Shown: positions 1-64,000 of the stretch, in pieces
Position numbering within the stretch: position 1 is the stretch's first letter
How the letters are laid out: every line of letters begins with the position of its first letter
Assembly: GCA_013115135.1 (NCBI GenBank)
Contig: JABANP010000037.1
Location: 1-64,000 of the forward strand
Source: Perkinsus olseni
Taxonomy: Eukaryota > Perkinsozoa > Perkinsida > Perkinsidae
DNA length: 64,000 bases
Reading direction: 5' to 3'
Notes under the pieces: model-generated
What the model saw: the letters and a program-made list of their open reading frames with translations, nothing else
Told to the model about the DNA's origin: nothing
Database searches by the model: none
Program-made: the position numbers and the translations under genes

Positions 1-374
1 GAGCCACAGTCAGATGCAGCAGGTCTCTCTTGGATCATGAGATCTGAGGGGGGCGGAGCTGATAGGAGAAGATGCTCATGATGTCGACATTTTACACCAT
101 CCTGAATGCTCTGCCAACCTCCGATTGTCTGGTCTCGTGTTTCGCGGCCGACCCCGCTGCCGATGAACAGCAGCCGAAGCCCATTGTAGAGAGCCTCTGT
201 AGAGAACAACTGGGATGTGAACGGTGTGCTCAACGACTTCCCTCTATCTGCGCCGGGTATTCAATGCCCTGCGGCCGTCAGCGAAGAGGATTGAGGACAC
301 TCAAGTCGAAGATGATAATGTCACCTGTTTCGTCCGCTCGCTGCAACTGCAGATGACGCCGCCGACGACAACCT

Positions 375-1626
375 GTGCCGGTCCCCTATGTGTATGATGA
401 CACCAGTGGCGTATATCCCTTCCGAAATGGCTCAGCTGATGGAGGTTGTACTTACCTGCCCGTTGTTCCCAAGAATGAACGATGCCGAGCCTTCCGTGCG
501 AAAGTGTGCCTTGACTCGCACAGGACCAGCCGGCATGGTAATGTCAGGTCGACGGTGAGCTCTATTTATAATCAGTTCTTTCTGCCCCGAGTGCGTGTTG
601 ATGTCCGCTCCTTGGTGAGGCATTGCTTCGTCTGCCAGTTGATCAGGGCACGCCGACGTTGGACCGAGCCTCCTGGCCTTGGACCTGACCGCACCAATTC
701 ACAAGCTTGGGAGCCGTATCATGAAGTCTTCGTTGATGTTCTCAGTCTCGGTGAGATCAAAGGTTGGTCCGGTTCTACTAAAGTGCTGACCGTTTACTGC
801 TTGCATACCTTCCACTCCACTTGGGTTCCGACCGGGGAGACTACTAATGATCTGCTGAATTCTCTCGTTCGAGTGCAGACGGAACAGGGAGGATTGTTGA
901 AGCTGTGGTGCGATAACGCATCCTACTTTCGCAGCAGTCGTTTCGGCCGAGAAGTCTCCAGATTGCTAAACGGGTCCGTGGCGTTGCTCCCTGTCCGTGC
1001 TCCATGGCGCAGTGGGGGCGGAGAGCGTATGCATGGGCTTGGCCTGAAGATGGCAAAGACTTTGCTGAGAAGCCAAGCTGGATTCGTTGGTCGCCGACGT
1101 CCACGCCGGAAGGATGAGATTGACCTCGAGGACATCTGCCGAGAGGTGACTTTCTTGTTGAATACTCGCCCGTTGGACTATGATCACTCCGATGAACCTA
1201 ATGGTGAGTTGATTGTAGTCACTCCTGATTCTCTTGCTCGAGGATTCACCCGTAAACGAGGGCTGTGTACTCGCTCCTGGTACTTCTGCTCTGCCTATTT
1301 CTCGCCGCATCGTAGCAGTGCGGAGTTATTTCTTGACTGAGATGTTCCGCGACATGAGGGATGGCTGTCGCACGGACGATGGGATATCAGAGTCCGAAAG
1401 GTAAAGATGTTGAAGCCTAGGGCTGGTGATCCGGTATTGATCTATCATCCCGAAAGAAGCTCAGTCCTGGTTATCGTCTTGGTCACGTTAAGGATGTCAT
1501 GGATGAGGGCCGAAGGCTGCGTATTACCCTTACCGATGGTTCTGAGGCTGAACACCATCATTATAATGTTGTGCCGATATTGCACCACCCTCAACTGTCG
1601 GGGCAGAGGGGGCGTATTGAGGATTG
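375..1626 (+). pseudogene. Decayed retrotransposon pol end: integrase and C-terminal tail
   Basis: The first 320 codons (375-1340) read as a retroelement integrase. They contain an HHCC zinc-binding region (HRTSRH, then CFVC), a core domain with Asp in FVDVLSL, Asp-Asn in WCDNAS and Glu in GGGERMHG, which fits a DDE triad. Integrases of this type insert LTR-element cDNA. Past 1340 the frame is lost. Typical pol C-terminal sequence reappears around 1407 (GDPVLIYH) and in a third frame to a stop at 1626 (GYRLGHVKDV, ITLTDGSEAE). At least two frameshifts therefore break it, so I call it a relic. The tail resembles the DUF5641-like end of BEL/Pao elements, but a Ty3-like origin is not excluded. 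No LTR was recognised, and the 5' part lies outside the window. Confidence 0.75.
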
Positions 1627-1800
1627 ATGCGCACTGACTGCCGAGTTCTGCCTTGTATACGCGTGCAGTGTGGTATGCGCATACGTGCCGCCGAAGTTGA
1701 TGGTGTCTCTAGAGGAAAGCTATTGATTCAGTATAGTGGTGATATCAATTCCGCTATAACTCAGTTTCATAACCGAATACTTGTCTACACGTTGTTAATA

Positions 1801-1939
1801 GTGGCTGACGGAGACATGTCACACACTCCGCGTGCGCAACCGTGGGTCGGCGTTTCGCGCACGCGTGCAAGATGCGCATGCGAGATCCACCATGGAGCTG
1901 TCAAGGTACTCTTATGACATGTGCATAGGTCATTTCTCG
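1801..1939 (+). repeat. Split direct repeat A1 (left end of the DIRS/Ngaro element)
   Basis: These 139 bp match 7223-7361 exactly by eye. The match stops sharply at both sides, which fixes the left boundary of the element at about 1801. The repeat is GC-rich and lies 117 bp upstream of the gag ATG, so it probably includes or adjoins the promoter. Confidence 0.93.
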
Positions 1940-2056
1940 TAAACGTTACGAGTCGTAAGGTCACCGAACCTAGGTGAGTAGCATTCCGCTAACGTCTTCA
2001 GTCCAAGACGTGTTAGTTTTGCTGCAGCTTTGGTCTGTCTCCAGTACCCACGTTAA

Positions 2057-3217
2057 ATGTCCACCAGTGACGGTGATCGCAGCGAAGCGGCGAGCCTAGC
2101 CGACAGCATGGCCGAGGGCCCCGCTGACTTCGAGGTCAACGGTATCCGTCCGCCTGACGAAGCCGCTGCCAACAACGCGGCCCCTTCCGAAGCTGGTACT
2201 CCTCCCGAGGCTCAGGCTCAGCCGGCTCTCCCGGCCGAGGCCCTGGACTTCATCAACGCGTCCATGTCCAAGGAGGCCGCCGCCGACGTCGTCGCTGTCC
2301 TGAAGAGGCGCGGTGTAACCACGCCCGCTATGCTTGAGTCGTTGGACCCCGATAACTGCACTATCTTAGCCGATGACCTAGCTGACAAGGCTAATCGTCT
2401 GGGTCTGCGTGCCGTCGGTCGTTTCTACGAGGAGAAGGCGGCCAAAAGGCGCCGCACGGTTGCTTCCACCAAGGAGAGAGACTTCGAGACCCTCCTCAGA
2501 CGACTTCAGGATGAGTGTGCCGGCAAGTATGACGGGTTTCGTGTACCAGGCCGTTTCCTTCTGCCTCCTAACTTATTCTTCCGCCTCCAGAAAGGAGAAG
2601 AGGTTCACTTGGACCAGTTGCTGGTGAGCTCTGCCGCGGCCGGCGACACCAGCCACAAGTTCACCTTCGATACGGAGGCTCAGACTTTTAAGGTCGAGGA
2701 CGTCAGTGGCAAGTCCAAACCCCCGGTATGCCAGAGTGCCGGCCTCATGCTGTCCATGGCCAGATGGGGTTTGTCAGCGTCGTTATTGAACCAGCTCCAA
2801 CCCATCCATGCCTTGTGCTACATGGCGAGGGTGGCGGAAGCGTGTCTCAACTGCGCCGGTGGCATCTCGGTGATGAAGGCCATAGACATCGACATGCGCT
2901 CCGAGGCACGTCGCGGTTCGAGCACGAGTCCCCTGGGGGTGCAACTGACCCAAGAGTTTGGCGACATTGTGGCTCGTCACTCTGCGGCCGGTCAAGTGGC
3001 AGCCTGTCTGTCTACCAGCAGTCGGTCTCACTCGTCTGACAAGAACGGATACTCGGGTTCTGGTCGTGGCCACAACCAAGACCGGCTCTGTCACTACTTC
3101 CCGCTTGGGAAGTGCCATGCTGGTAACAGATGCAAGTTTAAGCACGTCACGCCCGAGCAGCCAGCGGGGAGGAAAGTTAATGGCCCGAAAGACTCTCACC
3201 AGAGATCGGGTAATTGA
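2057..3217 (+). CDS. Gag-like protein with CCCH zinc finger (retrotransposon ORF1)
   Basis: This 386-residue ORF begins with ATG 117 bp after repeat A1. The N-terminal 80 residues are Ala/Pro/Glu-rich and probably disordered, followed by a region likely to form the particle. Near the C-terminus, residues about 346-364 read CHYFPLGKCHAGNRCKFKH. That is a Cx7Cx5Cx3H finger, not the CCHC knuckle of most retroviral Gags. A Ser/Gly/Arg-rich stretch precedes it and a basic tail follows, consistent with RNA binding. By position it should package element RNA. The next ORF lies in another frame and is separated by about 140 nt, so translation of RT needs reinitiation, a spliced message or a separate RNA. 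Confidence 0.8.
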   Translation: MSTSDGDRSEAASLADSMAEGPADFEVNGIRPPDEAAANNAAPSEAGTPPEAQAQPALPAEALDFINASMSKEAAADVVAVLKRRGVTTPAMLESLDPDNCTILADDLADKANRLGLRAVGRFYEEKAAKRRRTVASTKERDFETLLRRLQDECAGKYDGFRVPGRFLLPPNLFFRLQKGEEVHLDQLLVSSAAAGDTSHKFTFDTEAQTFKVEDVSGKSKPPVCQSAGLMLSMARWGLSASLLNQLQPIHALCYMARVAEACLNCAGGISVMKAIDIDMRSEARRGSSTSPLGVQLTQEFGDIVARHSAAGQVAACLSTSSRSHSSDKNGYSGSGRGHNQDRLCHYFPLGKCHAGNRCKFKHVTPEQPAGRKVNGPKDSHQRSGN

Positions 3218-3360
3218 TATTACACGGCATATGCGCCTACGGCTCTTCGTTCTCTTTCGTCTCTCGTCTTCTGAGCTCCAATGTGAATGAGTTCGTTGAT
3301 TTGGCGATGATTGTCCGTTGACACGGGTAGTCGAGTAGTGTGGTTCCCAGTCCAATCTGA

Positions 3361-5652
3361 CAACACGCTATCGTTGAGTTTATAGATACGGGGGCAAGCG
3401 CGAGCCAATCTGCGACGGACAAGCGGTCGGGGGCCACGAAGAGGAGGCGCACGACAGAGGAACCTACCCACCGCGACCTGGCAAACGATGAAGAGGCACA
3501 CCAGCTCGTGCAGGTAGTGGAATCCTGGTGTGACCAAGCTCGGCGAGCCGTCCAAGAAGATCTCTTCAACGATGAGAACTACAAGGACGGAGGTTTCAGT
3601 ACGCTACCGGGCCAAGAACTCCCAGCGGGGGTCTCGGAGAAAGCCCTCCAAGTGGGGTCTGAGATTGGCGAGATCATTCTCGAGGAGGCTAGGGGCGAGG
3701 GCCTCACGGACGTTCTCCGTTCCCTGCAGGGCGCCCCTTCGGAAGAGCAAGCGGCGACGCTGAAACGGAAGGCCGACAGCGTCGCTGAGAAGTGCAGGGG
3801 CAGAATAGCCCACCTACTACAAGCGCCCAACTCGCCGCCAGGCAATGGTAACCACATCCACTGTGACATCCTGCAGGCACTGGCTGTAGCTCTCGGGGAC
3901 CAAGACGTTCAGTTTGCGAGCCTCTGCAAGGACGGGCTGCCCATTGGTATCACTGAAGAGATCCCTCCTTGCTCGTTATACCCGGCGTACCATCCCAAGC
4001 CCCAGCAGGTGTATGAGAAACCGGGAGAACACCGGAACTACAAATCCATGAACGACTCCGAGGCCAGGGACTGCGTGGAGAAAACCCTGGAAGAAGAGCA
4101 ACGGTGCGGCTTCATCCGGCGTCTATCAGAAGAAGAGGCCAATGACCCCGGGAGGACCTTCACGCCACGGGCAGCGTTGCCGAAGGGCGAGAAGGCCTCC
4201 GATGGGTATAGGATTATAGATGATTTTCTCAGATCAAACACGAATCTGGCGGCCGTAGTGCCAAACACTAACACCTTGCCGGGTGTTCGGGACCTAAGAA
4301 GGCTGGCCGGCTCCCTGTTGGATCGTTTCCCGGGCTCGGAGGTGGCCCCCTTCAAGCTAGATCTGAAATCAGCGTACAGGCAGCTAGGCGTGCGGCCGTC
4401 CGAACGTAAGCACCTCTGCTTCATGCATGAGTTCGGGGATGGCACCAAAGCATGGTTCGAGAACCTCTCACTCCCATTCGGACTGAATTCGTCCGGATAT
4501 TGGTTCGTGAGGTTTGCCTCTCTGGCACAAAGGTGCATAACAGTTGTGCTAAAAGGGATCATGAAGCATCGGGGCATCCTCCCCGCCATAGGGGGCCTAC
4601 AATACGTCGATGACGGCTTCTGGCTCCTGTTGAAGAGCTTCTACTACGAGGCAGCGACAATAATCATCATGATGTGGCACTTGATCGGGGCCCCGGTAAG
4701 CTTCCCCAAAGTAAGGATGGGGGCGAATACGGTGGACTGCATAGGAGTCACGGTGGAGGTCACAAGCACAGCCAGGATGTCCTTCTCCATAAGAGAGGCG
4801 AAGGTCTCGAAGCTCAGGGCTATGCTGGCAGACCTGCTTAGGTCCGAGAGGGTCTCCCTTCGAGATTTACGCTCCATCACTGGGAAGTTGACACACTACA
4901 CACAGCTACAGATGTTCTTGCGGGCCTACACTCAACCCTTTCACGCTCTAGAGGCGGCCATGACCCGGAAAAAGCTTATCGTGGCGAAGTGCCCAAGGAG
5001 TAGCGAGATCGGCTGCATTGCGGGATTCTTCCACCGACTCCTGGGAGAAGCCCGCTCCCTAGTTCCTGTGGGGCCCCTGGGATTCAGGACTTGTACCAGG
5101 GCTTCGACCGTCACCATCATGGCCGACGCTTCCACCCGCGCCGTTGGGGGGGTCCTTGCCCGGTGCGCGGGCGAACCGTCGGACTACGCGGTGGAGGCAA
5201 CGTCAAAGCCAGACGTGGTCAAGTACTTCCAGTTGGAACTATCAGCATCTACGCTGGGTGAATGGACATGCCTGCTTAAAGATCCGACCATCCCGGAGGA
5301 GAGCAGGAACATCACAGCCTTCGAGCTCGTGGCTGTTTGTTTGTCCCTGATCACGCTCGAGCGGGAATTCGGACAGTTGGGATCTTTCAACGTGGTTATC
5401 TACACCGACAATGAGGCCGTACGCCACATCCTTACCCGTCTCTACTCAAGGACGCCGGCCCTGGCGAAGCTACTGCGGTGCATGGCCGGGGTGCTGGCAA
5501 AAATGTCGACCACAGCTTTCGTGACTCAGAGGATCTCTACGGAGGAGAACACTGCCGCAGACATGCTTTCGCGGGTTCGGACGCCGAAGCTACCGGATAC
5601 GTGGGAGAAAGTCGATGTCAACTTGGCCCTCATAGAAGGGGAGTTGACGTAG
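3361..5652 (+). CDS. Reverse transcriptase and RNase H (retrotransposon ORF2)
   Basis: The frame is open from 3361, after a TGA at 3358-3360, to the stop at 5652. No in-frame ATG lies near the start and the ORF can first begin with GTG at 3508, so the true start is unknown. RT signatures include LDLKSAYRQ (first catalytic Asp, about 4358), LPFGLNSSG (about 4472) and the active-site YVDD (about 4602). RNase H follows with ADAST, ITAFELVAV, IYTDNEAV and ENTAADMLS, giving the D-E-D-D residues. It would copy element RNA into DNA and remove the RNA strand. The style of RT and the RT-RNase H-recombinase order match DIRS-like elements. No protease, integrase or methyltransferase domain was seen. All catalytic motifs look intact. 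Confidence 0.9.
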   Translation, partial: QHAIVEFIDTGASASQSATDKRSGATKRRRTTEEPTHRDLANDEEAHQLVQVVESWCDQARRAVQEDLFNDENYKDGGFSTLPGQELPAGVSEKALQVGSEIGEIILEEARGEGLTDVLRSLQGAPSEEQAATLKRKADSVAEKCRGRIAHLLQAPNSPPGNGNHIHCDILQALAVALGDQDVQFASLCKDGLPIGITEEIPPCSLYPAYHPKPQQVYEKPGEHRNYKSMNDSEARDCVEKTLEEEQRCGFIRRLSEEEANDPGRTFTPRAALPKGEKASDGYRIIDDFLRSNTNLAAVVPNTNTLPGVRDLRRLAGSLLDRFPGSEVAPFKLDLKSAYRQLGVRPSERKHLCFMHEFGDGTKAWFENLSLPFGLNSSGYWFVRFASLAQRCITVVLKGIMKHRGILPAIGGLQYVDDGFWLLLKSFYYEAATIIIMMWHLIGAPVSFPKVRMGANTVDCIGVTVEVTSTARMSFSIREAKVSKLRAMLADLLRSERVSLRDLRSITGKLTHYTQLQMFLRAYTQPFHALEAAMTRKKLIVAKCPRSSEIGCIAGFFHRLLGEARSLVPVGPLGFRTCTRASTVTIMADASTRAVGGVLARCAGEPSDYAVEATSKPDVVKYFQLELSASTLGEWTCLLKDPTIPEESRNITAFELVAVCLSLITLEREFGQLGSFNVVIYTDNEAVRHILTRLYSRTPALAKLLRCMAGVLAKMSTTAFVTQRISTEENTAADMLSRVRTPKLPDTWEKVDVNLALIEGELT

Positions 5653-5861
5653 CTGCACCCGTAGCCGGGGCAGTCAGAGCGGCGCTGTGGCGGGTCTCAA
5701 GTGTGACAGAAACTCTCCTCCCGTTTCTTGCTGGAGCATGCTGTCGTGTTATCGTAACCAGTTGGGAAGCAGGTCGGATTCACAGACTCGGCCTCACCTC
5801 CTCACACTCGGGAGACGGGGCGGTGCCTGTAGGTTCCTAGTTATTTCTATCCATCATACAG

Positions 5862-6929
5862 ATGGCCGCACGCCGCCGGAAAGCGAGCATGTTCGTCCGC
5901 GAGGCCCAGGCACAAGGACGAAGCCTCGAGGCGGAGGTAAATGAGTTCGTGGGGAGCGCCCTGGCCAGCTCCACAAGAAAGGGTTACACAGCGGCTGAGA
6001 ACCTATTCGTCAAGATCATCTTCGGAGAAGGGGCCGTCGGCGGCGAGATCTATCCACTGTCCGGGAACCTGCTCCTACTATACATATATGTAATGTCCAA
6101 AGTGGGCTACGCGGCCTCAACGGTCCGGACCTACGTGGCGGGCTTGAAAACCCGAAACATCGAGAACGGTCACAGGCTGAGTCGTCTAGCGTGCGAGAGG
6201 GCCCGGCGGGCGGTGAGAGCTGCAGAGAGACACTGCTCCAACACCGCTATCTCCAGAGGCCTCCTCCCGCCAGAGAAAATCGTGGTTCGCCCTAGCCAAC
6301 TGCGTGCAGCCAGGAGGCCTGGCTATTCCAAGAACCCTCACTGGGTTGCGATGATTGCGTGTGCCTTTGCGCTACTGCGTGCCCGCGAGTGTCTCGCGCT
6401 GCGATATGGAGACGTTCGATTTTCAACGAAAGCAGGTATGGACGTCATGACGCTCACGGTGAGAAGAAGCAAGTGTGATCAGTTAGGCAGAGGGGAGTCT
6501 TTGACGGTGGGATGCGCAAAAAGATCCGCCAGGAGACCGTGCGGCGATGCGCTATGCCCAGTGCACAACATGTACCAGTACCTGCAGCAGGGACTATCGC
6601 GCGGGTATCTGACGTCGGAAAAGGAGGCGCTCATATTCACGGCCCCGGCGGGCTCAGGAGAGGGGCTCAAGTACGGCGATTACCTGGACGGCCTCAGGGC
6701 CATATTCCAACAGGTGGGAGACGTCGGAGGGTCTCTGTCTACTCACGCGATGAGAAGAAGTGGTGCGAACTGGTTATGGCAAGCCGGTGTACCCTTATTC
6801 AACATAAGGGAGTTTGGGAGGTGGTCGACGAAGGGTACGTTGGAAGACAAATACCTCGTTGGAGCCACCAAAACCCAGCATCATCTATATTCAGCCGCGA
6901 TGCTAACAGGCAGGTATGACGGTATGTAA
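5862..6929 (+). CDS. Tyrosine recombinase (retrotransposon ORF3)
   Basis: This ATG-started ORF of 355 residues reads as a phage-integrase-type tyrosine recombinase. The N-terminal half is helical and probably binds DNA (TVRTYVAGLKTRN). The catalytic half has an Arg in ALLRARECLALRYGD, the His-x-x-Arg box in HAMRRSGANW, a GRWST segment, and candidate nucleophile tyrosines in DKYLV or HLYSAAM. It would integrate a circular DNA form by recombination at the repeat junction, replacing the DDE integrase of LTR elements. It starts 209 nt after the RT stop and ends 87 nt before repeat B1. There is no internal stop, so it is probably functional. Confidence 0.9.
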   Translation: MAARRRKASMFVREAQAQGRSLEAEVNEFVGSALASSTRKGYTAAENLFVKIIFGEGAVGGEIYPLSGNLLLLYIYVMSKVGYAASTVRTYVAGLKTRNIENGHRLSRLACERARRAVRAAERHCSNTAISRGLLPPEKIVVRPSQLRAARRPGYSKNPHWVAMIACAFALLRARECLALRYGDVRFSTKAGMDVMTLTVRRSKCDQLGRGESLTVGCAKRSARRPCGDALCPVHNMYQYLQQGLSRGYLTSEKEALIFTAPAGSGEGLKYGDYLDGLRAIFQQVGDVGGSLSTHAMRRSGANWLWQAGVPLFNIREFGRWSTKGTLEDKYLVGATKTQHHLYSAAMLTGRYDGM

Positions 6930-7015
6930 GGCCACGCCTAACGGGTAATGTTTGCTCTATGTCCCCAACTCTCCGTCTTGCATGGTTTTCTCGGCTTTGC
7001 GTTCGGGTCCGATTG

Positions 7016-7165
7016 GGCACGAGTGCTGTGCACGGCAGTCTGTCTCATCGCGCGGTCTCCATCTGTTGCCGCTAATAGTCGTGGGACACTCTGCGCGTAC
7101 ACAACACTTTCACCAACGGGAAACCTCGTTGGTCGGACCCAAGCGCCGCGAGTGAGAGGATTTAA
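7016..7165 (+). repeat. Split direct repeat B1
   Basis: These 150 bp are identical by eye to 7380-7529. B1 follows the recombinase gene by 87 nt and precedes A2 by 57 nt. That spacer contains GATAAC-TT-GTTATC (7171-7184), an inverted 6-bp pair that might be bound by the recombinase. Confidence 0.93.
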
Positions 7166-7222
7166 GCGAAGATAACTTGTTATCGTATGTTAAATACGGG
7201 GACGCGAGCGGCGCTTCAGTGC

Positions 7223-7361
7223 GTGGCTGACGGAGACATGTCACACACTCCGCGTGCGCAACCGTGGGTCGGCGTTTCGCGCACGCGTGCAAGATGCGCA
7301 TGCGAGATCCACCATGGAGCTGTCAAGGTACTCTTATGACATGTGCATAGGTCATTTCTCG
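7223..7361 (+). repeat. Split direct repeat A2
   Basis: Second copy of the 139-bp A repeat, identical by eye to 1801-1939. It is separated from B2 by only 18 bp. Confidence 0.93.
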
Positions 7362-7379
7362 GCCCATCCCTCCTCACCC

Positions 7380-7529
7380 GGCACGAGTGCTGTGCACGGC
7401 AGTCTGTCTCATCGCGCGGTCTCCATCTGTTGCCGCTAATAGTCGTGGGACACTCTGCGCGTACACAACACTTTCACCAACGGGAAACCTCGTTGGTCGG
7501 ACCCAAGCGCCGCGAGTGAGAGGATTTAA
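7380..7529 (+). repeat. Split direct repeat B2 (right end of the element)
   Basis: Second copy of the 150-bp B repeat. The similarity to B1 ends at 7529, which sets the right element boundary, 98 bp from the PHF5A stop codon at 7628-7630. Confidence 0.93.
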
Positions 7530-7627
7530 CAAACTTCGAACACAGGGAAACAGTAGTTCGCATCAGCAGAAACTTTTCCGGTGCGAAGATTTATAACACG
7601 TTTTTAATGCCACGATGGGCGCCTGTA

Positions 7628-8116
7628 CTATCTCCTCTTAAAGCCGTATTTCTTTCTTTCATAGAACATGTCCGTCTTGGCCGACCCCAAGTTGATGATC
7701 TTCGGACATCCGTCACGCTGAAGACAGAAAATGAAGGGAAACCCCCAAACCACGACCGCCGTTATTACATCCTTCTCGCACTGGCAGCACTCCTTGCAGT
7801 AGTAAGCGTCAGAGATACCCGTCCCTCCACAAATGACACACCTGCATTACGGATGTGCCTTCGGGATGGACAACCTCGGAAAAAACCTACCTTCCCTGGT
7901 AGCTGCCGTAATTGCACTCATCGCAAATCTTCACCAAAGTGGATGGTCGGACGTACGAGTCGCAGATTACGCATTTTCCATCGCACCTAATAGATGAAGG
8001 TTGACTGAATCCAAGACTAGACTCCTCCAAAATCCGCAGTACTTTTCACAAAGTCGGCCGATGGCAATGCCGGGCTGCTTCCTACACATGACGAGATCCG
8101 GGTGATGCTTCGCCAT
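7628..8116 (-). CDS. PHF5A: PHD-finger-like splicing factor, SF3b subunit (PHF5A/Rds3)
   Basis: Four exons give a protein of about 110 residues matching the PHF5A family end to end. Exons are 8116-8043, 7986-7891, 7841-7769 and 7717-7628, with GT-AG introns of 49 to 56 nt and consistent phases. Motifs seen are [20 protein letters not shown] at the start, [34 protein letters not shown] and [11 protein letters not shown], ending [12 protein letters not shown]. The cysteines form the zinc clusters of the knotted fold. PHF5A sits in the SF3b complex of the U2 snRNP and helps recognise the intron branch site, a core role in this intron-rich genome. The 3' end faces the adjoining retrotransposon, so the 3'-UTR and polyadenylation region may have been affected. 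Confidence 0.95.
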
Positions 8117-8372
8117 TGTTAGCAAAGAGAAGCTGACAAAAATGGGTGGTAGTGACGCATCCGTCACTCGCCGAGAAATCCCTCGACGATATTTTGAGTT
8201 TACTATTACTAACGGAAAGAGTTCAACATGTGGGAGCTCACTGTGAACTCGAGTGGAATTGTGTGCGTTGTGAAAGCTGAGGAAATATAAGGGAAGTCAA
8301 GTGCGCAAGATTTCGAGCTCGTCTGCCCCCGCGCTTCCCTAAACTCAGGCGTCTTCTTCCTCGACTAGATTC

Positions 8373-9288
8373 ATGTTCACCCATTCGTTCAGACCTCCAC
8401 CGAGAGCAGGTAAGCAGCTGGCCTTCATATTCGGATCACTACACGCCTGCGTTCATCAAAACAGCACTTCCAGCTGGCCGTGATTTTGTTGGTGCTTCCC
8501 CACCGTACTCGTCATTTAACCCTCAGCAGCCTTACCTCGCTCTCATGCGCCTACGTGCTTCGGTTTTCAGGTGTTTCTTCCGGTGGCATGGGAAGTCCGT
8601 GGAAGCCGATGGCTCGAGCCGTCTACATGCACAGTCCAGCCTTGCCCATAGACGCACGCAAAACCCTCAACGCTGCTGGTAACCGCCTCATAGCGTTTCG
8701 CTCGCTCATCTATCCTAGCAGAGACCCGACCCCACGAGATACTCGGCTACGATATCCCCTTCATAATGGCCCTACCACAACATCAGCAATTCGCCACCAT
8801 TTCCTCTGCCGAAGGGATTGGTACCAGCGAGAGGCCACCCCTCCCACAGTCTCACCAGCAACCCCAAGGCAGCCTCAGCGCAAGAGGTCCTCGCTCCAGG
8901 TGAGCTTCATCCAGCGCTCACCTTTCATCGCTCTGTTCTCAGTCTCCCGGGGATACCACGCGTCTCCTTGGTAGTCGACCCGTACCAGGTAGGGCCGAAG
9001 CTCCCCCAGCTTCTTCGAGTGGACGGCCTCTTGCAGGCCCTCACCACCGAGGGAATGCTCACTTCGCGAACTTCGATCTTCGCTAGCACCCCCGCCACGC
9101 CTGTCCTCGCTCGTTCTTTGCCCATCTCGACAGCTCAATCGCACCAAGCGCCGTTCCCTTCCCCGTCCGGCTTCGACTACAGGGTGAGTCCTCAATACCT
9201 ATTGAAGAGCTCGATGTTTTCACAGGTGGCCCTTCCAACCCCACGAGCCGTTTCCGCGGCGTTCAAACCCTCTAGCAGCTCAGCTTGA
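8373..9288 (+). CDS. Pro/Ser/Gln-rich protein, unrecognised
   Basis: I do not recognise this gene. Seven exons join in consistent phase: 8373-8409, 8474-8491, 8571-8678, 8719-8899, 8943-8988, 9037-9183 and 9226-9288. All use GT-AG introns. The protein of about 200 residues is rich in Pro, Ser, Gln and Ala (PPPRA, GSPWKPMARA, PQSHQQPQGS, STAQSHQAPFPSPSG) and is probably largely disordered. It has no membrane segment. A second reading of exon 2 is open further, to PYSSFNPQQPYLALM, so alternative splicing or a wrong donor choice is possible. It starts 257 bp from the divergent PHF5A gene, so the two may share a promoter. It converges with the coiled-coil gene, whose stop is 206 bp away. Confidence 0.6.
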
Positions 9289-9493
9289 TTTTCTCGACAC
9301 TGCTGCTTGTACCGTTCGTTGGTCATGTATTCCCGTTACGATGTGTGATCATGCATTAACTGCATAGCCACGATGCTGTTCATCAGAAAGCTTATGGCCC
9401 TGTTGTGTTTTATCTCTCCACTCGGCGATAAACTCAAGAGGACCCGGGAGTAATAGCGGCTACGATGTCATGCTCGAAAATTGATTAATTCGT

Positions 9494-11420
9494 TACTCTA
9501 TCATATCTGTTGAGTCGCCTGCAGTGGCTCCTCCACGGTACTCATCCAACTCGCCGAGTAAGGCATCCTGTAGAGAAGGAACGATCATCTGTCCGGACGG
9601 AACCCGCAGACCCTCACTCGCTCAAGCGTCAGTTCTTCAACTCGCAGCTTGAGTTTCTCAGTGGGTCCACTCTCGCTTCGACGCCTCTCCTCGGCGTGGC
9701 TCGACACCCCGTCCTACGGAAATAAGACACCCCGTAGATGCCGTGGGTCGAGCTAAGATACTATGGTTCGATTCGAGGAAAATCCGAGGTACAGCCTGAA
9801 CGCTCCCCGGCCCACCGCGAATTCTCTGGTGATCTCCTCAATCCGCTGGTTGAACGTCTCGGACATTCGATCGCGCTCGGCCAAGTGGTCCTAAGCCGGA
9901 TCTGTTCACTGGGAGGAGGAAGATACATCTGATCACCTGCTGGTCTCTGATGATCTTGTTCTTTAAGGCATTGACCTCGGCATGAAGGCGAGCCGTCTCT
10001 CGCGCATGTGCTTCATTTTTAACTCGCAAATCTGCAGCCTCGCCTCGAGCCTACGGCAGAGAGCTGCGAGCGCGTCAAGCCCTCTGCGCCCCGACCTTCT
10101 GCTCGGACTCGAGAGCCTGCTTATGTGCGCATACAAGAGCTTCATATCTAGCAGCAGAGGCCAGCAACTCCGTGCTCGGCGGCTGACCTGAGTAACGGCC
10201 CTCTTTGACGTCGGAGATTTCGATTGAGCTTACTATCCAACCCTTCGAGCTGGGCCTTGAACAAGTCTCTCTGTTCTGTCAAGTTCTTCACGAGTCGCGT
10301 TGAAGTAAGCACATCCTCTGAAAATGAAATCAGGGACTCTATCGCAAAAGACGCGACGAGCAGTTACCATGGGAAGCACTCGATCAGTTACAACCGCTAT
10401 TTATCACGAGTTTGACAGTGGAATTTTCCTGAACTCACCATCCTTGACTTCCAGCTGTGTTTCCAGCCTTGCAATCTTATTCTTGGCCCCTTCAAGCTTC
10501 GACTCGTAGTCGCGAATGCGAACGCGAAGGGTCTGCTAATGGCAGCCATGGCCGAGCAACGCAGTCTCAGACAGCAGCTCTCGCGGGGTTACGTTGTTCT
10601 CGTCGCTGATCTTCGCGGCTTTCTTCAAACTTTCTTGCTCCCCCTTAATCGTGTTCTCAAGCTCTCTAATCTTCTCCTCAAGCTCAGCTATTTCTACCGC
10701 GTGCTTCTTCGCTAACTGAAATACAGATCCTTCGCAGTGTTCGAACAGTCGACAGTGCAACCGACATCGTCGACTCTCCTCTGAACAAGCGTCCTCGTTT
10801 TGGCTCGCTCAGCGGCGAGGGCGATTCTGAGGTGAAAGGGCAAACAAGAATGATCACTTCACTTGAGAAGAACATCTACTACTTTCCAGCCTCTATCTCT
10901 TTGATAGCTCTCTCGAGTTTCTCATCCTTCTCTGCCAACAGGCTCTCCGGATCCTTCGCTGGAGGGGGAGAGTCGGCAGCTGCCTTAACTTTCGGTGCAG
11001 GGAGAGCCCTGCGCGGCAAAAGCAAGCCAATGCAGGCAACTCTCAGAGCCCGCATAACGGTGCACACGAAGCCTTCAATGCTCAAGCCAGAAGCAACCGT
11101 ATGACACTCACACGAACAGCAAACCCATGAAGAAAAATGCAGAAAATTTCCAGCATCTGTTATAATTCTCAAGTAGAGGTACCGAAACCACTATTCTGTG
11201 CTAAACACTCACCTTTGCAGCTGATGCTCTCGGCAAGCGCAGCTTACTCCCGTCCAGGCTCAGGCGGCTGGAATCTCGCCTGAATCGCTGTACATCAGAT
11301 GGTCGACCTGAAGGGACTCTCACTATTGCAGCAGATCCTCGAGTATTTAGACGGTGTGCGAAATTTAGTATGTCCCATAGCTGATGATCTTGTCACAAGA
11401 TTCTTGCGAGGAAGGTGCAT
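9494..11420 (-). CDS. Coiled-coil protein, multi-exon, unrecognised
   Basis: Reading the minus strand from ATG at 11420 gives about a dozen exons separated by short introns. It ends with a TAA at 9494-9496 after GDSTDMIE. The N-terminal 60 residues are basic and Ser-rich (TKFRTPSKYSR). The rest is almost continuous coiled coil: SLLAEKDEKLERAIKEIE, HAVEIAELEEKIRELENTI, YESKLEGAKNKIARLETQ, NLTEQRDLFKAQLEGLDS, RLHAEVNALKNKIIRDQQ and KLKLRVEELTLERDALLGE. Frame continuity across introns and the heptad pattern make the coding call strong. Individual splice sites are less certain: one intron could be 22 or 46 nt. It is probably a cytoskeletal, centrosomal or scaffold protein. No enzymatic domain is visible. 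Confidence 0.7.
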
Positions 11421-12103
11421 CGACGCGCGCAACTCGCGGGAAGAGCAACCGAAAGAGTGTATTCGTATCATGCAAAAACACCGTTGGAACTGCGAAGACG
11501 GCGACCATACCGCGAATGACGACGGCTGGAGGGACGAAAATCCTGTCAGGCTTCTGAGCCTCCGAGAAAAATGATCTACTGCAGAAGCCGGGGTCGATGG
11601 CAGCTTCCTGCTCTCTAAGGCGACTAGCCGCGCTAGCAGTTGTAATCGACTCCGTCAGAGGCAAACTGATTAATCTCTATCACTAAATGATAAGTACTGC
11701 TTCGGTAGCAGTGCTTTCGGTAGAGCCAATGGGAAACTGTCTAAACTGTCCTTCTCGCTTGTTAACGTGTCGCAGGTAGGTAGTGATGATATTGTTCGAG
11801 AACGCCCAGAACTGGACACTGCCTTCCTCTGACGTAACGCAACTTTGTGCTGAACTGCTGCTTCAAGTATTTGGACAGATCGCCCTGAAAGGGAGAGGGT
11901 AAACGTCTCCCTACTGCTGCGTTGACTCTCCCTGGTTACCGGAGTTCTCTGAAGTACATATTGTGTGAACTGTCCCATTCATCAACTGCTGAAGGTCACC
12001 CGTCAGCCTAGACGGTCTAACTTTCTTTTCCCTAGGTCTCCCTCTCCTCAAACTTCTGTAGTCTTCATGATCAGTCACGTATGAATTATCCCCGATATTG
12101 ACT
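11421..12103. other. Intergenic or untranslated stretch, nothing firm
   Basis: This lies upstream of the coiled-coil gene. Short open frames occur on the minus strand near 11670-11978, but they have neither protein-like composition nor supported splice joins. I see no RNA gene or repeat. Confidence 0.4.
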
Positions 12104-12597
12104 CTAACGGTATGCGTAACTTATAAAATGTTGGACACAAGTTAGATGGATGCGACCCGCCACTCTGGCCATGAAGCGTGAAGACACAAGGTTCATAGTC
12201 GTGATAATATGTGTCGTGGTCCATGATAATGGATCCCATATAGTTCTGTCATCGACAGACGGTAGTTGTGTGGGGTCCGCAGAGCGGATAGATGAGAACC
12301 CGACTTGTATGGCCCGCCTAACTTGTAGGCCTAACTTAAAGCCGAAATGAGCCTGACGGCCCACCCGTATAAGTATTTACATAACATGACCCATGCGTGA
12401 TCCCGCTGGTTCGGCATACCATGTTCGTGTCCGAACCGATAGGAAGACGCCTGCTGTGTGTGCCGGGTCCAGACTTCCCTATGGTATCTCCAGGCAAGCA
12501 CGTCGACCGGTTTGGGATCAGTGAGCTCGTGGCCGGCGGTGCCGACGCCGCACTCGATCATCAACAGAATCCCAACCAGAAGGAAGTCCGCAGTCAA
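12104..12597 (-). CDS. Possible small two-exon protein
   Basis: Two minus-strand frames join across a GT-AG intron: an exon from about 12597 to a GTATGC donor, and an exon ending at the stop at 12104. The first exon begins with a hydrophobic run (FLLVGILLMIECGVGTAG) that looks like a signal peptide. It lacks an in-frame ATG before that run, because the frame opens with TTG after a TAG, so a further upstream exon would be needed. Composition is moderately protein-like and I see no known domain. The opposite strand carries overlapping frames of similar length, so the call is weak. Confidence 0.25.
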
Positions 12598-12695
12598 CTA
12601 GGACGGGTGGTCTCATGCTAGCTCAGCGCTATGCGATCGACTAACAAGCTCTTAGTTACAATATAGACGAGGCCTGCCCACAGCGGGAAAGTCCC

Positions 12696-13412
12696 TTAGC
12701 ACACGGAAAAAACACTCAGGAACCTTGAAGTTTGGCCGATCGTGGAGCATTGGGTGAACAGTCGCTCCCTTATGAAAAGCTCCGGGTAGAACCAGCTATT
12801 ATCATGATGACAAATTCTGGTACGCACTGCGGTGCCACACAACGCGGTTAGTAAGGCACGGAGCTCCGCACCACGGTGGTGCTCATGCCCCTTACTTGAG
12901 CTATCTGGGTATCTCTGGGGAGGCCGTCTAGGTTCCGGCGTCACCACCGCGGGAGCCGGAGAAGTCTCATCGGGGGTCGATTGACTGGCCGTGCCCTTTG
13001 GCGTAGCCGTGGTGGCGAGACCTACCAAAGAATGAAAGATTAAACACCTCAACTTGAAGTGGCTTCCCAATCCCTAAGCCCATTTGCAACCCAGCCGATC
13101 CCCGCAGGCTCCGTAGAGAACTAGCACGCTGCATGCCGACTCAACTTGATATTCAGTTCGCGAGAAGGCCGAATAACAGGGTCCTCGGTGGAGAGAAGAA
13201 GGTATCCACTCACTACTCAGGTGATTGATATCTTCCCGCTGAGCTTGGCATCCCAGTGCTTCCATTTGGCTGATGCAAAGACCGTTCTGACGTTGAATCA
13301 CGTCCATACGATCCGCGGAGGTTGTTGTTTCGATAGCAGCATTTGTCATTGAACAGCAGCAACCGGAGTGCCCCTCACTGAGCCTACCAACTACCCAACT
13401 AGGTGACAACAT
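12696..13412 (-). CDS. Possible multi-exon protein with a Thr/Pro-rich segment
   Basis: Several minus-strand frames look coding but the joins are unresolved. One begins with ATG near 13412 and includes AAIETTTSADRMDVIQRQN. The other ends at 12696 and carries a Thr/Pro/Ser-rich stretch (TPKGTASQSTPDETSPAPA) typical of a disordered linker or a glycosylated stalk. Canonical donors and acceptors are present between them. No domain was recognised. It sits in a row of minus-strand genes. Confidence 0.3.
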
Positions 13413-13974
13413 GGGAGCGGCAGACCGCAGTTGAAGACTGGCAATCTAAGACTGCAGACTACAACAGTTTCAGATCTGACTGTAACATACAGTGAAGGTC
13501 AGGAGCACAGGATATGCTTCCCACAGTACCACTGTCGGCTATCGTCAGAAGTAACGGGAAACGCCCAACGTCGTGGAGCCTCTGACGAAGCTCTCCCAAC
13601 TGAATGAGAAGGTGAATTCTGATTTGAATACACGCCCTGTGCACTCCATCTATAAAGAAGACCATCGTAGACCCAAACTACGAAGCGGACTCGATTGGAA
13701 CAATGAGATTTCTAATCTCATGCACTTCGTATTGGACGTGAAATGGCGTCACTGATCACTGCCGAGTCGACAGCTACTCCCCTGAATTAATCACCTGATG
13801 AAGCAACTCTCGTTGTCTCATATTAGAAACAGTCAGGCAACTTAGGGAGGTTGTAGTCATAGCTAGTCCCGAAGGGTCATCCAAGCTAGGCAATCCACTG
13901 CGGGAGCGTACACACAAAGGTTTCATATCGGAACAACGCGATAACGATTTATTCATAGTGCTTATCTACGTCAA
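13413..13974. other. Unassigned stretch
   Basis: A plus-strand frame (13573-13755) and overlapping minus-strand frames are open here. None has a convincing start, splice join or motif, so I assign no gene. Confidence 0.35.
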
Positions 13975-15567
13975 CTACAGGAGCACTCCTTCAAGAGGGC
14001 CTTCAGCAAGCCACTCAGTGAGGTTGTTGATGGCTTCTCCAGTAGAGGACTGAACAGAGCAAAGCCATCAGCACCACCCTCACTCGTATGTGATATGGAA
14101 AGACACTAACACATCCCTGAAAGATCCCGGCCATCGAGACTCACCTCAGAAGACTGGTACACATCGAGTAGTTTGCGAGCTGAGGAGAAAAAGAGGATCA
14201 ACAGTCACAACTAACAGGCGTCGTGGAGCAGAAGCGTGCCTCACCAAAATCATGTGCTAATTCGGGTTGTCCTCGGAGACCTTCGACATCCAGCTTAGCA
14301 ATATCAATTCTAAGATTCTCGCTGCCCGCCGATGCTAGCGCTACGAGCTGCGCGAGACCCGCGTCGCAAAATCCACCAGCAAGAGCGCGTGTCCCTGAGA
14401 AAGAGGCAGCTTATGACAGGCGAAGTTGCAGTAGAGACAATCTCCCTACAGCTAGAAGATTAAGCCCGCGCAAACGCATTCCTCCGGGGCCCTCAGGGGA
14501 CTCTCTCAAGACGCCAGATGCGCTACTATTAGCCCTCACACCGCGGCCGCCAACTGAAACGGGTAGCTCGACTGGTCTATTTCTCGCGTATGATGATAGA
14601 AGATGCGATATCAACGCTAGCAGTCTATCGTTCTTAAGCCACTACTTTAAGGCACAAGAAGTCAGTCAGGCCGCAATCGACGATGGGCACGGCGATCCAG
14701 TATCAGTCGTGTGAGACGTAGCATTCCGGAGGGCGGTGCCAGGATGTAGACATGCATTTGGTCGATGTAAATCAGAAGCAACTTACTGGCACCGGTGTTC
14801 CAGATCACACCCTGGTCATCACTCTCTGCCTTCAGCCCTTCCTCAGTCATCGCCTTCACCAACTCATCTGAGACAACACGCCATGACAGGCTGCTTGTTA
14901 TTCCCATATCACAGTTCTCTCCACTCGATCCAGAATGCAGCGCTTACCAGCAGTCTCTCTCGGAGCGCCGTCCTTAACCGTGGAGAATGACGCCACGGGC
15001 AGCTCGATGTCTTCAGCGACACCACTGCACCATTGCGGTTGCTGCTGCTCTGGAACCTCCGACGAGGGCTCGCGCCTCTTGTGATTCTGGCACAAGTCCT
15101 GGTGGAGCCGTAGGGGGACTTGCATACAGCGTTTCACTCAGGCCCATCGTCAGGCTTCGCTGAGGAGCCCGCAGATTCTGAGAACGCGAGGAGTGCTGTA
15201 GCACTGGAACATTAAGTACGATCAAACTGGGCAGCAATTGTCTCAGGCTGCAGGTGGCTAGACGAGCATTACCTTCTCGATACTCCGAGCTCAGCAACGG
15301 ACTGGTGTACTCAGCATCCATAGTCTCTTGCCGACTCATCTCGACCAAATCGGAGGCACTCGAGGGGAGAAGCTCTGACTTCTTGAACCTCGCTCGAATC
15401 GTCAACCTCATACACCGGGCTAGCATCGATAGCAGCTGCTGCCTGCGGTATCGGGGTAGCTTCTCTGATTTCTACAGAGACGACGGATCATCCCGCCATG
15501 CCGAGCGAGAAGACTTCTATTTACCTTCGGTCTCCTCCTGACCAAACTTGACACGGCGCTTCCTCAT
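13975..15567 (-). CDS. Multi-exon protein, unrecognised
   Basis: Minus-strand exons run from ATG at 15567 (MRKRRVKFGQEETEG) to a TAG at 13975-13977 after EWLAEGPLEGVLL. Well-supported pieces in order are EATPIPQAAAAIDASPVYE, EYTSPLLSSEYRE, DIELPVASFSTVKDG, DELVKAMTEEGLKAESD, NDRLLALISHLLSSYA, VELPVSVGGRGV, HALLLVDFATRIDIAKLD and ARKLLDVYQSSE. Most joins keep phase with GT-AG introns of 40 to 90 nt. The middle, around 15050-15140, has competing frames and remains unresolved. The start is basic and the middle Gln/Pro-rich, with helical segments toward the C-terminus. Earlier exons upstream of 15567 are possible (an ATG exon reads MPLREQRYEDTVKG). No function is assigned. Confidence 0.55.
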
Positions 15568-16114
15568 CTTTACTATGCCGCGGTGAGTCCTCAGCGTTCT
15601 CGGCTTTCGATGGGGCCCGAACCCCGAGGTATGGTCGAGGGCGGCAGCGGCCTCGAGTGCTCGACAACCGGGGCGACTGGTTGGGCCCGACGCAGCTGTT
15701 CGGCAGGTTCGTTCGGTCGTGTATCTAATCACCATGACCCCCAAGTACTGCATCAACAAGCACTCGACGCCAGACTAGAAACAACTCCGGAGCAGCATGA
15801 AGCAAAATTCTACGACCGAGGAGGAGAGGCAGGGAATATCACAGCCAACGAATGCCGCAATGGCGATCATCTAAAATCAAGAGTGAGGCAGTCAAACTCC
15901 AAAGAACAGCTTGCTCTCTTGCTCTATCTTGCGATTCCTCAACGCTACATCTTACCCTTCACTGTATCCTCATATCTTTGCTCCCTCAGTGGCATATCTA
16001 CGGCTGCACCCCATAAGACATATCATTGCTGCTGAGCAGATCGACCTCATTGCTTGATACCGCAGCCGCACCAGGCCTGACCGTTGAATGCGAGATGGGA
16101 TCCACAGCGATCCC

Positions 16115-18272
16115 CTACGTCCTAATGTGTGGCGCAGTCGTCGGTATCACAGCCTTCGGGGTGCTTGCGGCGCTCGACCTCCGGAGGCGATCTTGATCGG
16201 CCCTCTCCAGCCAGCTGAGCCTCTCACTAACGCTGGTAAGGGCCGACATCAAAGTCACGTTCTGCGCCTTGACCTCCGCGACGTCATGGCCGAGCTTCTG
16301 TAGAGTTGAGTTGAGACTCGCGAAACGCTGAGCGAACACCAGCATGACGGGATCCATCAGCGGGCACGTCAGAGCCTACCGAGGAGATTGCGGAGATGGT
16401 TTCCTCGTTATGAGCCTTCATATCGTTGTAAGTCGGGGCGCCTCCTGCACTTGCCTCTGAAGAACCATCGGTACAGTGGCGGAAGAGCGTGCAGCTACAA
16501 GAATCGGTCAACGCGAGGCCCAGCCGACGACAAGTCAATCTCAGAGGCCCAGCAGTTGCTAGCACATTAAGCACCCCGGCGTATTAAACTTCTTCCGGCG
16601 AATGATTAAAAGATGTAAAACGCTTACGACCTATCCGGTGGCTGCAGAAGCCCTCTCCACCCATTACTACCGTTAATTGCATCAAGTGCGTCTGTATGCT
16701 ATCCAGCTTGTTGCCCTGAAATCAACAACGTCAATTGAGCTCACCACGAGCACCTCGTGGCCTACGTCCTGTTCAAACCGCTGCTGGATGAAGCGAGCAC
16801 TGCTCTTCGTCTCTGAGAGATTCTCCACTAGATGCGCCTGAGCAACGCCGTGATCGAGGCGCGTCCGACCACCTCTGCTGCACTCACCTCGTTGTCGCTG
16901 CAGTACCTCGTGACAGTCTAAACGAGAACATTGGCGACCACGCCGATCCGAGAGAACTGATGGTCAACTTACATCCAGTTTCGACAGGCTTTTCATGAGG
17001 TCGTGCTGGAGCTCAGCGTTAAGGCTCATATTCTCAATCACTCGGCCCTCGGTTTTCTAAAGAGGAGAAACCAAAGGTGTGGTACGACGCGAACCCTCGT
17101 TTCGGCGCATGGAGTGCTCTACTGAACTGATCACGTTAGCGGAGGTTATACAACGACAGTGAGTCGAGTATGAGAATAACCGGAGCTCCCGGAATGTTGA
17201 AAGAAGCGGGAGAGGACGAGCGACGCAAAGGCACTGCACACCTAGAGGGAGCTCTAAAGGTCCAAGCACTAACCGTAAACCCGCTAGAGGGCCCAGGCCT
17301 CCCCTTCACCTACATGCATTCCAATCTCCAAAGCATTGAGTAGCTGAGTCAAGCACTGCATGATGGCAGCCGTACACTCCTCGGAGTGCTGATGGACGTT
17401 GGAGGTCTGCTCGTAGATGTAGTGTAGGACATCCCGTCTCAGTGGCTCATCGCTCTAACAACGCACAAGGTGAAGTCCGAGCAGACAAGACGAAGACGAA
17501 TGGCATTGCTATGGTAGCTCCTGGTCAAGGGCTCCAAGTATCATAAGCCTCCTTGCTTGCGTACTACGCACTCGGCCGGGACCACTTTCCAACCGAGCCG
17601 ATCATTATTCTAACAACCAGTCGCATGGAAGGTTTCATACGCCGTGACCAACGACGGCTCGCATCGGCATTCAGCGGCCATAAGCCGATGGAGCCTTTCA
17701 AAAGTATGAGATATTAGAAATCAATTAGAGATCAGGTCATCCCAGACACCGAGATACGGATGAGCCACGAGATACATTCAAAGCTAACGATGTGCATAGA
17801 GCCCTACAAGTTTTACCGCCCCTCGCTGACTCCTTACAAGCCCCTACCTCGGGCTGCCTTGCTCTGTAATCCCTCGGTGGCAGTTCTCTATCCGAGGATT
17901 GAGTGCTGTACTGAGCATGAGAGTTCTGCGGCGGATAGGGTTGACGCCGAGGGGGAGGAGGTGGGGCCCGCGCGTAGTCATCGTGAGCCGGCATCTCATC
18001 CATGCGGGACATCTGCATCCGAACAAAACAAAATCCCACCTGCTGACCTATCACGTATCTTGCACGCTCGACCGAAAGATATACAAATAAAACACACACT
18101 CTTGTTTACAGCAGCTCACCGGTGGAGGCGGAGGCGGTCCTCCCATTGCTCCCCTCATTGACTGAGTAGGCGGGGACTTGGGGGATGGGCCCGGCGGCGG
18201 CATCTGGCGATCAGCACCGTAGCTGTACTCTAGGCCTCCTCGAGCTGACGACATGACCTGTTGCGGGGCCAT
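16115..18272 (-). CDS. Proline-rich N-terminus plus C-terminal coiled coil, unrecognised
   Basis: The gene starts at ATG 18272 (MAPQQVMSSARGG) and ends at a TAG at 16115-16117. The first two exons encode runs of proline (GGPPPPPP and ARAPPPPPRRQPYPPQN), the kind bound by SH3, WW or profilin domains. Later exons are helical and coiled coil: LRRDVLHYIYEQTSN, RVIENMSLNAELQHDLMKSL, AHLVENLSETKSSARF, NKLDSIQTHLMQL, MKAHNEETISAISS, RFASLNSTLQKLGHDVAEVK and SVSERLSWLERADQDRLRR. Phases agree at most joins. The interval 17430-17840 contains exons I could not settle. It may link membranes or actin-type partners through its proline tracts, but that is only suggested by composition. Confidence 0.6.
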
Positions 18273-18516
18273 AGGAAAAAGCACAAGGCTGCCAACGGGG
18301 ACAATGCCATCGCTTGACTGCTGTGAGTGGGCTGCTAAGTCACATACCGATCGGACCTGGCCATCCACTTGAAGACTCTACGCAAAACAGGACGGTTAGT
18401 GCGACAACAATCACTGGTACAAAGCTCAAAGGGTAACATCGGACATGACTAACGTGGAGGCGGAAAACCACCACATATTCACTCCGTTGAGGAATTGCAA
18501 GATCGCAAGATCCGAT

Positions 18517-21014
18517 TCACGGCCCCTGCAATAGAGGCTCACTAGACTCGGGAGCATCATGAGCATCAGCCCCATATTTTTCAACCTACAACAATCAGGA
18601 ACCGCTTAGCCGATGACGGTGAGCCATGATGAGATTGCCTACCCGCTTGGATTCAGGGCTCCTGTGAACCTCATCAACTAGGGGTGAAGGGTCTACTCCT
18701 GAGAATGAGATGCTATATCGAGACAAGCGGTCAGCCAGAAGGCAGGGCCTAGGCAGACTGTAGTTAACCGCAGTGATTCCCCTACTGCTAATTATACTAC
18801 GGTGGCCAGCCAACAATACCTTCGTGAATCTCATTCACTCGCGTCTGATCCTCCTTGGAGCCGCTCGTCACAGGGCTTCTGTTATTCCGTTCAGTATCCT
18901 CCCTCACGAATGTCATGCCGTCGCCTCTACCACAAGCTGAGAGCCAAACCACGTGTCTCTTCTCACGGTCGTCTCAGTCGCCGCCGAACACGAGCCCAAC
19001 CAGTATTCTTCATGGCGCGACGCTTACTACCTATCGGCAGAAGCCAGAACAATGGATTGGGTCCAACCACAGCCACGAAATCTCCGTAGCATCCACGATG
19101 GTAAATTGACTGAGAGTTAACATGACAGGTTCCCAGCGAGAGTTTGACTCACCCCAGAGAAGCCCAGCTTCTGAGTAGACTTCTCGCAGTACTCAATCGT
19201 GGTCATCGCCTTAAAGGCCAACCTGAATCGGTAGACGATACAGCAGTGGGATCAGCAAATTTGCTGCCGTTACTACCAGATGTGGAAGGAGAAAAACGCT
19301 GTCAAAAGTAGCGCGAAGAGGGAGGACAAGACCATCCCGAATACTAGTAGAAAAACTCGTCCCAATGGCTCCTCTTCATCGACCGCATAGCGCGTCTGAC
19401 AAGAGGACTGTATCGAGGGAAGCGCAATCGGAGTATCCACCGAAGCATTATCCCACTGGCACGCGTGGAAGCGACGTCTAGCCCTGACGAGTAGGCTAAT
19501 ACACAGGCAATCGGTGAAGGCCACTTATACCATCCCCTGAGACACGCTATGTGGCGGATCTGCTGCCATTCTCCGGCGCACAGTCCGAGACGACGAATTC
19601 AAGCCCTGGTCAATCCACGAGGAATACACTTGTACTGGAGTCCTGGTACTGTGACGTAACGACGAGAGCAAAAATGAAAATAAGCAAGAGAATTGCACAG
19701 CCCCTATTCATACCAAAACAATCATAACACTCCAAGATGAGTTGCCCGGCGATGGGTGAGCATCGAGCTCAGCCCCGTGGCCCTTACCGAATCGATCATG
19801 GTGATCCACATGAAATGAGCTGCTACTGTCGCATAGAGCAGGAGTAGGAAGAAGTACTTGTGGTTGCCAAAGCCAACGCAATTGTAGATCCACGGACAGT
19901 GATGGTCCATTTTGAGGACCTGAGCGTCGGTACTGCCCAGTTAATCTCATCACGGCTCGAAGGGGGAGCTCAGATTTCCTCGTAAAGTGCTTCAGGCTGC
20001 TGTCACAGCAAAGAGCTATTCGCCGAGGCCTTCTTGTCGAAGGGGCGAAATTCGTTTTTGCTCCACTTAAGGAAACTCGGCGGGACACATGAGCCAGTAC
20101 TGGAAGTAGTGCTGGGCCCGCCAGCCGAGAGCATTCATATTTATACTGTTTGAAAAGCAGTGAACGCCGAGGACTTGATTGCAGGAGCAGTGGAACTTAC
20201 ACATTTCTTGCAAACTCGGCAATGATGACACCTGTCGGGTTTGAACCTGCGACCTCTAGCATGCGACGACAACCGTTTGATGCGGGAGCCTCACTTGCCA
20301 CACCATTTACAACGCCTTCTCTCACCACTTCGTTTCTTCTCTTGTGCATCTGAAAACAGCGGCGGCCTTTAAAAGCAGTGCATTACCGGTGGGCTTGCCT
20401 GGCAACACACTATCAGCAACCACCGGCTCGTCCTCTTCGCCATTACACAGCCACTCGTCGGTATCCGGTATCTACAAAGTGGCGCGCCGAATACCAGGTG
20501 ATGAGTCAAGCCCGTCAGAAAGTTCGACTGATTCTCTGGGCAAACCCTTCAAGGAAGCCAAGCTGCGTAAGGAATGTCGCAAAAGATTCCTCCGGGGGGC
20601 ACCAGTGGAACGTGGCGGTATCGACTTCAACGGTTCTCTCACCTCTCCCGGGCTGACGACCACACAAAGAGTGTAGCACACGAGCAGCATAGCGAAGAGC
20701 GAGTTGAATATGATAAGCTCGATCCATCCCTTTTGGGCCCTGCAAATAGGGAGAAGCCAGTGAAGACAGATCTCTGACTTCCTCCTACACGTCATGATGG
20801 ACTACTGCGGGCCTGTCCAACTGCAACAGCGGTAGAACGTGGACCTAAGGAGGCATTTCAGCAGACGTCTCCGCAATGCAGCACGTACGAAGTTGTATAT
20901 TCCCCACAAGGTGAAGATGATAGTGCAGACGAATATCACTGGCAGGAAGCGCGCTGGCTCTCTGTCGGGCACTGTCGCCGGTGCCGAAGGGAAACTGGGG
21001 GGACTATCGGGCAT
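18517..21014 (-). CDS. DHHC-type protein S-acyltransferase
   Basis: At least eleven exons encode a typical zDHHC palmitoyltransferase, which attaches palmitate to cysteines of membrane proteins. In order: TM1 ([20 protein letters not shown]), TM2 ([20 protein letters not shown]), a linker ([14 protein letters not shown]), and the Cys-rich domain with [22 protein letters not shown] and the active site [17 protein letters not shown] (about 19860-19910). TM3 is [17 protein letters not shown] and TM4 is [20 protein letters not shown]. The family TTxE motif appears as TTIEYCEKS, followed by NPLFWLLP and GDGMTF. The acidic tail ends SSEPLLQGP. All catalytic residues are present. An intron of roughly 270 nt splits KKC from VLKMDHHC. 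Its upstream neighbour across a bidirectional spacer is the OTU-RING gene. Confidence 0.92.
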
Positions 21015-21939
21015 CGGTAGAAGAGGACATTGTTGGCTGGAATGAAGGCATTATAGAGAGCAGAGGTTGCCCCGTGGATCGACTCTTTCACTCCGGCCCG
21101 ATTTGAGCACGCTGTACTGAACAATGCTATTGAGCCGTTCAGTTGCATGCATATAGCAAACTACTGGGTGTACCGCGAACGGTGCTGAGGTGTATGAACA
21201 GCTCAAGGGGTAGCATGGGCAAAACTCTCTTCCCGGAAGAGAGTTTTGCCCATGCTACCCCGGAGAAGTCTTCCGGTTCTGTGCCGACAGTGCCCGATTT
21301 CTTGCAGATGCTGACCTCAGGATTGCCCATCCACAGCTGCTGCCTTGACACTACCACCAGTGCTGATGAAGAGCCATGCGATCACACTTTCCGCTCTTCA
21401 CAAGCCGATGATACGACAGACGAGGATTCGATCACAAATCGCACTCGAAATAGTCGCTGTAAAAAGCGCACGCCCAAAAATTAGAAAGTAACGTTCAGCA
21501 GCCCCTCTGCGGGAGTTGGAGCTGAACCCCGATCGCTAGAAGACTTCTTTCGGCTAATACGTATCCGTAGGCCCTAGTTCGACTCTCTGTGGCCTCCATC
21601 GGACCTTAGTTGTCTCTTCGCGTCCTTGCGGAGGCATCTGTGGATCGTGTCGTTCTGTGTGGCGTCACGCCATCGACCTGTTCATGGGACGTATCTTAAC
21701 CGGTTAGCTGCTGTAGAGTGTTGTTAGGTAGGGACAGGTATCTCTTGTGTCAGTTATGGCAGCTAGGTAGTGGCGCTGGTTCGATTAGGCTCCGCCGTTC
21801 ACGGTATTTGAGCCTCTCAGCAGTGCGTTTTCTGATTGCTTCGGACGTATCTTACGGCTATTCGCCTCCTCTGCTGTGATGGGCTTCGTGTCTCTCGACT
21901 TATCATCCGATTGTTGCTTCATATGTGACGTTGGTGTAA
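21015..21939. other. Spacer between divergent DHHC and OTU-RING genes
   Basis: Apart from the palindrome at 21207-21261 and a plus-strand open frame (21143-21484) of doubtful coding value, I see no gene. The right part (21540-21939) is T/G-rich and probably holds the promoter and 5'-UTR of the OTU-RING gene. Confidence 0.5.
21207..21261. repeat. Near-perfect 55-bp palindrome
   Basis: Two 27-nt arms are exact reverse complements separated by a single base (21234). The left arm begins GGGGTAGCATGGGC and the right arm ends GCCCATGCTACCCC. It lies in the spacer between the divergent DHHC and OTU-RING genes, about 190 bp upstream of the DHHC start codon. It could be a terminal-inverted-repeat remnant, a cruciform or hairpin-forming site, or a transcribed hairpin. 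Confidence 0.95.
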
Positions 21940-22923
21940 ATGCCGGCCCATTTCACGCTCCAGCCTCTCCCTCCACCCCCACTACCGGTCAACGAGTCGC
22001 CACCGCCACTTCGGCAACTCTCCCCTCCGCCTGAGGACGCCCCTCGTTATCTCGTATCAGCTTTGGTCAGAGCTCCAGACGCTGTGCAGTCCGAGAATGG
22101 TATGGTTGTTCGTCGAGTTGCTGGTGATGGGCAATGCTTCTACCGTGCCCTGCTTCTTGGCTACTATGAGCCGTTGCTGTGGAGCCGGAACGTGCAAGCT
22201 CACTCGAGCCTGTCGCGCGTTCTTGGAGATGAGCGTTCATTCTTCGACGGTGACACAGATGAGGAGAAGTCGTTGGAGGCGTACAGGTGTATGTTTGCCG
22301 ATCTCCAGTGGGATAAGGCCCTTATCACTAAGTGTCGCTCCGCTATTGCCCGGGCGGTGCTGAGCTGCAGCAACACGGTCGAGGCCGAGGCCATACTCGC
22401 TGCTGTTGGGTCGGCTGATGTGCAGTCTGCAGTTCGTGATTTGGTGCTCAACCCTCTCGCTGATGCCGAGGCCTGGGTTCTCGGTTACGCCGCCCGAGCT
22501 TTTGGCGTTGATATCGCTGTCTACGCTCCGGGATGCGCTGCTATGGATATGACCGTTCACAAGTCCGGTAAGGATGACTCGAGGGTGGTTAATCTGCTGT
22601 ACACGGCTCCGGCTACCGGTGGCGGTTGCGGTCACTACGATGTCCTCTACGACCTGTCTGAGACGAACCGCGTGGGTGCTGCTGGCTTTCGCGTGCTGGG
22701 GATCTGCAGTCGGTGTCGATCTAGTAGCTTCCTCCCACAGCGGTTACTATCGTGGCCATGCGGACATTGGCTCTGTCCTACGTGTGCTTCGAAGGATGTT
22801 TATGCTTGGTCGTGTATACCGTGTAGACGTACTCGGCTGTTGTGGTATCGGTATGTTCTGAACGGTGGGGATTCGTGCTGTTCTCTGTCGACTACCGAAA
22901 GCATGAAGGTTCGGAAGGGATGA
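21940..22923 (+). CDS. OTU-family cysteine protease fused to a RING finger
   Basis: This single-exon ORF of 327 residues starts at ATG 21940. A Pro-rich N-terminus (about 45 residues) precedes an OTU fold. The catalytic box is AGDGQCFYRALLLGYYE (Asp and Cys at about residues 62-66), and the partner His lies in CGHYDVLYDL (about residue 229). Between them, VLGYAARAFGVDIAVYAP matches the pre-His strand region of OTU/otubain enzymes, which remove ubiquitin. A C-terminal RING follows: CSRC, then PCGHWLCPTC, then CIPC (C3HC4 spacing, about residues 258-299), the type that recruits ubiquitin-conjugating enzymes. The protein thus appears to combine a deubiquitinase with an E3-type domain. Both sets of key residues are present. 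Confidence 0.85.
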   Translation: MPAHFTLQPLPPPPLPVNESPPPLRQLSPPPEDAPRYLVSALVRAPDAVQSENGMVVRRVAGDGQCFYRALLLGYYEPLLWSRNVQAHSSLSRVLGDERSFFDGDTDEEKSLEAYRCMFADLQWDKALITKCRSAIARAVLSCSNTVEAEAILAAVGSADVQSAVRDLVLNPLADAEAWVLGYAARAFGVDIAVYAPGCAAMDMTVHKSGKDDSRVVNLLYTAPATGGGCGHYDVLYDLSETNRVGAAGFRVLGICSRCRSSSFLPQRLLSWPCGHWLCPTCASKDVYAWSCIPCRRTRLLWYRYVLNGGDSCCSLSTTESMKVRKG

Positions 22924-23047
22924 TTGCTTTGTCGTTCATGTCTGATTCTCAAGTTTCGAAATATTTTTCGGATCGCGGTTTATTGTTGGGGGAGAATCCG
23001 CTTTTGGATCGTCTTTCGGCAGATTCATCAGTTCCGTATAATTTTCA

Positions 23048-24386
23048 ATGGTTCGCGTTCTCCTAAGCGTGGCTGCACTTTCCATGTTGTTCGGGGTTCA
23101 AGCTGCACCCGCTGCCAAGGTAAGCCGGACGTGTCCCAGCTCGTCTCGTAGCCTCGTGTCCAGTCGTTGGCGTTCATCGTATTATTGTATAGGCTGCCTC
23201 TAGTACACCTCACCCCGAAGTAGTTGAGACCCGAACTACTCCCACTGCTTTCGTTCTGACTCCTGCTCCAACGCCAGCAGTAGCACAGACAACGCCTACG
23301 ACTGTAGTGGCTCATGAGACCACTACGACGGTGGCTCGTACCACGACCCCGGTTGTGGTGACTTCTGCCCCAACCAGGAGGGTCGAGAGCACCGTTGCAC
23401 CTTCCAGCACCACGAGGGAGCCTACTGCTGCCCCCTCGAGCGATGCTGGTGTTCAGGCGGCTGCCAAGGAGGCCACCCGTGCGACATCTGCTTCTTCCGA
23501 TGCCCTCGTTACCTTTGAAGGCGTGAAGAGCATCGCCTATCAGACCGCCTACTACTGGATTGATGTTGCGAAGTAGGCTGTGGTATTTTTTGCGATATGT
23601 GTCGCTGCGACCGTTGTTTGGCCAGGTACTGTCGAGATACCGCGGTGACTATGCTCCCTAAGGACATGCAGGCGAAGTACAGTCAAGCCGTCCGTGATGG
23701 CAATAAGTATTACGCTCAAGCGAAGGATGTCTACTTCGCTGAAGTGGCGCCTAAGATTGGTGAGTGCCTTCGCTGCTGGGAGTTTTTACTGAGGCTCTTG
23801 TCAGATCCTGTCATCGAAGCGAGCGCCGCTGGTGCCGAGGAGGTATACGGTTTTGTCAATGAGAAGCAGAAGTCTGTCACTGCCGCTCCCTTCAAGAAGA
23901 TGCATGCCGCCTACCCTGCCACTAGAGGCATCGCAGGTAGGTATCGGTTTTTTGCAGTTTCGGTGGCCTTGAGGTTCCTTGGCAGGTTCCGAGCTGGCCG
24001 ATAGGCTGGTGTTCATCATACTGAGTATGACTCTGCTCAGCTGGGCTGTTTATCTGTTCAAACTTCCTTTCCGATGCTTGGGGTATTTGCTCTGTCCTAG
24101 ACGGTCGAAGGACGTCCGCTCGGCCGTCGCCTCGTCCAAGAGCGAGAAGGCTAAGGCTCAGCAAGGGAAAGTGAGTCGATCGGCTGCTAAGTTTGCTGGG
24201 CAGTAGACTACTAGAGTAGAGGTTGCATGATATGTGGATCGTGACTTGGATTCTGTCTGTCGTTGCGTCGTGTGTGCTCAGTGGGCGTGATCGAATCGGC
24301 CATACTGGAGAGTCGAACTGAATGTGGTCTTTTAGGGTTCTCCTGCTGCCCCGACTAAGAATTTCAAGGGAAAGAAGCAAAACTGA
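23048..24386 (+). CDS. Single-pass membrane protein with signal peptide and Thr-rich stalk
   Basis: Six exons join cleanly: 23048-23119, 23193-23572, 23626-23759, 23805-23936, 23986-24170 and 24336-24386. All introns are GT-AG, 45 to 165 nt. The first exon is a signal peptide (MVRVLLSVAALSMLFGVQA). A long Thr/Ala/Pro/Ser-rich stalk follows (TTTTVARTTTPVVVTSAPT), likely O-glycosylated. Next comes a region with aromatic residues (AYQTAYYWIDVAKYC) and a transmembrane helix (LVFIILSMTLLSWAVYLF). The tail is Lys-rich and ends KNFKGKKQN. I predict a cell-surface or secretory-pathway protein of about 315 residues. No enzymatic domain is visible and the family is unknown to me. It begins 124 bp after the OTU-RING stop on the same strand. 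Confidence 0.7.
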
Positions 24387-24809
24387 GCGGGACGATTTCA
24401 AGTCTAGAAATCCACAACATCAAGATGATAGATAGTATCCCGTCACGATCACAGGCTGGATGGATGAATTCTCGCCGAGTGGTTAGTGAGTAGTACCATT
24501 GCTCGTACTGTTGGTGATGCTGTTGATTATTATTGTTGGTCCAGTGGTGCATTTTTACATCATTTCTCATTCAAGGGACGTGGACTGTTGAGTTCTTGCA
24601 TGTCAGACAATAGAAAAGCATGCGGAACATATGCAGCAATAATGGTTACGGAGGAGGCTAGTGTCAACGGGCCTTTCCTTGGCTGCGTGTTGATCACGCT
24701 GGTATACGATGACACTCGGTGGCGGCTTCGGTGGGGTTGGTAGTACCAACTTGGTAGCATGATACTAATTCTTGCAAGGGGTAGTTTAGCTTTTCGGAAC
24801 GGTGAACTT

Positions 24810-25534
24810 ATGACCGTAAGGCTACAGAAACCGGGGAAAAGGATGCGCTACGACCCGCTTGAGGCTCTCGTGAGGGAGGTGGATCGAACACTAGCTGAGC
24901 TTGGCAAGTAGGGCTCTGCGCCAACGAACTCCTGTGGAACGGATGCTCTCGGGTAGCCCGTTACCGTCGAAGAAAACAGAGCAAAGCGGCGTAAAACAGA
25001 AGCGAAGTACGGGCGTCGCGGCATTGGATGCTGCACTGCTCACCGCAGGGGCTCTGAGAGTCAGCGGAAAGGGAAGCGTAGGGTCTTCTCGGCGATTCAC
25101 TGCGACTTTCGTTGGTCTCCACAGGTTGAGGCCATGGAAAGGCTGGCAGCGGACGCGCTGCAGGAGAGCCGTTCTCGCGCTGGCCGGCCGTGCATAATGA
25201 TTGGAAGGATGGCTCGGATGCTCCCCATCGTCAGTTCCCTCCAGGAGCGAGGTACCCAGACAAGTCGGGCGGCTCACAGTGGTGGGCCTTGCGGATTCGT
25301 TACTGTGTCCTCGAGCAGGTGTATGTTCGGAAGATTTCGATCGACTTGGCCTCTACGAAGTAAAAGGAGTCGATGAACTCTTCGGATTCTTACACATGGC
25401 CACCCAAGAGCCATGGCTATCAGAACACAGCGGGTCCTTGGTGAGTCTGACGACTGATTTGGTCGCTCATCGCTGAGCTGCCTTAGCCGCTCCCTTACGA
25501 GATGGATGCCGTTCGGAGATTCACTGTCTCTTAG
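24810..25534 (+). CDS. Small four-exon protein, unrecognised
   Basis: Exons 24810-24907, 24957-25124, 25245-25440 and 25487-25534 join with GT-AG introns of 46 to 120 nt and matching phases. Protein-like sequence runs throughout: MTVRLQKPGKRMRYDPLEAL, AALDAALLTAGALRVSGKG, SSRRFTATFVGLHR, QVGRLTVVGLADSLLC, FDRLGLYEVKGVDELFGFL and YEMDAVRRFTVS at the end. The product of about 169 residues has a basic start and a mixed alpha/beta-looking core. I do not recognise the family. The third-exon donor (TTG before GTGAGT) is near ideal. Another in-frame reading of exon 3 exists, so that acceptor is the least certain. Confidence 0.55.
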
Positions 25535-25983
25535 ATAATATTCGAGTCCTTGGCGTCAATACTGTCGCCCCTCGAGTTCTCCGTCTGCAAGTCAACTAGA
25601 CGGCTGGTCGATGTCGTCTACCGGCACGTACGAGTCCACAGTTCGCGTCCACTGTCCGCCTCTCCCGTCACTCGTTAGTCTCAGAAGAGCCTCTTCAGAT
25701 CGCCGTTATGGAAGCGCGTATACCGACAGCCACTGTGATCATTCGAGAGAGGCGACCACCACAAAGGGCTAAGTTCTCCCTCACAGGCCCGACTAAGGAA
25801 GTGAGATCCAGCGTACCGCTCTTTTCCCTCCTCACCTGATGTGTTTCGACAGTTCTGCGATGCGCACTAGTCAACCTTTAGATACGCTTGGATACGTCTC
25901 CATAAGTCATGCTTCACTCCTGCGTCATCGCGTTGCGTTGCAGTGACGACGAACACGAGGCTTGGAATAGCAAGAGAAAGAAC
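25535..25983. other. Spacer between convergent genes
   Basis: This should hold the 3'-UTRs of the small four-exon gene and of the FkbM-type methyltransferase. I see no gene or repeat. Confidence 0.4.
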
Positions 25984-27177
25984 TTATGGAACATTGATGC
26001 TCTCATGTACGGCAAGCATGTCCACCATAGACAAATTTTCCGCGATTTCAATCAGCTTCTCAAACCCATCGCGAGTGACCCACTCCGGATGTTCATCGCC
26101 TGTATGCCTCCTCGCGAACGGTAATCTCAGCAAGTTGAAGCCCGAGGCGTGCAGCAACTCTAGCAGCTGACGAGGACCGCTCGCTGGCCCATGTTCAACA
26201 AGCAAAGCCGGAGAAAACTCGAGCAGGATCCTCTGAACCCTTCCGGAGCGAAGAGTATCCCCGAGACCAGCGAGAACTTCGTACTCGCAACCTTCGCAGT
26301 CCAATTTCAAGAACAGCCCACGACCATCGTCAGGAAGGATATCTGTCAGCCTTACAGAAGTCGCCTTGAAGACCCGATCGTCCGTCGGGAAACCACCGAG
26401 AGGAGGCCGATGCAGTCGAGTCCCCCCGGAGTTGCCCTGTGGCTCTGCCAGTGTGACCTCTTTCGGCCCGTCGCCGACCGCAGCTCCTCGTACAACATTC
26501 ACCCGAGAGCGGAATCCGTTGACCTTGATGGTCGCATCCAGAAGGTCGGCACTGTCCTCGTTGGGCTCAATGGATACCACCGTGAACCCGTAGGCGGCGT
26601 AAAGGGTAGAGCATAAGCCGATATTCGCGCCGACGTCAACTATATAGACGGTAGTATTATCCATACGACTCATGCCGTAGAAAAGTCGTTCACAGTCACT
26701 CGCCGAGGCCTCCCACTTCACCATGTTGTCCACTTTGTCGCTCCTACCGCGAACACACAGGACCCACCTCCTGTCCTCACCCATGAGACTAGATCTCACT
26801 GGAGCTGCATACGAGCCGGCAGGGCATTTCTCGTCCAAGGCCTGTAACAGTTCATCCAGTACTGCAGGGAACTTGTACTTGTCCCGCCTCAAGTCCTCGG
26901 TGAGGTGAGTGAGATTTGCTAACACAGCCTTCATCGACTCATGATAGGCCTTGTATTGGTCAAATTCGAGTGCCCACTGACCCGCCAGTTCCTCCACTCT
27001 CTCAGAGAGGTCGTTGATGGCTCTGCCTAGAGTTTGGAAGTTCGAGTCTGCTGCTGACTCGAGTGCTGACAGCCGCGCTTCTGGCGAGTCTGGATCCACT
27101 CCTCCGAGAACGAGGATGAGCAATGATAAGGAGAAAGCACACATGGTGACACAGACTATCCTGGTCGAGAGGACCAC
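25984..27177 (-). CDS. FkbM-family methyltransferase with N-terminal membrane anchor
   Basis: This intronless ORF of 397 residues opens with a hydrophobic anchor (IVCVTMCAFSLSLLILVLGG), giving a type II or signal-anchored topology. A coiled-coil stalk follows (residues about 30-110, with LSALESAADSN and INDLSERVEEL). The catalytic domain carries the SAM-binding signature VYIVDVGANIGLCSTLYAA (about residues 180-200), the acidic SIEPNED, the motif FLKLDCEGCEYEVLAGL (about residue 300) and ILLEFSPALL. Those are hallmarks of the FkbM O-methyltransferase family. The likely place of action is the Golgi or secretory lumen on glycans, inferred from the anchor-stem-catalytic layout. The lack of introns, unlike most neighbours, could reflect acquisition from bacteria or through an RNA intermediate. 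Confidence 0.88.
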   Translation of the reverse strand: MVLSTRIVCVTMCAFSLSLLILVLGGVDPDSPEARLSALESAADSNFQTLGRAINDLSERVEELAGQWALEFDQYKAYHESMKAVLANLTHLTEDLRRDKYKFPAVLDELLQALDEKCPAGSYAAPVRSSLMGEDRRWVLCVRGRSDKVDNMVKWEASASDCERLFYGMSRMDNTTVYIVDVGANIGLCSTLYAAYGFTVVSIEPNEDSADLLDATIKVNGFRSRVNVVRGAAVGDGPKEVTLAEPQGNSGGTRLHRPPLGGFPTDDRVFKATSVRLTDILPDDGRGLFLKLDCEGCEYEVLAGLGDTLRSGRVQRILLEFSPALLVEHGPASGPRQLLELLHASGFNLLRLPFARRHTGDEHPEWVTRDGFEKLIEIAENLSMVDMLAVHESINVP

Positions 27178-27445
27178 TCGCCGTCAGGCTGTGAAGTCTT
27201 GCCAAAGATATTGAGGCCCTCTATCCTCGTGCTACTAGTGTGATAAGGACTTAGTCTCATCCATTCTCATCGAATCATAGCGGGAAAAGCCAAGACATCC
27301 CCGAGAGTGGTCGGTCGATGGGTAACTCGACGTGCGAGCACATCACGTATCCTTCCCTGTGAGCAACGCAGCACCACACAAGCGAATAGAATCTTCAAAG
27401 TCATGCCAGTGAGGGGTTTACCCCAGATGATACCATTAAAATGAG

Positions 27446-27968
27446 TCAGGGAGCTTTCCTCTTCAGTGGGGCCTCGAGGACATTAGGCGACCTCCACAAC
27501 GGTGAGAGGAAGGGCAACCCGCAAGGGTCGTCGTAGAGCTTGTCCACGGGCTCCGCGGGTAGAAGCAGCTTCACGGGAGATAGCTCATCTGAAAGATACC
27601 AACCTCTATCGCAAGGAATCTTCTTCCGGGAACTCACGTTGAGGGTTCTCTGTGAGCATAAGGTCGACGAGGTCGTCTCCTCCCCGAAGGTGGCCGTTGC
27701 CGGGACCCTCTGCTTTTGGCGTCGGTGATTGAGCGGCGACTCGACGGTAATGTCCAAGCATTGTGGCACGGACCATCTCAGCAACATGGGCCTGTTGCTC
27801 AGCTCGATTGATAAGGAACTCTACGGCGTCCCTCAGTGCCTAAGGACAGCTGCTGCTATTAGACCCTCGCTAGACTCGTACCTGGCAGTCTTGGCCGTCC
27901 TTCGGAGTGGCAGGCCCCTTGCCGACCTCCTGCTGCGCTGGAGGTGATGCGCTCCCGCTCAAATCCAT
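27446..27968 (-). CDS. Small three-exon protein, unrecognised
   Basis: ATG at 27968 starts MDLSGSASPPAQQEVGKG. After a short intron the second exon is helical (LRDAVEFLINRAEQQAHVAE, then GDDLVDLMLTENPQ). A third exon reads RWYLSDELSPVKLLLPAEPV and ends LEAPLKRKAP with TGA at 27446-27448. The second intron (about 34 nt) needs the second AG of a TAGAG acceptor to stay in frame. The protein is about 145 residues, probably soluble. No family is recognised. Upstream exons cannot be excluded. Confidence 0.5.
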
Positions 27969-28286
27969 ATGGAAGAGCACTGGAGAGCGAAGGAATGTGC
28001 GCTTTCTATCGACGACGCAAGTTTGCCAATTTCATGGCGAGTGACGGCTTTCGTCAAGCACCAAACGCTCGGAGCTCAGGCATTTCACAAGCCCCTGGTT
28101 GTTTCGATGTCCTCCTCCCACTCGAGCGGCATGCACCATTATGACCAGCCAGAGAGGCGATCGGCCCTCTCAGTCATACTATCCATCGTAATTGGAGGGT
28201 CTCTCTTCGCGTCTCTCTGATAGGAGCTCCTCAGCTATGGACTTGATACACATAAACAGATACGCCATTACCCTCCTCTGCTTCGC

Positions 28287-29377
28287 GTGTCAATAATAAG
28301 CAAGTTTAAAGCCATCACGGTTCGCTTACGCTCTGGTGTGATCCGGCAGGTTGCCCGTCGCATTAGTTCGCCCTCTGTGAGATCCATCCCGCTCTACATC
28401 CTGGTAAGACGTTCTTCCAGTACAGCTGTTGTCGCGAGTGGCCCTCTGTGCATCAGGCGGCTCTCGGGGCTCGCTGGCTCTACTTTGCCGTGAAGAAGTA
28501 CCTCAGAGAAAGGAACTCACTAGACTGGAAAAAGAGCTGTATTAATGAGTACACGGTACGAGCTTCGTTGAGTTGTTCGCGTGAGCACGCGTTGTTACCA
28601 TCAGCAAATCCAAGCCTGTATATTGACGACCGAGCATCTGGCAGAGTTGGGCAGAATTGAAAAGCGCACGGTAATATTGTTCGAGACGATTCCGCGTGAT
28701 TTTTATTTCTCTTGATAGGTTTTTTGTAAGGACATCAAAGATTTCTTCGGCCACGATACCTACGTCATAAACAAGGTGTTAGAAGCTGCCAAAAAGGCCA
28801 CTCCTGAGGACCCGGTACTGTTACGAGTCGTACCGTGTTTTTGAAGTCATGAGGTGCTCAAGATACTGACGAAATTCCTCAGTAGTGATGACAAGTGGCA
28901 CGTCCTATCGACTTGTACGAACCACCTCTCTGCCCTGTTTGCCCCATACCACATTTTTTTCAATGAGGCTCGGAGGTAAGCCCAGAACACTCCATCCCCT
29001 CATCGAGCTGCCTTGTGTCCGCTTAGAAGAATGCCCTGCCAGGTGCGATTCTTACTATCGAAGTGCGTGGTATGCATTTACGCTCACCTGCGGAGGTTCT
29101 ACTGGGGAAGGAAGATTCTTCGTGACTCCGTAGTTGGTGGGCTTCGAGTCTGCTGTGTTCTGACTAGACGTGCAGGTACAAACCGGTGTGCCGTGTGGAC
29201 GACGTGGGGAGCCTTAGAATTAGAATCATACTAGTGAATGAAGAAGAGCTCAGAGAGATATGTAATACCATCTCTTCCCGGAATCGCGCTTCTGTAGGCT
29301 TCCGTTCTGAATATCACCCATATACCACCTCGCCCTCAACCGCATCTTCGCAATATAACGGTGGTACTATGGGATAA
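28287..29377 (+). CDS. Multi-exon protein, unrecognised, 5' end unresolved
   Basis: Exons 28457-28555, 28719-28814, 28863-28975, 29027-29095 and 29176-29377 join in phase with GT-AG introns. A further upstream exon ends at 28403. Conserved-looking stretches include ARWLYFAVKKYLRERNSLD, CKDIKDFFGHDTYVINKVL, FLSSDDKWHVLSTCTNHLSA, LFAPYHIFFNEARR, CVVCIYAHLRRYKPVCRVDD and RIRIILVNEEELREICN. The tail is Ser/Thr-rich and ends GGTMG before TAA. Aromatic and Cys residues are frequent but no clear transmembrane helix stands out. No ATG was placed with confidence; the first exon frame opens with GTG at 28287. I cannot name the family. Confidence 0.55.
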
Positions 29378-29394
29378 CTAATAGGATACTACAA

Positions 29395-29580
29395 ACTCTG
29401 TGGTGCTCTCTGCCTGGGATGCAATAATAGTATATAGTATTAGGCTACACAATAATATCTAGATGAAGAGTTATAGTATATACCAATTATAGTGACTATG
29501 TATTCTCATAGCATTAGGAATTAATATATTAATAGTGTATAAAGAAATTTATGTGCCTTTGTTTGTATAATAGTGTCCAT
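29395..29580. other. AT-rich tract
   Basis: This stretch is strikingly rich in A and T, with repeated TATAGTA/ATAGTAT and TTAATATATTAATA motifs, unlike the surrounding balanced sequence. It lies just after a gene stop (29377), so it may be a 3'-UTR and terminator-like region, a scaffold attachment site, or a mobile-element footprint. Confidence 0.6.
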
Positions 29581-29692
29581 ATGATGTGTATGTAGCTGAG
29601 CTGGCTGCGTGGGTAGGTACCGGTCAGATATGCCCTCCAACCTGGGGTTTCTTCAATGCAAGGCATGAGTGTCGGTAGTATGGGCTGCATCA

Positions 29693-30198
29693 ATGTCACT
29701 GCCATTTGGCAATAACTCTGATCAGGTGGAATTTGCTCAAGAGGTTCTCAGAGCTGTTCGAGCGACAGTTGATGAATGTCTCGGGGGACCCGACTCTGCG
29801 AGACTGGGGTGCAAACCTTTGTGGCCGCATGAGTCCTCTCACGAAGAAAAAGAAAGGTCCGTGTTCTTCTGGTCGCCTCCCTCCTGGAGCCCTCCGCCTT
29901 CCTTCAACCGTTAGGTCACGAGAAGAGCAAGCCGCAAGCAACGCCGAATCTGCAGTACAAGAATGCCATACAGACAGCCGAGCCTGATAAATATGAACCG
30001 GTAGGGACGAGGGTGGCTATGGGCTCGGGCATGATGGCTCTCACTGGTGTCCTTCAGGAGGACAATTGTTTCCTTCGCCTTCATATTCCCTATCCTACCG
30101 CATATCGTAATGCTGATGATAGCTGCAGTCCGGACGGCCGAGCCATGAGAAAGGATAGCAGCTTGGGGAAGAGCAAGGATGTGGTCCTATTCGAATGA
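29693..30198 (+). CDS. Possible small multi-exon protein
   Basis: An ATG at 29693 opens MSLPFGNNSDQVEFAQEV. Further protein-like pieces are YKNAIQTAEPDKYEPVGT, RVAMGSGMMALTGVLQED and MRKDSSLGKSKDVVLFE, with a stop at 30196-30198. An overlapping frame encodes a very hydrophobic run (IVSFAFIFPILPHIVMLMI), so the true joins are unclear. A short membrane protein is plausible. Confidence 0.35.
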
Positions 30199-30561
30199 TC
30201 AGTGATGGTACTAGGTGGAAGCGGAACGCACTTGTTCTTTGATGTGCATTCTCGAAAAGGTTCAGCCTCACGCGATCGTCTTCGCCACCGAGCTGCTATT
30301 GAAATGTGGGCACTCTGAACGGTACTGACGACGAGACCACTAGTTTCTACTCGCCTAGTACAGCTATGCAGCACTACTCTCGACACGCCCTGGTGGCTCT
30401 GCATTTTTTACGTGTCGTATACTCTTGCCAACGTCTTCGTTAATGATAAAATGCTTCTCATGTGCTTGAGGGTGTTGGGTTGGAAGATTAGTGGGGATGT
30501 TCGACTAGGAAGTGCGCTTAGGAGTTTCAGCTTAGTGGCTCAAGCATGAGTATCTAGCAAG

Positions 30562-31304
30562 ATGCCGAGCGCGAAGGTTCCTCTCCCACCCTTGAAGTCG
30601 GTATTCGCGGATGCTTTCATGCAGTGCAAGAACGGTAGTGCTGGGGCTGAGAGGGTAGATAGCTGATGATCAAACTCGTTCGGTTACGCTGGAAGCGTCG
30701 CGTGGTACGTCGATAAGCCTGTTGACGATAAGGGTTTGAGCTCTGTTTGGTTGGCTTAGAGTCGGAGAGGCAGCTACGAATTTCATTAGGAAGGTGTCTT
30801 TCAACCTTCCAGGCCCCGAAGTATTATCTATCATAAACAAGACAGCTATTCCTCTATCATACGGAGACGCTTGCCATGCTCTCACCCACTTGGCGAACCT
30901 CGGAGACTTCAAAAGAGGCAGCCAGGAATTCAGAGGCTTCATAGCCAAGCTCGATACGCAGGTGTGCATCCTGAGGACTTCATTGGTCGAGTCACTTTCG
31001 ATTTCAATGCTTGCGTCGCTCAAGGGCGGTGAAGGATGATATATCTGCAAGGTTTTCCCTGGGATAGCTGGCTGCCCCGTGAAGACTTGGCGGCTGCTTC
31101 GCTATTTGGTAGACCTGAGGACGCGAAATGGCTTGAAAGTAGGGATCGGGATGGTTGGGGATTTTCAATGGTAGTGATGCCCATCTTAAATCCTGCCAGG
31201 TGTGCATGCCCTGGTTCGAGAAGACTCTGCCGCAGTGTGATCCGCATGTAGCAATAGACATATTGTACAGGCTTTACCGGATATCTGGCGTCCATGTGAA
31301 GTAA
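30562..31304 (+). CDS. Five-exon helical protein, unrecognised
   Basis: Exons 30562-30634, 30663-30704, 30762-31028, 31052-31170 and 31200-31304 give about 200 residues in consistent phase. Notable stretches are MPSAKVPLPPLKSVFADAF, VTLEASRVGEAATNFIRKV, FNLPGPEVLSIINKTAIPL, YGDACHALTHLANLGDF, DSWLPREDLAAASLFGR and AIDILYRLYRISGVHVK at the end. The pattern of short amphipathic helices recalls organellar RNA-binding helical-repeat proteins, but that is only a resemblance. Intron sizes are 28, 57, 23 and 29 nt. The 23-nt one could instead be part of a longer intron with weaker sites. The stop lies only 22 nt upstream of tRNA-Lys on the same strand. Confidence 0.6.
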
Positions 31305-31326
31305 GAATGCTAGTCTCGACATGTAA

Positions 31327-31399
31327 GCCCGTCTAGCTCAGTCGGTAGAGCGCAAGGCTCTTAACCTTGTGGTCGTGGGTTCGAGCCCCACGGTGGGTG
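31327..31399 (+). tRNA. tRNA-Lys(CTT)
   Basis: The cloverleaf is complete. The acceptor arm begins GCCCGTC and closes with GGTGGGT plus discriminator G. The D arm is TAGCTCAGTCGGTAGAGC, the anticodon loop is CTCTTAA with anticodon CTT, and the T arm is GTGGGTTCGAGCCCCAC. The terminal pair is G-U instead of G-C. There is no intron. It begins 22 nt after the stop codon of the preceding gene. Confidence 0.96.
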
Positions 31400-31629
31400 T
31401 TTTGCGTATACCTTGCAGTAGCGGGTGAAGCTTCTGCTTCATGGACAGCACTTGCGTTGCTCTTCGTTGGGGGCGACTCTTCGTTTTCGCGCGGCTGAGC
31501 TCATCGAGCTCGACAATTCCTACTCGCGCCGATTGATACGACTCCGTGATTGCTCAGCATCGGTATGATTTTGTAAATATCTTTGCATATCTGCTGAGAA
31601 TAGCCATTTGTAGGTATACTTCGCCGTTA

Positions 31630-32323
31630 ATGCAGGCAGCGTTACAGAAAACGTTCGATCACCTCGATAAGGACGAGTTTGAAGCTGTCTCTCCCAGGGA
31701 TTTGTGAGCGTCACGGCGAATCGCTTTCACTGGAGTTCGCGGTTTTCTGGGAACACGCGAACCAGTTGTCCTTGCCCAGTCTTGGCACCGGAGACCAAAA
31801 AGTATGGTTACGAAGCACGCGCGGCCTTCCCCGCAGGTACCGGTTGGTATACGCTTTGGGCGTTTTCCGTGTGAGAGGACCTCCTTTCCGCCGTGCTCTG
31901 GCCCGGGTGACTCCCGCTCTGCTTCACGCCTTCCGGAATGGCAAAGGCTACGGAGATAGGATCAGAGGGTGCTCAATCCCTAAACGCCCCCGCTCTTGGC
32001 GACCTCGTTTGATCAGGTCTTGTTCGGATAGCGTGGTGCATAGGCCGCGTGATTGGCGACGACGACGATCAATGGTGTGAGACTCCAGAGTGGAAGCAAG
32101 TACAACGACTCCTCAAGGTAGAAACCGGCAGCAGTCCACTCTTAGAAGGACTGTTCGCTCGCTGCCGTTCACTCATCAGGGCGTAGCGAAGGAGATTCGT
32201 CTAGTCCTCGACAGCCTGGAGAACAAAGATCTACTTGTCCTCGAGGACGTCTACGGAAAGGCTGAAGCAGTAGTGCTGGGGACTTCGGCCGCGAGTGTTG
32301 ATGTGGTGGCCTCAGAACTATAA
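31630..32323 (+). CDS. Multi-exon acidic protein, unrecognised
   Basis: ATG at 31630 starts MQAALQKTFDHLDKDEFEA. Later coding pieces are VLAPETKKYGYEARAAFPAG, AKATEIGSEGAQSLNAPALG, DDDDQWCETPEWKQVQRLL and, after a 66-nt intron, KEIRLVLDSLENKDLLVLED to the stop at 32321-32323 (ending SVDVVASEL). The first and last joins keep phase. The central part (31850-32040) is not resolved. Composition is acidic and helical. No domain is recognised. Confidence 0.5.
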
Positions 32324-32633
32324 GCCCTTTTTGAAGGACGTAAGAGCTGCAAAAGCGACAATATCGTACTATGGCGCACCGCCGCCACCTAAGAGGCACA
32401 TCAATGATCCAAGACGAGTCACGAGTGAAACTTTGAAATTCTGAGTGCATGAGTGAGGGTGTTTCCGCTTGACTGTTTCTCGACCGCCCGCCGAGCCGAG
32501 TTATTCGCAAGGTGGAGATACCTCCGCATTACCGTCAGACTCGATGCCGTATCGCGGGTGCCCGTCTCCTCACATGAACCTTGAGGGTCTTGTCGTATAG
32601 TGGAGCCTCATTCGTATTAGTAGTAGTCCGTAG

Positions 32634-34224
32634 ATGTTCTTTTTCACGTTTCTACTGTGGGGCGTCCTTGTCCGCCTCTCCGCGGCAGACGGCAGTCGAG
32701 ATGCACGCTACATGTTGTGCACAGCGGAGTGCCAGTTCAAGTGCCAGCCACCGGTGTATGGGCTGCTACAGGATGGCAGCGTGGATCCTCGGGACCTAAC
32801 CAGGCATGCTGATGTGAGCAGAGGGCGCTGGTTAGACGAAGACGCTGAGAGGCGTCCATACCATAATTAGCTCAACGGGCAGAATAATCACTGAGATAGC
32901 ATCGTGCTAGACCCCTATAGCGATTGAGTCCACCAAACCTCCACAGCTGGATACTTGGATTCACCTCTCTGTCATGCTTCGCTTCGAGTCTATGTTCGAA
33001 TTCGCCTTCTTCACTGGATTTTGTGCTGTATGGCGAGCTTTGTTGCTATCAGGTTATCAGCACAGTGCGGTCGGAGCCAGGCCGTATACGCCCCTCCCAA
33101 TTTCTACGATCAGCTCTATCTTGCTCTGGAGGCAGCCTTGACGGACCTCCTCAGGGGAGATAGATCCCGCCTTGTGGATGCTGACGATTCCAGAGTCGAC
33201 GCATCCGGTAGGAGTCCGCCGCACTAAGTGTTGCTACTCAGAATAACAACTCAGGTTTTTCACTAGCAACGCCACAGCAGGACCTTGGGAAGGTGCTCCG
33301 GCTCACAGGCTGGGGCTGCGAGGACAACTGCGAGTACCAGTGCATGCACATTAATCACAGACTTCGCGTTGAGAACGGCGAGCCTGTTGTCAAGTATGGC
33401 GGCAAATGGGCCTTCACCCGTGTTTTCGGTGAGTCCGCCGACTTGGTCATTCGCTCCGAGTTCGCCTCGATTCGTCAGGCATGCAAGAGCTGATGTCAGT
33501 GGTCTCATCCCTCCTCAACGCCCTCCCTCACGTCATCTTCCTGTATCAGTGCTACGGCTCGAAAACAGTCCCCCTCGGCGAGTACCGCTTCGGTAGAGTA
33601 TGGACACTCTACGCTTGTATCGGTATCATTGTGTGGATCGCCAGTGCCACCTTTCACACTCGGGATTGGCCTGCTACTGAGGCCTTCGACTACATGTCGG
33701 CCCTTATGGGTGTATCGACAGCATTGATGACGGGTCTCGTCTATAACTTTGCCGGCCCCAAGGGCGACAAAGCGCTTCGGGCGTGGCTTCCTGCGATACC
33801 GGTGTACCTGTTCATCATGGCTCATCAGTACTACATGTTGTTCATCGACTTCAACTATGGTTGGAATATGAAAGTCGCTTGCTCGGTCGGAGCTGTTATG
33901 GTCATCAGCTGGTGCTACTGGGCCTTCACCCACAGACGTCGCGGCAAGTACGTCAGATGGATCTACGTCGCCACTCTCGGTATAGCTCCTCTCTTGTATG
34001 CCTTCGAGCTCAACGATTTTCCACCATACTTCCTCTTACTGGATGCGCATGCGTGCTGGCATTTCACCACCGTGCCTCTGCAGTTCGTGTGGTACCGCTT
34101 TGTCGAGGACGATTTGTTGTGGGAGATGCGCCACAGAGTGTCCGCCAAGGACGACGAGGATGCGGAGGAGGCCAAGCTAGAGGCCGGCGATGAGCGCGGA
34201 TCTTCGGCACGGCGGAGGGTCTGA
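32634..34224 (+). CDS. PGAP3/PER1-like GPI-anchor remodelling protein
   Basis: Exons 32634-32753, 33066-33207, 33267-33428 and 33479-34224 join in phase to about 389 residues. A signal peptide (MFFFTFLLWGVLVRLSAADG) leads into the Cys-rich lumenal part of Per1 proteins (CTAECQFKC, then GWGCEDNCEYQC and KYGGKWAFTRVFG). Seven hydrophobic segments follow, with conserved residues HTRDWPATEAFDYMSA and FELNDFPP, and the C-terminal signature DAHACWHFTTVPLQFVWYRF. Per1/PGAP3 removes an unsaturated acyl chain from GPI-anchored proteins in the ER or Golgi, and conserved His and Asp residues form the hydrolase centre. The charged tail (KDDEDAEEAKLEAGDE) is cytosolic. The sequence looks intact. Confidence 0.92.
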
Positions 34225-34544
34225 AGGGACCTCGATAGGTTTACAATGTTCCTCGGAAGCGCTAAGCGTCCCCAGAGCGAGAAGGGACTTGCTTCCGTTG
34301 TATTATTTGTTCAGTTCCTAGCTTTTGCATAGATCAACCTAAGATTCTTGTTGTCAATGGGAAGGTAGCTCTGAGTACCTGACTGCTAGACCTCACTGAT
34401 CTTGGGGATGCTTGGAAAGGCGGCAAATATTACTAAGAATATATACACTTCTCACCAGCCACATACCAGAGAAGAGGCACACAAAAACAGTGGCCACACA
34501 GTCCGATAGTGATCAGCTCCATGAGAGGGATGGGGAGAAGGAAG

Positions 34545-36206
34545 ATGCATCATGCCCTGCTCTCCTCTGCAGTTGTCCAATCGCCGCCTCACTCTCTCGA
34601 GTGGCAGCCTCCAACGGACCCTCGTCGGTCCCCTCTACCACAGCGTCCTCAGCAGGCCTCTGGTGGGACACCTGTTGATTCAAGCCAATCATGCCCGTCC
34701 CGAGTAAGTCGACCCGCTGGTCCGCTGGTCGTCATCTTTGACTCCTACTCAGACGTCGCGTCCAAGATATGTATGCTTGTGGTTGTGCTCCTCACCTTGC
34801 AGCTTTCGGGTACCTAAAACCAACGATTTCGCATCTTACCACTGGCCGGGTCTCAGGGCAATTTCTCCCCTGCGAAGGCCCACTTCTCATCGACTCCTTC
34901 CCGGAATGCGATCCTCGGCTAGACGAGTACGCTGGACCCATCCGGATGTGGCCGGTTGTTCATTGATTCAACCAGCCGCATTCGTCTCAACCGCTGTCAT
35001 GATTTTTCCCTCTTCGCGTCATTAGTTACTTCGCCACATGTAACGTGGCCCGTACCACAGCTGCCCTGGCCGAGCGCGATGACGATCTCCCTGCAGTCGC
35101 AGTAGACTGCAAGTTCGGCGCCACCGGCAACAGTGCCGTCCACAGCATAGTCGCTGCATACCAGATATTCACCAACTCCCCCGAGGGTCAGGCCACACAC
35201 TGCATGCAGGTCGACACCGACTGCTCATTTCAGGTCTTAGAAGATGCACCCGAGCTGCTCCATCTCTTTCTCCGAAGCGGAGCGAACCCCAACATTCGGC
35301 GCTCGGTATGTTGCAACCTAGCCTCGCCTGAAGAATCTTTCCTGTTGTCCAGAGGGATTGTCGCGCTCCGTCTCACGACGCTGTCTTCCTCACAAGTCGG
35401 TCATCAAGTCCCACTGGGCTACACTGGGCCGCACAGACCCTGCGTGATTGGGGGGCCCAGGCCGACACCATGGAGGACTTGGTAGGCCCGTGTAACCCCT
35501 CAGAATTTGAATTTGATTTGCCTTCCAGAGCGGCTACACCCCCTTGGAGCTTTCACTCGCCCTTTTGGGTAGGGACCACCGCTTGACCTTCGCCCTAGCG
35601 GGTACGTCTCCCCCAATTCCCAAGTGTCGTCATCTGACCCGGTCGTAGGGTGCACCAATATCAGCTTCCCGTCGAGACCGGACCTCTCCTCTGAGTCATC
35701 GTTGGTCCAGAAGCTTTGCCAACCGTGCCCGCCCGGTGAGAGAACGCAGCGGCAATCATCTCAGAGCATCTCGCTGTCTCATTCAAAACCCCTCTACGGA
35801 CACGGCTCCTGAATCCCGCTGCTCAACAGGCACGGCGGGTACGGGAGGCAGGTGCAGGCCATGCGTCCTCGACGGGGAGGCTGCCAACTCTGGTACGAGT
35901 CGGCCTAACCTCTGACGTCGGTTTCCTGTCAGCACGCCACTCCTTAGATCAAACGGAGTGCATCTTGTGCGATTCTGCAAAGGGCCTGATCCCCAGCGAT
36001 GACCGCAGTCGGTGTATCAAGCGCCCCTTGCCAGCTTGGGTAGAGAGACGCCCTTCAAGGCACCCCGGTGCATCTGTTCCTTCTTCCAGGCAGTTGGTCT
36101 CATCTGGGCGTTCTCAACGCTAGCTGTGATTGTTACCGTTATAGTGGTAGTCCGCAAGCCCTTGCGGCGCCACTGCCTTATCGAAGGGGTCAACAACAGC
36201 GAGTAG
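34545..36206 (+). CDS. Ankyrin-like, Cys-rich and transmembrane exons (one chimeric gene or two)
   Basis: The same strand carries exons that join in phase but encode unlike parts. First is a Pro/Ser-rich start (ATG 34545). Then come segments resembling ankyrin repeats (LLHLFLRSGANPNIRRS, SPTGLHWAAQTLRDWGAQ, SGYTPLELSLALLGRD). A Cys-rich stretch follows (LCQPCPPGGTAG, RCRPCVLDGEAANS, ECILCDSAKGLIPSDD), like the GCC2/ephrin-receptor-like repeats of protist surface proteins. Last is a transmembrane helix (AVGLIWAFSTLAVIVTVIVV) and a basic tail. The in-frame stop is TAG at 36204-36206, although a splice could extend the tail to 36386. Intracellular ankyrins next to an ectodomain in one chain would be odd. 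A hidden gene boundary or wrong joins are likely. Confidence is good for the Cys-rich-TM part and low for the whole. Confidence 0.4.
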
Positions 36207-36292
36207 GCCTCGACCCCATCGCGGGTGCCAGTTCACCGAGTCCACCCGTCAGGCCATGGAGGTGCCGGGTGTACGCGGCTCTGGGAGGAAGG

Positions 36293-39200
36293 ATGACGAG
36301 CCTCCCTGAGAAAGATGCCTCCAAGATGAACTACTCCCAGGCCATCAAAGAAGGAGAACTACGACTTCCTCAATCTTCTCACTAAGTGCCGGAATCATAC
36401 AGCCTGTCTGTTTGAGAAGCTTCTCTGTCCTCAGGAGTTGGCACGTCGACGCTGACAAGGTGAGTGCCGACATGGGGGAGCTCCCGCTCACCACAGCCCT
36501 GCGAGTAAGGCGGCCGAGCGTTGTGAAGCTTTTGCTGAGCGCCAAGGCGAATCCACTGGTGAGATCACCACCTATTGGATGGAGCGAAGAGCCCGATGCA
36601 GGCTTGCGACCCTTCGGTTGGGAAGTGCCCGCTGATGATCTCGCTAGATAGCCTCCACGACGCGAGTAAGTTGTTGGGCCTAGGTGGCCCGAAAGTTCCC
36701 GTTCCAGCGCTGCAACCGTCACCCAGGCGTTGAGACTTTACCCAAGGGACAGTCTGGTATTTTCAGTGAGCGAGATAACCTCGGCTGCGTCGCCCTCGAG
36801 CATCGTGGAGAATATCCTCCGCCAGGGCGGCGAGGTGGAGGATGCTCAGCAGGCAGAGTACACATGCATCGCCTCCGCCACCACAGACCTCCTATGGTCC
36901 TCTACTCAGAGTCCACAGTCTCCTGCTCATATCCATCGCTATGATGGAGAAGTCTTGGGCATTCGGGCTCACGCAGCACGCAGCATCAAACCCTGCTGAG
37001 CTCACCGGCGGTCATGACAGCCTCCCGATGATGCTCGCTCGGGTGAGTGTCTTCCCTGCTCTTAGTGGTGTGTATAATTCCTCCACTTCCAGTGTGGCCT
37101 AACAGCGCAGTGCCTCGAGGTCTTGTCTGTGGACACAGCCGCCCAGAGTGGTGCAGTGACCTACACGAATAAGGATGGTAGGCTGCAGTGCAATCTACCT
37201 GGGGAGATCTATATTACTCCTCCTGTGCTTAGGAGAGAACCTCCTGCACGTAGCGGCCTCCGCCGTGGACTTCAGAATCTGCGACAGAGCCGTTGAACTC
37301 GGGGCTAACGTTATAACGAAGGACGGCAACGTAGCTCAATAACTACGGCTATACCTCCGCCAATATTCGGTCTCAGGGGCACACTGCGATCATGCGAGCT
37401 CGTACTTCGGGCTCTTCCTTTCCGACTAACCACTACCTGGCCTGCCACCTCGCCTTGAAGGCCTCAGGTAGGCCCTCGTTTCCGGGTCAGCTTAGAAGGT
37501 TCCTCATTCCTCTGTAGATCTGTATGCCGTCGTGGATGCAGTGGAAGGAGCCTGGCTGGCTCGTTTAACCCCTCCCTACACTAGCTCCACCACACCGATT
37601 GTGAGCACTGTCACGGAGCACCACTGGAGTGGGCCAATCTCTGTCCCCGACCAGGTCCTCGCCGCTGTCCAATTACTCGTCACCAAGCTAACCCAAAAGC
37701 TAGAAGACGCATTAGAGAAGGAGGACGTCTCTCAATTGGAAGAGTCGATCGAGCTCGTGAAGTACAGCCGAATTCAAGTGAGTTGGGACGCTGTGGTCTA
37801 CACGAGGACGCCTCTGCATCATTCAGGGCATGCCCGATGAGGCCCGGGCCATCTGCAGCATGTCGAGGCTGAAGCTCCTCCGAGGCGTGGAAACGGGTAA
37901 CGAGCTGGAGCTGAAGCAAGCTGTCATCAACGCCAAACAGTGAGAGCGTCGGGCTCGGTGGGCGCTTCTGAGTTATTTCTGAGGTACAACGTCTCATGCT
38001 GTGCTGAGCGAGGAGGTCGCAGCGGCCGAAGCTGCCCTCAAAACCGTATCCGAGCAGAAGGCTGTGAGCGGCGCCATCAGAAATCTCGAGGAGGCATTGG
38101 GTTCCGGAGACCCTCGCTGTTTGTGTCATGCCGTTTTGAAGTGAGTGTTGGATGCTTGCGATGCGTTGATCCGGACCAGCAGGTGCAGAGGTTGCCTTCC
38201 TCAAGGCAACCGCCTCCTCGCGAAGGCAACTAGCGTGCTGAGGGACTTGATCACGAAGATGCTGGAAGATGGTCGGCATCTCCTCGACCATGCTCAATAG
38301 TTCCTAAAGGATCATCTCAGGCCTCAGCCAGAATAACGTTTCTATGCTGGACGAAGCGCTGCGGCTGGCTCGTCGCTCGTCTCTTAGCGACCCACGCATC
38401 GAAGCACTGTGCAGGATGGTTACTTCGGTGATGGGGCACACTCCGGTGAGTGAAGCCCTGTTGTGTCCTTGTTAATAACCGTGGCGTCTCAGACCTACGT
38501 GTTGCTGCGAAGACTCGAAACAGCTGCCAAGGAGGATGACCCCCGAGTACCGCCGTCACTGTAGACCCGAGTGATCGTGCCTTGGGAACTTTAGATTATC
38601 TTCGAGACTCTGAGCGACGCAGTTGCCGTGGGCTTGGACCGAGCCAGCCCCTTATTCGACAGAGCGCTGGAGAGGTGCAAGTCGCGTGTTCGGGTCGGGT
38701 TGTCTCTACGTCTGCGGCAGGTATCATACAGTCCGTGAGTCACCTCGGAATTGGAAGGTCGAACTCGGTCGGCCGTATGAGGCCCAAGATGCCATTCTAA
38801 ACAAAGTCGTGGTGAGCTGACTTAAGATGCGTGGAAGCAGGGCCATCTCCCCATTATGCAGGTCACCACGGAGCCCAAGGTGAAGCAGTTTTTCCAGACT
38901 CTGCTGGACGACACCCATAAGGTGGCTTACACCAGGGACCGGTAGGAGCCTTCAGCACGATCTCTGCGGGTTGTACCTTCCCTTTAACAGGCGGAATGAG
39001 CGAGTGCCAGCTAGGCTGCGGCTGCAGGATGTCGTCCTTGTGCAGAATGAGAGGAGCTTCGCCAAGTATCGTCGGAAAAGGTATAACCGCCTCGCCACTG
39101 CTGTATGGTGACAATTAGAGCACGCAGGTCCGACATTCGTGAGAAGGCCCGGGACTCGGAACCTGGGGATGAAACAGTTCACCGGTATAAAAACTGCACG

Positions 39201-39966
39201 GTGGGAGGGATGGGGAGATTAAGATTCTCGTGGAAGAGAGAGTATTCTCAGGTGCTGGCATGGGATGCTTGGAGCCGACAAAGAGCCCCTTCAGGCTGAT
39301 GTCAACGAGGTGGGTCTGCCGGTTTAATTTTGACGAACCTTTATGCTCTCTCGTCAGTTCTATCTGTTCCACGGCACGACGCCAATGGCTGCCGAGGCGA
39401 TAACCTCCAGTGACTTCAAGATGGACGCCGCCGGCAGCAATGCAGGCGAGGCCTCCCGCCGGTGTATCCTGAACTGTTCGACGTGTCCACGGTGCAGGTT
39501 CGCTCTACGGTCGAGGTATATACTTTGCTGAGTGTTGTTCTAAGAGTGACGAATACTCGGCGGTGGTAGGCTCCTGCGAGTGCTCCTCCTGCCGTATTTA
39601 ATGCATGGCCTCAGGAGACCGAGGGTCCGAGAGCCGGGCAACGAGCACTGCTCCTCTGCAGGGTTCTCGCTGGCCGCATTTTGTGAGGGATGGCATGCTG
39701 CTGTAAGTTACATGGATTGCTACTGATCCGCAGGTACAGCGACGATGTGTATCCCAGAACAGGCGAGCTTGTGTCCAGCGTCGTGAGCGGAGAGTTCGAC
39801 AGCGTCCTCGGAGACAGAGAGAAATGCAGGAACACCTTCAGAGTGATCTCTCAGTCGATTACAACACCCAAAGGCGCATCGCGGCCGTCCTCAGGAGTTC
39901 ATCGTCTACGACGAAGACCAGGTCTACCCTGAGTTCGTCATTTGGTACACACAGGAGGTCAGCTGA
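36293..39966 (+). CDS. Ankyrin/helical-repeat poly(ADP-ribose) polymerase
   Basis: Many short exons encode a PARP with an ankyrin-rich N-terminus, a layout recalling tankyrase. Ankyrin-type pieces are PSVVKLLLSAKANPL, SIVENILRQGGEVED, NLLHVAASAVDFRICD and RAVELGANVITKDG. A helical part follows (LVTKLTQKLEDALEKED, EEVAAAEAALKTVSEQ, NRLLAKATSVLRDLI, VSMLDEALRLARRSS). The pre-catalytic region includes NKVV, then TTEPKVKQFFQTLLDDTH. The catalytic domain has FYLFHGTTPMAAEAI (His), LYGRGIYFAECCSKSDEYS (Tyr), ALLLCRVLAGRILYSDD and EFIVYDEDQVYPEF (Glu), so the His-Tyr-Glu triad needed for polymer formation is present. It would modify proteins with ADP-ribose from NAD+. The 5' end is uncertain. One intron in the catalytic domain appears to be GC-AG (39446-39497). 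The stop is at 39964-39966. Confidence 0.8.
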
Positions 39967-40731
39967 CCCTCCGGAGCCCAACTCTCCGTACATTTACTCG
40001 CATGTTTTCATGTAAATGCAGATGCTGGACATGTCAAGACGATTTTCACTGTGGGTTTAGTTCAATAGTGCAGTGGCTGCTGAGCAGAAGGCGATTTGAA
40101 GGCATCGATCCAGCGAGATTGGCAACCATTCCGAAAGACAGGAATGCCGGGTCTTCGGTTTGAACCCGGGACCTCTCGCATGAAAGCGTTGATTTTTTCG
40201 CGCGACATTGTGATCGAATGCCACAACAGTACAACTCACTGAGGCACTTGCAGAGAGTGAAGTGAAGCTAGTAATGTGGAAACGCTCGACTCGCGCCATT
40301 CAGTTCTTCCAATGCAAATACTCCTGAAGTGGTGTCCTGTGCTTAGAGTGATGTAGGTTGCAGCGGGCTGATCCGTCTCGCTCAGCGCGGTGAAATTGCG
40401 ATCAGGATTTTACATATGCTGTGGATGGATACTCCTCTTTCTGCGTATGCATGCTGTCGGCTAACCTAGTGATGGATAGAGTCCTAGGGAGTATTTATCG
40501 GGCATGTTCGTCAGGCTTGCTGGCACCAGCCCCTTGCGGAAAGGGCGAATCGTAGCGATGTGTTCGGGTCTTACTCAAGTAGTCCATGACTGGAGACTCT
40601 GGCTTAGAGTGAATCTGGTCTAGTCCGGATTCCCAGGTATTGTTCGAAATCCGTCAGCCGACCTGACTTCAGTCGAGTAAAAAGCTGAGTTAACTGCTCC
40701 CATCACTAGTAGTTGCCTTGCCTCCATCATC
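39967..40731. other. Spacer between the PARP and ferric-reductase-like genes
   Basis: There is no gene that I can support. It contains a tRNA-like fragment (see 40148-40190). The part just upstream of 40732 probably holds the promoter and 5'-UTR of the ferric-reductase-like gene. Confidence 0.45.
40148..40190 (-). other. tRNA-Ala-like fragment (B-box region)
   Basis: On the minus strand the sequence CATGCGAGAGGTCCCGGG continues into TTCAAACC. It closely resembles the 3' half of eukaryotic tRNA-Ala (anticodon-stem end, variable loop, T arm). The T stem is interrupted by four extra bases before CCCGG, and no 5' half is visible. It is a tRNA relic or a short tRNA-derived element. Confidence 0.4.
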
Positions 40732-42543
40732 ATGCTGTATGAGATAATGGCGAAGTGCCCATTCGGGTTCACTTCGGGGACTCCGCCCCCCTGGGTCCAC
40801 ATTCCAGGGAGTACCCCGGCCCCCGGAGATCCGAGCGCTCCAACGAGTGCGCCCGGCGGCGCTGAGTCGGACAAGGAGAAACTGATGCAGCAGTGCGTTG
40901 TTCCCCCTGAGAATCCTGACTGGGCGGGATGGGCCCAGTGGGCTTTCCCCTTCTTCTGTGGTCTCGCCATTGTGATCATGATCGTGGCAGTGAGGCTTAG
41001 ACGATACATGCCCAACTGGCTGCAGCGGCCCTGTAATCGTGTATTTGCCAGCCGCGCGAACGCCGTCAGTTTTGCGGTGCTCATATTATCGCTCGCTGTT
41101 GCTGCGATTATCCAGCTTGCCACTTACAACGTTCCGGAAGGAACGAAGCGGGCCAGTGTTATCTTCGCTCGGATATCAACTTGGTCCATCGCCGGTTGTT
41201 TCTTCCTGTCTATCCGCCCGGTCGCCCGTCTTTTCAAGGTCGGGTTCGAGCGACTCACTATTCTCCATGCGTTGCTCGGCATCAACGCCCTCGTCTTCGG
41301 TATAATGCATCTCATCATGATCGCCCCTCGAGTGTCCGTCCAGTGTGCCCTCATTCTGGGTGGTAGCGAAGCCGTAGTTGCCGGTATACTCTTCTTGATA
41401 ACCTTCGTATGCGCCTTCATCTACAAGTTCATCCCGCATGGTTATCGAGTGTTCCGCTGGTCTCATTGGTTGGTCTACATCGCCACCCTCGTGCTCTTCT
41501 TCCACACTCTCCAGCATGAGCTTGTACAGTCGCAGTTCTACGACTCTGCTGCACCCTACGTCACTTCGGGTGTCCTCTTTGTAGTGTGGATTGCCAGCAT
41601 CATCGAGAGGGTTATTGAACTCATCGAGACCATTGTGCAGGCCGTCTCCACCAAGTCCAAGAAGCATTTCGACGAGCACCCCGACGCGTCCGGCAGTGCC
41701 TTTTGCTCTAAGGTGGAGTCTATCACGCCTTTGACTGATGGTGACGACAAGGCGGAAGCGGCAGCCTGCGAGATCGTGCTCAGGTCGCATGTGAAGCCGA
41801 AGCCGGGACAGTGGGTTTCGGTGACCTTCCCTGGGAAGGACTGTGTGGCTCACGCGTTCTCCCCTCTCCGAACCCGAAGGAAGAGAATACGATGAAGTTG
41901 CTTGTGTCTTGTGATGGCTACATGACTAAAAAGTTCGTGGCCGCTGATTTTGAGAGGTTCATCAACTCTCGTGTGTATGTTCAAGGACCGTACGGTGCTT
42001 CGGACCTGCCGAAGCAAATAGCAGGACCCTGGCGACTACACCGTAATGATCGCTGGTGGCACGGGCATCACGCCAATTGCCTCGGTTATTGCTTCACTAC
42101 CGGCTGACCAGAAGGAGAAGGTGTCTCTTCTTTGGGCCTTCAGGAGTTCTGGAGAGTTTGTGTCTGTCCATCAGCTACTAGCTGGGGTTGGGCACCGTAA
42201 CCTCATGTACTCTGGCAAGGATGAGGTCATGCGTCGAGCCACTGCGGATTTGGAAGCGTGCGAGTGTCCTGCTCATTACGGTCATATGACTGTTGGCGGA
42301 GAAGCTTTGAAAGATACTCGTCCCAGTCATTTCGCTCATCACGGAAACAAGGAGATCGCAGACTTTGTCGACAAGGCCATTGAAAAGGCGGATGAGAGCA
42401 ACGCGAAAAGGATTAACTTCTATATGTGTGGACCTTCATGCATGATCAATCTGACGGTCGAGGCCGTTCGAGCTGCTGAAATACCCGAGGGCCTCGAACT
42501 TGGCGTTGTCAAACGCGAGTCCTTCGGCATGATGCCATGGTAA
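40732..42543 (+). CDS. Ferric reductase/NADPH-oxidase-like flavocytochrome with two frameshifts
   Basis: The first frame (40732 to about 41865) encodes a Pro-rich start and then membrane helices. Paired haem-ligand histidines are spaced as in ferric reductases and NOX enzymes: ILHALLGINALVFGIMH (13 between) and HWLVYIATLVLFFH (12 between). The FAD region begins KPGQWVSVTFPGK and HAFS. Coding continues in a second frame (PNPKEENTMKLLVSCDG, VYVQGPYGAS) to about 42025. It then returns to the first frame with GDYTVMIAGGTGITP (NADPH site) and FYMCGPSCMI, ending at 42543. Electrons would pass from NADPH through FAD and two haems across the membrane, probably to ferric iron or oxygen. Both shifts lie in C-runs and cancel. 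They may be assembly errors, mutations or recoding. The second half has no introns. Confidence 0.82.
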
Positions 42544-43223
42544 ACCCCTTCCTCAATATTTGTTGTTCCTTTTCTGTTTTATTCGGGGACAGAATCGCCG
42601 TCCGTCCAACCCCGGACGGTGGCTATTCGACGTCCCGTGTCCTTCGGGCCAGATTTATGTCGAGCAGTACGGTTCTCATTCACCTCTGTTTGTGGTATCG
42701 AGCATCCAGCTCATAGACTGTACTTCGAGGTTAGTAATCCCTCTTTTCGCGGTACCTCACTGATGACTAGTAACATTTGTAATTCGTAGTATATAGTAGG
42801 GTGTTCTTCTGTGCAGTTATCTGTCAGTTCCCGTCCTCGTGAGATTAGACTAGTGCTCTTAGATGGCTCATTTCCATCTGCTCCCCCGTTGCCCAGCGTC
42901 GCGATCGATGGATGGCACTTGGACAGTTTTATGATGGGCTTGTGACGGCAGCGTTTTGCTGCTTGCCGCGTGAACTCTGAGAGTCAAGTTTAAGTTTCTC
43001 TGGGAGCCTCACAGACGATGATGTTGTGTTGAGTGTGTTGATGCTATGGTACGTGCAGTGATTTTTGATATTTTTCTTCGAAGAAATTAGAACCAACATT
43101 TCACCCGCTCAACGCGAATCGGGATTAAGAATGCTAGTGAACCATCTATAATAATGTGTTAAACGGCTAGAAGAAAAAATTGTGTTGAAACAGCTAAAGG
43201 AAAAATGGCTCTTTTCAAATTGC
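42544..43223. other. Spacer between convergent genes
   Basis: The sequence is T-rich, includes GTGTTGAGTGTGTTGATG, and probably comprises 3'-UTRs of the ferric-reductase-like and AGMO-like genes. No gene or repeat is seen. Confidence 0.45.
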
Positions 43224-46069
43224 CTACTGAGCAACACTGCTCCTATGTTCGCTAGCAATCTTTGGTCTTCCAGAGCCGTAAACGATCGCATGTATACATC
43301 CCAGTGATACCATGGACCATACCGAGCATAGGGCTCCGTACGGTCCACCATAGAAGAGACCAACAAAAGAAAACAGTACACAACGCCCCACTTCGTACGT
43401 AGCATTGCCATCGAAGAGAAAGCCTTGAGCGATGTAGGAAAATAGACTGTAAGCCGCCAAGACCATGTTGCGATCTGATGACTCAAGTAGAAGTCCGCAC
43501 AGAGTCGACACCAAGAACTGCACTGCGATGTATATCTTGAGAGGAACAGAGGCGGTCGTGCTGCGCGTTAGACGGGCAAGCCGGGGGGCTGGGGGACACA
43601 CACGAGCAGCAGTGGTGGTGTAGTACCTGAGACGCGCAAAATAGTAGTAAAGTCGCCTACAAAACTCCGCTCACCCAGGGCCCTTCCACCAGGAACGTGA
43701 CTGACGCGAGAATGCCTGTAACTGAAAAACACTGTCTACCCAAGATTTGCTGGGGACTGCCCAGCCATAAACACAAGCTGCTTGTGCGGGCTCCTTGAGG
43801 TATGTGCCTGCGGGCCATTCGATAGAGCGAGTATTGCACGATGGCTACTGAAGGCTACCGAACAGTTTATCGTAGACCACCAATGTTCCACCGAAGTTCT
43901 TGTGAAGACGTCTGTCATGGTGAATACGATGATTGGATGGTGTCATCATTATCTCTTCCAAAGGCCATGGCAGAGGCCCTACGATCGACGTATGAATCCA
44001 AAACTGATACCTGAAAGACGCTCGCGCTTTCCTGTGCACGAGCAGAAGCCAAAAGCTCAGGCCACAGTGGCTTATCCTTCTAGTGAGGATTTGGCCTAGT
44101 ACTACATAATGTTCCACGTACGATAGGTCATCGAGACGTCAGTAGGTACTCCAAGTACGGCAAGGGGAAGATAGAACACCCAGCTGACGGCTTGCTGTAG
44201 GTACCCTTGTCGAAGAGCCGTACCTGAACATGGGGGGCTTCGAAAGCAAGGGCTGCCCCGTGCCGTACTAAAATTGAAGTGCTCGCTGCTGTGATGATTG
44301 GCGTGACCCATCGCCCAGATGAATCCAATTTCATGAGACATCCGATGGAACGAATAGTAGCACAGCTCGATCAGTGAGCCGAATATCAGCATCTTCATCC
44401 ATTGCGGAGCCCCTGGCAAGGAAGCACATTTTTCGCCAAAAAACGTGAAAGTCTATAAAAGTTCTCACAAGTCAGATCAAGATTCCCAATAGCGTAATTG
44501 TCATGTATGTAATCGTATCTGAAGTCGGAATGCGACCGTTTCTGCGGTTCATTGTCCACTTCCAGAAGAAAATCAACGCCACCAGTTCGACACCTTATCG
44601 AACGGTCCATAGCACGGGACCCGACAGCGAATGCATACGCGTAAGCGCGTTGAAAAAGTTCGTGAACAACTTCACAGTCATGCATTTCCTGAACGGGTGA
44701 GCTTCTGAAGATGAAATTTCAAGGGAGCATCACCGATACCAGCGGACGACAGTGTTGTCACAACACCTGTGCCGAAGATGACGGAACGTTCGCCACACCT
44801 CGAAGACCCTGTGTACCATTCAAATTTCCGTTTCCGAAAGTATCACAATGATGGGCATTCCAATCGATAAGGGTAGGACCACACTTCGGTTCCCTCTTGC
44901 CCTCCTATGCCTACGCACGATTCCCCAAAGCTAACGAGATGGCGTGGGTGAGAAGCAAACAACTGAGTCATCGGGAACGACTAAAGTAAATTCCCTGTCC
45001 ACGGGTAAGGGCAGCAGTTAGTTGGCCTAGGGGGACCGCTGCTAGGCCTTGTGGGGCAGGTATGGGGAAGGAATGTAACAGGTAGTAGTTCCACGTGGAG
45101 CAGCAAGGTCGACTGCCCCTCGACATCATGTTTTTGAAGAAAAACAATTGAGTGGTGGACATGGTCTCCGACGTACGGTTAACATTCACCTCTGAGTAGC
45201 TACAGTCACCGGATGTCATTTTTGGCATGTGGCTTCCCCGTGACGTTTGTCATATTCGCTCGAAATTCCATCCCCAAGAACTTCAAGGTCGAGAGATTGC
45301 AAGGTCTTGAAGTTGTTGACGAGGGCGCAACCCATCTTGAACATGGCATACCACAACTTTCCCAACTCGATTGCGCCGTAGCACGCTTTCATGGCGGACA
45401 ACGATGCTCTTTATTGTATCTTACGCGTATACGTACACGACACAGGTTCCTAACGACGCACTGCCTTGCGCTTCCAATTGGAAGACCGGAAACGAACTCG
45501 ACGAGAGGCGGAACTCTCCCCTCGCATTCTTCATCTTACACGTATTCTTTGAGGGTGAATCTCTCGATGACCATAATGCTAAGAAGGACGTCCATAGCAC
45601 CAGCTGCAACAGAGGACCAGCAATCAGCTGCCTCATAGTAACTGAACGGTTCACGAAGGACCTACTGGTCAAAAAGAAGCCTAGCACATACCCCGATTCC
45701 GGTATCCAGTCTGACTCGGTCGATGAAGGAAGACGCCTCTTGTGAATATGCAGTATGATAAACTCGACGGCGATGAGGGCAAGATACAGGGGAATGGAGC
45801 CTTCAATGTAGTTGTAGTACACCAACTCCCCTAAAACAAGAGAGAACTCTCGCCATGGCCACAGCGGCAGCGACTGCGATAACTCCACACTCAGTCATGC
45901 TTTGCCCTACGATGACCGGCGAATCAAGCATGCCCCTACCGTTGCTGAGTTCCACAACCTTCCTCGGCACCAGGTACTCAGAGACCACCAACGACACTAC
46001 CAAAGCTATCACACACGCACTTGCTTCCCATCGCGGGAGGCTCCAAGGACGCTTGAAACCATTAACCAT
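43224..46069 (-). CDS. Alkylglycerol-monooxygenase-like fatty-acid-hydroxylase-superfamily enzyme
   Basis: Minus-strand exons from ATG 46069 to the stop at 43224 match the AGMO/TMEM195 layout. N-terminal helices are ACVIALVVSLVVSEYL and IPLYLALIAVEFIILH. The eight-histidine region reads LIELCYYSFHRMSHEIGFIW, GHANHHSSEHFNFSTALRQG, then after an intron QFWIHTSIVGPLPWPLEE and NHRIHHDRRLHKNFGG with VVYDKLFG. C-terminal helices are IYIAVQFLVSTLCGLLL and VLFSFVGLFYGGPYGALC, ending ASEHRSSVAQ. A 48-nt intron inside FNFS-TALRQ is fixed by the motif. The di-iron enzyme uses tetrahydrobiopterin to cleave ether lipids in the ER. The interval 44700-45400 has exons or a long intron I could not place. A TPP riboswitch of the neighbouring SLC19 gene ends 432 bp upstream of its ATG. 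Confidence 0.85.
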
Positions 46070-46239
46070 CGTGAAGAACTACGACGATAAACCTCATGCT
46101 TTCTCATAGAAGTTTACCAATGGAATCCACACTGTCCCACAGACAACCCTCGAGATCCAACAGACGGGAGGCGAATAAAACAAAGCCCCCTCCTGCCGGG
46201 TCGTATGAAGCTCCCCACTTGGCCTTCCCCTCTCCTTGA

Positions 46240-46500
46240 TTAACACTGGGTGACCGAGACGTATAGACGTCCCGCCTGAGCTCTCACTAGCGTCGTGTAA
46301 GAGCGGTTCCACCTAAGCTCCTCTATTAAATTGAAGAGGGCCCATCTCTAGCTACCGCGCCTAAAGGCTACGGCTAGCGAAGAGACCGAGGCACACGGCA
46401 TTGGAAAATACCGTAGCAAAGGCAAAAGGCACTCAGCGATGCACCAGTCGTGGTCGGACATACGAAGTACGTACTCCTCCCACTCTGGTTAGCATCTACT
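46240..46500 (-). repeat. Conserved post-riboswitch module, copy 1
   Basis: On the minus strand about 260 nt follow the TPP aptamer and are shared with three other copies. The module includes GCCTTTTGCCTTTGCTACGG, GGTAGCTAGAG, a CCTCTTCAATT hairpin region and GGAGCTTAGGTG. It ends near CCCAGTGTTAA. It may carry splice sites or the mRNA 3' end used by the switch. Confidence 0.85.
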
Positions 46501-46603
46501 AGTTCGCTCCCTTCGCAGGCATTACCCTGGTCAGGTTCCGACGGTGATCTCTCAGCCGAGAGCCCTTCCCCAGATGGGGTCGGTCTCAGCACCCGTGCGA
46601 ACT
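46501..46603 (-). promoter_or_regulatory. TPP riboswitch aptamer, 3' of SLC19-like copy 1
   Basis: Read on the minus strand, the sequence fits the thiamin pyrophosphate aptamer consensus. P1 is AGTTCGC paired with GCGAACT. The left side carries ACGGGTGC. P3 forms from CTGAGA and TCTCGG, with an inner CCCC/GGGG stem. The conserved CTGAGAGAT follows, then GAACCTGA, a CAGG/CCTG P5 stem around GTAATG, and GCGAAGGGA. It begins 155 nt after the stop of the frameshifted SLC19 gene. TPP binding in a 3'-UTR is known in plants to steer splicing and 3'-end formation. A matching role here is inference. Confidence 0.95.
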
Positions 46604-46757
46604 TAGTGTCCAATGAGGATGAATAGAAAGGATTATAGAATCATACAAGTCTCATAGATATCGAGACGAATCCAAAATAGCAATGCAAACGAAGTACCGA
46701 AGACAGAAGAAAAAAGGAAGATGAACATCAGCGATTGTGAGAAGTAGCATCTCACTC

Positions 46758-48224
46758 TCACTTGGCACTCTCAGAAACATCAGTGGGAGTGACACGTCTC
46801 TTGGACCAGAAATACAATGCAACGGCTAAGACCATAAAGACTACCTGGAACGACAGTTGGAATACCCACAGTATCTTATAGACAATACGAAGATCGATCT
46901 GGAACCAAGTGAACATGAAGAGGGAGAGAATCGTAGACAAGATGTACGCAGTTAAATTGTTGAACATGACAATAATGGCATAGCAACCCGAGTTGACATT
47001 ATCTTCCCCTTTAATATGCTTGTTAACAACACGGCCGGTCTCTGCGCTGACGAAGGCGTTGATGAAGTGGTAACCCAGGTAGTAGAGGATAAAACCGATA
47101 CACATCGGTATGATACGATCATACCAAATCATTAACGTCAGAGCTAGGATACACCAGATGCCCATGGCACCAACCGTCACATGCTGATGGTAATATGCGA
47201 CCTTCAGGATACGTGGGCACTGCTACAGACAACGCACTGATGGAAGCAATGAGCTGAGCTATTGCAAAAACGGTACCGTTGTAGTTCTTCTCGGTACCCT
47301 CCTCTACCATCATCATATCGTACAGCGAGGATTCGTAACCATCAATAAGACCGTACGCGCAGTTGCCGAAGATCCACCAGAAGAGAATAAGAATGTAAAC
47401 CTTGTCCTCGTACGCCCACTTCATAGTCTTCCACACCTCCTTAGGCCTCGGAGCTTTGTCACGCTTGACACCGGTAAGAAACAGAGCAATAAAAGCAGCC
47501 ACAATGACCGATGCCGCTGAGACCCACATGAGAGAAGTATAGCTCATGTGACAAGCATCGACCATGACATCGCCTACTATACCAGACAGCATATGAGAGA
47601 ACACATAAGAGGCCAAATTCATCGATGTTAATTTTTGGTAGTTTTCCTTGGGCACGACGTGGAAGAGGTAGCCGTAAAAGATTTCTTCAGCCGCAGTACC
47701 GAAAGCGTACGTACACTGCATGATTTGCATGTCGAGTAGAGAACTACCGAACAACAACAGGAACCTTGTTGCTAAACGCCCCAACGCTCCCAGGATGAGC
47801 TCGAGCTTATAGCCAACGAACTCGGATAGGCAGCCGCCGACCAGTAGAAAGGGGATACACGCGTAGGTGGACCAAGGGTAGATTTGAGAATTGATCTGAT
47901 CATCAGTGAAGCCCTTGGTCTCTCTGAGGTAGGTCGTGAGATGGGGTTCGGATGGTATGAATGCCAGAAAAAAAGTGAAATACAGCATATAGTAGCCTCG
48001 TACCAGAAAGGCTTATAACCATCTGGGCCGGTAGGGACCTTCCAATCACCATGCCAAAGCCGTGACCACACAGACTTCACCTTCTTCCCCTCTTCGGTAT
48101 GCCCCGCTGAGGATCCGGCACCATCTTCCACGTCAACCGTCTTGCTTATGATAGGCTGCTCGAGGCTTGCGCAGCTGTCGGTAGGGGCTGAAGAGATGCT
48201 GCTTGAAGCACTACGTGATGTCAT
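46758..48224 (-). pseudogene. SLC19-type thiamine/folate carrier, copy 1, two frameshifts
   Basis: This aligns throughout with the intact copies at 50122-51588 and 53204-54673, but single-base differences break the frame twice. Near 47980 the copy reads GTGAAATACAGC where the intact copy has GTGAAAGTACAGC. Near 47215 it reads GATACGTGGGC where intact copies have GATACGGGGC or GATACGAGGC. The start (MTSRSASSSISS, ATG 48224) and stop (46758) are kept. Family motifs remain, including SEPHLTTYLRETKGFTDDQ, IYPWSTYACIPFL and NAFVSAETGRVV. It is a recent pseudogene, or an intact gene with two sequence errors. Its riboswitch is unaltered. Confidence 0.8.
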
Positions 48225-49603
48225 GATCTCAAAAGTAACCAATAAAACAGACTGGGAAATGATAAGCCTTCTTACCATTCGAACTTCACCATCTCTGATC
48301 CGCGGTCACCATCTGAAGTTCAGATTCTGAATACGCTAAGTTTATCACAAGAGCCGCAAATCCTGTCCCCATGATTCAACACACAGCAGGGACAACTGCC
48401 AGTGTTGGTGCCTAGTTTACGACAAGCAGCTTGAGACTGTAGAGTCAGCCTCTGCGCTACAGCCTAAAATACTGAGGTGTCGGTTCACTGACTAAGCCAT
48501 ACCCAGGTGCTTCCAGTCTACGAGTTCTCAGAGAGTTTGCCGCGAGCGGTGTGTCCAGACGTATAGCGATACAACCACACGAGATCCGACGGGCAAAAGG
48601 ATGTCGACCAAGCTGCTACAAAAAGACAAGTACAAAGAGGAAGTCTACTATCTTTTCAGCTTGCGCGATACAACTTCATTCGACTACCGAGATACACGCC
48701 TCACATTTACAGGTCTCGGGTCCCCATCTCTCGCGCTCAGCTCGGAGGAGGTTGCACACAAGAGGTAGCTGGGTTTCGAGACGCCCGATAGAGAAGAACA
48801 TCTATAGCTTCACGCGCCCCAAGACCTATCCTTGATCCACAACCGGATTGTATAGATGCGAGACTCCCCTGAGCCACGAACAAAGAATAGGCGTCACGAC
48901 GCCGCGATGGTGGTGATCTGGGATTGTTATTTCCTGATCAACACCAGCTCAGACGAGCATTACTTTGATGGCGAGGGGCGCTCATATTATGTGTTAGTAT
49001 GATAGAATGGCTTCTGTCACGGAGGAGTCTGACTATCTCAATATTCGCTCAGCTGCCTCGAGTCTACTACGAACCTACAGCAGGATTCGACCACTGCCAA
49101 GCAACTTCCCGTAAAAACCCCTGCCTATTAAAGCGAAGGACGGATGCCGACGAGGCAGAATACCAGCCGTTGATTATTTCGGTCCCTCCTAAAAGCGAAT
49201 CTCCGCCCGCTATTTCCACGAGAGAAGAGGTACTCATGAAAACCAGAGTGCGAAAACTTTGCGCTCAATCACGCCTCTCTTCAAGCATTGGCACCCGAGC
49301 TGAACACGCTACCTATTGCTATTGAACTTTATAACATCTCTAGGAGCACCATCAACGGCAGTAGACACCAGGAAGGCTTTTCGCCATTGGCTAATCCATC
49401 CACTAATGTGGAAAGAACTCGATGAAGCCTTCGACGGCCAATGTTACCGAGCTCCAGAACTGGGACCGGGCTCCCATTACAAGCATACCAATAAGGCAAA
49501 CTAGCCGAAGCACAACCCCAGAAATCCGCTGCATAGAAAGATTCCCCCCTCTATGCACTCATTCTCTTTCCGAATCACACACCTCCCCAGCTAATCTCCC
49601 CTA
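48225..49603. other. Spacer upstream of carrier copy 1 in the SLC19 tandem array
   Basis: This is non-coding by my reading. Parts are repeated in the next spacer, for example GAAGCCTTCGA and AAGCATACCAATAAGGC near 49424-49500 and 52530-52620. That shows the duplicated unit includes intergenic DNA. Confidence 0.6.
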
Positions 49604-49862
49604 ATTAACACTGGGTGGCTGAGACGTCTACACGTCCCGCCTGAGGTCTCACCGGCGCCGAAGAAGGGCGGTTCACCTAAGCTCCTCTACTGAATTGAAG
49701 AGGGCCCACCTCTAGCTACCGCGCCCAAAGGCTACGGCTAACGTAGAGACCGAGGCACACGGCATTGGAAAATACCGTAGCAAAGGCAAAAGGCACTCAG
49801 ATGCTCCAGTCGTGGTCGGACATACAAAATACGCAGTCCTCCCATTCTGGTTGGCATCTGCT
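49604..49862 (-). repeat. Conserved post-riboswitch module, copy 2
   Basis: Same 260-nt module as at 46240-46500, directly after aptamer copy 2 on the minus strand, with few differences. Confidence 0.85.
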
Positions 49863-49964
49863 AGTTCGCTCCCTTCGCAGGCATTACCCTGGTCAGGTTC
49901 CGACGGTGATCTCTCAGCCGAGAATCCTCCCCAAATGGGGTCGGTCTCAGCACCCGTGCGAACT
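49863..49964 (-). promoter_or_regulatory. TPP riboswitch aptamer, 3' of SLC19-like copy 2
   Basis: Same fold and core as copy 1 (CTGAGAGAT, GAACCTGA, GTAATGCC, GCGAAGGGA). Differences are confined to the P3 tip (CCCCATTTGGGG and one base fewer). It starts 158 nt after the stop codon of the intact carrier at 50122. Confidence 0.95.
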
Positions 49965-50121
49965 TAGTGTCCAATGAAGATGAATAGAAAGGATTATAGA
50001 ATTATACAATTCATTTAGATATCGAGATCGACAACAAGATATAAAAGCGAATAAATAAGTACCGAAGACAGAAGATATGGGGAGAGGAACATCAGCGATC
50101 TTGAGGATTAGCATCTCACTC

Positions 50122-51588
50122 TCAATCGCTACTCTTAACAGCATCGGTGACGTTGCCACGTCTCTTGGACCAGAAGTGAAGTAGTATGGCCAGTATCATA
50201 AAGACTGCCTGGAACGACAGTTGGAATACCCACAGTATCTTATAGACAATACGAAGATCGATCTGGAACCACGTGAACATGAAGAGGGAGAGAATCGTAG
50301 ACAATATGTACGCAGTTAAGTTATTAAACATGACAATAATGGCATAGCAACCCGAGTTGACATTATCTTCCCCTTTAATATGCTTGTTAACAACACGGCC
50401 GGTCTCTGCGCTGACGAAGGCGTTGATGAAGTGATAACCCAGGTAGTAAAGGATAAAGCCGATACACATCGGTATGATACGATCATACCAAATCATCAGG
50501 GTCAGGGCTAGGATACACCAGATGCCCATGGCACCAACCGTCACATGCTGATGGTAATATGCTACCTTCAGGATACGGGGCACTGCTACGGATAACGCGC
50601 TGATCGATGCAATGAGCTGAGCTATTGCATAGACAGTACCGTTGTAGTTCTTCTCGGTACCCTCCTCGACCATCATCATATCGTACAACGAGGATTCGTA
50701 ACCATCAATAAGACCGTAAGCGCAGTTTCCGAAGATCCACCAGAAGAGAATAAGAATGTAAACCTTATCTTCGTACGCCCACTTCATAGTCTTCCACACC
50801 TCCTTAGGCCTTGGAGCTTTATCACGCTTGACACCGGTAAGAAACAGAGCAATAATAGCAGCAACGATGACCGATGCCGCTGAGACCCACATGAGAGAAG
50901 TATAGCTCATGTGACAAGCATCGACCATGACATCGCCAACTATACCAGACAGCATATGAGAGAACACATGAGAGGCCAAATTCATCGATGTTAATTTTTG
51001 ATAGTTTTCCTTGGGCACGACGTGGAAGAGGTAGCCGTAGAAGATTTCTTCGGCCGCAGTGCCGAAGGAGTACGTACACTGCATGATTTGCATGTCGAGT
51101 AGAGAACTACCGAACAACAACAGGAACCTTGTTGCTAAACGCCCCAACGCTCCCAGGATGAGCGCCAACTTGTAGCCGACGAATTCAGATAGGCAGCCGC
51201 CAACCAGTAGAAAGGGGATACACGCGTAGGTGGACCAAGGGTAGATTTGAGAGTTGATCTGATCATCAGTGAAGCCCTTGGTCTCTCTGAGGTAGGTCGT
51301 TAGATGAGGTTCGGAAGGTATGAAAGCCAGGAAAGCAGTGAAAGTACAGCATATAGTTGCCTCGTACCAAAAAGGCTTATATCCGTCAGGGCCGGTAGGG
51401 ACCTCTAAATCACCATGCCAAAGACGTGACCACACAGACTTCATCTTCTTCCCCTCCTCAGTATGCCCCGTTGAAAAACCGGCACCATCTTCCACGTCTA
51501 ATGTCTTGCTTATGATAGGCTGCTCGAGGCTACCTAAGCTGGCAGAATGGGCTGAAGAGATGCTGCTTGAAGCACCACGTGATCTCAT
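50122..51588 (-). CDS. SLC19-type thiamine/folate carrier, copy 2 (intact)
   Basis: This single-exon gene of 488 residues belongs to the reduced folate/thiamine carrier family (SLC19), in the major facilitator fold. After a Ser-rich cytosolic start (about 75 residues) the family signature appears: FIPSEPHLTTYLRETKGFT, IYPWSTYACIPFLLVGG, ATRFLLLFGSSLLDMQIMQ and NYQKLTSMNLASHVFSHML. Later helices include WWIFGNCAYGLIDGYESSL, GYHFINAFVSAETGRVV and TAYILSTILSLFMFTWF. About 12 membrane segments are expected at the plasma membrane. Animal members import thiamine or folate. The TPP riboswitch in the 3' flank points to thiamin or its precursors as substrate. The tail is basic (SKRRGNVTDAVKSSD). Confidence 0.9.
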   Translation of the reverse strand: MRSRGASSSISSAHSASLGSLEQPIISKTLDVEDGAGFSTGHTEEGKKMKSVWSRLWHGDLEVPTGPDGYKPFWYEATICCTFTAFLAFIPSEPHLTTYLRETKGFTDDQINSQIYPWSTYACIPFLLVGGCLSEFVGYKLALILGALGRLATRFLLLFGSSLLDMQIMQCTYSFGTAAEEIFYGYLFHVVPKENYQKLTSMNLASHVFSHMLSGIVGDVMVDACHMSYTSLMWVSAASVIVAAIIALFLTGVKRDKAPRPKEVWKTMKWAYEDKVYILILFWWIFGNCAYGLIDGYESSLYDMMMVEEGTEKNYNGTVYAIAQLIASISALSVAVPRILKVAYYHQHVTVGAMGIWCILALTLMIWYDRIIPMCIGFILYYLGYHFINAFVSAETGRVVNKHIKGEDNVNSGCYAIIVMFNNLTAYILSTILSLFMFTWFQIDLRIVYKILWVFQLSFQAVFMILAILLHFWSKRRGNVTDAVKSSD

Positions 51589-52722
51589 GATTAAAAGTAA
51601 GCAATAAAACCGACTGGGGAAAAATAATCCTTTCTACTACTCGTACTCCACCCTCATCACAGCGACCCGCATCCACGATCCGAATACGCTAAGGTATTCA
51701 CACGAGCCACAAATCCTGTCCCCGCGGCTCAACACGCAGGGGGACAATTTCCTGTGTTGTTGACTAGTTAATGACAAGCAGCTTGAGAATCTCGAATTAG
51801 CCTTCACGCTACGGCCTAGAACACAGACGTATTGGTACACTGACAAAGCCACGCTGGGGTGCTGCCAGTCGTAGCATGGAGAGTTTCCAGGAAGCTTTAT
51901 CGCGAGCATTGAGTCCCAAACGTGTAGCAACACAGCTGCACGACGTCCGATGAATATTAGGATGACGACCGAGTGGCGTGGAGACACAAACAGGTGAAGG
52001 AGATGCAAAGTGGGAAGTTCATTCTGATTCCAGTTCCATCGGGCCACGAGCAGAGAATAGGCGTCACGGACCTCGGCGAGGGTGATGACCTGGGCTTGTA
52101 TCGTCTGATGAACGCCAGCTTGGATGAGCAACACTGGCTTATGTCATGGAACAGTCTAACGATCGCAATCTTCGCTCGTCACACTCACGAAATTGCAGCA
52201 GGATTCGACCTCTTTCAAGGGACTTTCCGTCATAACTGCTGTATATTTGAACGGATAAGGACAAAGCAGAGAACCAGCCCTTCACAAGAAGTTCAGCACC
52301 TCCGAAAAGCGAAGGCCCGCCCGATCTTTCAACGAGAGAAGAGCTTCTCGCCTGAGACACAGAGTATCTTGGCGCTCAGTCACGTGTCTCTTTTGGCGTT
52401 GCCACCCGAGCTAAACCACGCTACCTATTGCTGTTGAACTTCATAACACCGGTGGCATCAACGGCACTAGGCGCCGAACAGACTTCCATTGAACAATAGG
52501 AAGAACTGAACCGACAAACCATCCACTAACGAGAAGGAAATCGGTGAAGCCTTCGAGGACCAATGTTACCGCAATCCAGGGCTAGGATGGGGCTGCCACT
52601 AAAAGCATACCAATAAGGCTAGCTGAAGCACGACCCCATTCATCCATTGCATGAAGAGATTCTCGCCTCTATGCACTCGTTCCCTATCCGAATCGCGCAC
52701 CTCCCCTGCTAATCTCCCCTAA
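51589..52722. other. Spacer in the SLC19 tandem array
   Basis: Promoter and 5'-UTR of copy 2 are presumably here. I see no separate gene. Segments are similar to the spacer at 48225-49603. Confidence 0.6.
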
Positions 52723-52980
52723 TTAACACTGGGTGGCTGAGCCGCTCACATGCCTCGACCGAGTTCTCACTAGCGTCGTATAAGCGCGGTTCACCTAAGC
52801 TCCTCTTCTTAATTGAAGAGGGCCCACCTCTAGCTACCGCGCCTAAAGGCTACGGCTAACGTAGAGACCGAGGCACACGGCATTGGAAAATACCGTAGCA
52901 AAGGCAAAAGGCACTCAGATGCTCCAGTCGTGGTCGGACATACAAAATGCGTAGTCCTCCCATTCTGGTTGGCATCTGCT
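52723..52980 (-). repeat. Conserved post-riboswitch module, copy 3
   Basis: Third copy of the 260-nt module following the aptamer. It differs most at its distal end (GCGCTTATACGACGC in place of CCCTTCTTCGGCGCC). Confidence 0.85.
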
Positions 52981-53083
52981 AGTTCGCTCCCTTCGCAGGC
53001 ATTACCCTGGTCAGGTTCCGACGGTGATCTCTCAGCCGAGAGCCCTTCCCCCAATGGGGTCGGTCTCAGCACCCGTGCGAACT
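52981..53083 (-). promoter_or_regulatory. TPP riboswitch aptamer, 3' of SLC19-like copy 3
   Basis: Core identical to the other copies, with P3 tip CCCCATTGGGGG. It begins 121 nt after the carrier stop at 53204. A possible polyadenylation signal (AATAAA on the minus strand, 53197-53202) lies between the stop codon and the aptamer, so transcripts might end before or after the switch. Confidence 0.95.
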
Positions 53084-53203
53084 TAGTGTCCAATGAGGAT
53101 AAATAGAAAGATCTACGCGGCAGCAATGTTAACGAAGTAGTACAGAAGACGAAGATTAGCGGAAAAAATATCGTCGCCTATCACGACAAGTAGCATTTTA
53201 TTC

Positions 53204-54673
53204 TCAATCGCTACTCTTAACAACGTCAGCGGTGGCACGTCTCTTAGACCAGAAATACAATGCAACGGCTAAGACCATGAATACCGCCTGGAACGACAGT
53301 TGGAATACCCACAGTATCTTATAAACATTACGAAGATCGATCTGGAACCAAGTGAACATGAAGAGGGAGAGAATCGTAGACAAGATGTACGCAGTCAAGT
53401 TATTAAACATGACAATAATGGCATAGCAACCCGAGTTGACATTATCTTCCCCTTTAATATGCTTGTTAACAACACGGCCGGTCTCGGCGCTGACGAAGGC
53501 GTTGATGAAGTGATAACCCAGGTAGTAGAGGATAAAGCCGATACACATCGGTATGATACGATCATACCAAATCATCAAAGTCAGGGCTAGGATACACCAG
53601 ATGCCCATGGCACCAACCGTCACATGCTGATGGTAATACGCGACCTTCAGGATACGAGGCACTGCTACAGACAAGGCACTGATGGATGCAACGAGCTGAG
53701 CCAGCGCAAAAACGGTACCGTTGTAGTTCTTCTCGGTACCCTCCTCTACCATCATCATATCGTACAGCGAGGATTCGTAACCATCGATAAGACCGTACGC
53801 GCAGTTGCCGAATATCCACCAGAAGAGAATAAGAACGTAAACCTTGTCCTCGTACGCCCACTTCATAGTTCTCCACACTTCCTTAGGCCTCGGGGCCCGA
53901 TCACGCTTGACACTTGTGAGGAAGAGAGCAATAATAGCAGCAACGGTGACCGAAGCAGCCGAGACCCACTGAAGAGAGGTGTAGCTCATGTGACCAGCAT
54001 TGAGCATGATATCACCAACTATACCAGACAGCATATGAGAGAGTACGAAGGCGGCCAAGTTCATCGACGTCAATTTCTGATAGTCCTTGTTGGCCACGAC
54101 GTGGAACAAGTAGCCATAGAAGATCTTCTCGGCCGCCGTTCCGAAGGAGTAAGTAACCTCTAGGATCTGCATGTGAAGTACAGTGGTACCGAACAACAAC
54201 AGGAACCTTGTTGCTAAGCGACCCATCGCTCCTAGGATTAGTGCCAACTTGTAGCCAACGAACTCGGACAGGAAGCCACCAATCAACAGGAAGGGTATGC
54301 AGGCGTAGGTGGACCAAGGGTAGATCTCAGAGTTGATCTGATCATCCGTAAAGCCCTTGGTCTCTCTGAGGTAGGTCGTGAGATGGGGTTCGGAGGGCTT
54401 GAAGGCCAGGAAAAAAGTGAAAGCACAGCATATACTAGCCTCGTACCAAAAAGGCTTATATCCATCTGGGCCGGTAGGGACCTTCCAATCACCATGCCGA
54501 AGACGTGACCACACAGTTCTCTTCGCCCTCTTCTCTTCGAGATGTTTCTCAGAGAAGCTAGCACCATCTTCCACATCTAATGTCTTGCCGATGATAGGCT
54601 GTTCGAGACTATCAACACTGGCGGCATGGACTGGGGACATGCTGCTAGAAGCGCGACGAGACCTCATGTTCAA
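53204..54673 (-). CDS. SLC19-type thiamine/folate carrier, copy 3 (intact)
   Basis: This intact 489-residue gene is closely similar to copy 2. N-terminal variation is limited to the cytosolic region (MSPVHAASVDSLEQPI). The membrane part keeps FKPSEPHLTTYLRETKGFT, IYPWSTYACIPFLLIGG, LLLFGTTVLHMQILEVTYSF and NAFVSAETGRVVNKHIKGE. The version LFGTTVLHMQ is even closer to the animal SLC19 consensus. There is no intron. Expected location is the plasma membrane and expected cargo thiamin, by riboswitch association. ATG 54673 is chosen because the next in-frame ATG would cut the conserved start MRSRRASSS. Confidence 0.9.
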   Translation of the reverse strand: MNMRSRRASSSMSPVHAASVDSLEQPIIGKTLDVEDGASFSEKHLEEKRAKRTVWSRLRHGDWKVPTGPDGYKPFWYEASICCAFTFFLAFKPSEPHLTTYLRETKGFTDDQINSEIYPWSTYACIPFLLIGGFLSEFVGYKLALILGAMGRLATRFLLLFGTTVLHMQILEVTYSFGTAAEKIFYGYLFHVVANKDYQKLTSMNLAAFVLSHMLSGIVGDIMLNAGHMSYTSLQWVSAASVTVAAIIALFLTSVKRDRAPRPKEVWRTMKWAYEDKVYVLILFWWIFGNCAYGLIDGYESSLYDMMMVEEGTEKNYNGTVFALAQLVASISALSVAVPRILKVAYYHQHVTVGAMGIWCILALTLMIWYDRIIPMCIGFILYYLGYHFINAFVSAETGRVVNKHIKGEDNVNSGCYAIIVMFNNLTAYILSTILSLFMFTWFQIDLRNVYKILWVFQLSFQAVFMVLAVALYFWSKRRATADVVKSSD

Positions 54674-55772
54674 ATGGGACCAAGCAATTCGACTGTGAGT
54701 GAACTCTCACGCTATGGTGTGGTTACGCGTCACAATTTCTGTCCCTCGGGAGCCCAGAGGTAAAACACGCAACAAAGACAACTAGCTCGACTAGTGGCCT
54801 CTTACCGGCGTACGGAGACTCACAGTTATCTACAAATCAGACTCGCTCCGAACGTGAGGCCTGCCCGAGGCGCCCTAGGGTGTTCCAAAAAAACATTTTC
54901 CAGAGAATCCAGTGGATTCAATCCACCCCAAGAGGTGTTATCACCAACTACAGAGAAGTAACGGTAAGGAGACTCACAACCCTGCCATGCACAATGGCGT
55001 CAGGCCACAGTCGAGTGTCGACTCTCTAACTCAAGACTGGCCAGGCTTTGGTTTCACGTGCGTGCTCTTGTGCATGCGTGCTATTAAGCGCGGGCGTCAC
55101 GCTGAACATGTCCAGTGACGACTCTCCACCGGAGAGGCCCGCGGGTCGACGGACTCGAGCCTCCCATCCTCGAAGCTTTGGGAAGGACGGGCCTCGAAAT
55201 CTACGGGGTAGGAGTTAACGTACAAACCGGAGTCGACTAATAGGAACCCTGTAGTGTTTTGGGCTTCCTAGACCTGCGGAACTCAAGAACCTCGCGCGCA
55301 TGCAGGAGAAGAGCGGGGGCCCCTACCGAAACATCCGATGACTCAACCGCATTCAATGTTGTCAAAACGAAGTTACCAATCATCCTAGACCAGCCTGCTG
55401 TCACTCCAGTAGAGATTGTTCCACAGAGCGTTGGAACTTCACGCTCAACTGTGGTTCCCCTGGACCGTCGGCAGCCTAGTCCAATATTCTCCTCGTTCAC
55501 CGTTAACCTTCATTGCGTGACACGCCTAGGAAGCCATCAACTCCACTGTCACGGACAGCATAAACACGCTAGCTCCCTAAAGGGCAAGGGGCCCAAAGCA
55601 CTGCTTGCTTTCAACCCTCCCACGTCCAATCTATCCCTCCCCAAGACTATCTTCCGTTTCGACCACACCACTAATAACTCCACCGATGAATCCGAGAGTA
55701 TCCGACGGACGCTCCTCACAGCCCGATGCTCAGCAACAGCTGATCAGACCCTCTCTAATAACCCCTCCTTAA
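54674..55772. other. Spacer in the SLC19 tandem array
   Basis: I see no supported gene. It presumably contains the promoter of copy 3. It is less similar to the other spacers than they are to each other. Confidence 0.5.
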
Positions 55773-56035
55773 TTGACACTGGGTGGCTGTGACGTCTACA
55801 CGTCCCGCCTGAGTTCTCACCGGCGCCGAAGAAGGGCGGTTCACCTAAGCTCCTCTACTGAATCGAAGAGGGTCCACCTCTACTGTAGCTACCGCGCCTA
55901 AAGGCTACGGCTAACATAGAGACCGAGGCACACGGCATTGGAAAATACCGCAGCAAAGGCAAAAGGCACTCAGATGCTCCAGTCGTGGTCGGGCATACGA
56001 AATACGCAGTCCTCCCACTCTGGTTGGCATCTACT
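55773..56035 (-). repeat. Conserved post-riboswitch module, copy 4
   Basis: Fourth copy of the module. It has a small insertion (CTACAGTAGAGG in place of CTAGAGG) but otherwise matches the rest. Confidence 0.85.
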
Positions 56036-56137
56036 AGTTCGCTCCCTTCGCAGGCATTACCCTGGTCAGGTTCCGACGGTGATCTCTCAGCCGAGAGCCC
56101 TCCCCCAATGGGGTCGGTCTCAGCACCCGTGCGAACT
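56036..56137 (-). promoter_or_regulatory. TPP riboswitch aptamer, 3' of SLC19-like copy 4
   Basis: Same aptamer with P1 AGTTCGC/GCGAACT and all TPP-contact motifs. It starts 173 nt after the stop at 56310. The sequence between stop and aptamer differs from the other units, while the aptamer itself is conserved, which argues for selection or conversion on the switch. Confidence 0.95.
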
Positions 56138-56309
56138 TAACTTCCTGTTGCTGTCGAATACACAGAATTATGCACCGAAAACGGTGAGACAAGGAATCAT
56201 ACACCGCGAGGGGTGATGATGGAAAAGTACACAGAGAATGCGCGAATGAAAAAGACGCACACTACCTCGACGGCAGACCTCGTCGAAAACGACGGAAAAG
56301 ATCGCGACC

Positions 56310-57767
56310 TCATGTGGTGCTCTCAACAACATTAGAAACAGAGTTTCTCTTGAACCAGAAATATAGCAGTACAGCCAAGATCATGAAAGCTACCTGGAAC
56401 GACAGCTGCAATACCCACAGTATCTTATAGACAATACGAAGATCGATCTGGAACCAAGTGAACATGAAGAGGGAGAGAATCGTAGACAAGATGTACGCAG
56501 TTAAGTTGTTGAACATGACAATAATGGCATAGCAACCCGAGTTGACATTATCTTCCCCTTTAATATGCTTGTTAACAACACGGCCGGTCTCGGCGCTGAC
56601 GAAGGCGTTGATGAAGTGATAACCCAGGTAGTAGAGGATAAAGCCGATACACATCGGTATGATACGATCATACCAAATCATCAAAGTCAGGGCTAGGATA
56701 CACCAGATGCCCATCACCCCCACGGCCAGGTGCTGGTGATAATATGTGACTTTCAATATCCGAGGCACAGCCACGGACAAGGAGCTAGCGGAAGCAACAA
56801 GTTGAGCAATAGCAATGACGGTCCCGTTGTAGTTCTTCTCAGTGCCCTTGTCAACCATCATCATATCATAAAGAGAGAACTCGTAAAGCTCGACAAGAAC
56901 AAAAACACAGTTACCGAGGACCCACCAGAAGAAGATGAGTGCGTAGACCTTGTCCTCATACACCCACTTCATAGTTCTCCACACCTCCTTAGGCCTGGGT
57001 GCCTTATCACGCTTGACACTGGTAAGAAAGAGAGCTACTAAAACAGCTAGCAAAACTGAGCCGGCTGAGACCCATTGAAGAGAAGTATAGCTCACGTGAC
57101 AGGCATCGAGCAAAACATCGCCAACTACACCGGACAACGTATGAGCGATGGCATACGTAGCTAGGTTCATAGAAGTCAATTTCTGATAATTCTCGTTGGA
57201 AACGACGTGAAAAAGATACCCATAGAAGATCTTCTCGGCAGCTGTCCCGAATGCATAAGTAATCTCCATGAACTTCATCTCGGTCACGGTAGTACCAAAC
57301 AAAATAAGCGCCCTCATAGTTAATCGACCCAACGCCCCCAAGATGAGCGACAACTTGTAGCCGACGAACTCGGACAGGCAACCACTAATCAACAGGAAGG
57401 GTATGCAAGCGTAGGTGTTCCAAGGATAGATCTCTGAGTTGATCTCTTTATCAGTAAAGCCCTTGATCTCTCTGAGGTAGGTAGTTATGTGTGGATCAGC
57501 CGGCTTGAAGGCCATGAGGAAGGTATAAGCACAGCAGAGCGAAGCTTCGTACCAGAATGGCTTGTATCCATCTGGACCGGTAGGGACCTTAAACCCACCG
57601 ATCCAGGTGTCAAACCACATGGCCCACTTTTTCTCGTCAAGTTGCTTCACGGGCGACCCAACGCCATAGTCTGCATATGAAGTTTCGCTTACATCAGGCT
57701 GTTTGAGGCTCTGAGTAGTAGTAATATTGGTAGAAGACATGCCGCTGGACGTACTTGAAGATCTCAA
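56310..57767 (-). CDS. SLC19-type thiamine/folate carrier, copy 4 (intact, divergent N-half)
   Basis: This 485-residue single-exon gene begins MRSSSTSSGMSS. The first two-thirds differ noticeably from copies 1-3 (FKPADPHITTYLREIKGFT, MRALILFGTTVTEMKFMEI, ALIFFWWVLGNCVFVLVELY). From about codon 350 onward (56712 down to 56400) it is nearly identical to them at the DNA level (GYHFINAFVSAETGRVV, FNNLTAYILSTILSLFMF). The switch from divergent to near-identical sequence is abrupt at 56712-56716. Same fold and probable role as its neighbours. N-half divergence may alter substrate preference, for example thiamin versus a pyrimidine precursor or folate. Confidence 0.9.
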   Translation of the reverse strand: MRSSSTSSGMSSTNITTTQSLKQPDVSETSYADYGVGSPVKQLDEKKWAMWFDTWIGGFKVPTGPDGYKPFWYEASLCCAYTFLMAFKPADPHITTYLREIKGFTDKEINSEIYPWNTYACIPFLLISGCLSEFVGYKLSLILGALGRLTMRALILFGTTVTEMKFMEITYAFGTAAEKIFYGYLFHVVSNENYQKLTSMNLATYAIAHTLSGVVGDVLLDACHVSYTSLQWVSAGSVLLAVLVALFLTSVKRDKAPRPKEVWRTMKWVYEDKVYALIFFWWVLGNCVFVLVELYEFSLYDMMMVDKGTEKNYNGTVIAIAQLVASASSLSVAVPRILKVTYYHQHLAVGVMGIWCILALTLMIWYDRIIPMCIGFILYYLGYHFINAFVSAETGRVVNKHIKGEDNVNSGCYAIIVMFNNLTAYILSTILSLFMFTWFQIDLRIVYKILWVLQLSFQVAFMILAVLLYFWFKRNSVSNVVESTT

Positions 57768-58391
57768 AGCTACTAGGAATAGATTGAAACCGAACAGGAA
57801 AGAAGAACCTCACATCGTGAGTAGGGTACTGTTCGGGAACATAACCAAACTTCAAAAATTTTTCAAATGGATAGCCATAGCACATCATTTCACAGCAGGT
57901 GAGATACGGGTGGAAACTTTCCACCGGAAAGCCTAGCGTCCCATCTCACAATTCCTGTCCCTCGGCAGCTGGACGACAGAGAGCACAACACCACGAACTC
58001 ACCTTACCCTCTTCACAGGACAAGAACCCCGAGTTCTCTACAAACCTGGTCTCAGTTCTACACTGCAGAGCCTGCGTTCCCCTTCGACAGTCGTAGTGCA
58101 CTCGCTAACAAGACCCATACTGCAGATTTTCGATGCCGATTCCGCATCGAAAAAAAAATCCATTCCGCATTGCGGAGCACTCGGGAGCACGTGCGCATGC
58201 GTGCAAAGGGCGGCGTCACGGCCCCCTTCTTTCGAACGGGAGTCCGAGTGATCGAACGATCGTAATCTGGACAGTGGACATCCATACAGTCCGGCTGAAT
58301 CTTCGCCCTGGTGACTCTCTCTGCTGCCTCAGGTTTGGTTGACAACTTTCCTGACAGTTGTTTTCGTCACAGCTGCCGTCTGTTCAGGGAA
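57768..58391. other. Divergent promoter region between carrier copy 4 and the inverted homologue
   Basis: Both flanking SLC19 genes point away from this spacer. It holds a small palindrome (GGTGGAAA-C-TTTCCACC, about 57910) and an A-run near 58148. No TPP aptamer is present here. Confidence 0.55.
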
Positions 58392-59719
58392 ATGACCGAT
58401 ACCAACGGGGCAATGAGCGACTCTGATTCAAACAGTAAAGTCTCTCCGGTGGTGGAGGACGACGACGATCGTGATATTCTGCTGAAGAAACGTTTTTGGT
58501 GGGAAGCCCTGAAGTGCTGCTCCTTCACCTTCTTACTCACCTTCAAGCCATCCGAGCCCCACATCTCAACCTACCTCCGTGAAGTCAAGTCTTTTACCGA
58601 CGTTGAAATCTATACGCAGATTTACCCTTGGTGGACCTATTCAACCCTGGTGCTAGTATTCGTCTCAGCCTTCCTGGCCGAGTTCGTCGGCTACAAGCTC
58701 TCCCTCGTACTCGGCGCCTGTGGGCGAGTGGCGACTCGGTTTTTGTTGCTCTTCGGAACCAGGCTGTGGCACATGCAGGTGATGCAGGTGTGCTACGCCT
58801 TCGGTACGACGGCCGAGATCGTATTTTACGCCTACATTTTTCACATAGTTACGCGAGATGACTATCAGAAACTAACATCCATGGCGTTAGCAGCGCATGT
58901 CATTTCAAATGCTCTCTCCGGATTCCTCGGTGATATCCTGCTCAACGTCTTCCACCAGAGTTACACAACCCTCATGTGGTGGTCGGCCGTATTCGTTTGT
59001 TGTGCTGCTCTGGTAACTCTCACATTCACTTCCGTGAGGAGACCTAAAAGTCCGACCCCATCTCAAGTATGGACCACCAATCAAGCTGGCGTATCGTAAC
59101 GTGACTTTCTTGCTCATCATTCTATGGTGGATATTCGCTAACAGCGCCTACGGAATCGTTTACGGCTATGAGTCCTCCTTGTACGATATCATCATGACAA
59201 GAGACAAGCTGGACAACTACAATGGCACAGTGTTTGCAATGGGCCAAATTTTAGCGACTCTAGCATCACTCTCTGTTGCTGTGCCGATAGTCCTGAGATT
59301 CACTTCTAATAACCAACACTTGACTGTTGGTTTCGTGGGGTGGCTGTGCACAGCAGCCCTCGGACTGATGGCTTGGTGGTCGGACTTGGCCCCTATGTGC
59401 ACTGGTTTTGTATTCTACTACGGTTCCTATCATTTCGTTAATGCCTTCGTGTCTGCAGAGACCGGACGAGTCGTTAACGGCAACACGAAGGAATCGGGCC
59501 ACACGGGGGATCCCGGCCGAGACTGCTACGCTATGGTCGTACTCTGTAACAACGTCGTAGCCCTGTGCCTTTCAGTGCTGCTCCAGTTGATCTTCTTTTC
59601 CTGGTACGCGTTGGACCTAACTCCTAGTCTATAGGATCTTATGGACCTATCAGGCCGTTTTCACAGCAATTTTTTCTCTTTGCGCTGTTGGCTTGTACAG
59701 CTGGCATCGTCTGAGATAA
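58392..59719 (+). pseudogene. Inverted SLC19-type carrier without riboswitch, two frameshifts
   Basis: A fifth family member lies on the opposite strand. ATG 58392 starts MTDTNGAMSDSDSNSK. Motifs are FKPSEPHISTYLREVKSFT, IYPWWTYSTLVLVFVSA, ATRFLLLFGTRLWHMQVMQ, GYESSLYDIIM and NAFVSAETGRVVNGN. The frame breaks near 59082 (ACCACCAATCAAG, one A too many) and near 59628 (ACTCCTAGTC). After that the family ending VYRILWTYQAVFTAIFSL continues to a TAA at 59717-59719. Codons are clearly under past selection. Either it is a young pseudogene or the sequence has errors. No TPP aptamer is found up- or downstream, so it would lie outside thiamin control. Confidence 0.75.
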
Positions 59720-59964
59720 TTTCGTTTCCCATCGACCCTTCCGGGAGCCCCGTTGACTTGTGTTGTAGGTGGTTGGGAGCAACAGGACCCTGGACCATCG
59801 TTCATCTTCTTTTCGGCGACAGCCCGACTACCTATAGTAGCACTACGGAGACCGAGAGGCTAAGGATGCAGAGTCTGGCCTGGAAGCTCTGGCTCACTGA
59901 CATAGCGCATTGCCTACACCTTATCAGCTTCAAGGCAACTTCGCGATCACATCGTAGGCGTGTT

Positions 59965-60429
59965 ATGTCTCGTCCCATCCTTGTTACACTTTATCGATCG
60001 TCCAACTGTTGTTTGTGCAACACGGCACGGTTCATTGTGGATCGTGTAGTCACCGCTGGGCACTACCCAACAGGGACAGTGAAAGTGCAGGAAGTGAATA
60101 TCGAAGATGATCCGGATTTGAAAGGTGAGACATGCTGAAAGCCGCCCGGAAGTAGCCACTCGGGGCAGCCCAGCTAGAGGCTGTGTAGTTGTGCCTGTGA
60201 ATGTCAGACGAGTTCGAGTTTGAAGTTCCGGTCATAGCTGTGAACGGTAATGTGGTGTCTGCACAAAAAATCCAATCCCGTCTAATACGGGAAGGTAGGT
60301 TGCGGAAAGCTGCTAGCATGGATCATGAGTCATGCCATCGTCATGCCACTGTCGGTCGTTATTATACCTGCTACTTAACGTTCAGCGATATCGGCGACCT
60401 TCGCAGAAGCAACACGCCTACCAGAGTAG
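59965..60429 (+). CDS. Glutaredoxin-like (DUF836) small protein
   Basis: Three exons (59965-60124, 60208-60294, 60386-60429) give 96 residues with matching phases. The thioredoxin-like pattern is clear: LVTLYRSSNCCLCNTARFIV with a C-x-C/CC motif near residue 14, VKVQEVNIEDDPDLKDEF, and the cis-Pro segment FEVPVIAVNG. This matches the DUF836 glutaredoxin-like family, whose members are thought to act in thiol or iron-sulfur chemistry. The third exon (ISATFAEATRLPE) rests on one acceptor. Reading through the second donor would give a longer, less convincing tail. Confidence 0.75.
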
Positions 60430-60588
60430 CTCCACAGAATGAGATTAGTGTTTCAACCAGTTCCTTGTATTCGTGTTAACTCTAGTTGGGGCACGAATGG
60501 AAACTATTGCTGAAGCTGAGTCTACGACGCAGACTTCAAGTACGAGTCTGAAGTTCGAAATCTCAATCTGCATGAAAGTACATCATTA

Positions 60589-60661
60589 TACCAGGAGCGG
60601 GGATCGAACCCGCGACCTTCTGCGTGTAAGGCAGACGTCATAACCGCTAGACTATCCCGGC
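60589..60661 (-). tRNA. tRNA-Val(TAC)
   Basis: On the minus strand the cloverleaf starts GCCGGGA. It has D-arm TAGTCTAGCGGTTATGA, anticodon loop CTTACAC with anticodon TAC, T arm CGCGGGTTCGATCCCCGC-like and 3' side TCCTGGT plus discriminator A. As in the tRNA-Lys here, the first acceptor pair is G-U. No intron is visible. Confidence 0.94.
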
Positions 60662-61192
60662 ATATCGATTTTCGAAGATCAGCCCGGGTACGTCGACGGA
60701 TGTTTCCATCACATATAGCGAAGGGATATCGTCGCTACGTTGGCGTGTGAACGAGGCCAATCGTGGGGCAATACGATAGGATCCACCACTCCTGGTGGAC
60801 CACCGGTTGCCAACCAGCATGTGGAACCAGCATCAGGAACTCCGTCATATAACAGATTCATCCGCGATGCAGTGCCCCCCACAATGGACCCGAGGCCGGG
60901 CAACACTCCCGACCCCCTATCAACCGTTATTTACTAACTCAGGTGCATCACGTTTTGACAAGTTGGTATCAACATCAGTAACGAATCAATTTGGTCATGC
61001 CAGTTATTGCTGTTTATTTGTTGAATTCCAGTTCGACCTGAAGCCACACCACAGTACTGCTCTCCCACAATCCATCCCCATGATTCTCTAGGGTCCCCTT
61101 CTACACCATCACACCAAGATCCTTCTACTTTTTCTAAGATCAACGATTCTATTCTCATGCATTTTCTATCAATGGTTACCACAAGCGGAACC
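60662..61192. other. Spacer, nothing firm
   Basis: Short open frames on both strands lack motifs or splice support. I see no repeat or RNA gene beyond the adjacent tRNA-Val. Confidence 0.4.
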
Positions 61193-61507
61193 TCATGCGT
61201 TCATCGGCCCAATCAACGACCTACCAGGACTTCTTCGTCGAAGGAATAGGATCGGACCCCCTGACCGTCTCGAGTCTGCTCGGACACAAAGATTCCCTGG
61301 ATCGAACATGCTCATACTCACGTGATCGGATACTTTGTGCAGCTCCTCGGCAACCATGCCCGTGCGGGGCAGCTCTTCAGGGTCTACTGCTTGCATGCCA
61401 TCCACTCGGCGAAAGTTTATCTCTTCTGGATCCGGTAATGCTGAGAACAACTTCCTCTCAGCACGCGAGTGGACGGGACCCAGATTTCTCGCTCGCTTGA
61501 ATACCAT
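61193..61507 (-). CDS. Possible exon(s) of an unrecognised protein
   Basis: The minus-strand frame has a protein-like stretch (LFSALPDPEEINFRRVDGMQ, then GMVAEELHKVSDHV). Upstream, a separate frame reads LYRILPNEAAREISEVQQAA with a GTATTC donor after it. A spliced gene is likely but I could not place its start or phases. Acidic helical composition; no domain. Confidence 0.3.
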   Translation of the reverse strand: MVFKRARNLGPVHSRAERKLFSALPDPEEINFRRVDGMQAVDPEELPRTGMVAEELHKVSDHVSMSMFDPGNLCVRADSRRSGGPILFLRRRSPGRSLIGPMNA

Positions 61508-61705
61508 ATGGTGCTGCTTGTTGAACTTCCGAAATCTCTCGAGCTGCCTCGTTGGGGAGAATGCGATACAGGCTGAACAGCGAAATCACTCAGCAGTTGA
61601 ACGGGATGACAGTATAATGAGGGCGAGGCGGTCCACACCAAGCGAGCCCGAGTAGTCGCGGGCCGCGACTCGCGACGACTTCGCACCGAAGGAAATTTGC
61701 CCCCA

Positions 61706-61834
61706 ATGCCGCCAGATAAGTCTGTCAGCGATACGCAAATCGAAAATGCCGAAACTCTTACATCTCTGTGCTTCGACGCGAATAACCTATTGAGAGCACT
61801 CCGGACGGCAGCAGCTGAAACAAAGAAGGCCTAG
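61706..61834 (+). CDS. Possible small helical protein or first exon
   Basis: An ATG ORF of 42 residues begins MPPDKSVSDTQIENAETL, has an amphipathic helix (DANNLLRALRTAAAETKK) and a TAG stop at 61832-61834. Composition is convincingly protein-like for such a short frame. It could be a complete small protein or an exon read past its donor. Confidence 0.35.
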   Translation: MPPDKSVSDTQIENAETLTSLCFDANNLLRALRTAAAETKKA

Positions 61835-62490
61835 GGGATGCGTCGTCACTCCGTTAAGCCTACCTCCATAGGCGCTCTGGAGGACAGCTTTCGTTGGGTG
61901 GGCTGCTGCTTCGGTAACCTAGACAGCCCTCGAAAGTGCATTTCAAAACATATTGGCGTCCCGCGACTTCTACCTCGCTCTCCTCTATGTGATGGTAGTG
62001 ATAGACCGTAGGGGGACTGGAGGACTCATTAGGTTGGTGATACGCGTCCCAAGTGACCTCCTCCAGGTGGGTTCTCTGCTGTACCCCTGATGCACGCAAC
62101 GATCCGTCGACTCACGAAGGCTGACAGCCCAACCTCCATTCATCTCCTCCGCGGGTAGTACAGCGAGCGCTCGCCCTTGAAGCTGAGGCGTTAACGGCCG
62201 AGGCCCCGCCTGAGTGTGAAGGCCAAATAGCCATATGTTGGGAAGACCAGAAAACAGGCTTACCATCGGCCCATCCACCCTCCGCTTCTCCTGAGGGCCT
62301 GCACATGGTCGTGGCCCTCCCTGAAATAGATCCATCGACCACCGCTCTAGGAAGCTCCCCGCTCCCGACGAAGACCCTTCAACGACGCTCAACAAGAACT
62401 CGACCCACTTACCTGACTCGGTGACCTAGCCCGTGCCTTCTGACTCAGCGACCTGGCCCGAGCGTTCTGGAAGGGACGCCGACATCCTCC
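61835..62490. other. Unassigned stretch
   Basis: Minus-strand frames (61985-62395) are open but have no recognisable motif or clear splice structure. I assign nothing. Confidence 0.35.
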
Positions 62491-64000
62491 TCAGCAACAG
62501 CAGCCATCGCTCACCTCATCCTTCTTTCCCGCATCCTTGTGGACATGGTGCTTCACAAAGCCCTGAGTTGATTCTCCCATACTCAGCAGGGACCACTTCC
62601 GGCGCGTAGGCCTCCTTGCGTACACAGGTCGCCCTACCATAGCCGGCTCCAGGGTCTCTACGACGGCCACGGTACTCGGTCGGACACTTGGCCTGTACTC
62701 GGCCCCTGGTTGAGCGGGCTCTGGCACATACTCCTCCACAGGGATTTGTCTCCGCTCGAATCGTTCGACCTCTTGATAGTGCTCCTCTAGGGCCACAAAC
62801 GCGTCGTCCATAACGAAGGCCTCCTGCACCTCCCCTCGCTTCGACTTCCGACGACCCTCATCCCTCCCTTCCATCAGCGCCACATCCAGCAGTGACTCCC
62901 GAAGACGCCCTCCCCGTTCGGACACTCGACGATCCCCGTCCAGTCTGTGCTCCACCACGCCCTCCTGGCTCGACTCTCCACTGCCCTCCTCGCAACGGGG
63001 TGGCTGTTCCTCCGCCTGCTGCTCCCTCTCCAGACTATCATCCAACCTCGGCGCCCGCTCACAACCGACTTCCGCGCTGCGGCCTCGAGTAGGTTCACGT
63101 TGGGCGAGGTCGCTGACCGCCCTCTGACGTAGGCCTGAGGCAAGGATCGTGAAGGGCTCTAAGAACCTAAACTCATCGCTCCCCTCACCTTCAATGTCCT
63201 CGTTGGCCCTCCAGTCCACCCTGCCGAGTGTGGTAAGTGCGCCGTCGGTCGGGTCCACCGCCACCAAAGGCGATGATGGGTCGAGGTACGAACCTCTGCA
63301 TCAACAAAAGGCTCCCCATCCAAACCATACCGCACCACTATCGACTACCTCTCGCTGTGCCCCCTCTTGGCGGGACGGCTCGCCGACCAAGTCCTTCCGC
63401 TCCTGCCACTGCTGCTGCTCACTAACGTCCCTTGGGTCGATCCTCTCCGGCTCCGTCCGAACTTCCCCACCCGGGTGCGGCCAGTGATGGTGCTCAGGGT
63501 TCATCCAATCACAGTCATGGTGGCATGCCCTCTTCACCTCTCCCTGAGTTGACCACCCTGCCGAAAGCAAGTCCCACTTCTGTGGCGCTGACGACGGCGT
63601 CGTCCGACCTCCACCATGGTACGGCACAGAAGGAGGCCGGCCGAAGCCCCGAGTAGGTTTATACGTATCTTGCCGATTCATCTCCGCTGACCTTTGGGGC
63701 GCGCGGTTTCCGAGGACCCATCGCCCTGACAGGCTGCAGCCCCTGACAAGAACGACATACAATTTGGACCCGGGGATTACCGCGATACACGGTAATCGTG
63801 ATGTAAGAGCGATCGACCTACCTCATCACCGCCAACGCCAACAGACTTCCTCGCCGGAGAGTTCACTCTCGCTCCTCGCAGCACTTGGGTCTCCAGCACC
63901 CTCCCTGGGCTCCTGCCCCTCCGCATCACCTTACCCGATGAGCGCTCATCTCTCCTGCCTCTTGGCTCGGTCCTCGAATGTCTTTTCACCGGAGTTTTCA
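62491..64000 (-). CDS. Charged protein with a duplicated motif, partial at the window edge
   Basis: A minus-strand gene ends at 62491 with SDGCCC before TGA. The final open frame (63267-62491) is Glu/Arg-rich and helical (DDSLEREQQAEEQPPRCEE, DAFVALEEHYQEVERFERR). Upstream frames, open to the window edge, encode a basic Arg/Ser-rich N-terminus (RHSRTEPRGRRDERSSGK). One motif occurs twice: KWDLLSAGWSTQGEVK followed by HHD near 63570, and KWSLLSMGESTQGFVK followed by VHKD near 62550. The terminal Cys cluster could be lipid-modified, which would suit a membrane-skeleton protein, but that is a guess. Splice joins around 63270-63320 and 63600-63780 are unresolved, and the start lies beyond 64000. 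Confidence 0.5.

What the first reader, a model, noticed from the sequence alone, without database searches (positions are those of the whole stretch)
46501..56137. Four TPP riboswitches placed 3' of tandem SLC19-type thiamine/folate carriers
The sequence shows four aptamers (46501-46603, 49863-49964, 52981-53083, 56036-56137), each with the full TPP core: CTGAGAGAT, GAACCTGA, a CAGG/CCTG stem around GTAATG, GCGAAGGGA, and a 7-bp P1. Each starts 121-173 nt after a carrier stop codon on the same strand. A 3' position fits better than a leader position: the last switch (copy 1) is followed by an unrelated AGMO-like gene, and the first carrier (copy 4) has no switch upstream. Plants place a TPP switch in the THIC 3'-UTR, and several algae have TPP switches on other genes. 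I know of no case on SLC19 carriers or in a 3'-UTR array in this kind of protist. Inference: TPP feeds back on thiamin import.
Basis: partly seen in the sequence, partly recalled or inferred. Interest (0 to 1): 0.96.

Follow-up and report, generated by a model that had tools for sequence, protein, structure and literature searches.

The report
Vitamin B1 switches behind clam-parasite transporters
In a genome that matches the clam parasite Perkinsus olseni, four neighbouring genes of the animal vitamin-B1/folate importer family are each followed, just after their stop codon, by an RNA element that matches the known vitamin B1 (TPP) sensor, which would likely let the cell cut back import when it has enough of the vitamin.

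Summary
Rfam RF00059 finds exactly four TPP aptamers in the window, all on the minus strand (60.9-62.0 bits, cut-off 54.3), each starting 117-169 nt after the stop codon of a tandem SLC19-type (PF01770) carrier. The organism is, by protein identity, Perkinsus olseni or a near relative. Three more aptamers were found in the genome, all in the 5' leader of a sodium:solute symporter. Two other SLC19-type carriers have none.

New here: the aptamer is only the first third of a ~370-nt element, 94% identical per column over four copies, while c1 is unalignable with the others just outside it. Folding pairs the element's 3' end with the aptamer core, as an anti-aptamer would. This is suggestive only: gene conversion acts in the array and the energy tests are mixed.

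Best reading: a 3'-end TPP feedback switch on thiamine import. Transcription through the aptamer, TPP binding and regulation are untested; a conserved diatom 3'-UTR TPP aptamer failed to switch (PMC9544697).

The parts
56310..57740 (-). Carrier c1 (SLC19-type, PF01770), 476 aa, first of the array
   Evidence: PF01770 E 1e-48; 98% to P. olseni FOL46_003602
56026..56140 (-). TPP aptamer 1, 169 nt after the c1 stop
   Evidence: RF00059 62.0 bits
55768..56140 (-). Conserved element 1 (aptamer + downstream part)
55803..55828 (-). Predicted anti-aptamer arm 1 (alignment columns 317-342)
   Evidence: prediction; letters
53204..54667 (-). Carrier c2 (PF01770), 487 aa
   Evidence: E 6e-53
52971..53086 (-). 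TPP aptamer 2, 117 nt after the c2 stop
   Evidence: 60.9 bits
52718..53086 (-). Conserved element 2
52753..52778 (-). Predicted anti-aptamer arm 2
   Evidence: prediction; letters
50122..51588 (-). Carrier c3 (PF01770), 488 aa
   Evidence: E 2.3e-49; 94% to P. olseni FOZ63_031904
49853..49967 (-). TPP aptamer 3, 154 nt after the c3 stop
   Evidence: 61.0 bits
49600..49967 (-). Conserved element 3
49635..49660 (-). Predicted anti-aptamer arm 3
   Evidence: prediction; letters
46758..48224 (-). Carrier c4 (PF01770-type by similarity to c3), in different frames in this assembly
   Evidence: three pieces, 80-91% identical to c3
46491..46606 (-). TPP aptamer 4, 151 nt after the c4 stop
   Evidence: 61.9 bits
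46235..46606 (-). Conserved element 4
46270..46295 (-). Predicted anti-aptamer arm 4
   Evidence: prediction; letters
57947..57963 (-). Promoter-like element, 206 nt before the c1 ATG
   Evidence: pattern was drawn from these four sites
54731..54747 (-). Same element, 63 nt before the c2 ATG
51708..51724 (-). Same element (1 mismatch), 119 nt before the c3 ATG
48355..48371 (-). Same element (1 mismatch), 130 nt before the c4 ATG
58389..59634 (+). Head-to-head PF01770 carrier without an aptamer, in two frames

Best explanation
Each of four tandem SLC19-family carrier genes is followed, 117-169 nt after its stop codon, by a TPP-riboswitch aptamer that heads a ~370-nt conserved element, and this element is likely part of the carrier's own 3' end, where TPP would fold the aptamer and lower output of the carrier. 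Shown: aptamers, carriers, spacing, strand, and conservation among the copies. Predicted: without TPP the aptamer core (alignment columns 46-68, with the CUGAGA motif) pairs with an arm about 250-300 nt downstream (columns 317-342); TPP binding would free that arm. Inferred: the freed arm changes splicing, 3'-end formation or stability of the carrier mRNA, as a freed 5' splice site does in plant THIC, and so closes a feedback loop on thiamine import. Which of these outputs is used is not known.
For: Four full-length RF00059 matches over the cut-off. The 7 found in the genome stand only at two kinds of transporter gene: 4 at the SLC19 array, 3 at a symporter. Spacing to the carrier before is short (117-169 nt); the carrier after starts 1358-1628 nt on or is absent. 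A promoter-like element lies before each of the four carriers, c1 (no aptamer upstream) included, and nowhere else in the window (4 found, 0.13 expected, but the pattern was drawn from these sites). Aptamer plus ~265 nt is conserved in all four (94% mean column identity), although c1 is unalignable with the others just outside and its fourfold sites agree with c2/c3 at only 27-62% up to alignment column 360 of the protein. The ~265 nt fold better than the mean of 100 shuffles (z -1.5, -4.1, -3.0, -4.3). The anti-aptamer helix pairs in 76 of 76 cells; 4 of its 19 pairs vary and all keep pairing by A/G opposite U; slid controls pair in 33-51%; null P about 0.025 (post hoc). Coupling of aptamer and downstream part is reached by 4, 0, 4 and 9 of 120 shuffles. 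Thi4, TMP synthase and pieces of thiamin pyrophosphokinase are found, but neither ThiC nor NMT1/THI5, so thiamine or its pyrimidine must likely be imported. Glu stands at the SLC19 specificity position in 9 of 9 aligned proteins.
Against: No transcript data. 3' UTRs of tandem genes in the dinoflagellate A. carterae are 42-143 nt (PMC2488372), so a 3' UTR that holds the element would be long. Gene conversion in the array (fourfold sites 23 of 23 identical between c1 and c2 at protein alignment columns 360-419) can by itself keep copies alike, so identity is not proof of selection; c2 and c3 are also alike (mostly 77-85% per 50 columns) for some 250 columns after the element. The best short duplex between aptamer and downstream part is matched by 14, 14, 6 and 15 of 100 shuffles; a cruder whole-length duplex by 102, 17, 45 and 16 of 500, and, for c3, by 18 of 326 real window segments. 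The outer helix (columns 1-23 with 353-376) is unpaired in 4 of 76 cells. Only 1 of 127 pairs of the consensus fold shows a double change. The predicted cost of the ligand-binding fold is 8.8-16.9 kcal/mol, high for one TPP. A candidate splice site (GUGAGA) opens somewhat in only 3 of 4 copies and its GU hardly at all. A conserved 3'-UTR TPP aptamer of a diatom did not respond to thiamine. Acceptor-like sites before the carrier ATGs are no better than background.
Confidence: 0.6

Rival explanations
1. The aptamers are intact by sequence but do not regulate: they are kept by gene conversion within the array, or have another role, as concluded for the diatom THIC 3'-UTR aptamer.
For: PMC9544697 (passages and discussion part 1): a conserved 3'-UTR TPP aptamer gave no change in transcript level, splicing or polyadenylation, and no switching in a reporter. 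Gene conversion is visible in this array.
Against: Outside the P3 stem the aptamer core is invariant in all four copies, the 3 symporter aptamers are identical to each other from P1 to P1, and both sets sit at transporter genes. The diatom authors too infer selection on the sequence.
Confidence: 0.22
2. The aptamers are 5' leaders: each belongs to the next gene downstream, joined to it by an intron of more than 1 kb, as in fungal 5'-UTR introns.
For: TPP aptamers of this same genome at the symporter are in the 5' leader. P. marinus introns reach 1622 bp (PMC3101222). Splice-like GUGAGA, and AGGUGAAC (with an extra G in c4), lie near the 3' end of each element.
Against: The first carrier has no aptamer upstream and the last aptamer has no carrier downstream. 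Most P. marinus introns are under 100 bp. A promoter-like element lies 63-206 nt before each ATG, between aptamer and gene.
Confidence: 0.12
3. The element is a transcript of its own, for example a spliced-leader RNA that starts at the aptamer and reads a 39-aa ORF whose ATG lies 6 nt after P1.
For: The ATG stands 6 nt after the aptamer's last strand in all four copies, much as in the symporter gene (7-9 nt); the ORF has 39 aa in c1-c3.
Against: The ORF is cut to 20 aa in c4; codon differences are not coding-like (c1/c2: 2 synonymous, 5 not; c1/c3: 0 and 5; c2/c3: 2 and 0). Similarity to the symporter N terminus is weak (reached by 25 of 1000 shuffles for c2, 166 for c1). No copy of the spliced leader in the window.
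Confidence: 0.06

Closest known systems
Plant THIC 3'-UTR TPP riboswitch
   Same: Aptamer downstream of the stop codon; mutually exclusive pairing between aptamer and a distant site (here predicted; the plant model as told in PMC10226581, passages)
   Different: Carrier gene, not a biosynthesis gene; the predicted arm lies downstream of the aptamer, not upstream; tandem array of four; outcome unknown
Algal and diatom 3'-UTR TPP aptamers (Micromonas; P. tricornutum THIC and SSSP)
   Same: 3' position; transporter genes among the targets (PMC4260697, PMC9544697; passages)
   Different: Genes named in the passages read are THIC, THIM, SSUA/THI5-like, SSSF, SSSP, SSSQ, ATS1/FOLR and UNK1, not PF01770 carriers; the diatom survey left 9 of 41 aptamers without such a gene
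TPP aptamer of Perkinsus marinus reported by McRose et al. 2014 (PMC4260697)
   Same: Same genus
   Different: Its gene is in a supplement that I could not read; the main text counts eight genes, and the eight names I saw do not include SLC19, so it is probably another gene
Human SLC19A1-3 (folate and thiamine carriers)
   Same: PF01770; best PDB hits are SLC19A3 (c3) and SLC19A1 (c2); thiamine-type Glu at the specificity position
   Different: Human genes have no known TPP riboswitch (recalled); several thiamine-pocket residues differ
Fungal and oomycete transporter TPP riboswitches (urea, nucleoside, amino-acid, sugar, sodium symporter)
   Same: TPP switch on a transporter (PMC5882874, PMC11683625; passages)
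   Different: Mostly 5' UTR or introns there (the conclusions of PMC5882874 also mention 3' UTRs); other transporter families

Membership tests
TPP riboswitch aptamer (RF00059) | Covariance-model score over the curated cut-off | tested here: met
   4 of 4, 60.9-62.0 bits against 54.3
TPP riboswitch aptamer (RF00059) | Full P1-P5 core with the conserved binding motifs | tested here: met
   Model 1-105 of 105 aligned in 4 of 4; cmscan marks a few non-standard pairs, and the optional P3a is absent
TPP riboswitch aptamer (RF00059) | Binds TPP | not testable with these tools
   Needs in-line probing
TPP riboswitch (regulatory) | Ligand-dependent change of gene expression | not testable with these tools
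   No RNA data held
SLC19 / reduced folate carrier (PF01770) | Profile score over the curated cut-off | tested here: met
   166.6-180.5 bits against 27 in c1-c3; c4 was not scanned, only matched in pieces
SLC19 thiamine subtype | Glu, not Arg, at the position of SLC19A1 Arg133 | tested here: met
   Glu in 9 of 9 aligned proteins, c1-c3 among them (position); c4 not in that alignment
SLC19 thiamine subtype | Other pocket residues (SLC19A3 Glu32, Glu110, Tyr113, Asn297, Glu320) | tested here: inconclusive
   Tyr113 kept in c1-c3; Glu32 kept in c2, c3, Asp in c1; Glu110 is Glu in c1, c2 and Gln in c3; Asn297 and Glu320 not kept, but the alignment there is weak
Plant-THIC-type 3'-UTR switch | Aptamer in the transcribed 3' UTR | tested here: inconclusive
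   Geometry fits; transcript ends unknown
Plant-THIC-type 3'-UTR switch | Aptamer masks a 5' splice site when TPP is low | tested here: inconclusive
   GUGAGA invariant, its GUGA paired with the aptamer in the consensus fold; opens in 3 of 4 copies only, GU stays mostly paired

The most novel reading that the evidence does not exclude
A complete TPP switch with its own long-range expression platform, aptamer and anti-aptamer arm as the two ends of a ~370-nt element, has been placed behind animal-type vitamin B1 carriers in a spliced-leader alveolate and copied with the genes, so that every carrier of the array senses TPP through its own 3' end.
Probability: 0.27. Interest if true: 0.8.

Novelty: new variant of a known kind. 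Interest (0 to 1): 0.6.

Why it matters
TPP is described as the one riboswitch class known in eukaryotes (PMC10226581, passage). If this one works, it adds the animal-type thiamine carrier family to its targets, in a lineage with spliced-leader trans-splicing, where 3'-end control could be linked to trans-splicing of the next gene (inference). Four near-copies, together with 5'-leader aptamers at a symporter of the same genome, make a natural set for testing how a 3' aptamer acts and why the diatom one does not. My searches (an open-access library only, most hits seen as listings) found no paper that links a TPP riboswitch to SLC19 carriers.

Tried and rejected
Oomycete origin: dropped after the perkinsid spliced leader was found 146 times with at most one mismatch (60 forward, 86 reverse; 0 in the reversed control) and carrier and symporter proteins matched P. 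olseni. Other RNA families in the downstream part of element 3: none up to E 1. Other copies of the element: only the four in the genome; no exact match of a 46-base aptamer pattern in viral contigs or of a 34-base downstream pattern in prokaryote genomes, where none would be expected. Aptamers at thiamin pyrophosphokinase, TMP synthase, Thi4, the plus-strand and the C314 carriers: none in six loci of 3-4 kb at E up to 10. A coding role for the 39-aa ORF: not supported. Trans-splice acceptors as proof that leaders are short: not above background for c1-c4 (pyrimidine fraction 0.72, 0.50, 0.61, 0.61 against a mean of 0.62); the symporter copies reach 0.83, as 4% of random windows do. A specific splice-site mechanism: left open. 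A weak further match to the carrier on contig C15 (E 8e-4) was not followed. In some searches the c4 start was set 2 nt off; one search has it right, and no conclusion rests on it.
Full report
What is there. The window is part of a 61.5-Mb eukaryote genome. The spliced leader of dinoflagellates and perkinsids occurs in it 146 times with at most one mismatch, the reversed control 0 times; TCTT in its core is the form reported for Perkinsus marinus, TTTT that of dinoflagellates (PMC3101222, passages). Carrier c1 is 98% identical to a Perkinsus olseni protein, c3 94%, and the symporter 98%. So this is P. olseni or a very near relative.

The four aptamers are confirmed and all lie on the minus strand. 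c1, c2 and c3 are intact PF01770 proteins of 476-488 aa; c4 is matched in three pieces in different frames and the plus-strand neighbour in two. A sixth family member on contig C314 (43% identical) has no aptamer in the 3-kb locus searched. Three more aptamers lie on contigs C7, C454 and C202, directly before the start codon of three close copies of a sodium:solute symporter (PF00474 23.3 bits, cut-off 22.8, one copy scanned). Those aptamers are identical in the three copies from P1 to P1. They resemble the symporter switches reported from algae and diatoms.

Which gene owns the aptamers. The gap to the carrier before is 117-169 nt; the gap to the next start codon is 1358, 1382 and 1628 nt, and the fourth aptamer is followed by no carrier. 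The first carrier has no aptamer upstream. A 17-base element stands 63-206 nt before each of the four carriers and nowhere else in the window (the pattern was drawn from these sites), so each likely has its own promoter. All this favours the 3' side. Against it: 3' UTRs of tandem genes in A. carterae are 42-143 nt (PMC2488372, passages), P. marinus introns can reach 1622 bp, and my acceptor scan before the carrier starts gave nothing above background.

The larger element. Aligning the four 3' flanks shows identity between c1 and the others beginning within a few bases of the aptamer and ending about 265 nt after it. Between c1 and the others the sequence from stop codon to aptamer and the sequence after the element look unrelated, while the element is 94% identical per column over all four. 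Among c2-c4 some flanking likeness remains: about 28 nt before the aptamer, and, between c2 and c3, mostly 77-85% per 50 columns for some 250 columns after the element, and patches beyond. The downstream part has no Rfam match up to E 1 (element 3), no other copy in the genome, and is not coding-like where an ORF exists. It folds clearly better than shuffles in three of four copies (z -4.1, -3.0, -4.3; c1 -1.5).

The consensus fold of the whole element does not contain the complete ligand-binding fold. It pairs aptamer columns 46-68, with the CUGAGA motif, to columns 317-342, and the aptamer's first strand to the element's last bases. In the inner helix all 76 cells pair; the four pairs that vary all stay paired, which has a chance of about 0.025 under a simple null. 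That test is post hoc, since the fold was derived from the same four sequences, and only 1 of 127 pairs of the fold shows a double change. The outer helix has 4 unpaired cells of 76. Coupling energy is lower than in nearly all shuffles (4, 0, 4 and 9 of 120 reach it), but the best short duplex is not special (14, 14, 6, 15 of 100), and a whole-length duplex only mildly so (102, 17, 45, 16 of 500). I rate the anti-aptamer as plausible, not shown.

Conservation has a second possible cause. At protein alignment columns 360-419, c1 and c2 agree at 23 of 23 fourfold sites, against 35-62% in the six 60-column segments before it: gene conversion is at work. The element may be kept alike in the same way.

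Function. No ThiC and no NMT1/THI5 match was found, while Thi4, TMP synthase and pieces of thiamin pyrophosphokinase were (searches see single exons only), so the cell must likely import thiamine or its pyrimidine. The carriers have Glu at the position that separates thiamine (Glu) from folate (Arg) carriers (PMC9794768, passages), yet other pocket residues differ (PMC11447181, passages), and whole-sequence similarity favours neither. Thiamine import is the likely role, not a proven one.

Mechanism. In plant THIC the aptamer masks a 5' splice site when TPP is low (PMC10226581, passages). Here an invariant GUGAGA sits in the arm and its GUGA pairs with the aptamer in the TPP-free fold. With the aptamer pairs forced, the site opens somewhat in c1-c3 (mean unpaired 0.33-0.34 to 0.45, 0.65, 0.49) and closes in c4 (0.00); the GU itself stays mostly paired. 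So a THIC-like splice switch is one candidate among several, and 3'-end formation or stability are as likely.

Novelty. 3' TPP aptamers and transporter targets are both known. The pairing with SLC19-type carriers, in an array, was not found in the searches. The two papers each hold SLC19 once, in a reference-list entry; the three were seen as listings only. The diatom study (passages and discussion part 1 of 2) is the main warning against reading sequence as function.

Noticed in passing
L005, L006, L007 (G000 contigs C7, C454, C202): Three close copies of a region with a TPP aptamer in the 5' leader of a sodium:solute symporter, the start codon 7-9 nt after P1; a pyrimidine-rich acceptor-like AG lies before the aptamer. 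A public P. olseni protein model (FOZ63_003161, 848 aa) that matches the whole symporter carries an acyltransferase domain.
   Followed up: partly
46758-48224 (-) and 58389-59634 (+): Two carrier genes lie in more than one frame here; a P. olseni protein fragment like the plus-strand one (P0005) reads through without a break, so assembly errors are possible.
   Followed up: partly
about 56410-56700 and matching parts of c2-c4: Gene-conversion tract: c1 and c2 agree at 23 of 23 fourfold sites at protein alignment columns 360-419.
   Followed up: yes
51961-52437 (+) and 48969-49325 (+): Open frames on the opposite strand in two spacers share 37% over 100 aa; no Pfam match up to E 0.1, no copy found outside these two spacers in the genome.
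   Followed up: partly
55911-56030 and equivalents (-): A 39-aa ORF starts 6 nt after the aptamer in c1-c3 (20 aa in c4), a geometry like that of the symporter start.
   Followed up: yes
40681-41895 (+): Ferric-reductase-like ORF (PF01794, 22.9 bits, below the cut-off of 28).
   Followed up: no
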